A DNA stretch of 64,000 bases. Origin: a virus. Every line of letters begins with the position of its first letter. Within the stretch, counting starts at the first letter, position 1. The translations under genes and the position numbers were made by a program. Of this stretch, positions 1 through 64,000 are shown piece after piece. Location of the stretch: positions 1 to 64,000 of IMG/VR virus record IMGVR_UViG_3300020281_000021. One strand, written 5' to 3'. A model generated the notes under the pieces. That model saw only the letters and a program-made list of their open reading frames with translations, had not been told where the DNA came from and did not search any database.

Positions 1-1212
1 AATGGTGCTCAGTATCGTAAGGATATACATGGATTTCTTCCTGAGATGATGCAACGCATCTACGATGAAAGGAAGATCTATAAGAAGAAAATGCTCGCTG
101 CCAAGCAGGAGTTTGAGAAGACTGGTGATCCTAAACTAAAGAATGATATCTCCACCTTCAACAACATTCAAATGGCAAGGAAGATTCAACTTAATAGTGC
201 CTATGGTGCTATTGGTAATCAATACTTCCGTTACTATAACTTGGCAAACGCTGAGGCAATCACTCTATCTGGTCAGGTCTCTATCCGATGGATTGAAAAT
301 AAGATAAACAAATTTCTTAATAAACTATTAGAGACAGAAGATAAAGATTATGTTATTGCTTCTGATACCGATTCCATTTATTTGCATATGGATCCTTTGG
401 TTAAAAAGATATTCAAAGAGCGAGAGGAGAGCGATCAAAGCGTATTGCGGTTCCTTACGAAGGTGTGTGATGTGGAATTTGAAAAGTATATTCAGAATTC
501 TTATGAAGAATTGGCAACCTATGTAAATGCCTACGAGCAGAAGATGTTTATGAAGCGAGAAAACATCGCTAATCGTGGTGTCTGGACTGCTAAGAAAAGA
601 TATATTCTAAACGTATGGGACAGTGAGGGTGTCAGGTATCAAGAGCCTTCCCTAAAGATCATGGGTATTGAGGCAGTCAAATCCTCTACCCCATCATCAT
701 GTCGTGGAGCACTCCGTGATGTCCTAAAACTCATGATGAATACAGACGAGCGTCAGGTGCAGAAGTTTGTCAAAGACTTCGAGAAGCAGTTTAAACAACT
801 GCCCACAGACGAGATTGCATTCCCTCGATCATGCAATAACCTAAAGAAGTATCACGATCCAAAGAAATTGTATGGAGCACATTGCCCCATTCACGTCCGA
901 GGTGTGCTACTATATAATAACTCTATTAAAAAGAATAAACTTACCCATAAGTATCCCCTCATTCAAGAGGGTGAAAAGATCAAGTATGTCTTCCTCAAGA
1001 CACCTAACAAACTTGGTCGCCATGGGGAGAAGGGTGACTTCCAAAATGTCATCTCTTTCTTTAGGACACTCCCCTCGGAGTTTAAACTTGAGGATTACAT
1101 TGATTATGATATGCAATTTTCTAAAGCATTTCTTGATCCACTTTCCGTTATTCTTGACCAGATCGGTTGGTCTGCCAAGAAGCGTGCCACACTAGAAGCC
1201 ATGTTTGGTTAA
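1..1212 (+). CDS. 43: DNA polymerase gp43, C-terminal part (5' end outside window)
   Basis: Family B replicative DNA polymerase; it copies the phage genome with the clamp and helicase. The reading frame is open from base 1, so the start and the exonuclease domain lie upstream of the window. Two polymerase active-site signatures are visible: the motif B-like [16 protein letters not shown] (about residues 60-75 of the visible part) and motif C as [12 protein letters not shown], with the metal-binding DTDS. The C-terminal thumb region follows, and the protein ends two bases before uvsX starts. The gp43-uvsX-gp41 order is that of T4-like cyanophages. Confidence in identity is very high; only the C-terminal 403 residues are seen. 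Confidence 0.97.
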
Positions 1213-1214
1213 TT

Positions 1215-2234
1215 ATGACAAGTAGTTTTTTCACTGAAATTGTAAAGGAGATTGATAATGAATACGCAGCAGTTGCCTCTGAAGGTATCACTGCAGGTGA
1301 CATTACTCAATATGTAGATACTGGATCTTATATTCTTAACGCTCTATTGAGTGGCAGTATCTATGGTGGTCTACCTTCTAATAAGATCACAGCACTAGCA
1401 GGTGAGAGTAGCACAGGTAAAACATTCTATGCACTCTCTGTTGTCCGTCACTTCCTAGAGACTGACCCTGATGCAGGTGTCATTTATTTTGAGTCAGAGT
1501 CTGCTATCTCTCGCAGTATGATTGAGGAGAGAGGCATCGATTCTAAACGCATGATCATTGTGCCTGTCACTACTGTGCAGGAATTCCGCACTCAGGCAGT
1601 TAAGATTGTTGATAAATACTTAACTCAGAAGGAATCTGATCGCAAACCATTGATGTTTGTGTTGGATTCATTGGGCATGCTATCCACTACAAAAGAGATT
1701 GGAGACACAGAGGCAGGCAAAGACACACGAGATATGACTAGAGCACAAGTCCTTAAGGGTGCCTTTAGGGTCTTGACATTGAAACTAGGTCTTGCTAATG
1801 TACCTATGATCGTTACTAATCACACCTATGATGTTGTCGGTAGTTATGTGCCCACGAAGGAAATGGGTGGCGGTAGTGGTCTTAAGTATGCTGCTTCCAC
1901 TATCGTATATCTTTCCAAAAAGAAGGAGAAAGATGGTACGGATGTGGTTGGGAATATTATCAAGGTCAAGGCAGCAAAGTCTCGACTTACAAAAGAAAAT
2001 TCACAAGTAGAGACGAGGTTATTCTATGACGAACGCGGACTGGACAAGTATTATGGGTTACTGGAATTGGGTGAGAAGTATGGAATCTTCCAACGGATCG
2101 GTAATCGCTACCGTGTTGGTGAATCTTCTGTTTATCCTAAGTCTATTCTCGCTGATCCCGAGAAGTACTTCACAGAAGAAGTAATGCATGAATTGGACGA
2201 AGCCGCTAAAAAAGAATTCTGTTATGGCGAGTGA
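1215..2234 (+). CDS. uvsX: UvsX, RecA-like recombinase
   Basis: Strand-exchange recombinase for recombination-dependent replication and repair. The Walker A motif is GESSTGKT (about residue 57). A Walker B-like FVLDSLGML follows near residue 150, and a [11 protein letters not shown] stretch further on matches the DNA-binding loop region of RecA-family proteins. The 339-residue length fits cyanophage UvsX. I chose the ATG at 1215 ([10 protein letters not shown]), just after the gp43 stop; an in-frame ATG at 1167 would overlap gp43 by 46 bases and adds residues unlike the family. The 3' end overlaps the next gene by 11 bases. Confidence 0.95.
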
Positions 2235-2799
2235 TTTAAAAGATTTTATCCGAGTGTATGATAATGCACTCGACCCAAACTGCTGCAACAATGCGATTAA
2301 ACTCTTCAACGAGACACCTGATGCACAGGATCGTTGGGAGAATTCTCACAAACCGCAGTTTACCCAGATGAATATCACTCTCCTTGCTGAGAGAGATAAG
2401 AATCAGGCATGGACAGCGATCCAGAATCAAATTATTACTGCTATTCAAAACGTATCCGAATTTTATATGCGTGATACAGGGTGCTCACCCTTTTGGCCAC
2501 CTAAGAATAGTATTGAGCAGATCCGTATGAAGAAGTATTCAGTTGATACTGAGGATCGATTTGATATTCACATTGATGTAGGTGACCATGCTACGGCACG
2601 TCGCTTCCTTGTTATGTTTTTCTATCTTAATGATGTCAATGAGGGAGGAGAGACTACCTTTCCTGCTCTAGATCTTAAGGTAAAACCAAAGCAAGGTAGT
2701 GTGCTATGCTTCCCTCCTGTATGGATGTATCCTCATCTCGGAGAGCAACCTATTAGCAATGACAAATACATTGTAGGCACATATCTACACTATCAATAA
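2224..2799 (+). CDS. 2OG-Fe(II) oxygenase, prolyl 4-hydroxylase-like
   Basis: Predicted non-haem iron dioxygenase using 2-oxoglutarate and O2; the substrate is unknown. The C-terminal half shows the P4H double-stranded beta-helix: HIDVGD (the HxD iron ligands), then [16 protein letters not shown] (the usual YLN..EGGET block) and QGSVLCFPP, with the distal His in the YPHLGE segment and a basic residue in [12 protein letters not shown]. At 191 residues it is a stand-alone catalytic domain. The ATG at 2224 overlaps the end of uvsX and the stop overlaps the gp41 start, so it is embedded in the replication operon. It could modify a phage or host protein; nothing in the sequence says which. Confidence 0.85.
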
Positions 2800-4166
2800 T
2801 GCCAGGTATAGAAGAAATTGTTATTAGTAATCTGATTTGTAATCCAGATTACATGAGAAAGGTTTTACCTTTCGTGAAAGAAGAATACTTTGATGATCTA
2901 TCACAGAAGGTAGTCTTCAAAGAGATATCTGAATTTGTTAATGAGTATGACAACCTCCCAGAGCCTAATGCTATTGCTCTAGAGGTTGAGAAGCGTAAAG
3001 ATTTGACAGAGGATGCTGTCAATCAAGTCCTACAAATCCTTAAAGGACTAGATAGGACGGAGTATAATGAAGAATGGTTGCTTGACACTACTGAGAAGTG
3101 GTGTAAAGAGCGAGCGATTTATAATGCTCTCATGGAGTCTGTCCAAATTGCCGATGGTCAGGATAAGACTCGTAATCAGGATGCAATTCCGTCAATTATG
3201 TCGGACGCACTTAGTGTGTGCTTTGATGACCATGTAGGACACGATTACATTGAGGATTCAGAGTCAAGATATGACTTCTATCACAGAAAAGAAGAAAAGA
3301 TCCCATTTGATCTCGACTTCTTCAACAAAATTACAAAAGGTGGGTTACCTAATAAGACTCTCAATATCGCACTTGCTGGTACAGGTGTCGGGAAAAGTCT
3401 ATTCATGTGCCACGTCGCTAGTGCCTGCCTCTTGCAGGGCAGAAACGTTCTCTACATTACACTTGAAATGGCAGAGGAGAAGATTGCTGAGCGAATTGAT
3501 GCCAACCTCCTCGACGTCCCAATCCAACAACTAAGTGATCCCTTATTCAGTAAGAGTAAGTATCAATCTAAGATAGACAAGTTGTCAGAGAAGACACAGG
3601 GTCGCCTTGTTATCAAGGAGTATCCCACTGCATCTGCACATGTTAATCACTTCAAGTCTCTACTCAATGAGTTGTCACTGAAGAAAGGTTTTCATCCTGA
3701 CATTATCTTTGTAGACTATCTTAATATCTGTGCATCGTCACGATATAAAAACAACATTGTGAATTCCTATACTTATGTCAAATCAGTTGCCGAAGAGTTA
3801 CGAGGACTCGCAGGCGAATTCAGAGTCCCGATCGTGTCCGCTACGCAAACCACTCGCTCAGGCTACGGCAATAGTGACGTGGAGCTTACTGATACTAGCG
3901 AGTCTTTCGGTCTGCCTGCAACTGCTGATCTTATGTTTGCACTTATTGCAACTGAAGATCTAGAAAACATGAATCAAATCATGGTCAAACAGTTAAAGAA
4001 TAGATATAATGACCCTACAGTCAACAAACGTTTTGTGTTAGGTATTGACAGAGCGAAGATGAGGCTGTATGATTGTGAGCAGTCTGCTCAAGACAATATT
4101 CTTGATGCTAATCAAGAAGAATTTACAACCGATACCAAATCCAAATTTCAAGGTTTTAAAATATGA
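2799..4166 (+). CDS. 41: gp41 replicative DNA helicase (DnaB-like)
   Basis: Hexameric 5'-3' helicase that unwinds the fork and recruits primase gp61 (encoded at 12.3 kb). The N-terminal DnaB-like helical domain is followed by a RecA-like motor: Walker A as LAGTGVGKSLF (about residue 190), the DnaB/gp41-type YITLEMAEEKIAERIDANL, Walker B as IIFVDYLNIC, and the sensor stretch PIVSATQTTRSG. Length 455 residues matches T4 gp41 (475). The start ATG overlaps the preceding stop by one base and the stop overlaps mazG by four bases, indicating translational coupling. Confidence 0.95.
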   Translation: MPGIEEIVISNLICNPDYMRKVLPFVKEEYFDDLSQKVVFKEISEFVNEYDNLPEPNAIALEVEKRKDLTEDAVNQVLQILKGLDRTEYNEEWLLDTTEKWCKERAIYNALMESVQIADGQDKTRNQDAIPSIMSDALSVCFDDHVGHDYIEDSESRYDFYHRKEEKIPFDLDFFNKITKGGLPNKTLNIALAGTGVGKSLFMCHVASACLLQGRNVLYITLEMAEEKIAERIDANLLDVPIQQLSDPLFSKSKYQSKIDKLSEKTQGRLVIKEYPTASAHVNHFKSLLNELSLKKGFHPDIIFVDYLNICASSRYKNNIVNSYTYVKSVAEELRGLAGEFRVPIVSATQTTRSGYGNSDVELTDTSESFGLPATADLMFALIATEDLENMNQIMVKQLKNRYNDPTVNKRFVLGIDRAKMRLYDCEQSAQDNILDANQEEFTTDTKSKFQGFKI

Positions 4167-4834
4167 AGGTTAATCCTGGCGGTTTTGCCCCTGCACCAGA
4201 GACAGGTGGTGGTGATGACATCCAACAACAAGCAGAGAAGTTTTCTAATGCTGCAACGGACGCTGCAGAAAACTTTGAGCGAGCAGCGAAAGAAGCAGCA
4301 GAAGAAGCACCTAAGGATGCAGAAGATGTTGTAACTGATCAACGCTTTAACAGTGCTTATAAGACTAAGCAAAAGGTAAGGCAGAAGATGAAGACTGCTG
4401 AGAAAAATAAGAAGTCAGGTGCCAACAAAATTAACATTAACTTTGATAGGTATGCTGAATTTGTAGATCAAACATGCTCCAACCCTAGTAAAGACTACAA
4501 AGTCTTTAAGGCACGGATGGATGAGTTGACTGCAAACGGTTGCGATATCAATCGTCTTGACACTGCTGCCTCAGGAATGTCTGCAGAAGGCGGTGAGTTT
4601 ATGGAGATCGTAAAGAAACTTAAATACCAAGGCAAACCATGGAATGAGGATACCAAGGATCACCTTATCAAAGAGTTGGGTGACGTCCTATGGTATGCAC
4701 AGAATGCATGTGCTGCACTTGACGTCCGTATGGATGAAGTTATCTATATCAATACTCTGAAACTAGCAGCACGCTACCCTAAAATGAAGTTTGATGAGTA
4801 TTACTCCGAAAATAGGAAACCAGGTGATATCTAA
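4163..4834 (+). CDS. mazG: MazG-like nucleotide pyrophosphohydrolase with an Ala/Glu-rich N-terminal extension
   Basis: MazG-type all-alpha NTP pyrophosphohydrolase. Residues about 93-210 carry the fold: AEGGEFMEIVKKL followed by KELGDVLWYAQNA give the ExxE...ExxD metal-binding arrangement, and KLAARYP is typical of cyanophage MazG. It is thought to clear (d)NTPs or alarmones during infection. Unusual here is a roughly 88-residue N-terminal extension rich in Ala, Glu and Lys with coiled-coil character, absent from the compact cyanophage MazG I know. The ATG at 4163 overlaps the gp41 stop, which supports the long form, though an internal start cannot be excluded. Confidence 0.85.
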   Translation: MKVNPGGFAPAPETGGGDDIQQQAEKFSNAATDAAENFERAAKEAAEEAPKDAEDVVTDQRFNSAYKTKQKVRQKMKTAEKNKKSGANKININFDRYAEFVDQTCSNPSKDYKVFKARMDELTANGCDINRLDTAASGMSAEGGEFMEIVKKLKYQGKPWNEDTKDHLIKELGDVLWYAQNACAALDVRMDEVIYINTLKLAARYPKMKFDEYYSENRKPGDI

Positions 4835-5105
4835 TATTGGTAAGGTCTGGAAGTATAGTCTAGGAAGTTTTAGTGATGATAAAACTAAACCATATGACAA
4901 CTATGTTGCTGCCGTCCGCTCTATTATTTTCATTTCTTATCTGGTTACTAATTGTTTTATCATTTCTGGTGTCATAAGACACTGGAATAATAGATCTGAT
5001 TGTGACGAACCTAAATACAAGGTGTTACCAGTAACGACACATGTCACGCAAGACAGATCAAGAACCCTTGTTGGATGGAGAGGGGGCATCAGCAAAACCT
5101 CTTAA
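4824..5105 (+). CDS. small predicted membrane protein, GTG start
   Basis: About 93 residues, function unknown. I start it at the GTG of 4824, which overlaps the end of mazG; an ATG upstream lies deep inside mazG. One hydrophobic span (SIIFISYLVTNCFIISGVI, about residues 34-52) is flanked by polar sequence, so it is probably a single-pass membrane protein. The 3' end overlaps the next gene by 65 bases. The segment KVWKYSLGSF before the helix looks like a conserved cyanophage small protein, from memory only. Confidence 0.6.
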   Translation: MISNIGKVWKYSLGSFSDDKTKPYDNYVAAVRSIIFISYLVTNCFIISGVIRHWNNRSDCDEPKYKVLPVTTHVTQDRSRTLVGWRGGISKTS

Positions 5106-5829
5106 AGTAAATGCGGGGTTTCAATATGAGTTGGATCTCATCAGGGCACTGAGAGAGAAAGGTTTTAACGTGTCTGATCCTGCAGGAGCGGACAGTGCCA
5201 AGGCAGACTTGGAGTTGACACCTACTTATAAAGCACAGGTTATTAAGTTTGAGTTAAAGGAGAAGTTGTCTGCCGACTTCGCTCAAATGAATTTTGATTT
5301 TGATACTGGGTCAATGCAGTTTACCATTGACAAGACTAAAGCATCTGCTCAGAAGGAAGCAGCAAAGACAATGATTGGTATTGCTGAGTCTTATAATATT
5401 ATAAGAGAAGCAAACGCTCATTGGAATCCTAAAAGAAATATACCTGCTAAGTTTACGTTGTCGAATGATGCAACCCTTGCACAACGTAAGTCAGCACACT
5501 CACTAGATCTTAAGAGATTTCCAGATAAGTTTCTAGCAGAGGGTCAAGCAGCAGCAAGAGAGGTAGAGAAATACTACAACTCAAAGAATACTTATTATAT
5601 ACAGGTGAAAGGAAAGGGACTATATTATATGGGAAGAGATGTTGAGGGATATGGATGCCCACAATTCTCTACCTCTGTAGCAAACAGTAGTATCAGAATT
5701 CGTATTAAGACTAACTCCAAGTCGAATGCAAGATGGTCGTTTCTGATGGCACTCAAGATCTCAGGACTTAGAAAGAGTAGTATGGATCTAGATGGCGACA
5801 CGAATTTCCTGCTCAAGCCAGGTTTATAA
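5041..5829 (+). CDS. conserved phage protein, possible PD-(D/E)XK nuclease
   Basis: 262 residues. I do not recognise a named family. Near residues 58-80 there is an acidic residue in a beta-strand context (KADLEL) followed by IKFELKEKL, the D...ExK pattern of PD-(D/E)XK nucleases. The C-terminal half is rich in aromatic and basic residues (YYIQVKGKGLYYMGRD, then SSIRIRIKTN). It sits next to a protein with a ligase-like motif and a nucleotidyltransferase, which makes a nucleic-acid role plausible. The nuclease assignment is inference from one motif. Confidence 0.45.
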   Translation: MSRKTDQEPLLDGEGASAKPLKVNAGFQYELDLIRALREKGFNVSDPAGADSAKADLELTPTYKAQVIKFELKEKLSADFAQMNFDFDTGSMQFTIDKTKASAQKEAAKTMIGIAESYNIIREANAHWNPKRNIPAKFTLSNDATLAQRKSAHSLDLKRFPDKFLAEGQAAAREVEKYYNSKNTYYIQVKGKGLYYMGRDVEGYGCPQFSTSVANSSIRIRIKTNSKSNARWSFLMALKISGLRKSSMDLDGDTNFLLKPGL

Positions 5830-5878
5830 GTGGCACACTACTTCACCATTACCGTAACCTATACATTATAATAAAGGC

Positions 5879-7069
5879 ATGGCAAAAAACACCCATCTAG
5901 AGCACCTCGAAGACGACATCTTTAATCAGGGGTCAGCAGGTGCTGTCAATGCAGTCAATTTTCTAGAGTCACTTCGTGACATGCTTACAGCAGGTCAAGG
6001 TGGTGCCAATACAAAGGTGACTGTGAAGTGGGATGGTGCACCTGCTGTGATCTGCGGTAAAGATCCACAGACAGGTCAGTTTTTTGTTGGCACAAAGTCA
6101 GTCTTTAATAAGACGACACCAAAAATAGGTTACAATGAAGACTTCATCGACTTCCACTACGAAGGTGCTATCAATGGCATCCTCAAACAGTGCTACAGAG
6201 AGTTATCCAAACTCCCTATTGAGGGTATCCTCCAAGGTGATCTCCTCTATACTTCTACCCCTCCTCTTGTTACCATTAGTGGTAAGCGAGGCTATAGATT
6301 TAAACCAAATACAATCACTTACCTTGTAGATCAGAATAGTGAGATGGGTGGAAAGGTTGCAAAGTCTAAACTTGGCATCGTATTTCACACACGCTACTCT
6401 GGTGGTGATATAACTAGTTTGTCTGCATCATTTGGTGTAGATGTATCTGGTTTACAGAAGGTCAAAGACATTGCTGTATTCTCATCGACATTCCAAAACG
6501 TGAATGGTATTGCCAACCTAACGATTAGTGAGAGAAATCAGATCAACAATACTATTAGGCAGGCAAAGAGCAATCTTAAGTCTGGTGGTAAGTTTCTTGA
6601 CGTCATAGTAAAGGATAAGAGTAGTTTCTCTCCTGCATCTATGTTTAAGATCTACTTCAACCAAGTTATTCGTAGTGGAAAGATCCCTACTACCTCTATG
6701 GGTATGGCAAAGGGGTTTGAAACCTTCCTAAACGACAGGTATAAGAAAGAAATCATCAAGAAAAAGACTGAGAAGTCACAGAAAGAATGGGAGAAGCGTC
6801 GTGCAGACTCTATTTCTTTCCTAAATAGTAACAAGACAACTATGTTCGCTGCTCTAGCAGGTTTTCGTAACCTAATGGACGCTAAGAATATGGTTATAAA
6901 TAAACTGAAAAAGATTGAAGGTGTTGGCACCTTCCTCGAAACCGAGACAGGTTATCGTGTAACAAGTCCAGAAGGATTTGTTGCTATTAAAGATGGCACT
7001 GCACTCAAACTCGTTGACAGACTTGAATTTAGTCGTGCCAACTTCACCGTAGCAAAAGATTGGGGCTAA
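5879..7069 (+). CDS. conserved phage protein with ligase-like KxDG motif
   Basis: 396 residues, no firm name. VTVKWDGAPAVI (about residues 47-58) has the KxDG signature of the covalent nucleotidyltransferase superfamily (DNA/RNA ligases, capping enzymes), where the Lys takes AMP or GMP. Further candidate motifs are EGILQGDLLY (motif III-like acidic position), LGIVFHTRY (motif IIIa/IV-like) and EGFVAIKDGTALKLVD near the C-terminus, similar to motif IV/V (EGxVxK..K). A Lys-rich helical insert lies between about 275 and 345. It is followed by an HxGH nucleotidyltransferase with a one-base overlap, so they are likely one unit. Alternative: an inactive or non-ligase relative. Confidence 0.55.
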   Translation: MAKNTHLEHLEDDIFNQGSAGAVNAVNFLESLRDMLTAGQGGANTKVTVKWDGAPAVICGKDPQTGQFFVGTKSVFNKTTPKIGYNEDFIDFHYEGAINGILKQCYRELSKLPIEGILQGDLLYTSTPPLVTISGKRGYRFKPNTITYLVDQNSEMGGKVAKSKLGIVFHTRYSGGDITSLSASFGVDVSGLQKVKDIAVFSSTFQNVNGIANLTISERNQINNTIRQAKSNLKSGGKFLDVIVKDKSSFSPASMFKIYFNQVIRSGKIPTTSMGMAKGFETFLNDRYKKEIIKKKTEKSQKEWEKRRADSISFLNSNKTTMFAALAGFRNLMDAKNMVINKLKKIEGVGTFLETETGYRVTSPEGFVAIKDGTALKLVDRLEFSRANFTVAKDWG

Positions 7070-8142
7070 TGCGTTTTCTAGATTTCATTCGAGAAGCAAA
7101 AGACACAAAGACAAAGAAACCCTCAGCGTCCGCAAAGGGTCAATCTTCCAGTGCAAAGAAACAACAACCAGATGACCCCCACGTTGCAATTACTTTTGGC
7201 AGGTTTAACCCTCCTCATGCTGGCCATGGTAAGTTACTCGATGCTGTTAGATCTTACGGAGGAGACTCTGGAAACTATAGAATCTACCCATCAAGATCCC
7301 AAGACCACAAGAAAAACCCCCTCTCAGCAGACCAAAAAGTAGGTCACATGAGAAAGATGTTTCCACATCACAAGGACAAGATCCAAAATAACGAGGCACA
7401 CCGTAATATCTTTGACATCCTTAGAGACTTGAATGACGAAGGTCATTCTCATGTTACTATGGTTGTCGGTGATGACCGAGTAAAAGAATTTGAAACACTA
7501 GCAAACAAATACAACGGAGTCCATTACGACTTCAAATCTATCAATATTAAATCAGCAGGTGCTAGGGACGACAAGTCCGACGATCCTATCGAAACCATGT
7601 CAGCATCTAAGATGCGTGCACATGCACAAGGTAATGATCATGATTCATTCCATGGTGGAATGCCAAAGGGTATCAGCAAGAAACACAGTGCAAAACTGAT
7701 GGCAGATGTCCTCAAGGGTATGACCCCACCACCTAAGAGTAAGAAACCTAAGAAGGGTGAAGGACTACATGAGTGGTTGAATGAATCCGTATGGGAATAT
7801 GCACCTAAACTAGACTACGAAAACTTCCGTGACTACTATATGCTTAACCACATCTTCAAGGTGGGTGCACTAGTAGAGCATGATGATACAGGTCTTACAG
7901 GACATGTTGTGCATCGTGGCACTAATTATGTAATATTCAGAATGCCAGATGGCAATGAGCACCGTGCATGGTTACAGCACATCACTGAAAGAGAAGATCA
8001 ATCTAACTATTCTGCAGACGATGGTAGTGGTAATACATGGAAAGTAGGCACAGATGCATACCGTAAAGCAGTGCAAGACATGACACCTGGACAAGCGACA
8101 ATCAAATTTAGTGACTTTAGAAAGAAGTCTAAGACTAAATAA
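7069..8142 (+). CDS. HxGH-type nucleotidyltransferase (NMNAT/cytidylyltransferase-like)
   Basis: HVAITFGRFNPPHAGHGKLL (about residues 38-57) is the nucleotidylyltransferase signature with HxGH (HAGH), as in NMN adenylyltransferases. A second signature, ETMSASKMRAHA (about 180), matches the ISxxxxR motif. TMVVGDDRVKEF lies between them. This suggests transfer of AMP or CMP from a nucleotide to a phosphate acceptor such as NMN or a sugar/lipid phosphate. The last 110 residues form an extra domain of unknown role (DDTGLTGHVVHRGTNYVIFR resembles a small beta-barrel). I start at the ATG overlapping the previous stop; an upstream alternative start at 7060 would add only three residues. Confidence 0.75.
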   Translation: MRFLDFIREAKDTKTKKPSASAKGQSSSAKKQQPDDPHVAITFGRFNPPHAGHGKLLDAVRSYGGDSGNYRIYPSRSQDHKKNPLSADQKVGHMRKMFPHHKDKIQNNEAHRNIFDILRDLNDEGHSHVTMVVGDDRVKEFETLANKYNGVHYDFKSINIKSAGARDDKSDDPIETMSASKMRAHAQGNDHDSFHGGMPKGISKKHSAKLMADVLKGMTPPPKSKKPKKGEGLHEWLNESVWEYAPKLDYENFRDYYMLNHIFKVGALVEHDDTGLTGHVVHRGTNYVIFRMPDGNEHRAWLQHITEREDQSNYSADDGSGNTWKVGTDAYRKAVQDMTPGQATIKFSDFRKKSKTK

Positions 8143-8175
8143 TAATACATTCTTGACGACCAACTTAGTAAAGCA

Positions 8176-9558
8176 ATGACTTTAGATATCAAAGTGTCTG
8201 CTGCACTCATGAAGTATTCCTTCCTAGAGCAGAGAAAAATCTTCCATGCACTAGAGACTGGCACTGTAGACAAACTGACTAAGCATCTACAAGAGGGTGC
8301 TGAGAAAGCAATCGATGTAATGGACTCATGGGAGCCTATCGTTGAGGGTTATGGCGGGTTTCCTATTGAAAAGGAAGCAGTTGCTAAGAAGAAGATGGAG
8401 TTTAAACGTGACAAGAATGTAGGTAGAGTCGTCACCTCTGGTGGAGATCAGATGCTAGTCACTGGTCGTAAGGCAGACGGACGCTATGTTGTTATGGGTA
8501 AGGACGGTCGTAAGACTGCAAAGGATGCAGTTGATATCGGTGTCGTTGCTAAAGAGCAGGTAGTGGGTGTTGATCTCGATGACCTGCATGAGTCAATGAA
8601 ACAGGCTCGTAAGAATGTTGGTGCGTCTACTTGTTGGGACGGATACAAGGCTAAAGGCACCAAGAAAAAGGGAGGAAAGGTAGTCCCTAACTGCGTTAAA
8701 GAAGATGAGGTCGCTGAGGGTAAGAAAGGATTGTGGGATAACATTCACGCCAAGAGAAAGAGAGGCGAGAAACCTGCAAAACCTGGTGATAAAGATTACC
8801 CCAAGACACTTAACGTAGAAAGTAACCAAAGTTTTGATGCAATGATAGAAGCATTGTGTCTACCAGAGTATGAGGATCTAACGTTTGAAGAGATCCATGA
8901 CATCTGTGTAGAGACTCTTCTTGAGTTGGATCAACCATTGCTCAATGAGGCAATCGATCTTATTGATTCAATGGAGCTTCTTACTGAGGCACCAAGTCAG
9001 CACTCTGCAAATCCTAATATTGCAGTGCAGGCACCTCAGAAAAAGAAGGAATCAGCAGCACCTGCAGGTAAACCATCCCTCAAGGATCGTATCAAGGCAG
9101 GTCTTAAGACTGCTGCTAAAGTAGTTGCTAAAGGTGCCGTTAAGGGTGCTAAGTATGCAGGTAAAGCTGCAGGCATGGCAAAAAATACAGCAGGCAAAAT
9201 GGCTGCTGCTGCCAAAGACGGTTACAAATCGACCCAGACTGGGAAATCCTCATCTGGATCTAGCAAATCTACCTCTTCCACAATGAGTGACACTCCACCT
9301 AAGGATGCAGGATCATCTTCCTCGTCTTCTACTAGTGGTGGTGGATCAACAACAACCTCTGGATCTTCTGGATCTGGTGGTGACGGATCAAAGACTAAAG
9401 AGAATTTGAAGAAATTCGGATCTGCTCTTAAGAAAGGTATCAAGAAAGTTGTTGGTAAAGGATCTCGTTTAGTCTCCAAAGGAGCTGGCAAACTCGCAAA
9501 ACGTTTGGGAGAACAGTCCAGATACGATTGGAGAAGTAACATTAAAGGAGACATTTGA
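8176..9558 (+). CDS. putative virion-associated protein, low-complexity C-terminus
   Basis: 460 residues, not a named family. The first 290 residues look folded. They include CWDGYKAKGTKKKGGKVVPN followed by Cys, a short Cys/Gly/Lys motif I have met repeatedly in proteins of marine T4-like phages. Residues about 310-355 are Lys/Ala-rich and helical. About 356-410 are almost all Ser/Thr/Gly. The C-terminus is again basic and amphipathic (KKFGSALKKGIKKVVGKG). Basic helices plus a flexible linker suggest a DNA-associated or capsid-internal protein. This is inference from composition only. The stop overlaps the next gene (TGATG). Confidence 0.5.
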   Translation: MTLDIKVSAALMKYSFLEQRKIFHALETGTVDKLTKHLQEGAEKAIDVMDSWEPIVEGYGGFPIEKEAVAKKKMEFKRDKNVGRVVTSGGDQMLVTGRKADGRYVVMGKDGRKTAKDAVDIGVVAKEQVVGVDLDDLHESMKQARKNVGASTCWDGYKAKGTKKKGGKVVPNCVKEDEVAEGKKGLWDNIHAKRKRGEKPAKPGDKDYPKTLNVESNQSFDAMIEALCLPEYEDLTFEEIHDICVETLLELDQPLLNEAIDLIDSMELLTEAPSQHSANPNIAVQAPQKKKESAAPAGKPSLKDRIKAGLKTAAKVVAKGAVKGAKYAGKAAGMAKNTAGKMAAAAKDGYKSTQTGKSSSGSSKSTSSTMSDTPPKDAGSSSSSSTSGGGSTTTSGSSGSGGDGSKTKENLKKFGSALKKGIKKVVGKGSRLVSKGAGKLAKRLGEQSRYDWRSNIKGDI

Positions 9559-9977
9559 TGCAACCTACAAGTAAAACTGTTGATAGGAAAAGTGGTCTCA
9601 AGACTGTTACTAAGAAAGGTATTACAGTTAATCCAAAGAAGGAAGATCTTATGAAAGAAGCACTAAGAAACAGCGTTAAGGCATCTATAGATAGTCTTAA
9701 AGAAGCTGCTAAGAAAAATGCCAAAGGCAAAACCAAAGGTAAAGTCAAACGTTGGTGGGACGACGATGGTGATGGCATTGGCTATGAGCCTCATGAAGTA
9801 AAGAAGGAGCATCATCAGACTGATGCAGAAGGCAATGTGATTCCACATGAGGACGAAGAAGATAAAGCAGCAAAGGCTGTTATTAAAGAGAGAATGAGAC
9901 AAAAGATGATCTCTTTAACACAACAACATGATGCACAACAAGCTGGACTTGAGCCTACTGAATATAAAAAGCTATAA
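9558..9977 (+). CDS. conserved hypothetical protein with acidic DxDGDG loop
   Basis: 139 residues, highly charged, mostly helical. WWDDDGDGIGYEPHEVKKEH (about 72-91) contains an EF-hand-like acidic loop (D-D-D-G-D-G) that may bind calcium. I start at the ATG overlapping the previous stop. The TAA stop lies inside a late promoter (TATAAATA), so this gene ends a transcription unit or precedes a new one. Function unknown. Confidence 0.5.
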   Translation: MQPTSKTVDRKSGLKTVTKKGITVNPKKEDLMKEALRNSVKASIDSLKEAAKKNAKGKTKGKVKRWWDDDGDGIGYEPHEVKKEHHQTDAEGNVIPHEDEEDKAAKAVIKERMRQKMISLTQQHDAQQAGLEPTEYKKL

Positions 9978-9980
9978 ATA
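9973..9980 (+). promoter_or_regulatory. T4-type late promoter, TATAAATA
   Basis: Exact TATAAATA, the -10 element of T4-like late promoters read by gp55/gp33-modified RNA polymerase. It overlaps the stop codon of the upstream gene and lies 24 bases before the ATG at 10004. Confidence 0.6.
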
Positions 9981-10003
9981 AGGTACCCCTTGTTTATAGA
10001 ATT

Positions 10004-10201
10004 ATGTTGAGCTTTCTAATGCCCCTTGCCTATAAGGTAATTGATTCAGCAGTCGCTAAGATTCCTGACGACGCAGAATTGGGCGAAAAACTTATCGATA
10101 TCTGTCTCCTTATCATCGGAAAGGCAGTAAAACTTACTAAAACCACAGCAGATGACGCTCTCTTTGAGAAAGTGAAGGAAGCTTTGGCTGCAAAGGAGTA
10201 A
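10004..10201 (+). CDS. small conserved hypothetical protein
   Basis: 65 residues, function unknown. It is predominantly helical: MLSFLMPLAYKVIDSAVAKI forms an amphipathic N-terminal helix, and LIDICLLIIGKAVKLTKTTA a second. It could associate with membrane but has no clear spanning segment. It sits alone between two late promoters, implying expression with structural genes. Confidence 0.55.
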   Translation: MLSFLMPLAYKVIDSAVAKIPDDAELGEKLIDICLLIIGKAVKLTKTTADDALFEKVKEALAAKE

Positions 10202-10205
10202 GTTA

Positions 10206-10213
10206 TATAAATA
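10206..10213 (+). promoter_or_regulatory. T4-type late promoter, TATAAATA
   Basis: Exact TATAAATA 35 bases upstream of the structural protein starting at 10249. Confidence 0.6.
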
Positions 10214-10248
10214 ACATATAGATGATACCACCCCGCTACTAGAGAAAA

Positions 10249-11094
10249 ATGGCTGTATTTGGACTACTCGATGCGAAAGCAATGGGCACAAACATTGGTG
10301 TAACCAATGGAGATGCCACCGTAACAACTTCTGGAGACTTCACGGACGCTTCTGACAACCTTGTCAAAGTAGGTGACGTGTTGGAGATCTCTGGTGTCGC
10401 TTACATTGTAAAACAAGTAACGTCAGCAACTGCTCTAGAGCTTCATAAGGTGTATGCAGGATCTACTGCAACAATCACCGCAGCAAATGCCGTTAGAAGG
10501 ACACCTCCTAAGGCAGTAGCAGAGTACGTTATCAAGGGTGGGGATAGCATCTCTGACTATCAGCTCGTATTTGTTGACGAGACTGAGAGGACAAAAGCAG
10601 CAAACGAATCTAGAGGTATCTCTGGTCCTGGTTGGTGGTTGTATCGCACATACACTACACACAATGGTGACACACGTCATAAGGCAGAGTGTCTTGCATT
10701 TACTCACGCTACCGCAGCCGCGGCTGGCGATGACGCAGACGATACAGTGGTAGCAGACGTCCAAGAAACAATTACTATTGGCACACAACCTGCAAACTCT
10801 ACTTCATCTAGTGGAGCAGGGACATTTGCAGTTGCTGCTACAGTTGATCAGTCTGGCACAATCACTTACAAGTGGCAAAGACAAACTGCAAGTGCTACTG
10901 TTAGATGGGTTGATGTCGCTGCAGACACAGACACAGGAATTACATACGCAAACTTCACCACTGCAACTCTTGCATATAGTGGACTAGCAAGTGATGCGTT
11001 GGATGGATACAAATATAGATGCGTTGTAAATACATCTAAAGGTGCAGCTGAAGTGATCACTAACGGATCCGCAACCCTTACCTTTGGAAGCTGA
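10249..11094 (+). CDS. virion structural protein with Ig-like C-terminal domain
   Basis: 281 residues. The N-terminal 150 residues are beta-rich (VKVGDVLEISGVAYIVKQVT). The C-terminal about 95 residues look like an immunoglobulin-like domain: ETITIGTQPANSTSSSGAG opens it, ITYKWQRQT provides the Trp strand and YKYRCVVNTSKGAAEVITN the YxC strand. Such domains on phage capsid or tail proteins bind surfaces weakly. The late promoter in front fits a virion protein. No specific T4 homologue is recognised. Confidence 0.65.
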   Translation: MAVFGLLDAKAMGTNIGVTNGDATVTTSGDFTDASDNLVKVGDVLEISGVAYIVKQVTSATALELHKVYAGSTATITAANAVRRTPPKAVAEYVIKGGDSISDYQLVFVDETERTKAANESRGISGPGWWLYRTYTTHNGDTRHKAECLAFTHATAAAAGDDADDTVVADVQETITIGTQPANSTSSSGAGTFAVAATVDQSGTITYKWQRQTASATVRWVDVAADTDTGITYANFTTATLAYSGLASDALDGYKYRCVVNTSKGAAEVITNGSATLTFGS

Positions 11095-11101
11095 TAAATA
11101 A

Positions 11102-11120
11102 AATCAGGAAAATCCTGATT
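11102..11120 (+). promoter_or_regulatory. intergenic hairpin before the 11125 gene
   Basis: Perfect inverted repeat AATCAGGA / TCCTGATT around a 3-base loop, ending four bases before the next ATG. There is no T-run, so it is not a standard terminator; it may control ribosome access or mark RNA processing. A late-promoter-like GATAAATA sits just upstream. Confidence 0.4.
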
Positions 11121-11124
11121 CGTA

Positions 11125-11502
11125 ATGCGTTTTGAAAGTCTGACCGATAAGAATCACTTGCTGTTTGCAATCAAACACTATAGTAATCCGCAATCGGTTA
11201 CCGTGGATGACTTCATGGAAGACATGAAGAAATTCAAATATCTTAAGCGACTGCTTAAAAGATACTTAAAGACTGGGACATTACGTACAAACTTAATAAT
11301 CAACCATCTGGTTATACTATTCAATGTGTTTGGTGAGGCAACCATACCGTTGCTAATGTATAAGCTTGAGCGTGAGTATTGGTCTATACTTAAAACCTTT
11401 CTAATATTTTTAGATAGGTATCCAGAAATCAATGCAGGCTCATTTAACGATGTGGATATTGATATGGATGTATACGATACCTTGACGTCAATCAATGATT
11501 AA
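11125..11502 (+). CDS. conserved phage protein, unknown function
   Basis: 125 residues, helical and basic in the first two thirds (MEDMKKFKYLKRLLKRYLKT), with hydrophobic helices after (LIINHLVILFNVFGEATIPL) and an acidic tail. Gene order next to the small 11495 protein resembles other cyanophages, but I cannot name a function. The stop overlaps the following start by eight bases. Confidence 0.5.
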   Translation: MRFESLTDKNHLLFAIKHYSNPQSVTVDDFMEDMKKFKYLKRLLKRYLKTGTLRTNLIINHLVILFNVFGEATIPLLMYKLEREYWSILKTFLIFLDRYPEINAGSFNDVDIDMDVYDTLTSIND

Positions 11503-11890
11503 TGAAGATGCCCCAACAATGAGTGCAGGCAACGGTGGATTCTCTGGATCTGCTGCTGCTAGTGGTCCTGTTGCAGGGTATGACCCCATGCTAGGGGGAA
11601 AGAAAGTCAAGAAGAGAAAGTATAAACCCAAAGGACACGTTGTAACTAACGTAGGAATAGGAGAAGAAGCAAGTCACTATCAAAAAGATAGCAGCATCAT
11701 CCCTTACCTTATTCATTTCGATGGAATCGATTCATATGTTTTGTACGGTAAGTCACCGTCAGAAATAAAGATACAACTCAGAAAGATCTACAGACCTGAG
11801 GTGCATAACAAGATTAAAATCACACGACTATACCCTAATCAAGTAATAAAATTCTACTGGGACAAGAGACAAACAGCACTAGGCGTATAA
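11495..11890 (+). CDS. conserved phage protein, unknown function
   Basis: 131 residues. A disordered Gly/Ala/Ser N-terminus (about 1-32) precedes a Lys-rich patch (KKVKKRKYKPKG) and a compact alpha/beta C-terminal part (IHFDGIDSYVLYGKSPSEIK, then VIKFYWDKR). The basic patch suggests nucleic-acid or capsid contact. The start overlaps the upstream gene and the stop overlaps the next ATG by one base. Confidence 0.5.
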   Translation: MINEDAPTMSAGNGGFSGSAAASGPVAGYDPMLGGKKVKKRKYKPKGHVVTNVGIGEEASHYQKDSSIIPYLIHFDGIDSYVLYGKSPSEIKIQLRKIYRPEVHNKIKITRLYPNQVIKFYWDKRQTALGV

Positions 11891-12282
11891 TGTCTGATAT
11901 TAATTCTGCAATATTAGAAAGATTAGAAAGAGTAGTTGACACATTACAGGAAAATTCTGTAAAGATGGGTCAACTTCTTGCTGTACACAATGAAAAACTG
12001 GACAAGCAAGACAAGATCGATCAGGTTTTGTTTGAAAAGGTTGACAGAATCCACGCAGATATTACTAGAGAGACAGATGCTATCAAGAAAGGATGTGAGA
12101 GAGACATCCGTCTGGTAGACGACAGACTCCGTATGATGGAGAAGAAAATGTGGACTATCGCAGGTGCCCTCACAGTAATTTCTTTCGTAGTGTCTCCTGC
12201 AGGCCAGAAAATTTTAGGTAACGTGTTGACACCTGATCAACAATCCAGTATGATGGTCGGAGAGATACACCGACTTGGATGA
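11890..12282 (+). CDS. coiled-coil protein with C-terminal membrane segment (XhlA-like layout)
   Basis: 130 residues. The first about 90 form a long coiled coil (AILERLERVVDTLQENSVKM and following heptads). It is followed by KKMWTIAGALTVISFVVSP, a likely transmembrane helix, and a short polar tail. This layout resembles haemolysin XhlA-type proteins that act with phage holins. Whether it has a role in lysis is inference. The 3' end overlaps the primase start (ATGA). Confidence 0.45.
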   Translation: MSDINSAILERLERVVDTLQENSVKMGQLLAVHNEKLDKQDKIDQVLFEKVDRIHADITRETDAIKKGCERDIRLVDDRLRMMEKKMWTIAGALTVISFVVSPAGQKILGNVLTPDQQSSMMVGEIHRLG

Positions 12283-13256
12283 GTTACATTGATACCCAAT
12301 ACATTGATCGTGTTGGTGTCAGATTAGAAAAATTCAAACATCAAGGACGCACCTACAACTTTAGGTGTCCCTATTGTGGTGACTCCCAACGCTATAAGAG
12401 TAAAGCGAGGGGGTATTTTTTTGTCCGCAATAATGATTACGTTTATAAATGTCACAACTGTGGTATCTCTAAGTCTCTTTCTACCTTCTTAAAGGATCAG
12501 GCATCAGACTTATACTCAGAATATCTCTTAGAAAAGTATAAGAAACCTAAGAAGAAAGACGTGCTACCTGACCTGTCAGCAAAGCCTTACTTTGCTAGTA
12601 AGCCAACAGGTCTGGAATCGATTGCTAGTCTAAATAATGAGCATCCCGCAAGAGAGTATTTAACAAAGAGGCAACTACCTGCAGAGGCATTCTATTCTCT
12701 GTATTATGTTGACAAGTTTAAAGCATGGGTCAACAAACAAAGTCCAAACTACTTTGAGAGTTTGAAGAATGACCAACCAAGAATCATCATCCCACTCATC
12801 GATGTGGATGGTAACTGGTTTGGAATACAAGGTAGGTCTCTAGCACCTAAAAGTGTGCTAAGATATATCACATGTATCTTCAACAAAGATAAGACTAAAC
12901 TCTTTGGACTAGATCGTATCAACAAAGATGAGATTGTATATGTCACAGAAGGACCATTCGACAGTTATTTCCTTGGAAATGCTATTGCTATGTGTGGTAG
13001 TGATGTTGACTACAGCACTTTCGATTATCAATTTGTCTTCGTCTTCGACAACGAACCACGAAACAAGGAGATCGTTGATAAAATAAGTAACACTATTGAT
13101 AAAGGATATCCTGTAGTGATATTCCCTAAAACAATTAAAGAAAAAGATCTCAATGACATGCACCTAGCAGGTCATGACGTTAAAGAGATCGTAAAACGTA
13201 ACACCTTTAAGGGTGCCGAAGCAAAAGTAAAACTAACATTCTGGAAAAAGGTATGA
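12279..13256 (+). CDS. 61: gp61 DNA primase
   Basis: Makes RNA primers for lagging-strand synthesis with helicase gp41. The N-terminal zinc ribbon is CPYCGD...YKCHNCGIS (about residues 30-62, four cysteines). The TOPRIM domain is seen as VYVTEGPFDSYFLGNAIAMC (about 217-236), with the conserved Glu, and YQFVFVFDNEPRNKE, with the acidic metal-binding pair. Length 325 is close to T4 gp61 (342). It overlaps both neighbours by four bases, so it is translationally coupled to nrdA. Confidence 0.92.
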   Translation: MSYIDTQYIDRVGVRLEKFKHQGRTYNFRCPYCGDSQRYKSKARGYFFVRNNDYVYKCHNCGISKSLSTFLKDQASDLYSEYLLEKYKKPKKKDVLPDLSAKPYFASKPTGLESIASLNNEHPAREYLTKRQLPAEAFYSLYYVDKFKAWVNKQSPNYFESLKNDQPRIIIPLIDVDGNWFGIQGRSLAPKSVLRYITCIFNKDKTKLFGLDRINKDEIVYVTEGPFDSYFLGNAIAMCGSDVDYSTFDYQFVFVFDNEPRNKEIVDKISNTIDKGYPVVIFPKTIKEKDLNDMHLAGHDVKEIVKRNTFKGAEAKVKLTFWKKV

Positions 13257-15541
13257 GCACCAACGTCGTCAAGCGTAATGGCAGTGTTGAGTCACTTAAC
13301 TTAGAAAAAATTCATAAGATGGTCGAGATGGCATGTGAAGGCATCGGAGGAGTCTCCGAGTCTGCCATCGAAATGAATGCTAACATTCAATTCTTTGACG
13401 GCATCAAAACTAATGACATTCAAGAGATCCTTATCAAGTCTGCAAACGATTTGATTTCTCTGGACGCACCAAACTATCAGTTTGTCGCAGCACGTTTGCT
13501 CCTGTTTTCTCTTAGGAAAGCAGTCTATGACAACCATCCAGACTCACATCCACATTTGTATCAGCACATCAAAGACTGTATTGATCATGGACTGTATGAC
13601 CCTGCCCTTCTAGACGCTTATAGCGAAGAGGAGTGGGGCGAAATCAACAACATGGTTGACTATGATCGAGACTATTTGTTCACATATGCAGGTATTCGAC
13701 AAGTAGTTGATAAATATCTCGTACAAGATCGATCCTCTGGTGAGGTGTATGAAACACCACAGCAGATGTATATCATGATCGCTGCTACACTTTTTCAACG
13801 CTATCCTCTTGATAGCAGACTAACTTATGTCAAAAAATACTACGACGCAATCTCAAGGCACAAAATCAACATCCCCACCCCTATCATGGGAGGTGTGCGG
13901 ACTCCCCTTAGGCAATTTGCTAGCTGTGTTCTTGTTGATATTGATGACACCCTCGATAGCATCTTTAGCAGTGACATGGCTATTGGTTACTACGTTGCTC
14001 AAAGGGCTGGAATCGGGATTAACGCAGGCAGAATCCGTGGCATCAACAGCAAAATCCGTGGGGGTGAAGTGCAGCACACAGGTGTTGTCCCGTTCCTCAA
14101 AAAGTTTGAAAGCACTGTCAGATGTTGCACTCAAAATGGCATCCGTGGTGGATCAGCGACTGTCCACTTCCCCATTTGGCACCAAGAAATAGAAGACATC
14201 CTTGTCTTAAAAAATAATAAAGGGACAGAAGATAATCGTGTCCGTAAACTAGACTACAGCATTCAAATTTCTGAGTTATTTTATAAGAGGTTTATTCAAG
14301 ATGCAACGATCAGTCTATTCAGTCCTCATGACGTGCCTGGTCTTTATGATGCCTTTGGCACTGATAGCTTTGACGATCTTTACACCAGATACGAATCAGA
14401 CGAAACCATCCCTAAGACTGTTGTCTCCGCACAGGAGATAATTCTTTCTCTATTGAAAGAGAGATCAGAGACAGGTCGTATTTACATTATGAATATCGAT
14501 CACTGTAACTCTCATTCATCTTTCAAAGACAAAGTGAATATGAGTAACTTGTGTCAAGAGATCACTCTACCTACAGATCCTATTCAATCTATCCAAGGAC
14601 AGGGTGAGATTGCATTGTGTATCTTGTCTGCTATCAACGTAGGTAAGATCAATAGACTAGAGGAGTTGGAGAATCTATGTGACCTTGCAGTCCGTGGTCT
14701 TGAGGAGTTGATTGACTATCAAGAGTATCCTGTCAAGGCAGCAGAAGATTCTACTATCGCACGTCGCTCACTAGGTATTGGTTACATTGGACTAGCACAT
14801 TACCTTGCTAAGAATGGTGCAAGTTATGACTCACAAGAGGCATATGATCTTGTCCATAAACTTACAGAGTCATTCCAATACTACCTGTTGAGAGCATCAA
14901 ATACTCTGTCAAAAGAGAGAGGACCTTGTGGTAATTTCTCGGTCACAAAGTATCATGATGGAATTCTTCCGATCGATACATATAAGAAGGACGTAGATAA
15001 CATCGTCGCACCCGATTATCAACATGATTGGAATTCTTTACGGGATGACATCCTCAGGTTCGGACTCAGACACAGCACTCTGTCCGCACAGATGCCATCG
15101 GAGAGCAGCTCCGTTGTGTCAAATGCAACAAATGGAATCGAACCACCTCGCGACTACCTGTCCATTAAGAAATCGAAGAAAGGACCTCTTAAGCAGATTG
15201 TTCCGCAATACAACACACTAAAAAATAACTACACTCTCTTGTGGGATATGCCATCCAATGAGGGATATATCAAGGTTGTTGCGGTCATGCAAAAGTTCTT
15301 TGACCAAGCGATCAGTGGTAACTGGTCATACAATCCACAAAATTATGCGAATAGTGATGTCCCTATGTCAGTAATGGCAAACGACTTGCTTACGACATAC
15401 AAATATGGATGGAAAACATCATACTATCAAAACACATACGATAATAAGAAAGATGAAGACGATACTTCTGCTAAAGTAGAAGACCTAGTAAATGAAATTC
15501 TGTCTGGTGATGAGGCAGATTGTGACGCTTGTAATGTATAA
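13253..15541 (+). CDS. nrdA: NrdA, class Ia ribonucleotide reductase large subunit
   Basis: Catalyses NDP to dNDP reduction with NrdB. An N-terminal ATP-cone-like region (VVKRNGSVESLNLEKIHKMV) precedes the 10-stranded barrel. RQFASCVLVDIDD carries the first redox Cys, AQRAGIGINAGRIRG the loop region, and STVRCCTQNGIRGGSATVHF with the neighbouring segment is a barrel signature. The C-terminus CDACNV provides the mobile CxxC that re-reduces the active site via thioredoxin/glutaredoxin; glutaredoxin is encoded at 34.1 kb. 762 residues, full length. It lies directly upstream of nrdB. Confidence 0.96.
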   Translation: MSTNVVKRNGSVESLNLEKIHKMVEMACEGIGGVSESAIEMNANIQFFDGIKTNDIQEILIKSANDLISLDAPNYQFVAARLLLFSLRKAVYDNHPDSHPHLYQHIKDCIDHGLYDPALLDAYSEEEWGEINNMVDYDRDYLFTYAGIRQVVDKYLVQDRSSGEVYETPQQMYIMIAATLFQRYPLDSRLTYVKKYYDAISRHKINIPTPIMGGVRTPLRQFASCVLVDIDDTLDSIFSSDMAIGYYVAQRAGIGINAGRIRGINSKIRGGEVQHTGVVPFLKKFESTVRCCTQNGIRGGSATVHFPIWHQEIEDILVLKNNKGTEDNRVRKLDYSIQISELFYKRFIQDATISLFSPHDVPGLYDAFGTDSFDDLYTRYESDETIPKTVVSAQEIILSLLKERSETGRIYIMNIDHCNSHSSFKDKVNMSNLCQEITLPTDPIQSIQGQGEIALCILSAINVGKINRLEELENLCDLAVRGLEELIDYQEYPVKAAEDSTIARRSLGIGYIGLAHYLAKNGASYDSQEAYDLVHKLTESFQYYLLRASNTLSKERGPCGNFSVTKYHDGILPIDTYKKDVDNIVAPDYQHDWNSLRDDILRFGLRHSTLSAQMPSESSSVVSNATNGIEPPRDYLSIKKSKKGPLKQIVPQYNTLKNNYTLLWDMPSNEGYIKVVAVMQKFFDQAISGNWSYNPQNYANSDVPMSVMANDLLTTYKYGWKTSYYQNTYDNKKDEDDTSAKVEDLVNEILSGDEADCDACNV

Positions 15542-15560
15542 CCCTATCCCTAATAATCGA

Positions 15561-16697
15561 ATGTCCGTAACTGTTTTTAATAGCAACAAGACCGACACTA
15601 CTAAACAACCAATGTTTTTTGGAGCACCCCTAGGGATGCAGAGGTATGATGAATATAAGTATCCAGATTTTGAAAGACTAACTCAATCACAACTAGGATT
15701 CTTTTGGAGACCTGAGGAGGTATCTCTACAGAAGGATCGCTCAGATTACAAAACACTAAACGATCAACAGAAGCACATTTATACTTCTAACCTTAAGTAT
15801 CAAATCCTTCTTGACAGTGTGCAGGGCAGAGGTCCTGGCATGGCATTCGCACCTTACTGTAGTCTTCCTGAGTTGGAAGGATGTATTGGTGTATGGAATT
15901 TCATGGAGCAAATTCATTCACGCTCATATACACACATCATCAAGAATGTATACTCAGATCCATCAGAGGTATTTGATACAGTTTTAGATGACGAAAAGAT
16001 TTTAGCTCGTGCCAAGTCTGTCACAAGTGCATACGATGAATTCCTTGAAGCAGTAGGACAGTATGCAGACAGCAACTTCTGGAAGAAGGATTGGAGAGAC
16101 TCACCTACTTCACAGTGGACATTGCACGACCTCAAGAGAAAACTTTATAGGGCAGTTGCTAACGTCAACATCCTAGAAGGTATTCGTTTCTATGTTTCAT
16201 TTGCATGCTCTTTCGCTTTCGGTGAGTTGAAACTCATGGAAGGGTCAGCAAAGATCATTGCATTGATTGCAAGAGATGAATCACAACATCTAAACATCAC
16301 ACAGAAGATCCTTAAACGATGGGATCAAGGTGATGATCCAGAGATGCAAGAGATTGCACGCGAAGAAAGAGAAAACATTACACAAATGTTTGTTGATGCT
16401 GTAGAAGAGGAGAAAGATTGGGCAACCTATCTCTTCTCACAAGGTAGCATCATTGGTCTTAATGAAAGACTACTGACTCAGTATGTTGAATGGACTGCAA
16501 ACCGTCGTATGAAAGCGATTGGATTGACACCAGTATTCGATCAACCACTGAGCACTAACCCACTCCCATGGACAAACCACTGGCTAAATAGCAAAGGGCA
16601 ACAGAATGCCCCTCAGGAAACTGAGATTGAATCATACATTGTGGGAGGCATCAAACAAGATGTTGGGAAAGACACCTTCGCAGGATTTTCACTTTGA
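15561..16697 (+). CDS. nrdB: NrdB, ribonucleotide reductase small subunit
   Basis: Ferritin-like subunit that houses the di-iron tyrosyl radical. Iron-ligand helices are visible as WNFMEQIHSRSYTHIIKNVY (ExxH) and IALIARDESQHLNITQKIL (ExxxH). I start at the ATG of 15561 (MSVTVFNSNK), 20 bases after nrdA; an upstream in-frame ATG at 15492 lies within nrdA. 378 residues. It overlaps the next gene by 38 bases. Confidence 0.95.
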   Translation: MSVTVFNSNKTDTTKQPMFFGAPLGMQRYDEYKYPDFERLTQSQLGFFWRPEEVSLQKDRSDYKTLNDQQKHIYTSNLKYQILLDSVQGRGPGMAFAPYCSLPELEGCIGVWNFMEQIHSRSYTHIIKNVYSDPSEVFDTVLDDEKILARAKSVTSAYDEFLEAVGQYADSNFWKKDWRDSPTSQWTLHDLKRKLYRAVANVNILEGIRFYVSFACSFAFGELKLMEGSAKIIALIARDESQHLNITQKILKRWDQGDDPEMQEIAREERENITQMFVDAVEEEKDWATYLFSQGSIIGLNERLLTQYVEWTANRRMKAIGLTPVFDQPLSTNPLPWTNHWLNSKGQQNAPQETEIESYIVGGIKQDVGKDTFAGFSL

Positions 16698-17094
16698 GTT
16701 TACGCACAGGTGGGGCGGTGTCCCTACTGAAGTGCAGCAGTTTGAGGATTGGTCTAAGAAACAGAAGGGTATCTTTAGATTCATCCTTCTGAATTTTTGC
16801 CTACCTTGGTATGCAAAATGGTGGTTAGAATTTAAGGTCGATAAGACCATGCATGATGTTGATCAACAAATCGAAAACATTGTTGATCAATGGAATGAGG
16901 AAGAAAAGAAAAACACAATCATCGTGGAAAAACCATCAGAAGTCGCAGGACTCAACGACATGTACATCTCTTCATGGCCACCACCCGAGCTTTGGTATAA
17001 AGGACCACTTGAAGTTTTTGAAACAGGTGAAATCACATCTGAAAAGGCATCGGATACTACCGAATACCCCGACCCATGGGAAGAGAAGACGTAA
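16660..17094 (+). CDS. conserved phage protein downstream of nrdB, unknown function
   Basis: About 144 residues. A Trp/Phe-rich segment (IFRFILLNFCLPWYAKWWLE, about 42-61) may bind a membrane interface; the remainder is acidic. The start is uncertain: the first ATG not far inside nrdB is 16660, giving a 38-base overlap. Position after nrdAB suggests co-expression but no clear enzymatic motif is seen. Confidence 0.5.
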   Translation: MLGKTPSQDFHFEFTHRWGGVPTEVQQFEDWSKKQKGIFRFILLNFCLPWYAKWWLEFKVDKTMHDVDQQIENIVDQWNEEEKKNTIIVEKPSEVAGLNDMYISSWPPPELWYKGPLEVFETGEITSEKASDTTEYPDPWEEKT

Positions 17095-17165
17095 AACTTA
17101 AGGTTAACGTTAAGTTAAATGACTAAGTTTGCTAAATAGTTGTGGATATGATAACATATCTGTAT

Positions 17166-17216
17166 CGTTCATCCCTTAGGGGACGCAAGTAAGTCGCGGA
17201 ACGGAGCGTTCATCCC
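17166..17216 (+). promoter_or_regulatory. glutamine-riboswitch-like element (downstream-peptide type)
   Basis: The core GACGCAAGTAAGTC resembles the conserved internal loop of the glnA/downstream-peptide glutamine aptamers known from cyanobacteria and their phages. P1 would be CGTTC (17166-17170) with GAACG (17199-17203). The element ends with a second copy, CGTTCATCCC (17207-17216), directly before the ATG of a 60-codon gene. That copy can also pair with GAACG (17199-17203) around a GAG loop, so the two pairings exclude each other. A GGAG at 17203-17206 would be buried in the second hairpin. Ligand binding would then free the ribosome site, which is an inference. Confidence 0.7.
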
Positions 17217-17399
17217 ATGATACATCTAGTCGGAATACTTGTAGCAGGTATTACTTGTGTGGACATTGCTGAAAAGCTTGACCGTGCAGACCGACATCCC
17301 GATCTTACACCTCAACAGAAGGCAGAGATCGTGGAATTATACAAGACACATCTGACTGAGGCAGTAGGTCTCACATGCGATTGGGACGCAAACGACTAA
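17217..17399 (+). CDS. small peptide controlled by the upstream riboswitch-like element
   Basis: 60 residues. A hydrophobic N-terminus (MIHLVGILVAGITCVDIAEK) is followed by a charged helix (LTPQQKAEIVELYKTHLTE) and an acidic end. It occupies the position of the short downstream peptide that gives the downstream-peptide RNA motif its name. The N-terminus could be a weak signal or membrane anchor. Function unknown. Confidence 0.65.
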   Translation: MIHLVGILVAGITCVDIAEKLDRADRHPDLTPQQKAEIVELYKTHLTEAVGLTCDWDAND

Positions 17400-17465
17400 A
17401 GGAACGGGAACTCGGATCACCCGCAAGGGTTAAAGGAGAAACTTCACCAACTTTAGGAGAAACAA

Positions 17466-17606
17466 ATGACTACTATCACATATCGTGGCGTCAAGTATGA
17501 CGCTGAGCAGTACAAAGCAAAGGTACTAGCAGAAGCCGCACAGGCAAGAAACCATGAACTTATGTATCGTGGTATTAAGGTCGAAAAGAAACTAGCAGTG
17601 GTGTAG
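17466..17606 (+). CDS. DUF4278-like small protein
   Basis: 46 residues. Two copies of a short motif, TYRGVKYD near the N-terminus and MYRGIKVEKK near the C-terminus, match the cyanobacterial DUF4278 pattern (YRGxxY). The start ATG at 17466 has AGGAGAAAC just upstream. The function of the family is unknown; it is common in cyanobacteria and cyanophages. Confidence 0.65.
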   Translation: MTTITYRGVKYDAEQYKAKVLAEAAQARNHELMYRGIKVEKKLAVV

Positions 17607-17610
17607 AAAG

Positions 17611-17736
17611 ATGGAAGCACTACAGACTGTTAGTTTGGTAACTATTGGATCTGTTGTATTCATCTACTTCATCTACCAAGAAGTTCGCTTCCTCCATTTT
17701 TTAAAACATGGTGGCAGCGATGCGGTTAAAAGTTAA
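17611..17736 (+). CDS. small single-span membrane peptide
   Basis: 41 residues starting four bases after the previous stop. LVTIGSVVFIYFIYQEVRF forms one likely transmembrane helix, followed by a short basic tail. Its end overlaps the next gene by 29 bases. It lies in a cluster of tiny genes between nrdB and talC. Confidence 0.5.
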   Translation: MEALQTVSLVTIGSVVFIYFIYQEVRFLHFLKHGGSDAVKS

Positions 17737-17905
17737 AATTGAATGGGACTACGGTCTACCAGAATACGATCCAGAAAAACATGACCCAGATAAAGTGTTT
17801 GCTTTACTGTGTTATAGAGGTGTTTCGTATGCCAAATGGGTTACACTAAACGTGTTTGGCACACCTTCTTGGTATCTAAAGAATCCAAGAAAGGGTGAAA
17901 AATAG
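17708..17905 (+). CDS. small protein with one YRGVSY motif
   Basis: 65 residues (61 if the ATG at 17720 is used). FALLCYRGVSYAKWVTLNVF contains the YRGVSY core seen in DUF4278 proteins, preceded by an acidic DPEKHDPDK stretch. It ends 21 bases before a rho-independent terminator, closing the nrd/small-gene unit. Confidence 0.5.
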   Translation: MVAAMRLKVKIEWDYGLPEYDPEKHDPDKVFALLCYRGVSYAKWVTLNVFGTPSWYLKNPRKGEK

Positions 17906-17926
17906 TTATCATTCATACACATTTCT

Positions 17927-17954
17927 AAGGAGGGGTTGACACCCTCCTTTTTTT
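17927..17954 (+). terminator. rho-independent terminator with -35 box in its loop
   Basis: Stem AAGGAGGG / CCCTCCTT with loop GTTGACA, then T residues to 17954. The loop contains a perfect TTGACA, so the same DNA ends one transcript and may start the next. Confidence 0.85.
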
Positions 17955-17965
17955 ATGCCATTATA
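17936..17965 (+). promoter_or_regulatory. sigma-70-like promoter before the talC leader region
   Basis: TTGACA at 17936-17941 and, after 18 bases, ATTATA (17960-17965) within an ATTATATAT run. Start of transcription would be about 17972. Confidence 0.55.
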
Positions 17966-17971
17966 TATCTG

Positions 17972-18168
17972 TGCCTGATCAGCACACTGGGAGTGACTGA
18001 ATAATCTTTCTGGCATATGGCTGGATAAGGTGATACGACAGAGGTGGTGCTCGCTGCTAGGAATAGCAGAACTACTCAACCAAGTAGGTCGTAGGCAAGA
18101 ACGTATTTACTCTGTAGTAATGCCCGTTCTTTGTTGGTATACAGTAACCCAACCTCCCTCCTTTTTTT
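17972..18168 (+). ncRNA. candidate structured non-coding RNA or talC leader
   Basis: No open gene covers these 200 bases, but they are full of strong inverted repeats: GTGC/GCAC near 17971-17985; ACGAC (18035-18039) with GTCGT (18088-18092) enclosing CTGCTA-GGAA-TAGCAG (18054-18069) and CTAC/GTAG (18072-18087); AAGAACG (18097-18103) with CGTTCTT (18125-18131) enclosing TTACT/AGTAA; and GTTGG/CCAAC (18133-18153) before CTCCCTCCTTTTTTT. That is a multi-branched fold with its own promoter and a terminator-like end. I cannot match it to a named RNA. It could equally be a regulatory leader of talC, which starts 36 bases on. Confidence 0.45.
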
Positions 18169-18203
18169 CACGAAAATAAATAACTTTAACTATGAGGAGA
18201 GTC

Positions 18204-18866
18204 ATGAAACTATTTTTGGACAGTAGCAATACCGAAGTAGTTTATGATGCAGTTGCAACTGGATTGATTGATGGTGTAACTACCAACCCCTCCCTGATGA
18301 TGAAAGCAGGGAAAGATCCTAGGGATGTTATCCTTGAAATTTGTAACATGTTTGGATGGACAGCATCTGTTTCTGCAGAGGTCGTTGGATCTACAGCAGA
18401 AGAAATGCTAGACATGGCAGACGATTATATTGATATACATCCTAGTGTAACTATTAAATTGCCCCTCACACCAGAGGGTCTTAAGGCATGTAAAGAGTTG
18501 TCGGAGGATGGTATCTCCACTAACGTTACTCTTTGCTTCTCAGTCTCACAAGCAATTCTTGCTGCGAAAGCAGGTGCTACTTATGTGTCACCTTTCGTTG
18601 GTAGATTGAATGATAATTCTGTCTCAGGTGTTGAGTTGATCAGAGCAATCTCTGATGTATACTCTAGGCATTCTGTAAAGACACAAATCCTAGCAGCATC
18701 TATTAGGGATGTGCATCAGGTCGGTAGATGTTTTGGAGTTGGTGCAGATATCTGCACGATCCCTCCTGCCGTGTTTAACAAAATGTATAAGCATGTCTTG
18801 ACCGATAAAGGTCTAGAGCAATTTGACAAGGACTGGCAAACCCTACAAGAAAATCTTAAACCATGA
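18204..18866 (+). CDS. talC: TalC, transaldolase
   Basis: Fructose-6-phosphate aldolase/transaldolase-family enzyme of the pentose phosphate pathway, a hallmark cyanophage auxiliary gene. MKLFLDSSNTEVVYDAV opens the barrel; DGVTTNPSL is the family signature and TIKLPLTPEG carries the Schiff-base Lys (about residue 88). ATYVSPFVGRLND follows. 220 residues is typical. I start at 18204 because GAGGAGAG lies just before it; an ATG at 18192 would remove that site. With cp12 (54.8 kb) it should shift carbon flow from the Calvin cycle to NADPH and ribose production. Confidence 0.95.
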   Translation: MKLFLDSSNTEVVYDAVATGLIDGVTTNPSLMMKAGKDPRDVILEICNMFGWTASVSAEVVGSTAEEMLDMADDYIDIHPSVTIKLPLTPEGLKACKELSEDGISTNVTLCFSVSQAILAAKAGATYVSPFVGRLNDNSVSGVELIRAISDVYSRHSVKTQILAASIRDVHQVGRCFGVGADICTIPPAVFNKMYKHVLTDKGLEQFDKDWQTLQENLKP

Positions 18867-19036
18867 ATTATCAAAAGGTAAAACTCATTGCACACAATCT
18901 TAAACTCCTCGCAGAGAGTTTGGAAGATGCTATCAAAGAAGATGTGGATGCATACAGACCTGTAGTCTCCGATCCACTAGTTAAGGAAGGTATGACGTAT
19001 AGATACAATGGAGATGATGATGGTTACGCAGATTGA
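18863..19036 (+). CDS. small conserved hypothetical protein
   Basis: 57 residues, overlapping the talC stop (ATGA) and the next start. Amphipathic helix KVKLIAHNLKLLAESLEDAI, then an acidic C-terminus ending in NGDDDGYAD. No recognised function. Confidence 0.5.
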   Translation: MNYQKVKLIAHNLKLLAESLEDAIKEDVDAYRPVVSDPLVKEGMTYRYNGDDDGYAD

Positions 19037-19365
19037 AACCGCAAAGTGCTAAAGCTAAAGGAAGAAACTTCCAGAAATGGGTAAGAGAAATGCTCATTGA
19101 GCATCGTGACGTCCACCCTGAGGACATTGAGTCTCGTAGTATGGGTGCAGGTGGCGAAGATCTTATCATGGCAAGAGCAGCAAGAGAAAAGTTTCCTTTC
19201 TCTATTGAATGTAAAAATGTAGAGAAACTTAACGTTTACGATGCATACGATCAAGCGTGTGCAAACGCAGGTGACCATACACCTGCTCTTTTTATGAAGA
19301 AAAATCGGAAGAAGGCACTAGTGGTGTTGGATGCCGAATGGTTTATTAAGAATTACAATCCTTGA
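19033..19365 (+). CDS. PD-(D/E)XK endonuclease, Holliday-junction-resolvase-like
   Basis: 110 residues. MGAGGEDLIM (acidic Asp near residue 42) followed by FSIECKNVEKL (ExK) is the PD-(D/E)XK core; an N-terminal helix with KAKGRNFQKWVREML precedes it, as in small resolvase/VRR-type nucleases. It starts at TTG (19033) overlapping the previous stop; no ATG is available upstream in frame. It may cleave branched or damaged phage DNA. The stop codon TGA sits inside the -35 box of the next promoter. Confidence 0.7.
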   Translation: MKPQSAKAKGRNFQKWVREMLIEHRDVHPEDIESRSMGAGGEDLIMARAAREKFPFSIECKNVEKLNVYDAYDQACANAGDHTPALFMKKNRKKALVVLDAEWFIKNYNP

Positions 19366-19390
19366 CAGATGGACAGAGACCATATATACT
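19362..19390 (+). promoter_or_regulatory. sigma-70-like promoter before the oxygenase cluster
   Basis: TTGACA (19362-19367), 17-base spacer, TATACT (19385-19390). The ATG of the first small gene is 24 bases downstream. Confidence 0.75.
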
Positions 19391-19413
19391 TACGAGAGTT
19401 ACACTACCAAATC

Positions 19414-19542
19414 ATGGCTCCCATCGAATTCGTAGACTCAGTTGAGTATCTTATCGATAAATTGCACTACCTTATTGAGGAAGGCAAGACCGAAGAAGCA
19501 GAGACGGTAGCAAAGCAGATCCGAGAGCTTGAAGAAGCATGA
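19414..19542 (+). CDS. small helical protein leading the oxygenase operon
   Basis: 42 residues, acidic and helical (SVEYLIDKLHYLIEEGKTEE). Its stop overlaps the next ATG. First gene after a strong promoter. Function unknown. Confidence 0.55.
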   Translation: MAPIEFVDSVEYLIDKLHYLIEEGKTEEAETVAKQIRELEEA

Positions 19543-20111
19543 TGGAATTCCCATTCCGAGTCCCGATCTGCACATACGAGATTGAAGACTGGGCGGAGAA
19601 GAAAGATACCATTAAATTACCAGACCCTACAGATAAACATCTGGATCAGGGTGTGGAAGTCTATACTGATTTCTTTGAGTGGGATCAGCAGGGTATCTTG
19701 CCACCATATGCTGACCAAGTGTTTGATGCAGCAGCATTACCGATAAATAAATTCAAGAAAAGTGGTTGCCTTGGTCGCAATCACATGATGGAGATCTCAT
19801 CAATGTGGTTTGAGACTCAATTTGCATCACACAAACATCGTGTCCACAATCATGGCATGTATGGATGGTCATGTGTGCTATACTATGACTTCGATGAAAA
19901 CATTCATCACCCTACTACTTTCTATTCACCCTTCCACGACTTCATCGATGGCAATTTAATGTCCTATGTGCCACCAGTCAAGGAAGGGTCTATTGTGTTC
20001 TTTCCTGCTGCACTGCACCATGAAGCACCACCGAATAGATCACCAGTTAAACGCACAATCATATCATTTAATATTAAAGGGCATGTAGACAAAACCAAAA
20101 AAGTAATATGA
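19539..20111 (+). CDS. 2OG-Fe(II) oxygenase-like protein
   Basis: 190 residues. HKHRVHNHGMYGWSCVLYYD (about 97-116) provides a His-rich strand like the HxD/H motif, then EGSIVFFPAALHHEAPPNRS (about 150-169) supplies the distal His, and VKRTIISFNIKG the Arg strand. This order matches the double-stranded beta-helix oxygenases. The substrate is unknown. It overlaps its neighbours by four bases on each side, in a run of related genes. Confidence 0.7.
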   Translation: MMEFPFRVPICTYEIEDWAEKKDTIKLPDPTDKHLDQGVEVYTDFFEWDQQGILPPYADQVFDAAALPINKFKKSGCLGRNHMMEISSMWFETQFASHKHRVHNHGMYGWSCVLYYDFDENIHHPTTFYSPFHDFIDGNLMSYVPPVKEGSIVFFPAALHHEAPPNRSPVKRTIISFNIKGHVDKTKKVI

Positions 20112-20740
20112 AGTTTTTTACAGGCGATGACTTTCAATTAAATTCAAACTTAACATTTACCAAAGAAGACGTAAACGGAAGACCGATTGTCTACGTTGAT
20201 AACGTATATAAAAACCCAGACAGAGTGGTAGAGTATCTACAAAACTGTCCTATTATTTCACACAAACCACAAGATCCTCAGGCAGCAAATGGTGTTGAGT
20301 TTTTTGATGGTAGACAAGCAATTACAGAAGCATATGATCGACAATGGTTTGACATACACAGGGAAGCCTCCTCCTTACTAGGCATCCACCAGAATACATA
20401 CTTCCAAGGAGGTTGCATGTTTAATATGACCATGCTAAACTCCTTACCAAAGGGTCATTGGTTTCCCCATACTGACCCCAACTGCATCAATGGACTAGTT
20501 TATCTCAACAAGTGTAACGATTATGGACCAGGCACATCTTTCTACAATTCCTTCGACTACAACGGAGGAGGTGAGCACTTCAACCCATGGTGTAATGATG
20601 CAGATGAGACCCACTGTATACTAGATCGATATAACTGTGCTGTCTTTTTCAATGGAGACATCTATCATTCCATGAGATTGGTAGGTAATACATTCATAGA
20701 CAGACCACGGTTTACTGAGGTACATTTCCTCACCTATTGA
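20108..20740 (+). CDS. 2OG-oxygenase-fold protein (DUF6445-like)
   Basis: 210 residues. KGHWFPHTDPNCINGLVYLN (about 116-135) has the HxD iron motif in FPHTD, followed by GPGTSFYNSFDY, and YNCAVFFNGDIYHSMRLVG (about 178-196) with the distal His. The layout resembles DUF6445 proteins. It is probably a second, different oxygenase in the same operon. The stop overlaps the first bases of tRNA-Arg. Confidence 0.65.
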   Translation: MKFFTGDDFQLNSNLTFTKEDVNGRPIVYVDNVYKNPDRVVEYLQNCPIISHKPQDPQAANGVEFFDGRQAITEAYDRQWFDIHREASSLLGIHQNTYFQGGCMFNMTMLNSLPKGHWFPHTDPNCINGLVYLNKCNDYGPGTSFYNSFDYNGGGEHFNPWCNDADETHCILDRYNCAVFFNGDIYHSMRLVGNTFIDRPRFTEVHFLTY

Positions 20741-20811
20741 TTCAGTAGCTCAGTGGATAGAGCAACTGTCTTCTAAACAGTCGGTCGTTGGTTCGAATCC
20801 AACCTGAGTCG
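20739..20811 (+). tRNA. tRNA-Arg (anticodon TCT)
   Basis: Cloverleaf readable by eye: acceptor GATTCAG/CTGAGTC (one G-T pair), D arm GCTC/GAGC, anticodon stem ACTGT/ACAGT with loop CTTCTAA (anticodon TCT, reads AGA and possibly AGG), T arm GTTGG-TTCGAAT-CCAAC. No 3' CCA is encoded in place. It begins two bases inside the stop of the oxygenase gene. AGA and AGG are frequent in this genome, so the tRNA may support phage codon use. Confidence 0.93.
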
Positions 20812-20853
20812 TTGGGGGCAACCCCATTGCCACAACAGAATAGGAGTCTACTT

Positions 20854-21066
20854 ATGACTGTAGAAAAGCGTTTTGCCGATTGCTTGTCCATTCTCAGGTC
20901 AGCAGTCAATGGTGAAGTGGAATTGGATACCGAGTATCCATCTCTCTTCCAAGCATTATGTCGATTTTATGCCGACAAACGCCACGTCCATTTCTGGGGT
21001 ATTGATGTTGAAGAAGATTATGCGATTTTAATTGACCACCTTAGTGATGATTTAGTTTATGGATGA
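20854..21066 (+). CDS. small conserved hypothetical protein
   Basis: 70 residues, acidic (RFADCLSILRSAVNGEVELD near the start). The start was chosen at 20854 because TAGGAG lies 8 bases upstream; a longer frame would run into the tRNA. It overlaps the next gene by eight bases. Function unknown. Confidence 0.55.
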   Translation: MTVEKRFADCLSILRSAVNGEVELDTEYPSLFQALCRFYADKRHVHFWGIDVEEDYAILIDHLSDDLVYG

Positions 21067-21556
21067 CGAGAGATACATTGTATACAGAGACATCTTCCCT
21101 AAGCATGTTGCAGTGCCTTGGGATGCAGTGTTGATGTATGTAAATGCAACTCTTAACGACCCTACAGGTTTTTGTCATTGTATTAGTGATGGAGGACCGC
21201 CTTCTTATATGTCAAAATGGCGAAGGGGGAGTGCTGCTCCTCCTTCTTTTACTATGGCAAGGAGAGAGTTTGAAGAGTGGGCAGGACACGAGTGTCAAAA
21301 CATGGATGTCTATGTCTCATACTTTGCACCTGCTGATACATTCGGCAGGCATAATGATCAGGAGAATGTCCTTATTATTGGTGTCAAGGGTAGGACATCC
21401 TATCGATTTGATACTAACGCATGTGAAACATGCATGGCGGATATCGTCACAATTAATCCTGGCGATGCACTATACATACCTAAAGGGATGTATCATGAGG
21501 CATCCCCCAAATCTCCTAGAGCAATTTTTAGTTATAGAATAGATGCTAGATCCTGA
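21059..21556 (+). CDS. cupin/2OG-oxygenase-like protein
   Basis: 165 residues. The double-stranded beta-helix is seen as FGRHNDQENVLIIGVKGRTS (HxD in RHND), TINPGDALYIPKGMYHEASP (the cupin motif 2-like GDxxxIPxGxxH) and a final strand RAIFSYRID. Four Cys are scattered (CHC, C, CETC). It is probably an iron- or other metal-dependent enzyme. Overlaps both neighbours. Confidence 0.65.
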   Translation: MDDERYIVYRDIFPKHVAVPWDAVLMYVNATLNDPTGFCHCISDGGPPSYMSKWRRGSAAPPSFTMARREFEEWAGHECQNMDVYVSYFAPADTFGRHNDQENVLIIGVKGRTSYRFDTNACETCMADIVTINPGDALYIPKGMYHEASPKSPRAIFSYRIDARS

Positions 21557-22154
21557 GATCACAACCTATAAGAATAAGATCTGCACCAAAGATAGTGACT
21601 TCATTTGGGGTGCTACTATTTCTGATGATGCAGTCCAAGAGGTTGTAAACTTCTATAGGCATCAACAGTGGTTGCCTTATATTGAAGGTCAACTCATGGA
21701 AGCAGGAGAAGTAAAAACAAATAAAGAATTTAAAGATTCTCGTGACCTGCATGTCCCATTCCAAGCAGCAGTCATGCACCTAGAGAAGTATCTTGTTGAG
21801 TTGCAAGAAGTCCTAGAGAAATACATGGATAGATTTCCTTTCTGTGAGTTATCTAACTTCCGTATCAACGAGCCACTCTCTATACAATGGTATCCTAAGG
21901 GTGGTGGTTTTAAACTCTGGCATACAGAGAGATCAAACTGCCTACCAAGTAATGTGTATAGACACCTTGTCTTTATGACATACCTAAACGATGTCCCTGA
22001 TGGTGGCACCGAGTGGTTTCATCAAGATAAGTATGTCCCCGCACAAAAAGGATACACAGTCATCTGGCCAGCAGATTGGACACACTTCCATAGAGGAAGG
22101 GTATCTGATACTAAGGAGAAGATGATTATCACAGGATGGTTTTCATTCCAATAA
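21543..22154 (+). CDS. 2OG-Fe(II) oxygenase, prolyl-hydroxylase-like
   Basis: 203 residues. GGFKLWHTERSNC (HxE in place of HxD, about 121-123), then FMTYLNDVPDGGTEWFHQ (the YLN...GGT block) and GYTVIWPADWTHFHRGRV (distal His and Arg). Substrate unknown. Glu in the second iron-ligand position is a small departure from the usual Asp. Overlaps the preceding gene by 14 bases. Confidence 0.8.
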   Translation: MLDPEITTYKNKICTKDSDFIWGATISDDAVQEVVNFYRHQQWLPYIEGQLMEAGEVKTNKEFKDSRDLHVPFQAAVMHLEKYLVELQEVLEKYMDRFPFCELSNFRINEPLSIQWYPKGGGFKLWHTERSNCLPSNVYRHLVFMTYLNDVPDGGTEWFHQDKYVPAQKGYTVIWPADWTHFHRGRVSDTKEKMIITGWFSFQ

Positions 22155-22158
22155 ACAA

Positions 22159-22365
22159 ATGTTAGACAGATCCGAATTACCTAGAGATCAAGCACATCTT
22201 GATTCGCAAAATGATAAGTGGAATAGAGGACTTGATCTCTTCATTGAGTCTCTTCACGAGCCAGACCCTAAACTTCGTGGGTGTGCTCACAATCAGAAAT
22301 GTTTTAACGAGTTGATGTGGATCAGAGAGTATATGATTACACACGCTAACTCTCTTCGTAGGTGA
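22159..22365 (+). CDS. small conserved hypothetical protein
   Basis: 68 residues, mixed charge, mostly helical (WNRGLDLFIESLHEPDPKLR); two Cys (GCAHNQKCF). Last gene of the oxygenase cluster. Function unknown. Confidence 0.5.
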   Translation: MLDRSELPRDQAHLDSQNDKWNRGLDLFIESLHEPDPKLRGCAHNQKCFNELMWIREYMITHANSLRR

Positions 22366-22440
22366 CAATTATATAACTGTCCTTAGTAGGTCACAGTCTT
22401 GGTGTGATAACGTTAGAATACATATAGATTCACACACACC

Positions 22441-22707
22441 ATGAAGGTAAAAGTAATTCTCGACAGATTCCCATACCGTTTTGCCGAGTGTGGCACACTA
22501 GAGATCAACGGTATGCCTGACTATCGCATTCTCAAATACAACGAGATCACCAAGACTTATTACACCATGTATAAGCTTGACAACTCGATCCAGTTGGACT
22601 ATTGTATCGAAGATCCCGAATACACTAAGTGGTTAGACCCTGATCCCGAGGTCGCTGCCTATGGTGGACGTAGGGATGTTGTTGTATCACCTTATCAAGG
22701 AGCATGA
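22441..22707 (+). CDS. hypothetical protein
   Basis: 88 residues, beta-rich (MKVKVILDRFPYRFAECGTL). It is preceded by 75 bases without a gene and without a clear promoter. The stop overlaps the next start (ATGATG). Function unknown. Confidence 0.5.
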   Translation: MKVKVILDRFPYRFAECGTLEINGMPDYRILKYNEITKTYYTMYKLDNSIQLDYCIEDPEYTKWLDPDPEVAAYGGRRDVVVSPYQGA

Positions 22708-22958
22708 TGGCTTACGCTAATGAATTTCACGATGCTGTCGCTGCAGCGAAGACTGCCTTTAAGTGGGCACTGGATAACGACGTCGATGACCAGACTACTG
22801 GTGAGTTGTGGCGACATTATCTTGGTTTGAAGACAATCGCAGAGACACAGAAACCTGTGGAAAGTTTCCACATTGATTTTGATAACTACCCAGTTGCTGC
22901 AGGGGAAGTGCCTATTCAAGGAGCAGCAGGTGCGGATGTCATCACATTTGGGGGTTGA
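22704..22958 (+). CDS. hypothetical protein upstream of the hli promoter
   Basis: 84 residues, helical N-terminal part (FHDAVAAAKTAFKWALDNDV) and a Gly/Ala-rich end. The TGA stop lies inside the TTGACA of the hli promoter. Function unknown. Confidence 0.5.
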   Translation: MMAYANEFHDAVAAAKTAFKWALDNDVDDQTTGELWRHYLGLKTIAETQKPVESFHIDFDNYPVAAGEVPIQGAAGADVITFGG

Positions 22959-22984
22959 CAGAAATTTAATCTTTCCTATATAAT
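22955..22984 (+). promoter_or_regulatory. sigma-70-like promoter for the hli operon
   Basis: TTGACA (22955-22960), 18-base spacer, perfect TATAAT (22979-22984). The first hli ATG is 30 bases downstream. Early expression by unmodified host polymerase is likely. Confidence 0.85.
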
Positions 22985-23013
22985 TATGTAACATAACTTA
23001 ACAAACGTTATTC

Positions 23014-23214
23014 ATGACAATTACTACTGAATCAGGCGGAAGGCAAAACATGTTTGCAAAGGAACCACCTATGCAAGTAATGGACGTATCCGTGACTCAC
23101 AACGAAAGAGCGGAATTACTTAACGGTCGTCTAGCAATGCTAGGGATTGTATCAGCAGTAATTTCATACGCATTCTCTGGAAGCATCTTCTTTTTTGGTG
23201 CCTTCGGAATCTAA
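23014..23214 (+). CDS. hli: high-light-inducible protein (HLIP)
   Basis: 66 residues. NERAELLNGRLAMLGIVSAV (about 30-49) is the chlorophyll-binding ExxNGRxAMxG motif of HLIPs, followed by the rest of the single transmembrane helix. It protects photosystem II and chlorophyll intermediates in thylakoids. The N-terminal 28 residues are polar. First of three hli in an operon behind a strong promoter. Confidence 0.93.
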   Translation: MTITTESGGRQNMFAKEPPMQVMDVSVTHNERAELLNGRLAMLGIVSAVISYAFSGSIFFFGAFGI

Positions 23215-23242
23215 CAACCACTAACCTTATAGGAGCAAACTC

Positions 23243-23350
23243 ATGACCCCAGAAGCAGAAAGATTTAATGGATGGGCAGCAATGCTTGGATTCGTAGCAG
23301 CAGTTGGTGCTTACACATTCACAGGACAAATCATTCCTGGTATCTTTTAA
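23243..23350 (+). CDS. hli: short high-light-inducible protein (HLIP)
   Basis: 35 residues: ERFNGWAAMLGFVAAVGAYT has the HLIP core (Glu...Asn-Gly...Ala-Met) and the end TGQIIPGIF is typical of short phage/Prochlorococcus HLIPs. Arg of NGR is Trp here (NGW), as in other short forms. A site TAGGAG lies upstream. The stop overlaps the next ATG. Confidence 0.9.
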   Translation: MTPEAERFNGWAAMLGFVAAVGAYTFTGQIIPGIF

Positions 23351-23484
23351 TGACAAATACTAAATCAATCGAGCCACAGAAGAGAGTGGCAGAAACTTGG
23401 AATGGTAGACTAGCAATGCTTGGTCTAGTTGCAGCAGCAACAAGTGACATTCTAACTGGACATATGTTTTTCGGTATTTTCTAA
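23350..23484 (+). CDS. hli: high-light-inducible protein (HLIP)
   Basis: 44 residues. ETWNGRLAMLGLVAAATSDI carries the ExxNGRxAMxG motif with the transmembrane helix. The ATG overlaps the previous stop and its own stop overlaps the next ATG, so four genes are coupled. Confidence 0.92.
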   Translation: MTNTKSIEPQKRVAETWNGRLAMLGLVAAATSDILTGHMFFGIF

Positions 23485-23624
23485 TGTCCGATCTCATGTC
23501 TAATTCATATCATGATGTAATGGAAGTTTACAAGAGACCCATGTCAGTTAAATACATCCCATTTATTACATTCATGTTTGCCACAGGTCTAACAGCAACT
23601 GTTGGAATTCCTGTGTTTGCATGA
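23484..23624 (+). CDS. small membrane peptide in the hli operon
   Basis: 46 residues with one predicted span (KYIPFITFMFATGLTATVGI). It lacks the ExxNGR chlorophyll-binding motif, so it is not an HLIP. Coupling to hli suggests a thylakoid role, unproven. Confidence 0.55.
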   Translation: MSDLMSNSYHDVMEVYKRPMSVKYIPFITFMFATGLTATVGIPVFA

Positions 23625-23653
23625 TACTATATAAAATAGCGTAACTAATAATT

Positions 23654-24175
23654 ATGAATATCCCGAGTGTCGAATTTGTCTTCGTCCGTCAAAAAGATTG
23701 TAACGACAAAGCATTTGGTTTTGACAAAGTAAACTCGGTGGATCTACTAGGTAAGGGCAAGCATGTAGTGTTTGCTCTGCCTGGTGCTTTCACTCCCACC
23801 TGCACCCAATTTCAACTCCCTTCCTACGAAGCAAGTTATAACAACTTCAAAGAGGAAGGTGTAGATGAGGTTTGGTGTATTTCTGTTAATGATGGATTCG
23901 TAATGAATGCATGGCAGAGAGAGTTAGGTATTGAAAAGGTCAAGTTGATCCCTGATGGCAATGCTATGTGGACAGGACTTATGAATCAACTTGTCACCAA
24001 AAATGATAAGGGTTTTGGTCTCCGCTCATGGAGATACGCATGTGTCATTGAAGACGGTGTGATTACTAAACTTTTTGAAGAACCTGGTAAAGTAGATGAC
24101 ACGGATGAGGATCCCTATGAGGTATCCTATCCAGAGAATGTCGTCAACTGGATCAGGACTGGTGAAGAAATTTAA
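23654..24175 (+). CDS. peroxiredoxin (Prx5/type II-like)
   Basis: 173 residues. FALPGAFTPTCTQFQLPSYE (about 41-60) is the peroxidatic motif PxxxTxxC with the catalytic Cys (about residue 50). WCISVNDGFVMNAWQRELGI is the conserved Prx5 region. It would reduce H2O2 or organic peroxides using thiols; two glutaredoxin-like proteins are encoded elsewhere in the window. Position between hli and psbA fits defence against photo-oxidative stress. Confidence 0.88.
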   Translation: MNIPSVEFVFVRQKDCNDKAFGFDKVNSVDLLGKGKHVVFALPGAFTPTCTQFQLPSYEASYNNFKEEGVDEVWCISVNDGFVMNAWQRELGIEKVKLIPDGNAMWTGLMNQLVTKNDKGFGLRSWRYACVIEDGVITKLFEEPGKVDDTDEDPYEVSYPENVVNWIRTGEEI

Positions 24176-24332
24176 ACTGGAAGTATGGAATGGTCAGGAG
24201 TGGATGTCACTTGTCCACTACCGTAACCTATCAAAAGCAAAAGCAAACTTTCTCTACTACCTAAGTCAACTCATGTGTGCTAAGATGAGTAGAGACATTA
24301 ACCAAGTAGTAAGGATTGCAGAAGATGACTGA
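24162..24332 (+). CDS. small hypothetical protein, GTG start
   Basis: 56 residues. I start at GTG 24162, overlapping the peroxiredoxin end by 14 bases; the sequence from KKFKLEVWNGQEWMSLVHYR looks like one small alpha/beta unit. An ATG further upstream would lie well inside the peroxiredoxin gene. Function unknown. Confidence 0.45.
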   Translation: MKKFKLEVWNGQEWMSLVHYRNLSKAKANFLYYLSQLMCAKMSRDINQVVRIAEDD

Positions 24333-24600
24333 CATCTCCTCCGACTGGCGATACAATGATGGAAACATGCATGCTCGCCAGTTTTGTTTGAACGCATTTA
24401 TCTATGCTAAGATTCCCTTGAGTCGCGACGTCTATGAATTTTGTGCACTCTACATCAGTCAAGGGTTATTCCAAGAGCACTTGGAGAAGATGAAAAAAGG
24501 AGAGGGTTTTCATGAAGAGAAAATCCACAAGGAGATAATCAACTGCTATCACAAGTATGGGCAAGAATTTTTAGGTTTGCCTGACCCCTTGACAGAATAA
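24325..24600 (+). CDS. conserved hypothetical protein upstream of psbA
   Basis: 91 residues, helical, with several His and Cys (FCLNAFIYAKIPLSRDVYEF). ATG at 24325 overlaps the previous stop by eight bases. The coding end contains the TTGACA of the psbA promoter. Function unknown. Confidence 0.5.
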   Translation: MTDISSDWRYNDGNMHARQFCLNAFIYAKIPLSRDVYEFCALYISQGLFQEHLEKMKKGEGFHEEKIHKEIINCYHKYGQEFLGLPDPLTE

Positions 24601-24618
24601 CCAAAAAGCCTATATACT
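24589..24618 (+). promoter_or_regulatory. sigma-70-like psbA promoter
   Basis: TTGACA (24589-24594), 18-base spacer, TATACT (24613-24618), the same -10 as at 19385. It lies within the end of the upstream gene and its 3' flank. Confidence 0.8.
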
Positions 24619-24625
24619 AAGAAGC

Positions 24626-24780
24626 GTGTTGATCTCAACACCATGTAACGGTTTCGTTACATAACATCCCATTAACCGAGACCTATGGGGATGTAAAGCA
24701 AGTCTCTAATACCTGCCTCTGAGGGTGAGACAGGAATATTATACTCAGTGTTCCCTGCACTATTATTTAACTCTCAATTA
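24626..24780 (+). promoter_or_regulatory. structured psbA 5' leader (PhotoRC-like candidate)
   Basis: 155 bases with serial hairpins: GTGTTG/CAACAC (24626-24641), ATGTAACG/CGTTACAT (24643-24662, perfect 8 bp), ACATCCC/GGGATGT (24664-24694) and CCTG/CAGG (24712-24734) with inner pairing. Conserved RNA structures named PhotoRC-I and -II are known upstream of psbA in marine cyanobacteria and phages. Whether this leader belongs to them needs a covariance search. Confidence 0.5.
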
Positions 24781-25872
24781 ATGACTACTATCAACTCTGG
24801 CATTCGCCAACGTGGTGGACTCCTCTCTGGATGGGATGAGTTCTGTCAGTGGGTTACATCTACTAACAACAGACTTTATGTTGGTTGGTTTGGTGTGCTC
24901 ATGATCCCATGCTTGCTCACTGCAGCAGCATGTTTCATCGTTGCATTTATTGCAGCCCCTCCCGTTGATATCGACGGTATTCGCGAACCTGTAGCAGGAT
25001 CTCTACTCTATGGAAACAACATCATCTCAGGAGCAGTCGTCCCAAGCAGCAACGCAATCGGACTACACTTCTACCCAATCTGGGAAGCAGGAACAGTTGA
25101 CGAATGGCTCTACAATGGAGGACCTTATCAACTCGTTATCTTCCACTTCCTTATCGGTATCTCAGCTTACATGGGACGCCAATGGGAACTTAGTTACAGA
25201 CTAGGTATGCGACCTTGGATCTGTGTTGCTTACTCTGCACCAGTTGCAGCAGCAGCGTCAGTTTTCCTAGTATATCCTTTCGGTCAAGGATCTTTCTCTG
25301 ATGGTATGCCTCTTGGCATCGCAGGTACATTCAACTTCATGTTTGTATTCCAAGCAGAGCACAACATTCTTATGCACCCATTCCATATGATTGGTGTTGC
25401 AGGTGTGTTTGGTGGATCTTTGTTTAGTGCAATGCACGGATCTCTTGTTACTTCTTCTCTTATTAGAGAAACTACTGAGCAAGAGTCTCAAAACTACGGT
25501 TACAAATTTGGACAAGAAGAAGAAACATACAACATCGTAGCTGCTCATGGTTACTTTGGTCGTCTTATCTTCCAGTATGCTTCTTTCAATAACTCTAGAA
25601 GTCTTCACTTCTTCCTTGCAGCATTCCCAGTTGTTTGTATCTGGATTACTGCTATGGGTATCTCTACTATGGCATTCAACTTGAATGGTTTCAACTTTAA
25701 CCAGTCAGTTGTTGATGCAGGTGGTAAAGTTATTCCTACTTGGGGTGACATTCTTAACAGAGCAAACCTTGGTATGGAAGTAATGCACGAGCGTAATGCT
25801 CACAACTTCCCACTTGACCTCGCTGCTGCTGAGTCCGTGCCTGTTGCACTGACTGCACCTGCAATCGGTTAA
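24781..25872 (+). CDS. psbA: PsbA, photosystem II D1 protein
   Basis: 363 residues, uninterrupted (no intron). Five transmembrane helices of D1 are visible, with [19 protein letters not shown], the segment [20 protein letters not shown] (His for P680/non-haem iron side) and [20 protein letters not shown] near the QB site. The C-terminus [19 protein letters not shown] includes the processing site after Ala. It replaces the turning-over host D1 during infection. Start at ATG 24781 (MTTINSG); an upstream alternative start at 24748 does not match the family. Confidence 0.98.
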
Positions 25873-25898
25873 GTTACACCTGAGGAGCACAAGGTCAA

Positions 25899-25997
25899 AT
25901 GACTCAATTTCTACTAAAGAATGCAGGTTATCTACCCATCTTTGAATTCTTATTCTTTGTTGCTGTAGGTATCACTTTAGGACCAGTCCTAACTTAA
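25899..25997 (+). CDS. tiny membrane peptide downstream of psbA
   Basis: 32 residues, one transmembrane helix (PIFEFLFFVAVGITLGPVLT). TGAGGAG lies 13 bases before the ATG. Co-transcribed with psbA up to the terminator at 26023. The size suits a small subunit of a photosynthetic complex (Pet, Psb or Ndh small chains), but I cannot assign one. Confidence 0.55.
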   Translation: MTQFLLKNAGYLPIFEFLFFVAVGITLGPVLT

Positions 25998-26022
25998 ACT
26001 AGGCATTTCTTTTTATTACGTC

Positions 26023-26047
26023 GGGGGCAGAAATGCCCCCTTTTTTT
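26023..26047 (+). terminator. rho-independent terminator of the psbA unit
   Basis: GGGGGCA-GAAA-TGCCCCC followed by seven T. An upstream GGCATTTC (26002-26009) can pair with GAAATGCC (26030-26037), which would break the hairpin; see findings. Confidence 0.92.
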
Positions 26048-26054
26048 ATAAATA
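26047..26054 (+). promoter_or_regulatory. T4-type late promoter, TATAAATA
   Basis: Exact TATAAATA beginning in the terminator T-run, about 47 bases before the small gene at 26101. Confidence 0.55.
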
Positions 26055-26100
26055 ATGGTAGAATTAGAGGGTAGGAAGATGAATCAAACTCATCTTTGTT

Positions 26101-26280
26101 ATGAGTCCGACAACGGAAATGCTTATGAAAAACGTACTACCTTACAATCAACTAGAGGCATGGCATCCTTTTGAGCCTAACCAAAATCATCGCGAGGATG
26201 ATTACTATGAGTGCTTGGTTGAGTGTACAGATACAAGGTCAGCGTGCAAACGAATCTGTAAGGAGGTGTTAGACTACTAG
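26101..26280 (+). CDS. small twin-CX3C protein
   Basis: 59 residues. The C-terminal part YYECLVECTDTRSACKRICK has two CX3C pairs separated by six residues, a helical-hairpin disulfide or metal-binding pattern. The N-terminus is polar with no signal peptide. It lies between two terminators as a single-gene unit. Another ATG (26080) is in a different frame. Function unknown. Confidence 0.55.
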   Translation: MSPTTEMLMKNVLPYNQLEAWHPFEPNQNHREDDYYECLVECTDTRSACKRICKEVLDY

Positions 26281-26303
26281 ACCAATAATCTATCGTATCT
26301 TTT

Positions 26304-26333
26304 AAGAGACTTGCTTCCACAGGTCTCTTTTTT
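26304..26333 (+). terminator. rho-independent terminator
   Basis: AAGAGAC / GTCTCTT with a 12-base loop, then T residues. Confidence 0.75.
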
Positions 26334-26367
26334 AATGTTATAATTAGTAGGTACGGTGGAGTAAGAA

Positions 26368-27078
26368 ATGAAAAAATTAATTGCAGCATTGACCGTTGGG
26401 ATCGCACTCGGTGTCGCTACTTGTGCTTCAGCAGCACCTGTAAAAAGTGACTGGACAGGAGAGGATAGTATTACGAAGGGATGGTTTACATATGATGCGA
26501 TGGGGTGTATGCTATTAAAGGAATGCAAAGAAGATATTACACAAGTAAAGAGTAGTGATGATATTAGAGACATGTTTCCCAATCAGAATTGGGATGTAGT
26601 GTCTGAAGAATTTGATGCCATTGTAAATGCATTTGATAAATTAGATATCAATGTATACGTTGCATCCCCCAGATACTTTCCTCCTGCTCACAGAGGTGTA
26701 TACCACACGGTGAGCAACCATATGTATCTGAATGAGGCATGGGTTAGTCGTCCTCATATTTTGATGGCAGTCCTCAGGCATGAGGGTTGGCATGCTGCAC
26801 AAGATTGTATGGCAGGGACGCTAGATAATACACTACTTGCTATTATCAGACCCGAAGAGGATGTGCCTAGTCTGTGGGCAGACATGGCAGCAAAAGCATA
26901 CTACCAGAATCCTAAAGCGATCCCATGGGAGAAGGAAGCATTCTGGGCAGGTCACGAAGAGGGCATGACACAGGAAGCACTTGAAGTCTGTGCATCTGGC
27001 ACTCCTATGTGGGAAGTATATCCACCTACTCCACTCACTAAGCAGTGGCTTATTGAAAACAATTACATTAAAGAATGA
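26368..27078 (+). CDS. secreted zinc metalloprotease-like protein
   Basis: 236 residues. Signal peptide: KK at the start, hydrophobic core AALTVGIALGVAT and an ASAAP cleavage site (about residue 23). LRHEGWHAAQDCM (about 137-149) carries HExxH (HEGWH), the zinc site of gluzincin/metzincin-type peptidases; a later HEEGMTQEA may supply the third ligand. Six or more Cys suggest disulfides in the periplasm. It may act on the cell envelope at release or on competing phage receptors; the substrate is unknown. The stop overlaps the next start. Confidence 0.7.
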   Translation: MKKLIAALTVGIALGVATCASAAPVKSDWTGEDSITKGWFTYDAMGCMLLKECKEDITQVKSSDDIRDMFPNQNWDVVSEEFDAIVNAFDKLDINVYVASPRYFPPAHRGVYHTVSNHMYLNEAWVSRPHILMAVLRHEGWHAAQDCMAGTLDNTLLAIIRPEEDVPSLWADMAAKAYYQNPKAIPWEKEAFWAGHEEGMTQEALEVCASGTPMWEVYPPTPLTKQWLIENNYIKE

Positions 27079-27743
27079 GTTATCTAGTCCACCCCTTACC
27101 TCCAAGAAAGGTATGGGTAAAGAAAGAGTATCTTTATGACCTAGAGAAGGGTCATGGAGAGATTACACCTGGTATTTGGATCTCAGTAAGAAGTATTCAA
27201 GCGAAAGCATTATACTTTGAGACTCTACTGACTGATTACGGTGCACTGTTTGACAAGTTGCCACTCAGTGCATTCGTATGGAAGGAAGATTATGATAAAG
27301 ATAATCAACTACCACTAGATGTCCTAGAGTTGTGGGATTGTTTCGACTACAATATTACAGTGATTGAGAAACCTATCCTTGGTCGCTGCTCTTTCTTTGG
27401 TAAAGATAGGAAGATGCATCCTGGTGAATATGAATTCACTATTGATACAGCACACCCTGACTTCTCTGTATTGGATACAAACTTTTCAGAGCATGATCCT
27501 GAGCATAAGACATTTAATATTATTGCACTGGACAATGGACAGTTTGCTGCACAACCTAACAATAGATGTCAATTCTTTGACAACAGTTTGGTAAACAATG
27601 ATGCTCTACTACAACCTGACTTCAAAGTCTGCACACAAAACTATGCTGTAGAAACTCTACCTAAATGGTGGTCAGTTGGACACACAGATGAGTGGGCATA
27701 TAAGACTATGGAAGAGGAAATAAATAACAAAGAAGATAACTAG
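27075..27743 (+). CDS. conserved phage protein, unknown function
   Basis: 222 residues, beta-rich, no recognised motif (IWISVRSIQAKALYFETLLT and GEYEFTIDTAHPDF are typical stretches). It is immediately before a giant structural gene and overlaps the metalloprotease end, so it may be a virion component. Low complexity is absent; length and composition look like a folded domain. Confidence 0.5.
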   Translation: MSYLVHPLPPRKVWVKKEYLYDLEKGHGEITPGIWISVRSIQAKALYFETLLTDYGALFDKLPLSAFVWKEDYDKDNQLPLDVLELWDCFDYNITVIEKPILGRCSFFGKDRKMHPGEYEFTIDTAHPDFSVLDTNFSEHDPEHKTFNIIALDNGQFAAQPNNRCQFFDNSLVNNDALLQPDFKVCTQNYAVETLPKWWSVGHTDEWAYKTMEEEINNKEDN

Positions 27744-27748
27744 TTGTA

Positions 27749-30700
27749 ATGACAGCGGACCCAAGGTGTTATGGTGGAAGTTATTCACCACAGATACCTC
27801 AATTACAACCTAACGCACTCGACGCTGCCAACCCTAGGGATGTTACACAGTATATTCCTAGTGACCCAAGGCAAGCGGCTGGGACTCTTCAGCCTAGTGA
27901 TCCCATCATTGGTGCTGATGGAAGGTGCTACGGTCCGTTTAGACAGGAGTCACTCCAACCTAACCCGTTGGATGCATCTAATCCCGTCAGAATCACACTC
28001 GCCACACCACCGCCACCTCCTAGTAGTGGTGTGCCAACTTATGATGATCCTGCTGACAACCCTGCGAATAGATGTTACGGTCCTATTCCTATACCTAACA
28101 GTCCTGAGCGAGGCACGTCACCTGATCTACCTACACCCCCTCCACTTCCTCCATCTGATGAGGATATAGATCCTAGGGAAGTTATCAGACAGTTGGTTGG
28201 AAGATGTTATCCTCCTCTAGGACTTGATGATGGTGGGATTAGACAACCTGATATTGATCTACCTCCGTTTGATATACCTGATCTCAGGGTAGACCCACCG
28301 ATCGATATGATCTGTGAGATGTTTCCATACTTACCATTCTGTCCAGAGTGTGAGAAGTATGCTACAGATCCTAGTACGTGTGTAGAATTTCCTATTAAGA
28401 TACCTACACCTGGTCCAGGTATTCTTCCACCAACTATCGGTGGAGGAGGTAAAGACTGTGATAAAATATGGGAGTTGCAAAGAGATAATTTAGTTAAAGA
28501 TATTGGTGATGGATACTGGGAGAGGACTGATACAAGAGAGCAATTCTATTGTCCACCTGAGCAGAAAAATGATGACTGGGGTAAGTGTGTAGAGGAAGCA
28601 CTAGAGTGTTTGTTTAAACCATACATTGATGGTGCATGGCAACCACCTTCACAGGATTGTGTTACCTTCTACCCTAGAGGATATAACGGTAACATCAAGT
28701 CATTCTGTATTGCTAACTGCTATCCAGATAGAGTTGGTATCTATGAGTATGTGACACAGAAAGGTGCTGCTCTAGCATTTAAACCTTATGGTAGTGGTCT
28801 GCATAATCTATTAGGTGTGACCACAAACTATGATGGGTCATGGAATGGTAGTAAGATCGATAATCCTGGCGGTAATAAAATCTATACGTCTGCAGGTAAC
28901 AGGACATACAGTGCTAGTCTTGGTAGTGCTAACATCACTGTTAACGTTGAAGTATATAATGACAATGGTGAGTTTGATACTAGATGGTATTGCACATACA
29001 CTGGTGACCTACCTGCTGTAGGCACAGAAACCACAGCATCATTTACTGGTGACAGTGCTAGTTTTGATGTCACATTCATGGTGTTGGAAGGTAACAAGGC
29101 AGGCACTAATCATGACTATGGCACATCCTCTACACCTCCAACAGGATATACACTGACATCTAATCAACCTGTCTTCTACTTACATAAGAATAAGAAAGAC
29201 GATAGATCAGTTGCAGTATACAAATACTATTCCAACTCTAGAAAAGATACTCTACTTACAATTAAACCAGGTGAGCCTGACACACCAGGCAATGGTGAGA
29301 GAGCAACCTTAAACGCAGGTGGGTATGGTTTCGTAGAAATTTTAGGATGGGCATATGAAGATGCTGCAGCCATGAATCCATACCTAGGTAAGAAAGAAAA
29401 GGCACAAGAATTACATAGGTATTATGACAAACTATTCTCTACAGCAGAAGTAAAATTCTCTGGTCAAAGTATTACAGTCTCTGGTAACTGTGACTTCACT
29501 ATCGAGTGGTCATGGAAAGACTCTCCAAATATTGCAGGTGTGACATGTGATAGTTTTACTATTGACAACAAGACATTTGAGCGTCGAGGCACGAGAGGTA
29601 GTCAGACTGAAAGATTTACCAACATGTCAGCAGGCACTTACCCTATTACTTTCCAGAATCTACACTCTGCTAATAGTAATTTTGCTGATAGGATATACAA
29701 TGACAATGAATCTGTCTGTCTTCTTGATGGACATGGAGACGATTGTAACGGGACGATTAGAATTTCACGGGTAGATAAAGCAAGCACTGGCAACATAGAA
29801 ATGGATAATCATTTCTATTCTATTCGTAAGCAAACAATAGAAGAGCCACCTACCAAGGACTCTAACAAAAACTATTACCTAATTCCAAATGATGTAAACA
29901 ACACCATCTTAATGAATATAGATGTGGAAAAAGGTAGGGCAGGGTATAGAAATACCTTGATGGCATACATTGAGACAGATGGTGTCCCACGATGGGCACA
30001 ACTTTTGGTTGTGGATGCAACTAATGAGGCTGGTATGACACAGCACATGATACCTATCAACATCCTTCAACAATACAAGGGTGGCAACTTAGGATTCCTG
30101 CTTGTCTCTAATGGTGCTCAACTCAACAGTTATAACGTAGGTGATACATTTACAAACTTCTCTCAGTTGTCAGATGGATGGAGGATTGATGGTGTATCAT
30201 CCTCAGAATCTAATTATGTTTTATTCTCTGATGAATCACTCAACCCAGAAGGATCTGTTAGTGACAGTAGAGACTACACAGTATGGAAAGGTGATCACTG
30301 GCAGTGGTGGGAGGATCTAATCAGTGGTGACAGTGACTTTGATGATTGTAAATTCTGGCACGAAGTTGTATGGGCAGGTGGTGCTACAGCCTATGAGGGT
30401 ATTGAATGTTATGTGTGGAGAGAGGACAAACCTCCATCTATAACTAAACCTCTACTCTCCAAGTCAGATTGTGATCCACGACTGTTTAAGAAATCATTTA
30501 AAGATGTCTTGTTGATGAGAAATGATTGTGGATCTGAGATCATCGATGTCACAGGAGATAGTGGAGATATCTCATGTGGTAAATGTAATGGTGAGTATCT
30601 ATTCCAAGTCAACAGGACACAGAAGAGTAAGATAGTAACCAAAGGTAAATTCTCTTTGCGTAGTCTTGGAGGTATTACTCAAGGTCTTGCAGGTGACTGC

Positions 30701-32137
30701 ATGGTATTCATATTGAAACTTTGGAAAAACAATAACGTTATTTGGGAGCAGAAGTTTAGAGCAGGAGCATGGCCAGAGATCGGACAGAAGTTACATGATG
30801 ATGATTACTTTGAGGTAGTTGAGGGTGACGTAATTAAATTCAAAGTCACAGAGATCAAACGAGGACCTACTAGTGGACAGATCACACCTAGGTTAGGCAT
30901 CCTTGATGAAGATAATTATCTCTTTGAATCAACATTCAACCTCCGTCTACAGACACAACCAGGTGACGCTAGGTCAATTCCATACCCATCAACTATCAAC
31001 CCAGAGGCAGAGTCTTCTAAGGGTGTGGGTGGTGAGATCACAGGATTTGATATGTGCTACATGCACAACCTAGATGACAGAGGTAAAAACTCAGAGATTG
31101 AAGACTGGCAAAGATACTATACTGTCTGGGAGAATCAGCAACCAGTAAACATGGATGCTAATAATCAGATCCATGACCATGATGATTACCCACGCTACAC
31201 ACACTGGACAGCAGATCAGGGAGGATCTAATAACCGTGCTGCTATGTCCTTCCGTGGATGGGATGGCAGTGATAGGAATGCATACATTGATACATATGGA
31301 TTCAAAGAGAAAGATAAAGGACAACATTACAATCAACTTGTCACCAGAATGCTATTCAAAGATGGCAAGACAGGTCCTATCTACTTGGATGGCACTGGTG
31401 CACCCACTGCTGTAAAGAGACACGTCCAATCAGAGACACACTATGCAAGACTTGCAAAGTATTCTGACGATGGTTTCTCATGGTGGGATACCAAGATGAA
31501 TAGTTTCGTAGCAACCAGTGACCTACAGTGGATGCTTGACAATCTCTACGATGGTATGCAACAGAATCCAGAAGTCCTTACAAACTATGAGATGGGATAC
31601 TTTATCCAAGACTACTGGTTGATTCCAGAGGATGATGACAACGTAGAGGATCATGGCATCGGTGCTAACACTGCCAAGATTCGTGTTGGTATAACTTTCT
31701 GGGCAAAGAATGAAGGTTACAGCAACAAGGCAGGTCCTAAGCGAATTACAAATTTCTATGCTACAATAGAATTGCTCGAAGTCTTGGACTGGGGTGACGG
31801 ATATGGAGAGGGTCAGGAATTTGAATTCTACTGGCCACCTAAGTATACTGATCGGATCATGGATTACTCCACCGATAATAATGTTGCACCATTTAGTCCT
31901 ACCATCGCAGCACATAGATCCAGTGCTCCTAATTACAATCCACTAACTAAAGACATACCGTCAGAGATTAAGATTGGATACGAGCCATCTGGTCGAGGTT
32001 ACAGAGATACAAAACGTCCTGTGTATGATGCATTCTACCAAGAGTCACATAACAAGGAGTCTATGTATTGGTTTATAGATAAGAAAGAATACCGTGATCG
32101 AGTCAGATTCAAAATCAGAGTTAACGGAGTACAGTAA
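27749..32137 (+). CDS. giant virion structural protein (1462 residues), probable fibre/adhesin
   Basis: The largest gene of the window. The N-terminal 200 residues are Pro-rich and contain four short repeats of the type RCYGP (DPRCYGG, DGRCYGP, NRCYGP, GRCYPP), two of them alternating with LQPN..LDA.NP. The rest is beta-rich, with many Gly, Asn, Asp and aromatic residues and Cys throughout (about 12 in the first 350 residues). There is no signal peptide. Such length and composition fit a tail fibre or other surface structure. I do not recognise a T4 homologue. ATG at 27749 has no strong ribosome site. Confidence 0.6.
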   Translation: MTADPRCYGGSYSPQIPQLQPNALDAANPRDVTQYIPSDPRQAAGTLQPSDPIIGADGRCYGPFRQESLQPNPLDASNPVRITLATPPPPPSSGVPTYDDPADNPANRCYGPIPIPNSPERGTSPDLPTPPPLPPSDEDIDPREVIRQLVGRCYPPLGLDDGGIRQPDIDLPPFDIPDLRVDPPIDMICEMFPYLPFCPECEKYATDPSTCVEFPIKIPTPGPGILPPTIGGGGKDCDKIWELQRDNLVKDIGDGYWERTDTREQFYCPPEQKNDDWGKCVEEALECLFKPYIDGAWQPPSQDCVTFYPRGYNGNIKSFCIANCYPDRVGIYEYVTQKGAALAFKPYGSGLHNLLGVTTNYDGSWNGSKIDNPGGNKIYTSAGNRTYSASLGSANITVNVEVYNDNGEFDTRWYCTYTGDLPAVGTETTASFTGDSASFDVTFMVLEGNKAGTNHDYGTSSTPPTGYTLTSNQPVFYLHKNKKDDRSVAVYKYYSNSRKDTLLTIKPGEPDTPGNGERATLNAGGYGFVEILGWAYEDAAAMNPYLGKKEKAQELHRYYDKLFSTAEVKFSGQSITVSGNCDFTIEWSWKDSPNIAGVTCDSFTIDNKTFERRGTRGSQTERFTNMSAGTYPITFQNLHSANSNFADRIYNDNESVCLLDGHGDDCNGTIRISRVDKASTGNIEMDNHFYSIRKQTIEEPPTKDSNKNYYLIPNDVNNTILMNIDVEKGRAGYRNTLMAYIETDGVPRWAQLLVVDATNEAGMTQHMIPINILQQYKGGNLGFLLVSNGAQLNSYNVGDTFTNFSQLSDGWRIDGVSSSESNYVLFSDESLNPEGSVSDSRDYTVWKGDHWQWWEDLISGDSDFDDCKFWHEVVWAGGATAYEGIECYVWREDKPPSITKPLLSKSDCDPRLFKKSFKDVLLMRNDCGSEIIDVTGDSGDISCGKCNGEYLFQVNRTQKSKIVTKGKFSLRSLGGITQGLAGDCMVFILKLWKNNNVIWEQKFRAGAWPEIGQKLHDDDYFEVVEGDVIKFKVTEIKRGPTSGQITPRLGILDEDNYLFESTFNLRLQTQPGDARSIPYPSTINPEAESSKGVGGEITGFDMCYMHNLDDRGKNSEIEDWQRYYTVWENQQPVNMDANNQIHDHDDYPRYTHWTADQGGSNNRAAMSFRGWDGSDRNAYIDTYGFKEKDKGQHYNQLVTRMLFKDGKTGPIYLDGTGAPTAVKRHVQSETHYARLAKYSDDGFSWWDTKMNSFVATSDLQWMLDNLYDGMQQNPEVLTNYEMGYFIQDYWLIPEDDDNVEDHGIGANTAKIRVGITFWAKNEGYSNKAGPKRITNFYATIELLEVLDWGDGYGEGQEFEFYWPPKYTDRIMDYSTDNNVAPFSPTIAAHRSSAPNYNPLTKDIPSEIKIGYEPSGRGYRDTKRPVYDAFYQESHNKESMYWFIDKKEYRDRVRFKIRVNGVQ

Positions 32138-32502
32138 TGAATGGATTTGGTGACCAGCCAGGTCGTAAAAGACACAAGGACTGGGCAGACAAAACAATAC
32201 AGAAGACAACTAAAGAGTTGAAACTTCTGCGTGAGGTCATCGAAAAGTATAAAGACGATCCCGATGGTCGTCATAAGATGCTTAAGAAGATGAAGAGGTA
32301 TTGGAATAGCAATATCAATGTCATCAAAGATCTTGATACAAAACCGTCAGGCAAAAACATTGTTGACGAATTGAGAGAAGTCCCCTATGATAAGATAGTG
32401 GAAGACTACCGAAAGGAAGTTGGACTAGACTCACCTAAAGAAAAGATGAGTGTCTCTGAAACAAGAGCAGCAGAAATTCGAGAGTATCTAGAAGGAGAAT
32501 GA
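32137..32502 (+). CDS. conserved basic helical protein
   Basis: 121 residues, Lys/Arg-rich and helical (DKTIQKTTKELKLLREVIEK). Both ends overlap neighbours. It may be an accessory of the giant structural protein upstream; function unknown. Confidence 0.5.
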   Translation: MNGFGDQPGRKRHKDWADKTIQKTTKELKLLREVIEKYKDDPDGRHKMLKKMKRYWNSNINVIKDLDTKPSGKNIVDELREVPYDKIVEDYRKEVGLDSPKEKMSVSETRAAEIREYLEGE

Positions 32503-33653
32503 AGGTAGCAGTGATTGGCAGAGGTAGTGGTGGTTTAATTACCATCATGAATCTCTTGACCTACAACATTAAAGTTGATTGTTATTATGATCCCGACACC
32601 CAACAACTTCCTGTTGGTGAGTCAACCACACCTCAATTTGCATCACTGATAGAATGCACATTGGGTTTAACTATCGATGATCTTATTGCCCTAGGACTTG
32701 CGTCCTATAAGAAGGGCATTGAGTTTGTTGACTGGGGTAACTCAAAGCATTTCTATCATAGATTTCTACATGCAGATGCTATTCACTTTTACACTAAGAC
32801 TCTTAACCCATTTCTCCAAGAGAATCTAGAGAAATATAAAGGAGTAAAGTTTATTGGAAAACGTATCACTGCTCTTAATTCTATTAGCAATGAATATGAT
32901 TTCGTAATCAACTGCTCAGGTGCTCTCAGCAACTATAGAAAAGAGATTGACATTCCATGTGTCAATAGTGTATTATATTTCGATGACCATAAAATACATG
33001 GTCACCCAGAGTATACCTACCACCTCGCCCATGAATATGGATGGAAGTTTAGTCTTCCATTTCCTAAGCAAGGCATCTCACGGACAGGTTACCTGTTTCA
33101 CAGGGACTATCAGTCACATATAGATGCTGAGGTTTTATACTCACATGGAGACCTCTTCGAGTGGACTCCATCTTACGCACCCGATATGATTGTCAATAAT
33201 AAGTTGGCACTCAATGGTAACGCTTTGCTCTTCTTCGAGCCATTGCAAGCACTTTCGCTATTACATTATGATATGGTCGCAAAAAGAATCTGCGACTATT
33301 TGGTTAATGGCCAAACAAATGAGGAGAGACTACTCGCTAATCTCTGGTATCTAAGAATGGTAGAGGCATATGTTGATGCCCTTGCCTTCCACTATCAATA
33401 TGGTAGTGCTCACAATTCTGGATACTGGGAGAAGGTCAGTAAGAAAAGTGTCACAAGGGTTGGACAAAAATGGTGGAATGATGGTAGACTCATCCACAAA
33501 GTCAGATCTTCGTGGGGAGAGGGTAAAAATTCTCACCTCACACAGCATCCTGACTACTACTATGCACCAGATCACACACATATCTTTGGCATTACATGCA
33601 TGTATCAATTACATTGTGGATTGTCAGGGGATCGTGATTTGTCAATAGTATAA
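32499..33653 (+). CDS. prnA: tryptophan-halogenase-like flavoprotein
   Basis: 384 residues. The N-terminal dinucleotide motif is AVIGRGSGGLITIMNL (GxGxxG), followed by LPVGESTTP (the GE...P flavin motif of flavin-dependent halogenases), FVINCSGAL, and FFEPLQALSLLHYD near residue 245 in place of the EPLxS..I stretch. The halogenase fingerprint WxWxIP appears as GWKFSLP (about residue 183). Halogenase-family genes are known in cyanophages; activity on free Trp, peptides or other substrates is unproven. It may act with the host flavin reductase. It ends in a late promoter. Confidence 0.85.
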   Translation: MKVAVIGRGSGGLITIMNLLTYNIKVDCYYDPDTQQLPVGESTTPQFASLIECTLGLTIDDLIALGLASYKKGIEFVDWGNSKHFYHRFLHADAIHFYTKTLNPFLQENLEKYKGVKFIGKRITALNSISNEYDFVINCSGALSNYRKEIDIPCVNSVLYFDDHKIHGHPEYTYHLAHEYGWKFSLPFPKQGISRTGYLFHRDYQSHIDAEVLYSHGDLFEWTPSYAPDMIVNNKLALNGNALLFFEPLQALSLLHYDMVAKRICDYLVNGQTNEERLLANLWYLRMVEAYVDALAFHYQYGSAHNSGYWEKVSKKSVTRVGQKWWNDGRLIHKVRSSWGEGKNSHLTQHPDYYYAPDHTHIFGITCMYQLHCGLSGDRDLSIV

Positions 33654-33656
33654 ATA
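33649..33656 (+). promoter_or_regulatory. T4-type late promoter, TATAAATA
   Basis: Exact TATAAATA overlapping the halogenase stop codon, 49 bases before the porin-like gene. Confidence 0.6.
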
Positions 33657-33705
33657 CCCATTGTAACTATCTGTTACATAAACTCAAACTAAAGGTAAAA
33701 AACAC

Positions 33706-34074
33706 ATGATCAAAACTGCAATCGCAACTCTTGCTGCTACCGCAGCTGTGGTAGCCCCATCTGCTTCCTTTGCAGGACCGTATATTAATATCGAAGCAAA
33801 CTCCTCTTGGACTGGCTCGGATTATACTGGGACGACGACTGACGTGCACGTTGGTTACGAAGGACAAGTTGGAATCGCATCTTACTACGTTCAAGGAGGT
33901 CCAGCAGTGACTTCTGTGGACGGTGGTGACACTGACACTGACTTCTCTGGTAAGGCAGGTCTTGGTCTTCCACTCTCTGAGGCGATGGATCTCTACACTG
34001 AAGTCTCTTTTGTTACTGCAGACTCTGCAGACAACGGATACGGAGGTAAGTTGGGTGTGAAATATGCTTTCTAA
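33706..34074 (+). CDS. porin-like outer-membrane beta-barrel protein
   Basis: 122 residues. Signal peptide with ATLAATAAVVAPSASFAGP (cleavage after FA). The mature part alternates Gly/aromatic strands (HVGYEGQVGIASYYVQGGPA) and ends with the barrel-type C-terminus GKLGVKYAF (terminal Phe, as required for outer-membrane assembly). It is probably a small eight-strand barrel. Late promoter in front and terminator behind: a monocistronic unit. It may alter host envelope permeability or block superinfection; this is inference. Confidence 0.7.
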   Translation: MIKTAIATLAATAAVVAPSASFAGPYINIEANSSWTGSDYTGTTTDVHVGYEGQVGIASYYVQGGPAVTSVDGGDTDTDFSGKAGLGLPLSEAMDLYTEVSFVTADSADNGYGGKLGVKYAF

Positions 34075-34098
34075 GTAGAAAGGATATATAATACCATC

Positions 34099-34126
34099 AG
34101 GGGTCTCTGACCCCTTTCTTTTTTTC
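34099..34126 (+). terminator. rho-independent terminator
   Basis: AGGGGTC-TCT-GACCCCT followed by TTCTTTTTTT. Confidence 0.9.
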
Positions 34127-34135
34127 TATAATATT

Positions 34136-34387
34136 ATGGCAAAGATTCCACCATCGACAACAATCTATACAAGATCTGGTTGTCCTTATTGCACAAAAAT
34201 TAAAGAAGTGTATAATATGAATCGATGGAGTTACAACGAGATGAAACTCGATGTTAACTTCGACCGCAACCAATTCTATGCAGAGTTTGGTATGGGGTCT
34301 ACCTTCCCACAGGTAATCATTGGTGGGAATAAAGTCGGTGGTTGCACCGATGCTGTAAAACATCTACGAGAAGGCAAATTCCTCTAA
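34136..34387 (+). CDS. glutaredoxin
   Basis: 83 residues. TTIYTRSGCPYCTKIKEVYN has the dithiol active site CPYC; STFPQVIIGGNKVGGCTDAV provides the cis-Pro and the GG motif for glutathione binding. It likely re-reduces ribonucleotide reductase and other thiols. A related protein without CPYC is at 41986. Confidence 0.95.
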   Translation: MAKIPPSTTIYTRSGCPYCTKIKEVYNMNRWSYNEMKLDVNFDRNQFYAEFGMGSTFPQVIIGGNKVGGCTDAVKHLREGKFL

Positions 34388-34737
34388 TGAAACTCAGAAA
34401 CGCTAACGAATTATATGAGTTGATCGAGCGATCGATTGATGAAGCATTCGAGAAGAAACGTTTCTTATTTAACATGTATGGGTATTTAAAAGGAGCAAAG
34501 TATACTCGTAAGGAGACTACTGAGTTTATTGAATCCCCAACTGCTAACTCTCTAAACAATACTATCCTAGATCTTGATGCATATATCAAGGGAGGTGACA
34601 AAGTATTGCGTGAAGCATACGGACACATCCCAAAACCAGAAGCAAGAAAGATTAGAAAGTATCTCTACGGTATCCTTGAGGATGCATGGAAATATGAAAG
34701 GGATAGGAGACCAGGCAGGAAAAAAGTTACTAAATAA
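34387..34737 (+). CDS. conserved helical phage protein
   Basis: 116 residues, basic C-terminus (RDRRPGRKKVTK), helical. I use the ATG at 34387 overlapping the glutaredoxin stop. Function unknown. Confidence 0.5.
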   Translation: MKLRNANELYELIERSIDEAFEKKRFLFNMYGYLKGAKYTRKETTEFIESPTANSLNNTILDLDAYIKGGDKVLREAYGHIPKPEARKIRKYLYGILEDAWKYERDRRPGRKKVTK

Positions 34738-34763
34738 AAACAACAGTCTTAGGAGGCAATTAC

Positions 34764-35006
34764 ATGGCGGATCTTTCTTTCCTTTACATTGCCTTCTTCC
34801 TCACGTTAGGTAGTTTCCTTGTTGGATTCTTGATCTCTTGGAATATCAAAGCAGCATTTGACGAGTGGCAAGAAAAGGCAGACTATGCTAAAATAGTCAT
34901 GCATCCCGAGATGTATGATGAGAATGGTAATTTTCTGGACACAGAAGATCTATTCTACTTGCGTTTGACAGAGGAAGATGATACAATTACTGACAATGAT
35001 GATTAA
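34764..35006 (+). CDS. small membrane protein with acidic cytoplasmic tail
   Basis: 80 residues. One transmembrane helix (LSFLYIAFFLTLGSFLVGFL) followed by a polar segment with MHPEMYDENGNFLDTEDLFY and an acidic end. TAGGAGG lies 9 bases before the ATG. It appears in cyanophages by memory; no function known. Confidence 0.6.
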   Translation: MADLSFLYIAFFLTLGSFLVGFLISWNIKAAFDEWQEKADYAKIVMHPEMYDENGNFLDTEDLFYLRLTEEDDTITDNDD

Positions 35007-35008
35007 TC

Positions 35009-35452
35009 ATGGCACAAAAACTTATGATTTGTGAGGTCTTGCAAAAGACTCACTCTGCTAAGACAAAAGCAGAGAAGATTAAAATTCTTCGTGATAACAA
35101 CAGTCAAGCACTTCGTACACTATTCATTATCAACTTTGATGGGTCAGTCGTGCCTCGTGTGCCTCTTGGTGAGGACGTACCTTACACACCTAACGAAGCA
35201 CCGTTGGGGACAGAGCATACTAATTTGATTGTAGAAGCAAAGAAGTTTTACTATTTCTTCAAGGGTGGTGCAGACAACCTCCCTAACATGAAGGTAGAGA
35301 ATATGTTTATTCAGATGCTAGAGGGTCTCTACAAAGATGACGCTGTGGCATTTATTAAAGCAGTTAATAAGACTCTACACAAGAAGTATCGCATCACAGA
35401 AGCGGTAGTTAAAGAAGCATTTCCAGAAATTCGATGGGGTAATAGGTCTTGA
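35009..35452 (+). CDS. conserved phage protein (DUF6433-like)
   Basis: 147 residues, helical. The layout with EKIKILRDNNSQALRTLFII near the start, then a Pro-rich GEDVPYTPNEAPLG loop and helices with VAFIKAVNKTLHKKY, resembles a cyanophage family of unknown function (DUF6433). Coupled to the following TTG-started gene. Confidence 0.55.
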   Translation: MAQKLMICEVLQKTHSAKTKAEKIKILRDNNSQALRTLFIINFDGSVVPRVPLGEDVPYTPNEAPLGTEHTNLIVEAKKFYYFFKGGADNLPNMKVENMFIQMLEGLYKDDAVAFIKAVNKTLHKKYRITEAVVKEAFPEIRWGNRS

Positions 35453-35727
35453 GCGTCTATATCGATCCAAGAAAAGCAAAAAAAATTGAAGAAACTCCTG
35501 CTCCTGCAGAGACTGTAGAGGAGTGGACAGAGAAGATTAAAGCAATGGACAACGAAACAGTAGGACGTAAGGTCGCTGCTGCATTGGGTGCACTGTTTAT
35601 ATCTCCTCTTGTTTTTATGTTCTTCTGGAATTGGATCATGGTTGGCACGTTTGGACTACCTGTATTGGGTTACTTGAAATCATTTGGTTTACTAGTAATG
35701 GCACGTCTAATTTTTAAGCATGACTAA
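35449..35727 (+). CDS. small membrane protein, TTG start
   Basis: 92 residues. Starts at TTG overlapping the previous stop. One or two transmembrane helices (AALGALFISPLVFMFFWNWI, then LPVLGYLKSFGLLVMARLIF). The 3' end overlaps thyX by eight bases. Confidence 0.55.
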   Translation: MSVYIDPRKAKKIEETPAPAETVEEWTEKIKAMDNETVGRKVAAALGALFISPLVFMFFWNWIMVGTFGLPVLGYLKSFGLLVMARLIFKHD

Positions 35728-36415
35728 TAAAGTTTGTCTCGTAAGCGTCACACCTGAGGCAGAAAAAACAATGGGTTACATTGCGAGAGTAAGCAACCCA
35801 AACAATCAAGACAATCCAAAGGTAGAAGGACTTCTATCTTATTGCATCAAACATAATCATTGGTCTGTATTTGAGCAGGCAAGTCTGACACTTGAGATCA
35901 ATACTACAAGGGCAATCGCAGCTCAAATTCTGAGGCACCGTAGCTTCACATTTCAAGAGTTCTCACAGAGATATGCTGATACTAATCTGCTAGGTGAGAT
36001 TCCTGTCCCTGATCTACGTCGTCAAGACAGTAAGAATAGACAGAATAGTATTGATGATGTGCCACAAAAGGAGAAGTATTTCCTGCAGGGTAGGATTGCA
36101 CAGTATTTTAACGAAGGAGTTGATCTATATAATGAGTTGTTGAGACACGGAATTGCTAAAGAGTGTGCTAGAATGGTATTGCCTTTGGCAACACCAACCA
36201 GAATCTACATGACAGGATCAGTCCGATCATGGATTCATTATATTGAATTGAGGTCTGCTAATGGCACACAAAAAGAGCACATGGACATTGCAAATGCTTG
36301 TAAAAAAGTATTCATGTGTCAATTCCCTATCGTTTCTAAAGCACTTGAATGGTGCGAAGACTGCGGTTGTCCCGAAGGATGGGATGACATCCAACCATGT
36401 TTGAGGATAGACTAA
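35720..36415 (+). CDS. thyX: ThyX, FAD-dependent thymidylate synthase
   Basis: 231 residues. Makes dTMP from dUMP with FAD and NADPH. The ThyX motif is ILRHRSFTFQEFSQRY (about 70-85, RHRxxSxxxxSxR type, with the second Ser as FS). It belongs with nrdAB in nucleotide supply. The stop overlaps the next ATG. Confidence 0.95.
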   Translation: MTNKVCLVSVTPEAEKTMGYIARVSNPNNQDNPKVEGLLSYCIKHNHWSVFEQASLTLEINTTRAIAAQILRHRSFTFQEFSQRYADTNLLGEIPVPDLRRQDSKNRQNSIDDVPQKEKYFLQGRIAQYFNEGVDLYNELLRHGIAKECARMVLPLATPTRIYMTGSVRSWIHYIELRSANGTQKEHMDIANACKKVFMCQFPIVSKALEWCEDCGCPEGWDDIQPCLRID

Positions 36416-36645
36416 TGCCAACCTACAATGTAAAACACAGAGAGACAGGTGAAGAGAAAGAGTTTCGTATGACCATGGCGGAATACGATCAATGGAGGAA
36501 AGACAATCCAGATTGGGATAAAGACTGGTCAAAAGGTGTCGCAGGCACAACCTACGGCAAACCTAAACAGTCTGATGGTTTCAAAGAAGTCATGTCTAAA
36601 GTCCAAGCAGCACACCCTAAAGCAAATCTTAGTCAATACACCTAA
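36415..36645 (+). CDS. small conserved phage protein
   Basis: 76 residues. MPTYNVKHRETGEEKEFRMT with the following DPDW-type Asp/Trp stretch resembles the N-terminus of FmdB-like small proteins but without their zinc cysteines. ATG at 36415 overlaps the thyX stop. Function unknown. Confidence 0.5.
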   Translation: MPTYNVKHRETGEEKEFRMTMAEYDQWRKDNPDWDKDWSKGVAGTTYGKPKQSDGFKEVMSKVQAAHPKANLSQYT

Positions 36646-37385
36646 TGCCTAGACCAAAGAAGTCACTATCAAATATCCCAACCAAGGTATTGCGAAGGAA
36701 GAAACCTATCAACCTTGAGCACCTTAAAACCATCGAGCCACTCACAGAGAATCAGGAGAAGATCTGGGAAGCATATGGTAAGGGACAGAATCTAGTGCTC
36801 CATGGTGCAGCAGGGACAGGTAAGACATTCATCTCTTTGTATCTTGCATTGAAACAATGTCTTGACCCTTCATCAAAGTATGAGAAGGTTTACATGGTAA
36901 GGTCACTCGTCCCTACAAGGGAGATTGGTTTCTTGCCAGGTGATCATGAAGACAAATCAAACCTATATCAAATTCCATATAAAAATATGGTGAAGTATAT
37001 GTTTGAGATGCCTGATGACAATAGTTTTGAAGCATTGTATTCTAATCTTAGAGCACAAGAAACTATTTCATTCTGGTCAACCTCTTTTATTAGAGGCACC
37101 ACATTTGATAACTCTATCATTCTTGTTGATGAGTTTTCAAACCTAAACTTCCACGAGTTAGATTCTATTATCACTCGTGTTGGAGAAGACTGCAAAATTA
37201 TTTTTTGTGGTGATTACTTTCAGTCAGACTTGACAAAATCTAATGAGAGAGAAGGTATCCTAGACTTCCTTAGAATTCTTAAGCAAATGCCATCATTTAC
37301 TTGCGTAGAGTTTGGTATTGATGATATAGTAAGGTCAGGTCTCGTGAAAGAGTATCTCGTTAGCAAATTATCTCTTGGATATTAA
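36645..37385 (+). CDS. phoH: PhoH-like ATPase
   Basis: 246 residues. Walker A as LHGAAGTGKTFISLYLAL (about 51-68), Walker B as SIILVDEFSNLNFHELD (about 161), and the sensor-like KIIFCGDYFQSDL. PhoH proteins are phosphate-starvation-related ATPases with suspected RNA helicase or nuclease-partner roles, common in marine phages. Confidence 0.92.
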   Translation: MPRPKKSLSNIPTKVLRRKKPINLEHLKTIEPLTENQEKIWEAYGKGQNLVLHGAAGTGKTFISLYLALKQCLDPSSKYEKVYMVRSLVPTREIGFLPGDHEDKSNLYQIPYKNMVKYMFEMPDDNSFEALYSNLRAQETISFWSTSFIRGTTFDNSIILVDEFSNLNFHELDSIITRVGEDCKIIFCGDYFQSDLTKSNEREGILDFLRILKQMPSFTCVEFGIDDIVRSGLVKEYLVSKLSLGY

Positions 37386-37391
37386 TTAATT

Positions 37392-38066
37392 ATGTTTAAT
37401 CATGTAGGACCTCCTTGTGAGATCCTTGAGTTAGAATCACGCACCCTAGAGCAGGGAAGATTCTACAAACTTGACAAGGTGTGGGTGCCATCTGTCACCA
37501 CAGTTATCGGTCATCAATCTAAGGCAGGTATCCTTGAATGGCAGAAGCGTGTCGGATACCATGAGGCAGAGAAGATTCGTATGAAATCTTCTTGGAGAGG
37601 CACCAAGTATCACAACCTAGTAGAAAAGTATCTAAGAAATGAAGATGTGGAAAATCGTACGCAAGGCGAGGGTCTTACCTCGTACCTTTTTAGGGCTGCT
37701 CGTAAGGATCTTGATCGGATCACTGATATTCATCTTATTGAAGCCCCTTTATTTTCTCGCAACCTATATCTTGCTGGCCGTGTTGATTGCCTTGCTCAGT
37801 TTGATGGCGAGCTTGCTGTAATTGATTTCAAAACCACAAAGGAATTGAAAAAACCTGAGTGGTTGGAAAACTATTTCGTGCAGTGTAGTGCTTATGCTTA
37901 CATGTATTACGAGCACACTGGCATTGAGGTTGACAAGTTAGTTACAATATCTGTATCAGAGTCTGGCGAGATGCAAGTCGAGCAGAGATATGATAAAGAG
38001 AAGTATATTAACAAACTTCTTGATTACATTAAAGAATACAGACAGTATATTGAATCTCGTCAATGA
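37392..38066 (+). CDS. RecB-like PD-(D/E)XK exonuclease
   Basis: 224 residues. AGRVDCLAQFDGELAVIDFK (about 131-150) is the GxxD...DxK core, followed by KTTKE; the upstream GTKYHNLVEKYL supplies the RecB/Cas4-type His helix. QCSAYAYMYYE is the typical downstream helix. It probably degrades or processes DNA ends in recombination, along with uvsX. Confidence 0.85.
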   Translation: MFNHVGPPCEILELESRTLEQGRFYKLDKVWVPSVTTVIGHQSKAGILEWQKRVGYHEAEKIRMKSSWRGTKYHNLVEKYLRNEDVENRTQGEGLTSYLFRAARKDLDRITDIHLIEAPLFSRNLYLAGRVDCLAQFDGELAVIDFKTTKELKKPEWLENYFVQCSAYAYMYYEHTGIEVDKLVTISVSESGEMQVEQRYDKEKYINKLLDYIKEYRQYIESRQ

Positions 38067-38689
38067 AAGATACTTTTCTAGGCATCCCTTTCTTTCGCTT
38101 CTATTATCCTGGCGACGTAGAGAAGGTTGCATATGAATTAGAAAACTTACAGTGGAAACGTAATGATTTTAACTGGATCTGGGCAGGTATTAATGCTCGT
38201 GGGACAGGTAAACAGTTACATGATCTACCACAGTTTGCTGATCTATTTTCATGGATGAATGAATGTCTGGAAGAAGTAAGGAAAGAGATAGCACCCAACG
38301 CTACCTCTTTTAAATTTGTATCGTCATGGGCAAACAAGAATGATCCTGGTGATCATTTCTTTGACCACACGCATCCTAACTGTTTCCTAAGCAGTAATTA
38401 TTATGCATCTGGTTTGCCACAAGATAAAACAGTTTGGCTTTTGCCGAATCCGTGGTATAGTAATACTAACATCTCACCTTTTGGAGATTATACGGACACA
38501 AAATACCACATAATGCATGAGGAGCCTACAGAGGCAGGTAAGTTTATCTGTTTCCCTCCTACTATAAGGCATTATGCACAACCTAACACCACTAATGGAC
38601 CCCGCATGACTATTGCAGCGAATGCATTTCCCTCAGGTCTCATTGAATCTGGTGGAGTCTCTCGCATGTATGTAGAGGTCACCAAATGA
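38063..38689 (+). CDS. 2OG-Fe(II) oxygenase (Oxy_5-like)
   Basis: 208 residues. FFDHTHPNCFLSSNYYASGL (about 98-117) has the HxH/HP iron motif, and AGKFICFPPTIRHYAQPNTT supplies the distal His, with RMTIAANAFP as the last strand. Matches the cyanophage 2OG-FeII_Oxy_5 type. Substrate unknown. Overlaps both neighbours by four bases. Confidence 0.85.
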   Translation: MKDTFLGIPFFRFYYPGDVEKVAYELENLQWKRNDFNWIWAGINARGTGKQLHDLPQFADLFSWMNECLEEVRKEIAPNATSFKFVSSWANKNDPGDHFFDHTHPNCFLSSNYYASGLPQDKTVWLLPNPWYSNTNISPFGDYTDTKYHIMHEEPTEAGKFICFPPTIRHYAQPNTTNGPRMTIAANAFPSGLIESGGVSRMYVEVTK

Positions 38690-38931
38690 ATGATATTGAA
38701 AAGGAATTTATGACACAAGGTAAATTTACTTCACTGGTAGAAAACCTTGTTAAAGACAGTGAAGGACTGCTAAATTATATTGAAGCAGTCACTACAGTAT
38801 GTGAAGAGTATGGAATAGAGATTGAAGTTGTTAATAAACTGATCTCTCGACCATTGAAAGATAAAATCAAATGGGATGCTCAACAACTTAATTACGTTAA
38901 ACGCACCTCAAGAGGTGTCCTCCCACTATGA
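38686..38931 (+). CDS. 33: gp33-like late transcription coactivator
   Basis: 81 residues. Small helical acidic protein: LLNYIEAVTTVCEEYGIEIE followed by VVNKLISRPLKDKIKWDAQQ and a short basic tail match the compact cyanophage gp33, which links RNA polymerase, sliding clamp and the late sigma gp55 at TATAAATA promoters. Position just before gp32 supports it. The match is by memory of cyanophage gp33, not by a decisive motif. Confidence 0.7.
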   Translation: MNDIEKEFMTQGKFTSLVENLVKDSEGLLNYIEAVTTVCEEYGIEIEVVNKLISRPLKDKIKWDAQQLNYVKRTSRGVLPL

Positions 38932-39287
38932 CTAAGAAAGAAGAATTTTTCCACAGCGATCAAGTAAGAGAGTCACTTGAAGACATCCAAGTATGTTACA
39001 CTGACTTGCTAAAGATGTCTGCAGGTTTTGCAGAGTATGATGTCAAGAAAAGAATTGAGCATATCAACAAGACTCTAGAGTTGATTGCTAAACAGAAGTT
39101 ATTTTATGCACGACTAGCACTCGCATCACATGAAGATGATAGCGATGAGTCTGTTGCATATATTAAGGACAGAGTAGACACACTATCAATGAAGACGACA
39201 GGTGGTATGGATCTCATGTCTGTGCTACAAGTTATGGAAGATAAATTGTTAGGATGGAAGAAGGAGTTAAACAATGCCGAATCCTGA
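38928..39287 (+). CDS. DUF1825-like helical protein
   Basis: 119 residues, all-helical. FFHSDQVRESLEDIQVCYTD with the later IEHINKTLELIAKQKLFYAR resembles DUF1825, a cyanobacterial family with FF.S..V...L......Y and KQK.FY..L features. Function of the family is unknown. Coupled with gp33. Confidence 0.55.
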   Translation: MTKKEEFFHSDQVRESLEDIQVCYTDLLKMSAGFAEYDVKKRIEHINKTLELIAKQKLFYARLALASHEDDSDESVAYIKDRVDTLSMKTTGGMDLMSVLQVMEDKLLGWKKELNNAES

Positions 39288-39426
39288 TCAACTATGGGAA
39301 GACATGAAACGTTTGAATGATGTCATGGAGGAGTTACTTTGGGATCCCGATGACGAGATTATTTTTACACATGATGGAGAGAATATAATTATCAGGAATA
39401 AAACACAAGGTCTTGACAAGACCTAA
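39274..39426 (+). CDS. small acidic hypothetical protein
   Basis: 50 residues, acidic (VMEELLWDPDDEIIFTHDGE). Overlaps the preceding gene by 14 bases; its last codons form one arm of the gp32 leader hairpin. Confidence 0.5.
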   Translation: MPNPDQLWEDMKRLNDVMEELLWDPDDEIIFTHDGENIIIRNKTQGLDKT

Positions 39427-39451
39427 ATAGTATGTCACCATGAATGGTGGC
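39408..39451 (+). promoter_or_regulatory. double hairpin in the gp32 leader
   Basis: AGGTCTT-GAC-AAGACCT (39408-39424, perfect) and GTCACCA-TGAA-TGGTGGC (39434-39451, one G-T pair), 35 bases before the gp32 start. T4 gp32 represses its own translation through a folded leader; this could be the cyanophage counterpart. Confidence 0.5.
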
Positions 39452-39485
39452 ACTAATGCCAAATACAAACACGGAGAATACAAAA

Positions 39486-40379
39486 ATGTCATTTGCATCA
39501 CTCAAGAAGTCTTCTGGATCTTCCTTTGCAAAACTTACAAAGGAGATTGAGAAACTACAAAAGCCTGCGGGCGGTGCTCAAGTTGATGAGCGTCTATGGA
39601 AACCAACTCTCGACAAGAGCGGTAATGGGTATGCTGTTATTCGATTCCTTCCAGAGCCTGATGGGGAAGACCTTCCTTGGGCACAGGTTTGGAGTCATGC
39701 CTTCCAAGGTCCTGGTGGATGGTATATTGAAAATAGTTTGACTACTCTAGGACAAAAGGATCCTGTCTCTGACCTCAACCGAGAGTTGTGGAATAGTGGC
39801 AACGATTCTGACAAGGAAATTGCACGAAAGCAGAAGCGTAAACTCTCATACTACAGCAACATCTATGTTGTTAAGGATGAAATGAATCCTGAGAATGAGG
39901 GCAAGGTCTTCCTCTACAAGTATGGTAAGAAGATTCATGACAAGATCGTCGCTGCTGCACAACCTGAGTTTGAAGACGAGCAAGCAATCAATCCATTCGA
40001 TCTTTGGAATGGTGCGGACTTCCGTCTGAAGATCTGTAAGGTTGCAGGTTTCTGGAATTATGATAAGAGTGGGTTTGCTAACCCATCTACTCTTGGTAAG
40101 ATGACTGACGCTGAGTTGGAAGCAGTTTGGAAACAATCTTATAGTCTTAAGGACTTTACCAACCCATCACAGTTTAAATCTTACGAAGAGTTGGAAGCAC
40201 GTCTCAATTCTGTGCTTAAGGTTACACCTAAGCGTCCTGACCCTGAGACTTACGAAGAGGAAGACACTTCACAAAGTGTCCCTGATCTTCGCACAGGGTT
40301 TGGAGATAAGGTAGAATCATTACAGAAGGATGAGGACGTAGACCTTTCCTACTTTGCTAAACTTGCCGAAGAAGACTAA
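39486..40379 (+). CDS. 32: gp32 single-stranded DNA-binding protein
   Basis: 297 residues. Coats ssDNA at the fork and in recombination. The start MSFASLKKSSGSSFAKL is the basic cooperativity N-terminus typical of cyanophage gp32; I chose ATG 39486, preceded by CGGAGAA, over upstream in-frame ATGs at 39444 and 39456. The core OB region has the aromatic-rich WKPTLDKSGNGYAVIRFLPE; the canonical zinc site of T4 gp32 is not evident. The acidic C-terminal tail (SLQKDEDVDLSYFAKLAEED) recruits partners. Confidence 0.92.
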   Translation: MSFASLKKSSGSSFAKLTKEIEKLQKPAGGAQVDERLWKPTLDKSGNGYAVIRFLPEPDGEDLPWAQVWSHAFQGPGGWYIENSLTTLGQKDPVSDLNRELWNSGNDSDKEIARKQKRKLSYYSNIYVVKDEMNPENEGKVFLYKYGKKIHDKIVAAAQPEFEDEQAINPFDLWNGADFRLKICKVAGFWNYDKSGFANPSTLGKMTDAELEAVWKQSYSLKDFTNPSQFKSYEELEARLNSVLKVTPKRPDPETYEEEDTSQSVPDLRTGFGDKVESLQKDEDVDLSYFAKLAEED

Positions 40380-40841
40380 ATGAAGTCAATGTTAACTGCC
40401 ATGACACTTCTGGGTGTCATCACCACTCCAACTACTGCTTTCGCACACCACAACGGATCAATCAATCCTACTACTGGTGAGCGTGAGTATCGTGGGTGGT
40501 CTGGATCTCGCTCTCGCACATGCTATGAGCAACGATACAAGGAAGTATATATTCCTGGCACCTCAGATAGTCCTGGTTACGTTGACTACAAACGCAAGAC
40601 TGTCGCTGTCCCCTGTTATGGAGACAGATATTGGAGACCACCATATAGGGACAACGGTCCTCGTGCTGTCCCTGTCCCACGAGAGGAAGACACAAACGAC
40701 TGCTCAGAGGGTGCCGTTTTAGGCGGTATCCTTGGTGGCGGTGTAGCAGGTGCTATCTCTGAATCAGATGCTTATATCTGGTCTATCCCTCTTGGTATCG
40801 TTAGTGGTGCCATCGCAGGTTGTGAAGTCGATGGGGGTTGA
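40380..40841 (+). CDS. secreted protein with glycine-zipper C-terminus
   Basis: 153 residues. Signal peptide MLTAMTLLGVITTPTTAFAH (cleavage near AFA-HH). A Tyr/Arg-rich middle with two Cys is followed by EGAVLGGILGGGVAGAISES, a glycine zipper as found in outer-membrane or periplasmic lipoprotein-like factors. It follows gp32 directly. May act in the host periplasm. Confidence 0.6.
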   Translation: MKSMLTAMTLLGVITTPTTAFAHHNGSINPTTGEREYRGWSGSRSRTCYEQRYKEVYIPGTSDSPGYVDYKRKTVAVPCYGDRYWRPPYRDNGPRAVPVPREEDTNDCSEGAVLGGILGGGVAGAISESDAYIWSIPLGIVSGAIAGCEVDGG

Positions 40842-41302
40842 TGAAAGAGTTTGATTATGACCTCGATTACAAGACTCTTGACTTTACAAATACAGAAACT
40901 CGGATGCTTTATCGCATTGGAAGGGGGGAGCAAGGAGTTTTACTGGTACGCCCTTATACTAACGACATATGTGCTCATTGGAGATTTAAGACTCCAGAGA
41001 TTGCAGTAGAGTCTGCGAATAAAATCTTCGCAATGTATCTAGATTACAGAGACGAAGAAGATTTTATAGGCATGGACATGTGTCGTAAGTTTTTGGAAAT
41101 GGGTTTCACAAGAGCACGTCGTTACGCAAACCATAACTCTGGTAAAAAGTATGACGATGATGGTAATGTGAGACCACAAGAAGAAGACCATGCTACCAGT
41201 AAGTATGCAGAGTCTGCAAAGATCTTTAAGAAAGTTAGAGACATCGTTGCTAACAACGATACATATAAAAAGATGAGGAAGGAGTGGCGGTCACATGAGT
41301 GA
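40841..41302 (+). CDS. DUF4385 family protein
   Basis: 153 residues. FDYDLDYKTLDFTNTETRML, then YRIGRGEQGVLLVRPYTNDI and AHWRFKTPEIA, with MCRKFLEMGFTRARRYANHN, match the DUF4385 family, seen in bacteria and phages; function unknown. I use the ATG at 40841, in the previous stop (TTGATGA). Confidence 0.85.
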   Translation: MKEFDYDLDYKTLDFTNTETRMLYRIGRGEQGVLLVRPYTNDICAHWRFKTPEIAVESANKIFAMYLDYRDEEDFIGMDMCRKFLEMGFTRARRYANHNSGKKYDDDGNVRPQEEDHATSKYAESAKIFKKVRDIVANNDTYKKMRKEWRSHE

Positions 41303-41768
41303 CATACATTTTAAAAAACACCGTGTGTTTAGAGAAACAGACGGTGTTATTTTTTATGACATATCAGTAGATGAATCGAATGCTGCTGACTTAGTAGTCC
41401 ATGAAGGACCTGCTCAGTCACCCCCACCTGATTGTGTGGGAGGTAAGCAATTCTATATTCATTCTTTTCAAGATGACTACAATAGAGTAGTCTCAGGGAC
41501 AAGGATGTTTGAGTTGGTCAATGAGGAATGGAAATTCCCATACCATATAGTGCACCTTGATGTGCATAGTGGTGCATTGATCATACCTCGTGGCACATTC
41601 CATAGATCAGTGTCAGGTAAAGATGGATCAATAGTAATTAATCAAGCAAAGAGATACGATGGGTTTGATCCCTCTGCAGAGTTTTATCCTGTATCATGTG
41701 CAGAGTGTATGAAACTATATAATATATTGAAAAACGAAAAACCTGTTATCCACAGATTAGGTGAATGA
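41295..41768 (+). CDS. cupin-like protein
   Basis: 157 residues. A single double-stranded beta-helix: RVVSGTRMFELVNEEWKFPY leads into HIVHLDVHSGALIIPRGTFH (GxxxxIPxGxxH cupin motif 2) and a last strand. Metal ligands would be the His residues of HxxHxDxH and GTFH. The C-terminus contains a CAEC pair. Enzymatic role unknown; it may be another metal-dependent enzyme like those at 19.5-22.2 kb. Confidence 0.65.
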   Translation: MSDIHFKKHRVFRETDGVIFYDISVDESNAADLVVHEGPAQSPPPDCVGGKQFYIHSFQDDYNRVVSGTRMFELVNEEWKFPYHIVHLDVHSGALIIPRGTFHRSVSGKDGSIVINQAKRYDGFDPSAEFYPVSCAECMKLYNILKNEKPVIHRLGE

Positions 41769-41989
41769 AATCAGTTGAATCTTATGAGCAACTCCTCCAA
41801 CGTTTTACGAAGAGGACAATGCAACTCTCCGCAAGAAACGAAGAGTTGAAAGAAGCATACGAAGAGTATGTGAAAAACGAAAGCGATCTCAAAAGACTAG
41901 AGGGATCGAAGCAAGCAATCGAATATGTTGCCTTTGGTAAGATGCCAGGCGACGGTAATCATGACAAGTTTGCAGCACACAAACCATGA
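41765..41989 (+). CDS. small coiled-coil protein
   Basis: 74 residues. About 45 residues of strongly helical, charged sequence (LLQRFTKRTMQLSARNEELK). Coupled by overlap with its neighbours. Function unknown. Confidence 0.5.
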   Translation: MKSVESYEQLLQRFTKRTMQLSARNEELKEAYEEYVKNESDLKRLEGSKQAIEYVAFGKMPGDGNHDKFAAHKP

Positions 41990-42231
41990 CAATGAATATC
42001 GCAACCATCTACTCTAACAAAAGTCAGGAGTGTGAGAGGGCAGCACAACTTTTAAAGGCACTAGGATGTAACTTTCGAGAATATTTCCTTGATGAAGACT
42101 TTACAAAGCAACAATTCCAAATGGAATTCGGAGGTGATGCTCACTACCCTCAGATTACCCTAGGTAATAAACCTTTGGGTGGATTGAAGGATGCGTTGCA
42201 ATATTTAAAACAGCACGGTTATATTAACTGA
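41986..42231 (+). CDS. divergent glutaredoxin-like protein without CPYC
   Basis: 81 residues. The thioredoxin-fold pattern is conserved (ATIYSNKSQECERAAQLLKA, then HYPQITLGNKPLGGLKDALQ with cis-Pro and GG), and it is clearly related to the glutaredoxin at 34136. The CPYC site is replaced by KSQEC, leaving one Cys, so classic dithiol chemistry is impossible. It may be a monothiol form, a regulator or a decaying duplicate. Confidence 0.8.
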   Translation: MTMNIATIYSNKSQECERAAQLLKALGCNFREYFLDEDFTKQQFQMEFGGDAHYPQITLGNKPLGGLKDALQYLKQHGYIN

Positions 42232-42257
42232 AACCAAAATCGACTTTCCAGTTACAG

Positions 42258-42288
42258 ATACCCCGAAAAAAAATTCGGGGTATTTTTT
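42258..42288 (+). terminator. rho-independent terminator between converging units
   Basis: ATACCCCGAA / TTCGGGGTAT around an A-rich loop, then TTTTTT. Works for the plus-strand unit; the other strand lacks a flanking T-run. Confidence 0.88.
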
Positions 42289-42318
42289 GGTCTGGGGGGT
42301 CGAGGTAAGTATTAATAC

Positions 42319-43368
42319 CTAGTAACCTCCTCCATAGTATCCACCGCCACTTGATCCTGATGATCCTGACGACCCAGAGGATCCTGAGGAGGAAGAAGAA
42401 GATGAGGAGGAAGAAGAAGAACTTGAAGAGCTTGAACTAGAAGAAGAAGAGCTACTGCTCGAGCTACTACTACTGCTACTACCACTACTGTAAGTATTTT
42501 GATCAGTCGTTGTAGATCCATCCCCAGTGAACGCTCCTGCTGAGTCGAAAGGCGACAATGTTGATGCAACATTCGTGCCATTGATTGTAGACCCTGTGCC
42601 AGGTGTATACACTCTGGACGTAAGTTGCTGTTGTGCCAAGAATGTGATACTTGGTGTTTTTCCGATTTCGGTCGTATATTCCTTTTTCGTCGGTTTGAAG
42701 ATTTCTTGGACTGTGCGGAAAGTAGTCTTTGTTTCCTTTCCAAAGACATCTACCTCTAATTCGTCGTTTGGCAAATAAGACACCAAACTGAAGAATTCCT
42801 CTACAAAGTCATCTAGGTATTCTCGACGTAAAATGTAAATAAGACGTTTTCGCTCATTTTGCCTCATTTCGTGTTGATAGTAAGAAATGGGTCTTACAAG
42901 ATCTGCCTGTGGAATCACTTCACCGCCAGGTAAGGTAAATTCAAAGTTTTGAGGCACTTCCATGTCCTCTTGCAAATACACTCTACCGTCTCTTTTGACC
43001 TCTTTAGTGACCCAATGCCTAGTTTTACCAATATCACTAGGATTTGTAAAATTGTATTTCCTTACAATATACTCAGTCAACTCATATTCATTCATTGGCC
43101 AATCATTGTATAGATTGGTTATTTCGTTGCAAAGTAGAATAACCCAATCATACTTAGTATCATTGTAAAACTTCTGAGCGAGTTGATCTGGTCTTTCGCT
43201 GTTTTTGATGTAATATTTCTCAAATCCTAAAATGATGTCATCCAACTCATCACGAATTTTGACTCTACGGAAGAGATTCTTCGCATTAATATAGGGAGAC
43301 GTGCTATCTTGACGATAACCAGTCTTTCTGACCTTGATGTTAGGTAAGTAGGAAAAGTATTGACTCAT
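42319..43368 (-). CDS. 53: gp53 baseplate wedge with poly-Ser/Gly tail
   Basis: 349 residues. Wedge component linking neighbouring wedges. The N-terminal two thirds match gp53: MSQYFSYLPNIKVRKTG, then QLAQKFYNDTKYDWVILLCN and EYELTEYIVRKYNF (LysM-like region). Unusual is the C-terminus: after about residue 290 there is a run of 32 serines, then four SSG repeats and a GGGYYGGGY end. All six serine codons are used, so it is not simple DNA slippage. T4 gp53 is 196 residues. On the minus strand, overlapping gp48 by four bases. Confidence 0.88.
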   Translation of the reverse strand: MSQYFSYLPNIKVRKTGYRQDSTSPYINAKNLFRRVKIRDELDDIILGFEKYYIKNSERPDQLAQKFYNDTKYDWVILLCNEITNLYNDWPMNEYELTEYIVRKYNFTNPSDIGKTRHWVTKEVKRDGRVYLQEDMEVPQNFEFTLPGGEVIPQADLVRPISYYQHEMRQNERKRLIYILRREYLDDFVEEFFSLVSYLPNDELEVDVFGKETKTTFRTVQEIFKPTKKEYTTEIGKTPSITFLAQQQLTSRVYTPGTGSTINGTNVASTLSPFDSAGAFTGDGSTTTDQNTYSSGSSSSSSSSSSSSSSSSSSSSSSSSSSSSSSSSGSSGSSGSSGSSGGGYYGGGY

Positions 43369-44384
43369 GAGCTTGTTTCAGTTGAATCTCCTTCACCTGC
43401 CCAATCTTCCCAATTCCATTCACCTTCGGAGTCGTATTGGAAATTCTTATCGTAGAAATTCTTGATTGGAAGAGCAGTTTCGCTAAATGTAAGTGATAAG
43501 TTATAACTAACAGGACCATAATCATACTCAGAGAAGTTTTTCGATTCACCGAAGAATGACTTGAGACTGGCATAGTTGCCATCAGGTGAATAGTCAATTC
43601 CCATGTCTGTTAGCACTAGTTTTGTTGGGAATCTGTATAGATCCTGCAACACACCACCTTCTTTATCAGGTGTTTGTATTTTTTCTGTTTGACCGTCGTC
43701 ACTATATCTAATTATACTGATTTTGAAGAAATCAGGGATAGTCAACCATTTCTGTTTACTACTGCCAGGTAGCATAGCAATACGAAGAGTTTTAATGATC
43801 TCACCGATCATTTCTACGTCTTTCGCACTTTTAGGCACTAGTTTGAAGTTAAAATTGTGTCTTCTATAATTCATACCCTCAAATGTAGTCTCCTCGTAGG
43901 GGTTGAAGACACGTTTTTGGGTTAATGCTGAAAGAGAGTTAGCAGACAAACTACTGGATCCACCAGTTTTAGCAACAACGGCATTGATAGCATCTCCTGC
44001 CATCTTAAAACCAAGTTGTGCTTTTGCAGCATCTGCAGCTTCTTGAATACTATCTGTAAAACCGTCACCTGCCATACCACCTTGACCCATCTGCACTAGG
44101 TTACTACCAACCTGACCTAGTTTATGGTTGGTGTAGTTAGCACTGAATTGCTCAGAAAGTTTGGAAGGGAGGTATAAATATATAGAGTTAGCGATGACAT
44201 TGTTTGAGTCACCACCTATTTCATTGTAAGGATTACTCTCTTGACTATCATAAATGTCAAGTTTTAGGTAATCAATCACCTGTGTAGGATAAGCGTCAGC
44301 AGAAGTTACGTCGCCTCTGGTCTCAGAGCGACTTCCGCCATACGGTTTTGATCTAGGGAATACTAATAGTCTATTATTTGCCAT
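43365..44384 (-). CDS. 48: gp48 baseplate tail-tube cap
   Basis: 339 residues. Sits on the baseplate dome and, with gp54, starts tube growth. MANNRLLVFPRSKPYGGSRS and TTFEGMNYRRHNFNFKLVPK with the following KSAKDVEMIGEIIKTLR fit cyanophage gp48; RYSDDGQTEKIQTPD is in the C-terminal half. The start codon complement (44382-44384) overlaps the start of gp4 on the other strand. Confidence 0.85.
   Translation of the reverse strand: MANNRLLVFPRSKPYGGSRSETRGDVTSADAYPTQVIDYLKLDIYDSQESNPYNEIGGDSNNVIANSIYLYLPSKLSEQFSANYTNHKLGQVGSNLVQMGQGGMAGDGFTDSIQEAADAAKAQLGFKMAGDAINAVVAKTGGSSSLSANSLSALTQKRVFNPYEETTFEGMNYRRHNFNFKLVPKSAKDVEMIGEIIKTLRIAMLPGSSKQKWLTIPDFFKISIIRYSDDGQTEKIQTPDKEGGVLQDLYRFPTKLVLTDMGIDYSPDGNYASLKSFFGESKNFSEYDYGPVSYNLSLTFSETALPIKNFYDKNFQYDSEGEWNWEDWAGEGDSTETSS
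44173..44180 (+). promoter_or_regulatory. plus-strand late promoter inside gp48, TATAAATA
   Basis: Exact TATAAATA on the plus strand, about 200 bases upstream of gp4 and antisense within gp48. It can drive the gp4-to-gp26 operon. Confidence 0.55.
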
Positions 44385-44817
44385 GGCATATTCGGGAAGA
44401 TACAGACCATCACAACCGAAAAAATATAAAGGTGATCCTACAAATATTATTTATAGGAGTTTGTGGGAAAGAAAGTTTATGGTCTGGTGTGATAAGAATG
44501 AAAATGTGCTCCAATGGGGTAGTGAAGAGATTATTATCCCCTATGTGTCACCTGTGGATCGCCGTGTGCACCGATATTTCCCTGATTTCTATGTAAAGGC
44601 ACGCACAAAAGACAATAAAATTAAGAAATACATCGTTGAGGTTAAACCAGAGAAGCAATGTATGGTGCCAAAACGACCTAAGAGACAAACAAAAAAGTTT
44701 ATTAATGAGGTCAAGACCTACGGTATTAATCAGGCAAAATGGAAAGCAGCGACTGAATACTGTCTTGACAGAAACATGGAATTTATGATACTCACCGAAA
44801 AACACCTTAAGGTATGA
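44383..44817 (+). CDS. 4: gp4 head completion protein
   Basis: 144 residues. Needed for head maturation. YSGRYRPSQPKKYKGDPTNI, then SLWERKFMVWCDKNENVLQW, YFPDFYVKARTKDNKIKKYI and VEVKPEKQ form a nuclease-like PD-(D/E)XK core (D...ExK), as in the gp4 (gp50) family. Coupled with the next gene by ATGA. Confidence 0.9.
   Translation: MAYSGRYRPSQPKKYKGDPTNIIYRSLWERKFMVWCDKNENVLQWGSEEIIIPYVSPVDRRVHRYFPDFYVKARTKDNKIKKYIVEVKPEKQCMVPKRPKRQTKKFINEVKTYGINQAKWKAATEYCLDRNMEFMILTEKHLKV
44448..44455 (-). promoter_or_regulatory. minus-strand late promoter inside gp4, TATAAATA
   Basis: The plus strand reads TATTTATA, so the minus strand is TATAAATA, about 65 bases upstream of gp48. Together with 44173 it makes two face-to-face promoters. 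Confidence 0.6.
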
Positions 44818-45284
44818 GTTTATTCAAAGACGTAAAAGAGCTAGCAGGAGGGCGTAGTCAATCTAAGGATTGGTATCGCTCACAGGTTAGATATGGTCTA
44901 GAGTCTTTAGGGCGTCCTATCAGAGAAGGTGATATTCTATTCTATGACTATGTAGCACAATCACAACGATTAGACTGGTATGACATGCACCCACTAACCC
45001 TTGTGACTGATGTAGACAACTTTTTAGGACAGTTTAGTGGTGGTAATATCCACTATTTACGCCCATCTGCAAGGCAAATAGTAGGAAAATCATGGGCAGG
45101 AGGTGCAAATACATATCCTTCGCGTTGCTATCATAAATACTTTATGTCTAGTGCATCAAATATATACATAGTGCCACCTTCGGCATTTACAGATTATGTC
45201 CCACTGCCATTAGAGCAGTTTCTATTTACAAGAATGGGAGTCAAAGTGCCAGTGCCTAGTAGCGTAATCTGGAGCAGAGTATGA
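44814..45284 (+). CDS. conserved virion-assembly protein, unknown
   Basis: 156 residues. The segment REGDILFYDYVAQSQRLDWY, followed by DMHPLTLVTDV, has the FxYD...LxxYDxxPL pattern repeatedly seen in T4-like marine phages. Its place between gp4 and a tube-like protein suggests a structural or assembly function. Not assigned. Confidence 0.6.
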   Translation: MSLFKDVKELAGGRSQSKDWYRSQVRYGLESLGRPIREGDILFYDYVAQSQRLDWYDMHPLTLVTDVDNFLGQFSGGNIHYLRPSARQIVGKSWAGGANTYPSRCYHKYFMSSASNIYIVPPSAFTDYVPLPLEQFLFTRMGVKVPVPSSVIWSRV

Positions 45285-46114
45285 GCTACAAACAACCCAA
45301 TTCAATAAACACTTTTAGAGAGTTAATCGGGACAGGTAATAAAGAACCTGCAAGATCTAATCTCTTCCAAGTGGTAATTGACCCGCCACCTGTTATGACA
45401 AGTGTTGGCGGTGACTTTGCTGAGCAGTCTTTGACTGGTAACCAATTCCTTGATAACGCACTTGGATTCATCGGTATCGAAGACCAGACGCAGATGAGGA
45501 AATACCGTGAGCATGCTGATATGATGAATTACTATGCTGACACTGTGAGTATACCTGGCAGACGTATTACTGTTGGCACAGTAAGAGACGTTGGTGCAAT
45601 GAGAAGATTTGCCACTGATACTACTTTTAGTGAATTGCAAGTATCATTCTTGCTACCTAAAGACATGTATCATAGAGAGTATTTTGAGAGATGGATGAAT
45701 TACACAGCATCCGACTCAGAGAATAGAGTGGGTATGTATGATCAATATACAAGTAAACTTCGTCTAATTAAATGGGAATTAGCATCCAACTACGTTGGAA
45801 AGCAGACTAGGACTAAAGATAATGGTCAAAAAGCAACCTATATGCAGCGTTTCAACGGTGTATCTGCCTGTTGGACAATGTATGGAGCATTTCCATTTGA
45901 CATGTCTGCAATCACACTAAATAATGGACCTACGGATCTAATTAAATTGGATGTCTCTTTCTATTACGAGAGATACCGTATGGACACACCAAACAATGCT
46001 AAGATGTTTAAAGGTGCACTTAAGGATGTCCAAATTCCAATGGACAACTCTTCTGTGCTTGATTCACTTAGCATAGATTCCAGTCTCGATAACTTCGTCG
46101 GTATTGGGGTCTAA
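45281..46114 (+). CDS. tail-tube-like baseplate protein (gp54-like)
   Basis: 277 residues. The tube-protein fold is suggested by YYADTVSIPGRRITVGTVRD, TDTTFSELQVSFLLPKDMYH and FDMSAITLNNGPTDLIKLDV, typical of gp19/gp54-like proteins. In a neighbourhood with gp48, gp26 and gp51, the most likely role is gp54, the tube initiator on the baseplate. An additional tube-like adaptor remains possible. Confidence 0.7.
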   Translation: MSYKQPNSINTFRELIGTGNKEPARSNLFQVVIDPPPVMTSVGGDFAEQSLTGNQFLDNALGFIGIEDQTQMRKYREHADMMNYYADTVSIPGRRITVGTVRDVGAMRRFATDTTFSELQVSFLLPKDMYHREYFERWMNYTASDSENRVGMYDQYTSKLRLIKWELASNYVGKQTRTKDNGQKATYMQRFNGVSACWTMYGAFPFDMSAITLNNGPTDLIKLDVSFYYERYRMDTPNNAKMFKGALKDVQIPMDNSSVLDSLSIDSSLDNFVGIGV

Positions 46115-46141
46115 ATAAAACATATAGTATTTGAGTATATT

Positions 46142-46852
46142 ATGCCATTACCCAAAATTGCACTACCTGAGCATGACCTTAAAATCCCGATCACGGGTAA
46201 GAAACTTACTTACCGTCCTTTCCTTGTTAAAGAAGAGAAACTCCTCTATCTCGCCATGGAATCGAAGGATGAAAAGGAGATGGTTAAGGCAGTTAAAACT
46301 ATCATTAAGAACTGCACGTCTCTCTTGGACAAGGAAGTTGAAAAACTCGCGACTTTTGAAATTGAGTATGTTTTCCTCAAAATCAGATCAAAAGCGGTCG
46401 GAGAGGTTAGTGAATTCAAGGTAACAATGCCTGATGATGGTGAAACACAGGTGGATGTATCAGTGCCTTTAGACAAGGTTGAGTTACAAGTACCTGATAA
46501 TCATAATCCTAAAATCATGTTTACTGATGATGTTGGAGTCGTAATGAAGTATCCTTCACTCGACATTTTCGTCCAACAGAATATGACAGATGGTGAGCAA
46601 ACCATTGATGACGTTTTCCAACTTGCAGCAAGTTGTATCGGTCAAGCATTCGATGGTGATGAAGTTTATGATAGTTTCACTAAAAAAGAAGCAGTTGACT
46701 TCCTAGAGAGTCTGAATTCAGACCAATTTGCGAAGATCCAAGAATTCTTTGAAACCATTCCAAAACTCAGTTATACCATGAGTGTGAGGAATCCTAAGAC
46801 CAAAAAAGATAATGACATTGTATTTGAGGGCTTAGCAGCTTTTTTCGCATAA
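46142..46852 (+). CDS. 26: gp26-like baseplate hub assembly protein
   Basis: 236 residues. MPLPKIALPEHDLKIPITGK, YRPFLVKEEKLLYLAMESKD and PSLDIFVQQN match the T4 baseplate protein gp26 family. The last codons contain T-TTT-TTC (46840-46846) three bases before the TAA (46850-46852), a -1 slippery heptamer, with gp51 in the -1 frame; see findings. The gp26-gp51-giant gene order parallels the G-GT-tape order of lambda-like tails. Confidence 0.88.
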   Translation: MPLPKIALPEHDLKIPITGKKLTYRPFLVKEEKLLYLAMESKDEKEMVKAVKTIIKNCTSLLDKEVEKLATFEIEYVFLKIRSKAVGEVSEFKVTMPDDGETQVDVSVPLDKVELQVPDNHNPKIMFTDDVGVVMKYPSLDIFVQQNMTDGEQTIDDVFQLAASCIGQAFDGDEVYDSFTKKEAVDFLESLNSDQFAKIQEFFETIPKLSYTMSVRNPKTKKDNDIVFEGLAAFFA

Positions 46853-46891
46853 GTCTGTTGCATGATAGTCTTGAAAACCTATACAAGACTA
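46840..46891 (+). promoter_or_regulatory. candidate -1 ribosomal frameshift signal (gp26 to gp51)
   Basis: Slippery T TTT TTC (46840-46846) in the gp26 frame, stop TAA at 46850. Downstream hairpin TAGTCTTG (46866-46873) with CAAGACTA (46884-46891), 8 bp and a 10-base loop, 19 bases after the heptamer. The -1 frame runs on without stop through RISLLHDSLEN into gp51. Confidence 0.65.
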
Positions 46892-47049
46892 ATTTTGCTT
46901 TGATGCAGCATCACAAGTATTCTTTGACTGAGTTAGAGAATATGATCCCATGGGAGAGAGATGTCTATGTTAATTTGTTACTAGCCTATCTTCAAGAAGA
47001 AGAAAGACGCCGTGCAGCAGAAAATAACAGGAATCGAGTTAATCTCTAA
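46858..47049 (+). CDS. 51: gp51-like baseplate hub assembly protein, probably made by frameshift
   Basis: 63 residues if read alone. FALMQHHKYSLTELENMIPW and ERDVYVNLLLAYLQEEERRR match the gp51 family. There is no ATG at the start: the best stand-alone start is TTG 46858, with no clear ribosome site. The frame is -1 relative to gp26, so it may be expressed as a gp26-gp51 fusion. The stop overlaps the next ATG. Confidence 0.82.
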   Translation: MHDSLENLYKTNFALMQHHKYSLTELENMIPWERDVYVNLLLAYLQEEERRRAAENNRNRVNL

Positions 47050-50000
47050 TGTCAGCAATACGGTCATTCGTTACTGTTAAACCTTTCAAGTCCACGACTA
47101 CGGTCGGCACCAATATGAATGGACTTCGGAAGAGTGTGAACAGACTCGGACAGACCACTGAGGGCATCGGTAAGTCCATCGAGCAGATGGCAATCATTAC
47201 TGAATTCCAAAAGGATTACATTGTAGGCAAAGTCAAGACAGATAGAAAATATGATGTAGATAAGGATAAAGAGAAGAAACTTATCGCTTCACGCCTAAAA
47301 GTCCAGAAGAAAAGAGAGAAGTTACGAGGAAAGAGAGACAAGTCTGCGGACATGTCTAAGAATCTAGAGAAAGGCAAGGAGATAGCGAAGGAGAAAGAGA
47401 ATAGAAAGAAGGAATTGACTCCTTTCCAGAAGATGTTGGATAGGATCGGTGGATTCTTCAGCTCAATTTTTAGTGCATTTCTCTTGTTTGGTGGTCTCGA
47501 CTGGATGTCGAAGAATGGAGAAGCAATTAAACAAACATTTAAAGTAGTAGCATCTCTAGTTAAGTTTGTATATAAGATAACGAGTTTTGGTGTTAATAAT
47601 GTCTTAAATGGACTGACCAATATGTTTGGTCGGACAGATAATTTAGGAGAGAATAAAATCAATAGGGTATTCCAATTCTTTAAAGGAGGAATGCAGTTAT
47701 TGGTAGGTCTTGCAGCACTTAGAGGTGCACAATACTTACTCATGCCATGGAAGTTGTTTAGTGATGTAGGTAAACTAACCAATATCTTTGAAGGTGCTAG
47801 AAAGACTGAGCAGGGTGCTAAAGAAGCAACTGAAAGAGTAAAAAACGGATATTACGACAAAAAGACTAATAAGTTTTATACTAAAGAAGAGTATAATACG
47901 ATGCGTAAGGCAGCTCGTAAGCAGCCTGGCGGATTAAAAGCATTTGAGAATAGAGTTAGACCGACGTCTAAGATCGGTGGCATGAAGATGGGTGCTACCA
48001 GACGTATGGGTAATGCATTCAAAGGATTAAAAGGAAGGATACCTGGCGGTGGTGCCACAATGTTGGCAGGTGCTACATCCGTAGTTGGTGGTATCGGTCG
48101 CATCATGGGTGGAGATAGAGAAGGAGAGGCAAAAGGCACAGCAGCAGGTGAAGGTGTAGGTAAAGCAATCGGTGGTGTAGCGGGAGCAGCAGCAGGTGGT
48201 GCATTGTTACCATTCTTAGGACCTTTCGGACCTATGATTGGTGCTGCTATTGGTGACTTCTTAGGTGGATTCATTGGTAGTAAGATAGGACCTATTATTC
48301 AACCTATCTTTGAGCCTATTGCACGAGCATTTGGAATGATGAAGGACATATTCCTAGCTCCTCTCTTGCCAGTGCTTGAGCCAATGAAAGAGTTACTCGG
48401 CACATTCTTTAAGGCATTGGGTAATATTGTCGGCACTATAATGAAGGCAATTATACCTATTACAAAGTTTGTAGGTTTTGTATTAGGTGGTGCCATTAAG
48501 ACAGTCTTTAAGGTATTGTCGTTTACCTTCAATTTAATTAAGAATATTGTCGCATTTACTTTAAATCCTATAGGATTTGCATGGGATGTTATAAGACGTA
48601 AGGATCCTGGTAGAGATATAGAATTAGATCAGGTAGCAAATGCAAAAGGATCAGAGAAGAAACCAGATCTTGAGCAGTTTGATCAGGGTGGAGAATTTAG
48701 AGGTAGAAGTCAGACTCCTAAATTTGATAAGAATAGAGATAGAGCAACTTTTACTCCAGCTCCTACTCAGCAGGATACTAAACCTAAGATATCATCTAAG
48801 AATAGACTCACACCATCACCTTTGATGGGATTAGCACTAGCAGTAGATGTTTTAGGTAAGGGTCTAGTTGCTGCTATTACTGGTGGTATCGCACTTTTTG
48901 GTATATTTGCACCTAACGTCAAGAAGATATTAGGTCCTCAACTGTCAGTAGTATCTCAGATTTTTGGAGGTGGTGCATCTGCAAGCTCAGGTGGTAGTGG
49001 TGGTGTTAAAGCAATTCCTGTGCCACAGGTTGACTTGATGGCAGAGGAGAGAAAGAAACCACAGAGTGATTTGTCTACAACTATCAAGATGATAGGTGTA
49101 GGTAAGAATAGTCTTATTGGTATTCTACAGAGAGCTGTAGATACAATGGATACCAATGAAGATACAGAAGAAATGGCAGTGGGTGGTCTTCTCATGGGTG
49201 CTGCCATTGGAGTTGGCACCTTTGTCAAGAAGATGATCACCAAGAAGAAGAGATCTTCTAGGACTGGTATGGGTGAATCTCCTTCTATTGGCATGTATAG
49301 GAGAATGGATCAGAAGATCCAAAGGAAGAAAGAGATACAGGGATATTCACAAGGTGGTTTGTTATCAACCAATGGAGCAGTTGCTGATGTTAAACTGACA
49401 CCTCAAACTCCATTCAGTGATTATGCTCTACACCATAATAAATCTGATAGTCATCCATATAACAACAATAGACTAGGTGGTCATCCTATCGTACCTAGAG
49501 ACTATGTTGCAGTAAGAGATTGGAATAAACCAGGATTAGATAGAGGCACACCAGTTGTTGCAGGTGTTACTGGTAAAGTTGTATATGCAGGTGGTGACAG
49601 TCATAACACTGTGGTGATTTCTAATCATGGTAAGGACAGGATGCAATTCCACCACTTTGACAGTATTAAAACCAGTGTAGGATCAATGGTAGGACCTAAG
49701 TCTGTCATTGGATTGCAAGGAAATAAACCTAGTGGATCAGTCCATATTCACTTAGATGCATCGCCAACTGATCATAGATCGTTTGCTGCAGCACAACTTG
49801 GTGCAGAGGTAGAGGGTGACACAGATGGTGATATGCCACAGACACAAGAATTTAGAGGTCAAACACCTCAACCTAAGATGAAAGGAGCTAATCCTGCAGC
49901 GATACCTGCTGCTGATGCTGTCCCTACAGGAGAAAGTGTGCCTACAGCAGGATCAAGTGTTAAGGATCTTATTACTAAGGTTGTAAATATATTCAGTAAA

Positions 50001-50255
50001 TTCAAGAGAAAACCTAAGAAAGAAGACGTCCCAATCCAAGCATCAATAGACAAATATCAACAACTAGAAAATAGGAATGAAGCAGACCGTCAAATGATGA
50101 TAGATGGAGCAAAGGCAGAGGAAGCACTTGAGCAGACTGACACTCCTGTATGTTTACCTATATCCATGCCTATCGCAATAAATAGTGGAGGTGGCGGTGG
50201 TCAGACCTACAAGAAAGTCACTCAACCATTGACACCTGGTATCCTTAGACGATAA
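47049..50255 (+). CDS. tape-measure-like giant tail protein with M23 peptidase domain
   Basis: 1068 residues. An N-terminal coiled-coil region (about 60-135) is followed by a hydrophobic span IGGFFSSIFSAFLLFGGLDW, a Gly/Ala-rich zipper (GVGKAIGGVAGAAAGGALLP) and more hydrophobic helices to about 520. Residues about 800-910 form an M23/LytM peptidase-like domain: GTPVVAGVTGKVVYAGGDSH, VVISNHGKDRMQFHHFDSI and VHIHLDA (HxH). This is typical of virion-associated murein hydrolases in tape measures. It would define tail length and open the cell wall during DNA entry. Follows gp51 directly. Confidence 0.75.
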   Translation: MSAIRSFVTVKPFKSTTTVGTNMNGLRKSVNRLGQTTEGIGKSIEQMAIITEFQKDYIVGKVKTDRKYDVDKDKEKKLIASRLKVQKKREKLRGKRDKSADMSKNLEKGKEIAKEKENRKKELTPFQKMLDRIGGFFSSIFSAFLLFGGLDWMSKNGEAIKQTFKVVASLVKFVYKITSFGVNNVLNGLTNMFGRTDNLGENKINRVFQFFKGGMQLLVGLAALRGAQYLLMPWKLFSDVGKLTNIFEGARKTEQGAKEATERVKNGYYDKKTNKFYTKEEYNTMRKAARKQPGGLKAFENRVRPTSKIGGMKMGATRRMGNAFKGLKGRIPGGGATMLAGATSVVGGIGRIMGGDREGEAKGTAAGEGVGKAIGGVAGAAAGGALLPFLGPFGPMIGAAIGDFLGGFIGSKIGPIIQPIFEPIARAFGMMKDIFLAPLLPVLEPMKELLGTFFKALGNIVGTIMKAIIPITKFVGFVLGGAIKTVFKVLSFTFNLIKNIVAFTLNPIGFAWDVIRRKDPGRDIELDQVANAKGSEKKPDLEQFDQGGEFRGRSQTPKFDKNRDRATFTPAPTQQDTKPKISSKNRLTPSPLMGLALAVDVLGKGLVAAITGGIALFGIFAPNVKKILGPQLSVVSQIFGGGASASSGGSGGVKAIPVPQVDLMAEERKKPQSDLSTTIKMIGVGKNSLIGILQRAVDTMDTNEDTEEMAVGGLLMGAAIGVGTFVKKMITKKKRSSRTGMGESPSIGMYRRMDQKIQRKKEIQGYSQGGLLSTNGAVADVKLTPQTPFSDYALHHNKSDSHPYNNNRLGGHPIVPRDYVAVRDWNKPGLDRGTPVVAGVTGKVVYAGGDSHNTVVISNHGKDRMQFHHFDSIKTSVGSMVGPKSVIGLQGNKPSGSVHIHLDASPTDHRSFAAAQLGAEVEGDTDGDMPQTQEFRGQTPQPKMKGANPAAIPAADAVPTGESVPTAGSSVKDLITKVVNIFSKFKRKPKKEDVPIQASIDKYQQLENRNEADRQMMIDGAKAEEALEQTDTPVCLPISMPIAINSGGGGGQTYKKVTQPLTPGILRR

Positions 50256-53200
50256 TGGCAGAAAAACCCAAGACAGTTATTAAAAAACCTGCCCTTTATA
50301 AGATGGTATCTTTTAAGGGGGTGGATAAGAGTGCCAGTAAGGAAACACAAGAGATTACTACAGGTCTAAAGAAGAATCTTAATGCAGCAAATAGTCTTGG
50401 TGGCACATTAAACTCTATTGCATTGGCACTAGAGAAACAGACTGTTGCCATGAAAGAGATGGTGCAATTCCAAATCTCACAGAAAGGTATTGATGAGAGA
50501 TATAGGAAGTTAAAAGATTCTAATGAAAAACGTGATGCAGCACGTCAGAAGATAGAGGATAAGAAAGAAGCACAAAGAGAGAAGAGAGACGACGCAGCAG
50601 AGGTAAAGACTACATCTGGAAAGGTTATTGCAGGTTTTGTTGGTGTAGCAGCAAAAACATTTGGTGGTTTCTTTGCGATGCTTGGTAGTATTGCAACATG
50701 GTTATTTGCAGGGATAGTTAAGTTTGCAATCTTTGACTGGATCATGAAAAATCCAGATAAAGTCAAAGCATTAGCAAAAGGTTTATATGCTATAGGTAAG
50801 TGGGCATTTGGAGTCACCAGCTTCTTACTTGGCACAGCAGGAAAAGGTTTAATAAAGTTTTTAGAGAATCCTTTGTCACTACGAGGATTCTTTGGTGTGA
50901 TGCAGTTTGCACTGGGCTTAGCACCTATATTTGCAGCATTCACGATACTTAGGAATCCATTAGCAGCACTCAAAGGCATAAAAGCAGTTGTGGGCATGCT
51001 TTTTGGCATGGTCAAAAACCTGATGAAGGCAGGTGGACTAGGAGGAAAGCTCAGGAAAGTAGCAAGTAGCGTTCTGCGTAGTAGAGTTGGTGGTGCAGCA
51101 GTATTTGGTGGTGCAGCATATGCAGCAGCACGGTTATCTGGTGCAGAGCAAGGAGAAGCAATAGGCACAGGTGTTGGTGCAGGTGCAGGTCAAGCAATCG
51201 GTGCTTCTCTGGGTGCAGCGACTGGAATACCTGGTGCAGGTGCGTTGGCAGGGGCAGCAGGTGCATTTGTTGGTGGTGCTGTAGGTGGTGGTATTGGTAA
51301 AGCAATGCAACCCATCATTGATCCATTCATGAAATTCTTCGGAGCAATCGGAGAAGTATTTGCATCTGTCTTTGCACCTATACAACAGGCAGCAGGAGAT
51401 TTCTTTAAGGCACTTGGTGGTGCATTTAATAAGGTCTTAGACTTTATTGAGCCTGCTATGCCAATGATCAAGAAGGTTGGTGCATTCTTTGGCACGGTAG
51501 CATTTGCACCTTTGATTGGTTTGATGAAGGCATTGACTTTTATCTTAAGTTTCTTTGCAGGAGGCGGTAAGAAAGACGAGAAACCAAAAGTAGAAAAACC
51601 TAAACCTAAACCGAAGAAGGAATTCAAACCTACGAAGAGGGTATCTGGTCGATTCGACATGGATACTGGTCAGGCATATATTAATGACAAAGAGGTTTCT
51701 ACAGATGAATACATGGCTTATTACAATATGAGCTATGCTGAGAAACTTAAAAACTATGGCGTTACGATTGAAAAGGCAGCAGGTGGTATGGTAGTCGTCC
51801 CCAAGATGGACGATGGTGGAGAAGCATCCGAGGGTGAATCCAAGTTGGGTGCTATGTTTGAATTTGCAAATGACTACAGACAGATGATGACTCGTAAGGT
51901 CATGGCACTGTCACAGTTGTTGGCACTACCTATCAAAGCGGTTGGTATCTCTATCGTATCTGTTATTGCAAAGGTAGGATCTATGTTTGCAAAATTCTTG
52001 CCAGGTCCTCTGAAGTCAATGATCGGCAACTTTATTGCACCACTAGCAGAAGTATTTGGTGTCCCCATGAGTGTCATGGGAGCAGAGAGCTCAGGTGGAT
52101 CAGGCGGTGTTGACGAAGATAAGTCACAGATACAAGAAGAAGGTAATCAGATCAAAGCTCTCAACAAGATGATTGGTGGAGGTGAGAAGTCTGTTATTGG
52201 ATTAATGAATAAAATAATCCATGCAGTATCACCTAAGAGCAGCGAAGGTGGATGGTGGAATCCTGGCAACTGGTTTGCAGGTGGTGGTGTAATACAACCA
52301 CAAGTCCCAGAGTATGCTAGAGGTGGATGGATCAACGGTCCTCAGTCTGGTTATCCTGTAAGTTTGGATGGTGGTAACTCTGTATCATTCATTGGTCACG
52401 GTCTAGAGTGGGTTGGAATGCCTAATAGAGCAAGTGGTGGATCAGCATTCATCGTCCCATTCAACACACCTAAGACAAAAACAGATTCTGGTCTTACTGG
52501 TAGAAGAATGAGAGAAGCAGTAAGTAAAGGATATGCAACACCAAAAGGATTTGCAGATGGTGGTGAAGCAAAATATAAATCTATCAATTCATATGAATCA
52601 CTATACAAAGCGGGAGGTTATGTTGATGACCATGGTATCGCAGCAGGTATGCGTATGGTTGACGTATACTATCCTACATACACAATCAAGACAGGTTTCT
52701 TAGGTCTAGGTAAAAAAGAGCAGAGAAGAAGATTCAAATTTGGAAGTAGTGATAATATGCACATGTCTACAAAGGACTTTGTGACATGGAAGATGGCAGA
52801 CGTATGGGGTAAGGTTGAGCCACCAGAAACTAAACCTACAGAGACGATTAAGGGTGATAAAATCAAACCAAACATTGAGCCTATCCAGAAGAGAAGGAGA
52901 GGATCGGGTGCTAAAGATAGAGGAAGAGAAGGTGGTAACTTTAGTGGCGATCAACAGAAGAATGTAAGAGGTGAGTATGCATTTAAGGGTAAAGGTGGCA
53001 CCGAGCCACAGAATCAGCAGTTAGATCCTGCAACAAGGGTAGTTAAAATGACCCTAGATAAAGCAGGTCAAGTATTCAACAGCGTTAAAGACGTTGGTAA
53101 ACGGTTACTTGGTTTTAAATCTGAAGAGAATAGTAACAAGAGAAAGACTAAAGAGAATGCAAACATGGCTGTCATGCAGGCAGTTGAAGCTCAGAATCAA

Positions 53201-53371
53201 AAGGTTGCAGCAATGGGTGCAGGTGGTGGAGAAGCATCACAACCAGAGGAAGTGCCTATCGTAATACCTAACTCAAATCAATGGAATGAAGCAGATCCAT
53301 ACTTTGTATCTAGATTCTCTAGATTCAGAGAAACACAAGCTGACTTGACCTACACACCTACACTTAAATAA
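50255..53371 (+). CDS. second tape-measure-like giant tail protein (paralogue without M23)
   Basis: 1038 residues. Same architecture as its neighbour: charged coiled coil (about 60-120), hydrophobic helices (GFFAMLGSIATWLFAGIVKF), and a Gly/Ala zipper (EAIGTGVGAGAGQAIGASLG), with a similar segment MQPIIDPFMKFFGAIGEVF. No M23 motif is seen; the C-terminal half is Gly/Ser/Lys-rich with several possible linkers. It is probably a tandem duplicate that diverged, or a second component of the inner tail core. ATG overlaps the previous stop. Confidence 0.65.
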   Translation: MAEKPKTVIKKPALYKMVSFKGVDKSASKETQEITTGLKKNLNAANSLGGTLNSIALALEKQTVAMKEMVQFQISQKGIDERYRKLKDSNEKRDAARQKIEDKKEAQREKRDDAAEVKTTSGKVIAGFVGVAAKTFGGFFAMLGSIATWLFAGIVKFAIFDWIMKNPDKVKALAKGLYAIGKWAFGVTSFLLGTAGKGLIKFLENPLSLRGFFGVMQFALGLAPIFAAFTILRNPLAALKGIKAVVGMLFGMVKNLMKAGGLGGKLRKVASSVLRSRVGGAAVFGGAAYAAARLSGAEQGEAIGTGVGAGAGQAIGASLGAATGIPGAGALAGAAGAFVGGAVGGGIGKAMQPIIDPFMKFFGAIGEVFASVFAPIQQAAGDFFKALGGAFNKVLDFIEPAMPMIKKVGAFFGTVAFAPLIGLMKALTFILSFFAGGGKKDEKPKVEKPKPKPKKEFKPTKRVSGRFDMDTGQAYINDKEVSTDEYMAYYNMSYAEKLKNYGVTIEKAAGGMVVVPKMDDGGEASEGESKLGAMFEFANDYRQMMTRKVMALSQLLALPIKAVGISIVSVIAKVGSMFAKFLPGPLKSMIGNFIAPLAEVFGVPMSVMGAESSGGSGGVDEDKSQIQEEGNQIKALNKMIGGGEKSVIGLMNKIIHAVSPKSSEGGWWNPGNWFAGGGVIQPQVPEYARGGWINGPQSGYPVSLDGGNSVSFIGHGLEWVGMPNRASGGSAFIVPFNTPKTKTDSGLTGRRMREAVSKGYATPKGFADGGEAKYKSINSYESLYKAGGYVDDHGIAAGMRMVDVYYPTYTIKTGFLGLGKKEQRRRFKFGSSDNMHMSTKDFVTWKMADVWGKVEPPETKPTETIKGDKIKPNIEPIQKRRRGSGAKDRGREGGNFSGDQQKNVRGEYAFKGKGGTEPQNQQLDPATRVVKMTLDKAGQVFNSVKDVGKRLLGFKSEENSNKRKTKENANMAVMQAVEAQNQKVAAMGAGGGEASQPEEVPIVIPNSNQWNEADPYFVSRFSRFRETQADLTYTPTLK

Positions 53372-54789
53372 TGGCAGAAAGAAGAGCGAAAATTGTAGAG
53401 CTGAATGAAGCGTCCATTGCCTTTGGTGAAGAGGGTAGGATGAAGTGGTCTGAGCCATTGTCACCTAAGAATAGACTTAAGGGTGATAATGTCTTTGATA
53501 TTGGTGATCTTGTTGCATCTATAGAATACTATGAGTCTATTGATAGTCCTTTCCTAAGGTGTGACATAGCAATCGTTGACTCTATTGATCTATACAAACA
53601 GATTCGTGGTAAGGAAATTGTAAAGATTAAAATTACCTCAGAGAGCTCAAACGAGGATCCATTAGAGGTTATCTTCCGAGTCTTTAAGATGGGTAGTTTC
53701 ATCAAGAATGAGAGAGCAGCGATGTATATCCTGCATCTCGTGTCACATGAAGCATTCTTAAATGAAGCAAACAGAGTATTTGGTGCATTCGGACCTTGTG
53801 AGAAGCACAAAGACAAGGAGAATCTTCCTAGATTTATTGCAAAGGAATATCTCAAGGCAGGTGAAAAGGCAAAAAATAAAAACTTTGAAAAACCTAGCAA
53901 AGTTTGTTTCAGTTGCCCTAATTGGAGACCCTATGACACTATTGCATATCTTAGCGATAAGGTATTGAGACAAGAGGGTGGCACAGGTAAGAGATCTAAC
54001 ATGCAATCAGGTTTCTTATTCTATGAAAATAAGCATGGATTTCATTACAAATCTATTGACAGACTATGTGAGGGTAATGAAAACGATGAGATTAAAACAT
54101 ATACCTACATGCAGTCAGGTGTAGAGACTAAAACTGCAGTAGAAGAATACTTTAAAATTGAAACTATTACATTTCCAGATAAAGTTAATCATCTAGAAAA
54201 ATTAAGGACAGGTTTATATAAAACATCTGTGCTTGGTGTATCAGTCCCTTCTCTAGGATTGACACATCTACCAACAGCATCCTCAAGTGGTGGTGAGAAT
54301 AATACCACTGAGGTGAAGAGAAAGAATTTTGAAACTACGTTTGAATCTATATTTGATAAAGCATCGACGATTGACACGGGCAGACCATTTCAAGACACGG
54401 GTTTTGATTCTAAAGCACAAGCAGCTACTAGATTCAAACTAAGAGTCATGCCTACTTGGATTCACCAACCTGCAGGTGGTGGAGATCCAGAAGGGGGAAC
54501 CAGGACATATCTTGACACGCTATCTGTATCATCGTATGCTACTGCTAGGTATGCATTACTAAATGCTATACAACTAACAATCGTCGTACCAGGTAACACC
54601 GCTCTTGCTGTAGGTGAATTGGTTAAAGTCAGCATTCCCGCATCAAAAACGGAGAATAAGAATGACGTCAAGCAAGATCGTGTATATAGTGGTAAGTATC
54701 TGATTGCAGGTCTAAAACATGTCTATCGTAAGGATGGCATAACAACCACTCTTTATCTTACTAAAGATTCGATCCGTGAAGATAAATAG
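53371..54789 (+). CDS. baseplate hub protein (gp27-like)
   Basis: 472 residues. Located between the tape-like genes and gp5, where gp27 (hub/gpD-like) is expected. Regions DIGDLVASIEYYESIDSPFL and IRGKEIVKIKITSESSNEDP, with the later VGELVKVSIPAS and GKYLIAGLKHVYRK, fit the tube-like domains of hub proteins (phage P2 gpD, T4 gp27). A CFSCPNW pair in the middle is unusual. Overlaps its upstream neighbour by one base. Confidence 0.7.
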   Translation: MAERRAKIVELNEASIAFGEEGRMKWSEPLSPKNRLKGDNVFDIGDLVASIEYYESIDSPFLRCDIAIVDSIDLYKQIRGKEIVKIKITSESSNEDPLEVIFRVFKMGSFIKNERAAMYILHLVSHEAFLNEANRVFGAFGPCEKHKDKENLPRFIAKEYLKAGEKAKNKNFEKPSKVCFSCPNWRPYDTIAYLSDKVLRQEGGTGKRSNMQSGFLFYENKHGFHYKSIDRLCEGNENDEIKTYTYMQSGVETKTAVEEYFKIETITFPDKVNHLEKLRTGLYKTSVLGVSVPSLGLTHLPTASSSGGENNTTEVKRKNFETTFESIFDKASTIDTGRPFQDTGFDSKAQAATRFKLRVMPTWIHQPAGGGDPEGGTRTYLDTLSVSSYATARYALLNAIQLTIVVPGNTALAVGELVKVSIPASKTENKNDVKQDRVYSGKYLIAGLKHVYRKDGITTTLYLTKDSIREDK

Positions 54790-54812
54790 TAGTAATCACA
54801 CAGGTATCACAC

Positions 54813-55040
54813 ATGCAAAGCATCGAAGCACACATCGAGAAGGATAAGCAAATCCTTAGCGATCCTACCACAAATCCACAAATGCGTCGCCACATCGAGT
54901 TGGAGTTGCACGATTTGGAGGAATATGTGGATCATCACAAGAAAGAGATCGAAGCAGGAGATCATCATGATCCTAACTGCATTGAGCTATTCTGTGACCA
55001 ACACCCAGATGAGCCAGAGTGCTTAATTTATGAAGATTAA
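54813..55040 (+). CDS. cp12: CP12, Calvin-cycle regulator
   Basis: 75 residues. MQSIEAHIEKDKQILSD starts a helical half; the C-terminus PNCIELFCDQHPDEPECLIY matches the CP12 tail (C...EC..YED) with a Cys pair forming the redox disulfide (CDQHPDEPEC spacing). CP12 binds GAPDH and phosphoribulokinase and stops the Calvin cycle. In phages it is known to accompany talC (18.2 kb). It is inserted in the tail module between hub genes. Confidence 0.92.
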   Translation: MQSIEAHIEKDKQILSDPTTNPQMRRHIELELHDLEEYVDHHKKEIEAGDHHDPNCIELFCDQHPDEPECLIYED

Positions 55041-55042
55041 TT

Positions 55043-55126
55043 ATGAATAATGTTGGACTAGAAGTGCTGTTTTGGACTACATTGTCTGTATATTTGCTTG
55101 CAAAAGCAGGTGTATTTAAAAAGTAA
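55043..55126 (+). CDS. tiny membrane peptide
   Basis: 27 residues, one transmembrane helix (VGLEVLFWTTLSVYLLAKAG). Starts two bases after the cp12 stop. May be a photosynthetic or membrane accessory peptide; unassigned. Confidence 0.45.
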   Translation: MNNVGLEVLFWTTLSVYLLAKAGVFKK

Positions 55127-55269
55127 TGGCACGTCGCAAAAAAACAAACAAACTAAAGAATCCTCCTACACTTAAAAGTATCAAGTGGAAGGAAGATTTG
55201 CTTGAGAAAGGACCTAAGTCTTTTATGCAAGCAATCCTCTATGAACAACTAAAGAAAAAGCAACCGTAA
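55126..55269 (+). CDS. small basic hypothetical protein
   Basis: 47 residues, Lys/Arg-rich start (MARRKKTNKLKNPPTLKSIK). ATG overlaps the previous stop. Function unknown. Confidence 0.45.
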   Translation: MARRKKTNKLKNPPTLKSIKWKEDLLEKGPKSFMQAILYEQLKKKQP

Positions 55270-55273
55270 ATTT

Positions 55274-55573
55274 ATGTTATCAACCCAGTATCGTCTCCGC
55301 CTACAAGAAATTTGTAAGAGCATCGCAGCAGGTATGGAAGTTAGTTTGGAAGATATGATTTGGGCAGAAAAGTTAGCAAAAACAAATACATCCGCAAGAG
55401 GGATGTTGCAAACAGCAAGGAGGTTGGCAACGAATCCAGACGACTCTTTTCTGAATAACTTGAATATTGGAGACCCCGATTCAAGTAAACACAAAAGGGG
55501 TTTCACTGATGCAGGAGACATCGCAGACTGGTTTAGACAAGATAGACCTGACGATTGGAGACAACGAGACTGA
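55274..55573 (+). CDS. conserved helical phage protein
   Basis: 99 residues. Helical with a KLAKTNTSARGMLQTARRLA segment and a C-terminal DIADWFRQDRPDDWRQRD tail. It looks like a conserved cyanophage protein. The stop overlaps the next ATG. Confidence 0.55.
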   Translation: MLSTQYRLRLQEICKSIAAGMEVSLEDMIWAEKLAKTNTSARGMLQTARRLATNPDDSFLNNLNIGDPDSSKHKRGFTDAGDIADWFRQDRPDDWRQRD

Positions 55574-55647
55574 TGGAATATCTAATATTTTTTGGAGCAT
55601 TTACTTTTTGGGGTGTATGCGTAGCGAGGTATATTGATGCTAGGTAA
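55573..55647 (+). CDS. tiny membrane peptide
   Basis: 24 residues, one hydrophobic helix (YLIFFGAFTFWGVCVARYID). It overlaps the following gene by 11 bases. Confidence 0.45.
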   Translation: MEYLIFFGAFTFWGVCVARYIDAR

Positions 55648-55768
55648 CATACTCCTGTGGTCTGCTTTTCCATTTGTAATGGCGACTCTATACTTTGGAA
55701 GTAGAGGTGGATATTACGACACGGATAACTACAAGGGTGACGGTTGTGCCCATGATGTAAAACGTTAA
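55637..55768 (+). CDS. small membrane protein
   Basis: 43 residues. A single span (ILLWSAFPFVMATLYFGS) then RGGYYDTDNYKGDGCAHD. It resembles small proteins of other cyanophages by memory. Followed by a late promoter. Confidence 0.5.
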   Translation: MLGNILLWSAFPFVMATLYFGSRGGYYDTDNYKGDGCAHDVKR

Positions 55769-55776
55769 GTATTTGT

Positions 55777-55784
55777 TATAAATA
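55777..55784 (+). promoter_or_regulatory. T4-type late promoter, TATAAATA
   Basis: Exact TATAAATA 31 bases before the small gene at 55816. An AGAGTT/AACTCT inverted repeat follows it. Confidence 0.6.
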
Positions 55785-55815
55785 GAGTTAGCAAACTCTA
55801 ACAAATATGTAACAA

Positions 55816-55956
55816 ATGCGACTAAAAGAAGTAAAAAAGGCAGCAAACAAAATAATCAAAGATCCAGATCATTGGTCATCAGCAGAAATTGTATACGCTA
55901 GGATGATGAGAGAGCAAGCAAAGAAAGGGCTTGACAAGAAACAAAATAACAAATAG
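55816..55956 (+). CDS. small basic hypothetical protein
   Basis: 46 residues, Lys-rich (LKEVKKAANKIIKDPDHWSS), helical. It stands alone between a late promoter and cpeT. Function unknown. Confidence 0.5.
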   Translation: MRLKEVKKAANKIIKDPDHWSSAEIVYARMMREQAKKGLDKKQNNK

Positions 55957-55980
55957 AATTAGCTTGTTGGGTTTCAGACG

Positions 55981-56448
55981 ATGAGTAGCTTTGAAGAGGC
56001 TCTGTGTGGACATTACTCAAATAAATCTCAAGCATATTCAGATCCACAAAAGTGGCCACTAATCCACATTGAATGGACTGAGATCAAAAAGGGTAAGATT
56101 TTAGAATGTAAATCTTGGTATGAGTATGAGGGTCCTAATAAACCCTATAAACATTTCAGAGCAAAATATAAACGTATTCACGAAGATATAATTGAGTGTG
56201 ATACTTTAGATCTAAAAAGAAACAAAGAAGGATGCGGTTTTGTCTTCGTCAAGATGGACGATGGGACATGGTGGGGAGAGACAAACGGTCCTTGTGTAGT
56301 AAATGATGTTAACATAACTGCACTTGCAAGATTTAATGGCACTGATTACTGGTCATTCGACAATGGTCGTAGACTAAGATCAGGTGCATTTGTTTGGGGC
56401 AAAGAAGAGAAGGATGGCGAATTTCATTTCGTAAAACTTCCTAAATAA
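55981..56448 (+). CDS. cpeT: CpeT-like chromophore lyase
   Basis: 155 residues. FEEALCGHYSNKSQAYSDPQ followed by KWPLIHIEWTEI is the CpcT/CpeT start (GxYsNkxQAxxxP). The barrel strands FRAKYKRIHEDII and GFVFVKMDDGTWWGETNG match. These lyases attach bilins to phycobiliproteins; phage versions may act on host pigment turnover. Only one copy here, in the middle of the tail genes. Confidence 0.87.
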   Translation: MSSFEEALCGHYSNKSQAYSDPQKWPLIHIEWTEIKKGKILECKSWYEYEGPNKPYKHFRAKYKRIHEDIIECDTLDLKRNKEGCGFVFVKMDDGTWWGETNGPCVVNDVNITALARFNGTDYWSFDNGRRLRSGAFVWGKEEKDGEFHFVKLPK

Positions 56449-56469
56449 CTTATATCCATACCAATTATA

Positions 56470-59067
56470 ATGATAACAGACTATTCTGGATCGGACGGAT
56501 TCACTTGGTGGGTCGGGGAAGTCGAGTCTAATAAAGACCCGATGCAACTTGGTCGTGTCAAGGTGCGTATCTATGGATGGCATACTGGTGGTAATGACTC
56601 AGAGGATTACCTAAAGAAGATGCCAACCGAGGCATTGCCATGGGCAATGTGTCTAGTCCCTACAGATAAACCACAGGTAAAACAGATCGGATCCAAGGGC
56701 GAATTGCAGGAAGGTGCAATGGTCGTTGGTTTCTTCATGGATGGTGAAGAAGGTCAGATCCCTATGGTTATGGGTGCATTCCATACTGTTAAAGATCAGA
56801 AGGGTGATACCTTTGCTGCTAACCCAGAAGAGGCAAAGAAAGATGATGATAATCCACCACAAGCACAGACACTTACAGGTGAAAAGGTAAACTCAGGTAA
56901 CACTGCTGTAGCAGTTGTTTCACCACCTGCAGATCCTGGCGGTAGAGAAGATGAGTCTAGAGGTGCACTAGGTAAGGCAGCAGTTGTTAACTCAGGTCAT
57001 GGTGACCCTACGACTAACCCTGCTATTGTCCCATCTGAGATGCAAGGTGTTGCTGATGGTGTAAATGGATCTGCGGGTAAAGGATTCCAGACTGACTTAA
57101 GTCGTATGTTGAAAGAGTTGGGCAACATGTCTAACCAACTCGCTAGAGGTAAGGATGGCACATATGTTTCTATCATCACTGGTAAAATTATACCTGGCGA
57201 CCCAATTAAAGAAAGACTGAATAAGATTGTAAACTTTGTAAGTGGTGGTCTATCTGGTATGCTTGCACCTCTAAAGCAAGCAATGGCAGAAGCAATCTCC
57301 AAGGCAGTAAACTTGATCGTGAAACTTGTATCAAAGTTTGTGCCGATGGCAGTGTTGAAAGTTATCATGGCTTTCCTATCGCAGATCCTAGATATCTTCT
57401 GTTTACCTGTGCCCTCATGGTTAGGTCTGGTTAACAGTGCACTAGGTGACATCTCTAGTTTTGCCAATGGACTGGCAAATAGTATTACGGATAAGATTAC
57501 TGATGCGTTAGATGGCGTAGCTAATAAAGTAGATAATATCATTGATCGTATGCTGAATGGTGCACAGAAAGCCATGTCAGATACAGCACAAACTATTGGC
57601 ACAGTGATGACTGGTATCCTTGGTGTATCCGAGGCAGGCAAAGGTGTGACAGCACTTACTGGTAATATTAAAACTATTCTTACTACAGACTTCTCTAAGT
57701 TGGACTGGGGATCTCTGTTGGGTATCGTCATGGGTATCCTTAAGGCACTATTTGCAAAGGACTGCGGACGAACGACGAAGGTCAGTAAGACGAAAGGGTG
57801 GTTTCCATTACTGGGGACTACCCAATGCGACACTTTTGGAGAGACACTTAAACAAAGTGGGAATCCACTACCTGCAGGTAAGTGGGGTAAGGAACAGAAA
57901 GACGGTCGAGGATTCTTTAATGATATGTTTGGTGAGATCGATCCTTACCGACAAACTACTCAAACATTTTTAAATGGCACAAGCATTATTGAGGACGCTA
58001 CACCTAAGAAGGAAAAGCGTATTGTCAGTGGTCCTGGTGGTGTATCTACTATTGAGGATAAACTTGGCAATGTCCATAAGAATGTCCCTAACAATGACAC
58101 GAGAATTATTGCGAAGGATTCTTGCGAAACTGTAAAAGGTAATAAGACTCTAACTGTAGAAGGTGACTACTTCTTGAAGGTCATGGGTAACTTCAACATT
58201 GAAGTTGTTGGTGCTATGAATATAAATCAGAGTTGTGGAGATCCTACAGAAACTACAGGATCATCTAAACCCTCTAAACCTAAGACTAAGAATGAAAGAG
58301 GGCAGTATGCATTCCGCACTGACAATGCTAACTTCTTTAAACCACCTACACCTGTCTATGGTCGCAGCGACTATCCTGCATATCCTAAGGAGCCAGGCAC
58401 TGATAAATGGGGACGTAGAGAAGGCGGATCAACTCTAGCCGTGCCTACGAAGAGTAGTAGTAGTAAAGAGCAATCATCTGTTGAAGTGAAGCACGGTGAC
58501 CATACCATTGCATACTCTGGTATTGTTACAGTCCAAGGTGCTGACGTTAAAATACAGGCAGCAGATAAAATTAATATGTCAGCACAGGTAACTAAGATTG
58601 AAGGTAACGCTATTGATCTGGTTGCTGACGGTGAGATTACTATGGAAGCAAACTGGATCAGTAAATTCCTAGGATCTGGTGAGTTGGCATTCGTTAATAT
58701 GTTTAGTCTTGACGTTATGCCTAAGGTCTCTGGTGTATTCCAGATGGTCAAGGGATCTATTGTTGATGCATGTGTTGACCAACCAGGTATCCCACCCGCT
58801 ACACCACCACTACACATTCGTATTGCTAATGCCACAACTCTTGTGGGTGGTATGGCAGACGTAGTGTCAGGCACAACTGGTGCACACTTTACTTTCGTTA
58901 ACACCTCATCAGGTGGTATCGCTGAGATCGTTAATGCAGCAGGTGGTGCTATCATTAACCAAGTAAACAACGGTATCGCATCATACGGTGTGAATACTGG
59001 ATTCTTCGCTGCAGGTTGCTCTGCAGGACCTACTCAAATTTATGGCTTGCCAGTCCTGTTGAATTGA
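56470..59067 (+). CDS. 5: gp5-like baseplate hub spike (no lysozyme domain seen)
   Basis: 865 residues. N-terminal OB-fold: WWVGEVESNKDPMQLGRVKV and VVGFFMDGEEGQIPMVMGAF (the VgrG/gp5 signature). A long helical insertion from about 210 to 430 replaces or precedes the usual part; the lysozyme motif known from T4 gp5 is not found. From about 520 the sequence becomes a repeating beta-prism: KNVPNNDTRIIAKDSCETVK, TVEGDYFLKVMGNFNIEVVG, as in the trimeric spike needle. Lytic function is probably taken by the gene at 59819 or the M23 domain. Confidence 0.82.
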   Translation: MITDYSGSDGFTWWVGEVESNKDPMQLGRVKVRIYGWHTGGNDSEDYLKKMPTEALPWAMCLVPTDKPQVKQIGSKGELQEGAMVVGFFMDGEEGQIPMVMGAFHTVKDQKGDTFAANPEEAKKDDDNPPQAQTLTGEKVNSGNTAVAVVSPPADPGGREDESRGALGKAAVVNSGHGDPTTNPAIVPSEMQGVADGVNGSAGKGFQTDLSRMLKELGNMSNQLARGKDGTYVSIITGKIIPGDPIKERLNKIVNFVSGGLSGMLAPLKQAMAEAISKAVNLIVKLVSKFVPMAVLKVIMAFLSQILDIFCLPVPSWLGLVNSALGDISSFANGLANSITDKITDALDGVANKVDNIIDRMLNGAQKAMSDTAQTIGTVMTGILGVSEAGKGVTALTGNIKTILTTDFSKLDWGSLLGIVMGILKALFAKDCGRTTKVSKTKGWFPLLGTTQCDTFGETLKQSGNPLPAGKWGKEQKDGRGFFNDMFGEIDPYRQTTQTFLNGTSIIEDATPKKEKRIVSGPGGVSTIEDKLGNVHKNVPNNDTRIIAKDSCETVKGNKTLTVEGDYFLKVMGNFNIEVVGAMNINQSCGDPTETTGSSKPSKPKTKNERGQYAFRTDNANFFKPPTPVYGRSDYPAYPKEPGTDKWGRREGGSTLAVPTKSSSSKEQSSVEVKHGDHTIAYSGIVTVQGADVKIQAADKINMSAQVTKIEGNAIDLVADGEITMEANWISKFLGSGELAFVNMFSLDVMPKVSGVFQMVKGSIVDACVDQPGIPPATPPLHIRIANATTLVGGMADVVSGTTGAHFTFVNTSSGGIAEIVNAAGGAIINQVNNGIASYGVNTGFFAAGCSAGPTQIYGLPVLLN

Positions 59068-59074
59068 TGTATAG

Positions 59075-59096
59075 TATAGGGAGTGACCCCCCTATA
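59075..59096 (+). promoter_or_regulatory. hairpin upstream of the 59099 gene
   Basis: TATAGGG / CCCTATA inverted repeat ending two bases before ATG 59099. No T-run. May regulate translation or mark processing of the gp5 mRNA. Confidence 0.35.
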
Positions 59097-59098
59097 TT

Positions 59099-59287
59099 AT
59101 GGACTCAGATGCCGTCGCTCACATTTTTGTGAAGATGAGTCAACGGAAAATAACCATCCTTGATGAGGCAGGCTATGAAGAAGTTGTTAAATACAAGTGG
59201 GACGAGGAAGGAGGAGAAGGTTTCTCTGAAACTCTTGCCAACTTCCAAGCAGTAGTCCCTAGAGATCTACTTACAATCACACCATGA
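59099..59287 (+). CDS. small hypothetical protein
   Basis: 62 residues; alpha/beta (MSQRKITILDEAGYEEVVKY), acidic. Stop overlaps the next ATG. Function unknown. Confidence 0.5.
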   Translation: MDSDAVAHIFVKMSQRKITILDEAGYEEVVKYKWDEEGGEGFSETLANFQAVVPRDLLTITP

Positions 59288-59538
59288 GCACTATTATTAC
59301 TCTCACACAAGATGAGATTGAAAGTAACTTTGACTTTGCGTTGAAACTTTGCGAAAAGGGTCACACGATCAAAGTTATTACAAAAGATGAAAAAGCAGTT
59401 TTGCTGACCCCAGTTATGGGTTACACTCAACTTCCAGATGATGTAAACATCCCAGACGCTGAGGAATTTGTCCCAGACCCTGCTGCTGTCGGAGCATATG
59501 TAGCAGAGTCCATGAGAGAAATGACGCAGGATTTTTAA
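59284..59538 (+). CDS. small protein with Phd/YefM-like N-terminus
   Basis: 84 residues. TQDEIESNFDFALKLCEKGH and IKVITKDEKAVLLTPV have the spacing of Phd/YefM antitoxin domains (helix, then ...G..V.IT..G.P.A.L..). No toxin gene is next to it; the following gene is not toxin-like by eye. Assignment tentative. Confidence 0.5.
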   Translation: MSTIITLTQDEIESNFDFALKLCEKGHTIKVITKDEKAVLLTPVMGYTQLPDDVNIPDAEEFVPDPAAVGAYVAESMREMTQDF

Positions 59539-59826
59539 ATGTTACAGGTCAAGGTAAGCGAAAACTATTGTTATCTAGAATTACCTGATCAAGGACGTCA
59601 AATCGTCAAGTGTTATAAAATCAATGGTATGCCCTACACCTTTGATGAGTTGCCAGAATTTATGCAACAAGACGAAGAGATCATTCTAGATGCAGAGACA
59701 TCCTCAGAATACACAATGGAAGACTTATTCAAGTATTCCTGTTATCTTTGTGAGGAGGAATGTCACCCACTGATGTGGGATCTGGAAGGGTATGTTGTTA
59801 ACTTTGAGGAGGTGCCCGATGCTTGA
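59539..59826 (+). CDS. conserved hypothetical protein
   Basis: 95 residues, acidic, with Cys clusters in the second half (LFKYSCYLCEEECHPLMWDL). The four Cys plus His could bind metal. Function unknown. Overlaps the lysozyme start by eight bases. Confidence 0.5.
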   Translation: MLQVKVSENYCYLELPDQGRQIVKCYKINGMPYTFDELPEFMQQDEEIILDAETSSEYTMEDLFKYSCYLCEEECHPLMWDLEGYVVNFEEVPDA

Positions 59827-60304
59827 GATTCTATTAGCAGCGAGCATGACATATAAAATGCCTGATGCATCCTTTGCAGAGGCATATGTATTGAAAGAAT
59901 TACAAACACAAGGAATTACAGACAAAAATGCTCTAGCCACTGTGCTAGGTAATATTAAACAAGAATCAATGTTTCACTCTAATATATGTGAAGGTGGAGC
60001 AAGAGTAGAATACGAAAACTGTCATACAGGTGGTTATGGTCTGATCCAATGGACATCCCTTGCAAGGTATGCGGGTCTAGGAGCATTTGCAATGAAATAT
60101 AATTGCGATCCTAGTAGTCTTGCATGTCAGACTCGTTATATGATGAATGAATATCAATTCCAATCCATACTTCCAGACCTAAAAGAAGGAGGTAAAACTA
60201 TCGACCAGTATATGAAACCTGCATATAGTTGGTTAGGATGGGGTGTATACGGTCAAAGAGGGACTTATGCTGAAGAATACCGACAAAGGTTGACTCTTGA
60301 CTAG
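59819..60304 (+). CDS. phage tail lysozyme-like peptidoglycan hydrolase
   Basis: 161 residues. NALATVLGNIKQESMFHSNI followed by GGYGLIQWTSLARYAGL fits the phage tail lysozyme family (GNI..ES.FNP and GLIQW.G), with catalytic Glu in QES. Start ATG 59819 is preceded by GGAGGTG; an upstream alternative start at 59792 lies inside the previous gene. It supplies the lytic activity missing from gp5, or acts at release. No clear signal peptide. Confidence 0.8.
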   Translation: MLEILLAASMTYKMPDASFAEAYVLKELQTQGITDKNALATVLGNIKQESMFHSNICEGGARVEYENCHTGGYGLIQWTSLARYAGLGAFAMKYNCDPSSLACQTRYMMNEYQFQSILPDLKEGGKTIDQYMKPAYSWLGWGVYGQRGTYAEEYRQRLTLD

Positions 60305-60312
60305 TATAAATA
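60305..60312 (+). promoter_or_regulatory. T4-type late promoter, TATAAATA
   Basis: Exact TATAAATA directly after the lysozyme stop (TAG), 26 bases before the GTG start of the fibre-like gene. Confidence 0.6.
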
Positions 60313-60338
60313 AAGTTGTAACTAAATAGCGAGCGGTT

Positions 60339-61679
60339 GTGGCAACCAAAAGAATATCACAATTAGGTACTATAACGGATGCAGAGGTTACTGGCGAGTC
60401 GATTCTCCCTGTAGTTATTTCTGATCCATTACAACCTAACCGCAAAGCCAAAGTTAACCAGTTGCATAGAGGTGTGAGTGCAGGTACAGCGTCCACGCCT
60501 GGTCTATGTTTCGATTTGGACAGGGACACAGGACTCTACCAAGCACAAGCAAATGAGATTGGTATAACCTTTGGATCTGCGACAATCTATAACACTAGAG
60601 TATCAAACACTGATGGATCTTCAACGGTAAACATCACTGCTATTGATACCGCTAGTGCTAACAGCAATGTACAAATCACTCCTCAGGGTAGTGGTTATTT
60701 TACTGTACAGGGTCTGACTCAGTTTAAAGACGTTGAATTCTATCTAACAGGTGATCAAAACCCTGCTAAGAGAGCATTCTTTAATGCTGATACTATCTCT
60801 ACACAGTCAGGTACAAAAAGATTTGACTTGCCAGATGTAGGTGCAAACACGTCTACAACTCTCGTTGCTAACGACACATTCCAGACACTGACAAATAAGA
60901 CTCTTATCATCAAAGATAATGAGTTGTCTATTACTGGATCTACATCTACCGATAAGATTGCTAAGTTAGAGTGTGACGCATGGCAATCACCAGGCACACA
61001 TATCTATAGACTGCCTGATTTCGGTGCAACACAAACACAATCAACGCTGATTGACGACATTACAGAGCAGAATATATTCAACAAGAATATGGTTAACCCC
61101 ACATTCTCGAATACTCCCTCTGGTGATCCTCAAAACCCAACACCACAGGTTATCTTTGATTCCTCTGGTATTACTGCTGATCGCACGATCACATTTGATG
61201 ATCTTAATGCTACTCTCGTTGGTACAGACTCAACTCAAACACTAAGTAATAAAGTATATCAGGGTGCAATTTTTGCAGATACTACTGCAGGTGTAGGTAT
61301 TAATAGGAAAGTAACTTTTGACTTGTCTAACATTGAAGACAACCAAAACTATTCTTTTAGTTTCCCAAACAACGACCCTTCTGCTCCCCTAAATACTACT
61401 GATCCTTCGGTTCTTGTAACAGAATTGAAGACTCAAACGTTGGTTAACAAGACCTTTGAATCTGCTAAGATTAACAACCCTAACGATTTAAACGGTTTAG
61501 TTACTATTGATGTCTCTAATATTACTGAGGCAGTAACGATTCAATTCCCTAACGCAGACGCAACGTTACTTTCTACTAATAACATCGCTGAGGTGGGTAT
61601 TAGTTTCGGTGGTCCTATTTCCGCCCCAGTCTTAGGTGGACAACTTAGACTACAATCACATTTCCAGTCAGGATGGTAA
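60339..61679 (+). CDS. tail-fibre-like structural protein, GTG start
   Basis: 446 residues. MATKRISQLGTITDAEVTGE starts the chain. Beta-rich, with repeated TLTNKT/TLSNKV/TLVNKT turns (DTFQTLTNKTL, DSTQTLSNKVY, LKTQTLVNKTF), typical of phage fibres. The GTG start at 60339 is the earliest reasonable; no ATG lies near. Late promoter upstream. Confidence 0.75.
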   Translation: MATKRISQLGTITDAEVTGESILPVVISDPLQPNRKAKVNQLHRGVSAGTASTPGLCFDLDRDTGLYQAQANEIGITFGSATIYNTRVSNTDGSSTVNITAIDTASANSNVQITPQGSGYFTVQGLTQFKDVEFYLTGDQNPAKRAFFNADTISTQSGTKRFDLPDVGANTSTTLVANDTFQTLTNKTLIIKDNELSITGSTSTDKIAKLECDAWQSPGTHIYRLPDFGATQTQSTLIDDITEQNIFNKNMVNPTFSNTPSGDPQNPTPQVIFDSSGITADRTITFDDLNATLVGTDSTQTLSNKVYQGAIFADTTAGVGINRKVTFDLSNIEDNQNYSFSFPNNDPSAPLNTTDPSVLVTELKTQTLVNKTFESAKINNPNDLNGLVTIDVSNITEAVTIQFPNADATLLSTNNIAEVGISFGGPISAPVLGGQLRLQSHFQSGW

Positions 61680-61686
61680 TTAAAAA

Positions 61687-63891
61687 ATGACAGCAGGTAG
61701 ACTAGCTGCCGTATCACCCGCAGCAACAACAGATACGACGCTTTATAAGGCGAATATCACAGACACAGCATCGACGGTAGTCAATGTGTGCAACCAGAAT
61801 GGATCTGGTAGCTCATATCGATTAGCGTTGAGAGATTACGATCAGGTGCTACACCTAGATGGTTTGAATGCTAGTGCATATAAATTTGCAAAAGGCAATC
61901 CAATCACATCTTACTACTTGGATCTTAATCCAGGTTTCCAAGATTCACAAGCAATTCCTGGCACTAATTTTACATCTACTAACGGTGCGACTGGCACTAT
62001 TCTTGATGTATTCAAACCCACGACTGCTGTAACTTACTACACAAAGATTGCTGAGATTATTCAACTTAGTTTCGCTGCTGACTCTCTGACTGGTACTCCT
62101 GTCGATGGTGAGACTATTACTGGTGCAACTTCTGGTGTTACTGCATCCAACCGTGGTGTGCAGGCAGGAGGTACTTCTGCATATATTGAGATCGCTGATA
62201 TTGGCACAGGTGCCACTTCAGTTAACGTAGATAGAAATACTGGTCTTGCTGACGGTATGTATCTAACTGTTGGTGACCCTGCTAACTCAGATAATACAGA
62301 CGAAATTATTTCTATCGATTCCTCTGGAATTAACACTACGACTAACGTCCTGACTGTTACTCGTGGTGCACTTAGCACAACTCCTGCAAATATTCCTGCA
62401 GGTCGTTTGTCTGTTGCATGGTCAGCATCTGCTACTACCACTACCATTGATGAGGGTGGCACATATGCTGCAGGTGACGTAACTCTTACTGTTACAGACT
62501 CTACTGGTTTTGTGACTGGTGGATTTATCTTGATTGACAATGAGATCCTAGAGGTCACAGGTGTTGCAGGTAATGATCTTACTGTTACTCGTGGGTCTTA
62601 CGGCACATCTGATGTTAACCACAACAACGGATCCAATGTCACACTCTTGACAAACAATGGACAGTATCTTCTTAACTGGTTTACAACTGACGAGGGACTT
62701 ACATTCGCAGGTGGTGCAGCAGCAACTGTATCATTCAGTGCAACTGCATCTCAAACAATCTCTACTAAGTTTGTTTTGTCTCTTACAGGTGCTAGTGCAA
62801 CCGATCATATCTATAATCAGGCACTGCAATTAGACCTTGACAGGACATATATCTTTGATCAAAGTGACGCAACAAACGCAGGTAACGCATTTAGATTTTC
62901 AGCAGATGATAGTGAAGGTCCTAATGGATCAGGTACTGAGTATACTACAGGTGTTACTAAGGTAGGTACTGCAGGACAAGCAGGTTGCACAGTAACTATC
63001 AGCATCACAGATTCTACTAGTAACCTATTGAATATCTACTCTGAGGATGGACTTGATCCTTCACAGACTGGTGGTCGTGGTTTTACTGCTAACGTTAGTT
63101 TGACTCCTACTTACACAAGAGTTTACATCTACAATGTTGCAGGTGAGCCACTTGCTGCTGCTGATACATTTACTATCGGTGGTATCACACAAACTGTTGA
63201 AGCAAACGGTGTAAGCGTAGGTCCTTATGGTTACGTCCATGGATGGGATCCTGCAACTAATCATCTTAAAGTTTCTATTGATAGAAACTCAGCAGCATTC
63301 TCTGTGGGTGATCAATTCTATGACTCTCCTACTCTTAACAATGGTGTAAGATCTATGACGGAAGTTGTAGATGGTAAGATTCTTACCATTGATACTATCA
63401 GTGCTGCCGATGCAAGTAGGACTGCAGGGACATACACAGTTAGTGGATCTACTAATGGTAGTGGCACTGGACAATCATTCTCTGTTGTAGTCGCAGCATC
63501 TACAGGTGCAGCAACTGTGACAGTCTTGAATGGTGGTAAGAATCACACTGTTGGTAATACTGTAACTATCCTTGATAGTGATCTAGGTGGTGGAGGTGCT
63601 GCAAACCTAACCTTCAATGTAGCAACTATCTCATCTGGTATTCAAACTTCTGCAACAGGAGTTTACAACGTAAGTGATTACCTATTCTATGATAAGGCAA
63701 TCGCTGCAAACGTTAGTGAAAAGAATTCATCTATCGTTGTCGGACCTGGTCAAAACCTAGTCTGTCGTGCAGCAAACACAAACGTATCTTTTATTGTTAA
63801 TGGTTTTGAGTCTTCATCTTCCGACTTTGAGGTCGTGAATATGACTAAGACTTCAACTGGTGGTGAAGGTGGCGGTGCTCCAACCCCATAA
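61687..63891 (+). CDS. virion structural protein (beta-rich, repeated)
   Basis: 734 residues, Thr/Ser/Gly-rich, beta. Two copies of a unit of type NVLTVTRGALSTT / NDLTVTRGSYGTS, each following an acidic strand (SDNTDEIISIDSSG or LIDNEILEVTGVA), suggest a repeated domain. Probably a fibre, baseplate or decoration protein. No specific T4 name is recognised. Confidence 0.65.
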   Translation: MTAGRLAAVSPAATTDTTLYKANITDTASTVVNVCNQNGSGSSYRLALRDYDQVLHLDGLNASAYKFAKGNPITSYYLDLNPGFQDSQAIPGTNFTSTNGATGTILDVFKPTTAVTYYTKIAEIIQLSFAADSLTGTPVDGETITGATSGVTASNRGVQAGGTSAYIEIADIGTGATSVNVDRNTGLADGMYLTVGDPANSDNTDEIISIDSSGINTTTNVLTVTRGALSTTPANIPAGRLSVAWSASATTTTIDEGGTYAAGDVTLTVTDSTGFVTGGFILIDNEILEVTGVAGNDLTVTRGSYGTSDVNHNNGSNVTLLTNNGQYLLNWFTTDEGLTFAGGAAATVSFSATASQTISTKFVLSLTGASATDHIYNQALQLDLDRTYIFDQSDATNAGNAFRFSADDSEGPNGSGTEYTTGVTKVGTAGQAGCTVTISITDSTSNLLNIYSEDGLDPSQTGGRGFTANVSLTPTYTRVYIYNVAGEPLAAADTFTIGGITQTVEANGVSVGPYGYVHGWDPATNHLKVSIDRNSAAFSVGDQFYDSPTLNNGVRSMTEVVDGKILTIDTISAADASRTAGTYTVSGSTNGSGTGQSFSVVVAASTGAATVTVLNGGKNHTVGNTVTILDSDLGGGGAANLTFNVATISSGIQTSATGVYNVSDYLFYDKAIAANVSEKNSSIVVGPGQNLVCRAANTNVSFIVNGFESSSSDFEVVNMTKTSTGGEGGGAPTP

Positions 63892-63917
63892 TAAATAACC
63901 ATATAGGGAAACAGTAA

Positions 63918-64000
63918 ATGGCACTTACTCGTCTTAAAAATATCATTACATCGAGGACTGGACGTATTATCTACGTTAACCCCGATGATTTTGATGCGTC
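63918..64000 (+). CDS. virion structural protein, N-terminal fragment (cut by window end)
   Basis: 27 residues visible: MALTRLKNIITSRTGRIIYV followed by NPDDFDAS. This N-terminus is the one of a cyanophage baseplate/fibre-type structural protein I recall. The rest lies outside the window. Confidence 0.65.
   Translation, partial: MALTRLKNIITSRTGRIIYVNPDDFDA

Follow-up and report, generated by a model that had tools for sequence, protein, structure and literature searches.

The junction between the gp26-like and gp51-like reading frames of a T4-like cyanophage very probably carries a real and conserved signal for programmed -1 frameshifting, and the two products likely serve as tail assembly chaperones, to judge from the sequence and its homologs. 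The junction was analysed within a window of 64,000 nucleotides, the whole stretch of DNA under study, which derives from an ocean virus infecting cyanobacteria. The locus is best explained as encoding a tail assembly chaperone pair of the G/GT type, produced through -1 frameshifting, and we hold this reading with high confidence. It is based upon features of the sequence and their conservation, constraint on coding, covariation of RNA pairs in one clade, and homology to gp26 and gp51 of T4, from which we infer the occurrence and frequency of the slip, the action of its stimulators, and the chaperone function.

Features are located on the plus strand of the window unless otherwise specified. 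The gp26-like open reading frame (ORF; 46142..46852, 236 aa), proposed to be the short form (TAC-N) of the tail assembly chaperone, matched PF12322 (T4_baseplate in Pfam; E 8.9e-66) and phrog_150 (E 1.7e-69). Its 3' end reads GCT TTT TTC GCA TAA, and the in-frame X XXY YYZ heptamer with which gp26 had been claimed to end was correct to the base: the slippery sequence T TTT TTC occupies 46840..46846, in phase with the gp26 start at 46142, and the zero-frame stop TAA (46850..46852) follows one codon past it. The -1 frame was likewise confirmed to be open after the slip and into gp51, as far as 47049. This extension (46846..47049, stop included) is the gp51-like C-terminal domain (TAC-C); its first new codon is CGC at 46846, it reads FFRISLLHDSLENLYKTNF... 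and it stops at 47047-47049. It matched phrog_634, the gp51 family, over positions 60-120 of 121 (E 2.6e-28) and the end of phrog_150 more weakly. The first ATG of the frame is at 46903, inside the conserved domain, and the mechanical ORF list begins the gp51-like ORF at a TTG (46858). The closest named phage found was Cyanophage P-TIM40 (Kyanoviridae, Libanvirus), with 92.6% identity over the junction stretch; its record (KP211958) begins the gp51-like ORF at an internal ATG, a start that would remove conserved residues.

A tail tube gene is located upstream of gp26 (45281..46114; phrog_45 tail tube, E 1.4e-42), and an annotated tail tube gene was not directly upstream of gp26 in S-CREM2, S-N03, ME01, Mendera, PWKp5, and K364. 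The original prediction placed the pair before the tape-measure genes. A large gene does adjoin gp51 directly downstream (47049..50255, 1068 aa), but its identity as a tape measure rests on weak matches. This gene matched phrog_90, labelled endolysin (E 2e-190), contained an M23 peptidase domain (PF01551, E 2.2e-7), and gave a weak tape-measure match to phrog_973 (E 2.3e-5); the gene after it matched phrog_167 (E 1.7e-8). Its product is thus treated as a candidate tape measure, a role for which no strong family match was found. The gp51 stop and the ATG of this gene overlap as TAATG (47047-47051).

Two consecutive genes of more than 1000 aa (window 47049-53371) are both named endolysin in PHROGs. 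The S-CREM2 genes in the equivalent place (154483-159180 and 159184-163554) are also named endolysin, and 73 and 71 unique peptides of their products were recovered from the virion; the S-CREM2 tail is 418 nm long. These genes may have a tape-measure function, and not one in lysis. Elsewhere in the window, on the minus strand (42319-43368), a protein was observed whose C-terminus consists of a long Ser run followed by Ser-Gly repeats.

In the proposed mechanism, most ribosomes would finish gp26 at 46850 and yield the short chaperone (TAC-N), and some would slip one base back at T TTT TTC, where TTT TTC would re-pair as TTT TTT. Reading on in the -1 frame would then generate a gp26-gp51 fusion of 302 residues (TAC-NC), for which the tryptic junction peptide DNDIVFEGLAAFFR, followed by ISLLHDSLENLYK, would be expected. 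Two stimulators would favor the slip: base pairing between GAGGG (46826-46830) and the anti-Shine-Dalgarno (anti-SD) sequence of 16S rRNA, and a stem in the downstream mRNA. On the model of lambda gpG/gpGT, the short form would coat the tape-measure protein, the long form would use its gp51-like domain to recruit tail-tube subunits, and both forms would depart before completion of the virion.

Relatives were taken as the best 80 of 598 IMG/VR candidates (47-89% protein identity), which together with the window resulted in 81 loci. Three loci that were ≥ 95% alike to others were removed, leaving 78 non-redundant loci, and one locus too short to show gp51 (L029) was left out of the alignment, leaving 77 aligned loci. 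The alignment of junctions that had been proposed as a check was run on this set, and it favored the prediction: the heptamer was present in 81/81 loci and gp51 was in the -1 phase in 80/80 scorable loci (L029 excluded). Among the 78 non-redundant loci, the Phe-Phe pair at the site was always encoded by TTT TTC, and the codon preceding the pair always ended in T. The 84 Phe-Phe pairs elsewhere in gp26 were encoded by TTC TTT (54), TTT TTT (25), and TTC TTC (5), and never by TTT TTC. The naive probability of such uniformity, calculated from background Phe codon use with relatedness ignored, was ~1e-52. Within the window, 68 genes were mechanically predicted as ATG ORFs of ≥ 80 codons, and among these no X XXY YYZ heptamer other than that of gp26 started ≤ 16 nt from where a stop codon ends; in-phase TTTTTT runs numbered three, this one included.

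More distant junctions were obtained by a wider search using gp26 of phiM19, C48C1, and PWKp5. The search returned 108 loci, of which six were unusable; counting identical junctions once left 71, none identical to a junction of the 80 closer relatives (L001-L080). Outside the Ackermannviridae, 58/58 of these wider loci contained an in-phase TTTTTTC or TTTTTTT and a -1 frame open for at least 40 codons beyond the stop. The zero-frame stop was located 13-31 nt from the heptamer start in eight of the 58, not the 7-10 nt of the others, and the heptamer was still kept. The T6 heptamer was present in P-TIM40, P-SSM2, S-PM2, P-SSM7, ME01, C48C1, phiM19, Vibrio 6E35-1b, Mendera, Ahp1, and OLIVR5, and was absent in the PWKp5, Vibrio K364, and CHI14 junctions. 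An X XXY YYZ heptamer was also absent in all 13 distinct Ackermannviridae gp26 junctions (L179-L196), where a gp51-like ORF is still in the -1 frame. At the Ackermannviridae junctions, a TAATG overlap was observed in three (L194-L196) and ATT at that place in ten. Scans using gp26 of Vibrio 6E35-1b and of Ahp1 found no loci.

Protein homology was evaluated with hhalign, using T4 profiles of two sequences each and E-values for single comparisons. Cyanophage gp26 matched T4/CHI14 gp26 (E 1.8e-13, probability 98%), T4 gp26 matched the N-terminal 200 residues of T4 gp51 (E 2.1e-12, 98%), and the cyanophage -1 product matched positions 200-244 of the T4/CHI14 gp51 profile (E 2.3e-5, probability 76%); the direct match of cyanophage gp26 to T4 gp51 was weak (E 5.4e-4, probability 30%). 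T4 gp26 and gp51 have domains homologous to those of window gp26/gp51. At 249 aa, T4 gp51 needs no frameshift and looks like a fusion, within a single gene, of a gp26-like and a gp51-like domain. In T4 and CHI14, genes 26 and 51 are divergently oriented. Given these homologies and this orientation, T4 seems to hold the short and long forms as two genes, where the window would hold one gene plus a frameshift.

An AlphaFold model of gp26 had a mean pLDDT of 86. Its best match in VIA was the HK97 tail assembly chaperone 2ob9, with a middling Z of 7.0 (rmsd 4.0, 85 residues), followed by YqbN 3klu (Z 6.3), after which Z fell to 3.1. Foldseek with the same model returned no PDB match at E ≤ 0.001 (rank 7, E 2.0), and PDB sequence searches with the gp26 and T4-type gp51 profiles returned unrelated proteins as best hits (E 0.56 and 0.4). 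The likeness to lambda G-GT on which the original prediction drew gains support from the two-part make-up of T4 gp51 and from the HK97 chaperone being the best VIA match. In the virion table of S-CREM2 (Table 3, PMC10665884), ORFs 203, 204, 208, and 209 are listed and ORFs 206 (gp26-like) and 207 are missing, which is as expected of chaperones, absence from such a table being weak evidence. The gp206 junction carries the heptamer, and its junction peptide would escape a search limited to annotated ORFs.

Upstream of the heptamer, a feature overlooked in the earlier sequence reading was found. GAGGG (46826..46830), a Shine-Dalgarno (SD)-like putative stimulator, is separated from the heptamer by 9 nt, and no gp51 start is near it. 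The energy of duplexes formed with the 16S tail was computed for 73 of the 78 loci (from the best 80 of 598), and upstream of the heptamer it averaged -7.39 kcal/mol, with the motif in 73/73; comparison values were -2.29 at gp26 starts and -1.43, with the motif in 15%, at random gp26 places. Codon choice was biased in the same stretch: the Glu codon eight before the stop was GAG in 61/78 loci vs 32% of Glu codons elsewhere, and the following Gly was GGG in 15/78 loci vs 18/451 elsewhere. Under a null of synonymous recoding the mean was -5.89, and 0/200 null sets reached the observed -7.35 (lowest -6.39). Given this recoded mean, much of the SD-like strength comes with the protein sequence (a conserved Glu-Gly-Leu). 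The element is therefore partly forced by these residues, yet is stronger than the synonymous null.

It had further been claimed that gp51 lacks an ATG or ribosome site at its start. The claim holds in the window and in 15 further loci, with the first ATG ≥ 23 nt past the stop (≥ 50 nt in 15/16), but for the family it does not, as an ATG in the -1 frame was present at +5, +8, or +14 past the gp26 stop in 62/78 loci (from the best 80 of 598). The missing ribosome site fared better, in that only 1/62 of these ATGs had an SD motif, and their mean dG of -0.83 was weaker than the background of -1.43. An ATG overlaps the gp26 stop in the outgroups phiM19, 6E35-1b, Mendera, and K364, and the Mendera record marks a ribosome site for the gp51 ATG. 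With an ATG near or overlapping the stop in many relatives, separate synthesis of gp51 is possible there, and in the window it would not proceed from a nearby ATG.

Two alternatives build on these ATGs. Lineages that bear one might produce both the frameshift fusion and a free gp51 by reinitiation, and the heptamer and a nearby ATG do occur together in 62/78 loci. We consider this improbable: the commonest ATG position is a variable hydrophobic site (M in 42 and L in 36 of 78 loci), nearly always without an SD motif, so that it is perhaps just a Met codon, and the ATG is absent in the window. Very unlikely, in our judgment, is that gp51 is solely a separate small protein, reinitiated at an ATG just past the gp26 stop, with the heptamer incidental. 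The frequency of close ATGs, the stop overlaps in the four outgroups, and the practice of annotators, who begin gp51 at such ATGs in 6E35-1b and Mendera for example, would all fit. Reinitiation would nevertheless have to proceed at sites almost devoid of SD motifs, and in the window and the 15 other loci no close ATG is available for it. In the 15 loci (window included) with no ATG in the first 12 post-slip codons, the stretch before the ATG was under coding constraint in the -1 frame, with 269 synonymous vs 135 non-synonymous single-difference codons (pairwise counts, not independent). Counted in the same way over all 78 loci, the codons before codon 12 (4692 synonymous, 4400 non-synonymous) were less constrained than codons 12-30 (15177, 4879). 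Reinitiation also leaves the invariant TTTTTTC and the one-gene fusion of T4 unexplained.

For the programmed frameshift, a downstream stem would be the remaining part of the signal. In the window, 46847-46917 folded at -16.8 kcal/mol (z -2.49), and 4/200 shuffles folded as well or better. Segments of 50 nt beginning at -3 or +9 relative to the heptamer end had a mean folding advantage of 4.1-4.3 kcal/mol over shuffles; the segment at -15 gave -2.3, and the remainder were between +1.0 and -1.4 kcal/mol. The 8-bp hairpin of the original prediction (46866..46891; 46866-46873 with 46884-46891) exists and covaries in a clade, but it starts 19 nt off, the closest relative does not have it, and lineages differ in their stems. 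The clade of 15 was picked by protein identity without regard to structure and was the sole group so chosen. In it, RNAalifold recovered 7/8 pairs, 5/8 pairs were changed on both sides, and 0/500 shuffles attained the covariation score; the count of further pair types was not above shuffles (320/500). Three members of the clade (L001, which is the closest relative among the best 80 of 598, L006, and L015) do not form this stem. A distance of 19 nt between heptamer and stem is farther than usual; stems of two other groups begin 5 or 10 nt past the heptamer.

Assigning loci to stem types by fit gave 29 (A), 15 (B), and 15 (C) loci, counts that are biased and for which slid controls gave 9, 0, and 7, respectively; 20 of the 77 aligned loci fit none of the three types. 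Over the 77 loci, 0/500 shuffles attained the score of stem B, but a +2 slide paired nearly as many cells (54.7% vs 55.5%). Stem A over the same loci was rejected, with 30/500 shuffles matching its covariation score and a -1 slide scoring higher. One consensus stem for all 77 aligned loci was also sought, and no common structure was found. A possible outer stem in the window (46856..46910; 46856-46863 with 46903-46910), known from the single-sequence MFE fold, had double changes in 0/8 pairs and was not retained. Inverted repeats of the GGTCCATATGGACC type were observed 10-24 nt past the heptamer in L033, L036, L037, L041, L043, and similar loci, and other groups had other stems. With different stems by lineage and a folding excess at the heptamer, the lineages seem to retain a stem near the slip site but to differ in how it is paired.

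Transcriptional slippage on the T6 run, which would generate a -1 fusion mRNA, is hardly credible: the six-T run is present, but bacterial polymerases usually require longer runs (~8-9), and the phase-locked heptamer, SD-like element, and mRNA stem point to the ribosome. Retention of TTTTTTC for Phe-Phe coding alone has a negligible probability, for although Phe-Phe is nearly invariant in the aligned proteins, the synonymous choice is uniform at the site (78/78) and never made elsewhere in gp26 (0/84).

The next gene began between -11 and +7 nt from the gp51 stop in 65/73 loci, and its start had no SD motif in 64 of the 68 loci for which its energy was computed (both from the best 80 of 598). 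Window genes also lacked an SD motif in 49/68 cases, and 34/68 had overlapping or adjacent starts. Because such starts are common among window genes, these figures are no evidence that tape-measure initiation is coupled to the shift. It is possible, if doubtful, that the SD-like element and heptamer are fixed and the stem has been rebuilt repeatedly (at least three unrelated pairings, starting at 5, 10, and 19 nt), and that the slip may also set tape-measure dosage, since only shifted ribosomes would reach the overlapping, SD-poor next start.

The lambda slippery heptamer is G GGA AAG, and G/GT pairs of long-tailed phages were reportedly treated by Xu, Hendrix and Duda in 2004. The junction described here differs from lambda gpG/gpGT in its T TTT TTC, SD-like element, lineage-specific stems, and T4-like contractile tail. 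It is like lambda-type G/GT pairs in that neither product is in the virion table of one relative, S-CREM2, a weak likeness. Vladimirov, Gautam and Davidson are said to have identified the TAC genes of T4-like phages in 2022 (Virology 566:9), and their abstract reportedly describes frameshifting as a conserved feature of several T4-like groups, with T4 itself relying on separate genes 26 and 51. These are the same genes as in the window. Given that earlier proposal, the idea of a gp26/gp51 frameshift would be right but is not new for T4-like phages, having been largely anticipated in 2022.

The G/GT frameshift is described for long-tailed phages, T4 excepted, in a passage of PMC5009743. Poly-T slippery sequences in the TAC-N genes of T4-like phages are mentioned in part of PMC12846349, and an excerpt from PMC10885494 reports that some T4-like phages have a short gene plus a longer fused gene instead; both papers cite the 2022 work of Vladimirov and colleagues and partly accord with it. 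The section of PMC12846349 on the phage Adele TAC locus (Vandenendeviridae/Andersonviridae) infers from alignments a -1 frameshift with poly-T at the TAC-N end and an open -1 frame. The Adele motif is GTTTTT, from other phage families, where the window has T TTT TTC. In the E. coli dnaX signal, the SD is about 10 nt upstream of the heptamer; the window is like dnaX in having a putative three-part signal, with the SD-like element 9 nt before the heptamer. The dnaX -1 signal, as summarized in a passage of PMC5600365, comprises an upstream SD, the heptamer A AAA AAG, and a downstream stem. The window is unlike dnaX in its heptamer T TTT TTC and in a stem 19 nt away in its clade, or 5 or 10 nt away in two other groups. 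No description of an SD-like element or stems for cyanophage gp26/gp51 was found in the literature searched (most subscription papers being outside its scope), nor was a dnaX-like three-part signal with lineage-specific stems found in print.

Chaperone or cofactor roles have been proposed for T4 gp26 and gp51, according to a portion of PMC9024508, and a passage of Sullivan et al. 2010 (PMC3037559) states that cyanophage gp51 misses the first ~200 residues of T4 gp51. If the frameshift is true, this truncated look of cyanophage gp51 would be explained, the missing part being gp26, joined by the frameshift. The short, strongly conserved signal would suit a reporter assay of SD and stem stimulation in cyanobacteria. 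Gene calls would also be affected, gp51 having been started too late or left unannotated in at least 7 of 22 records examined, and the label "baseplate hub subunit / assembly catalyst" would probably denote a tail assembly chaperone.
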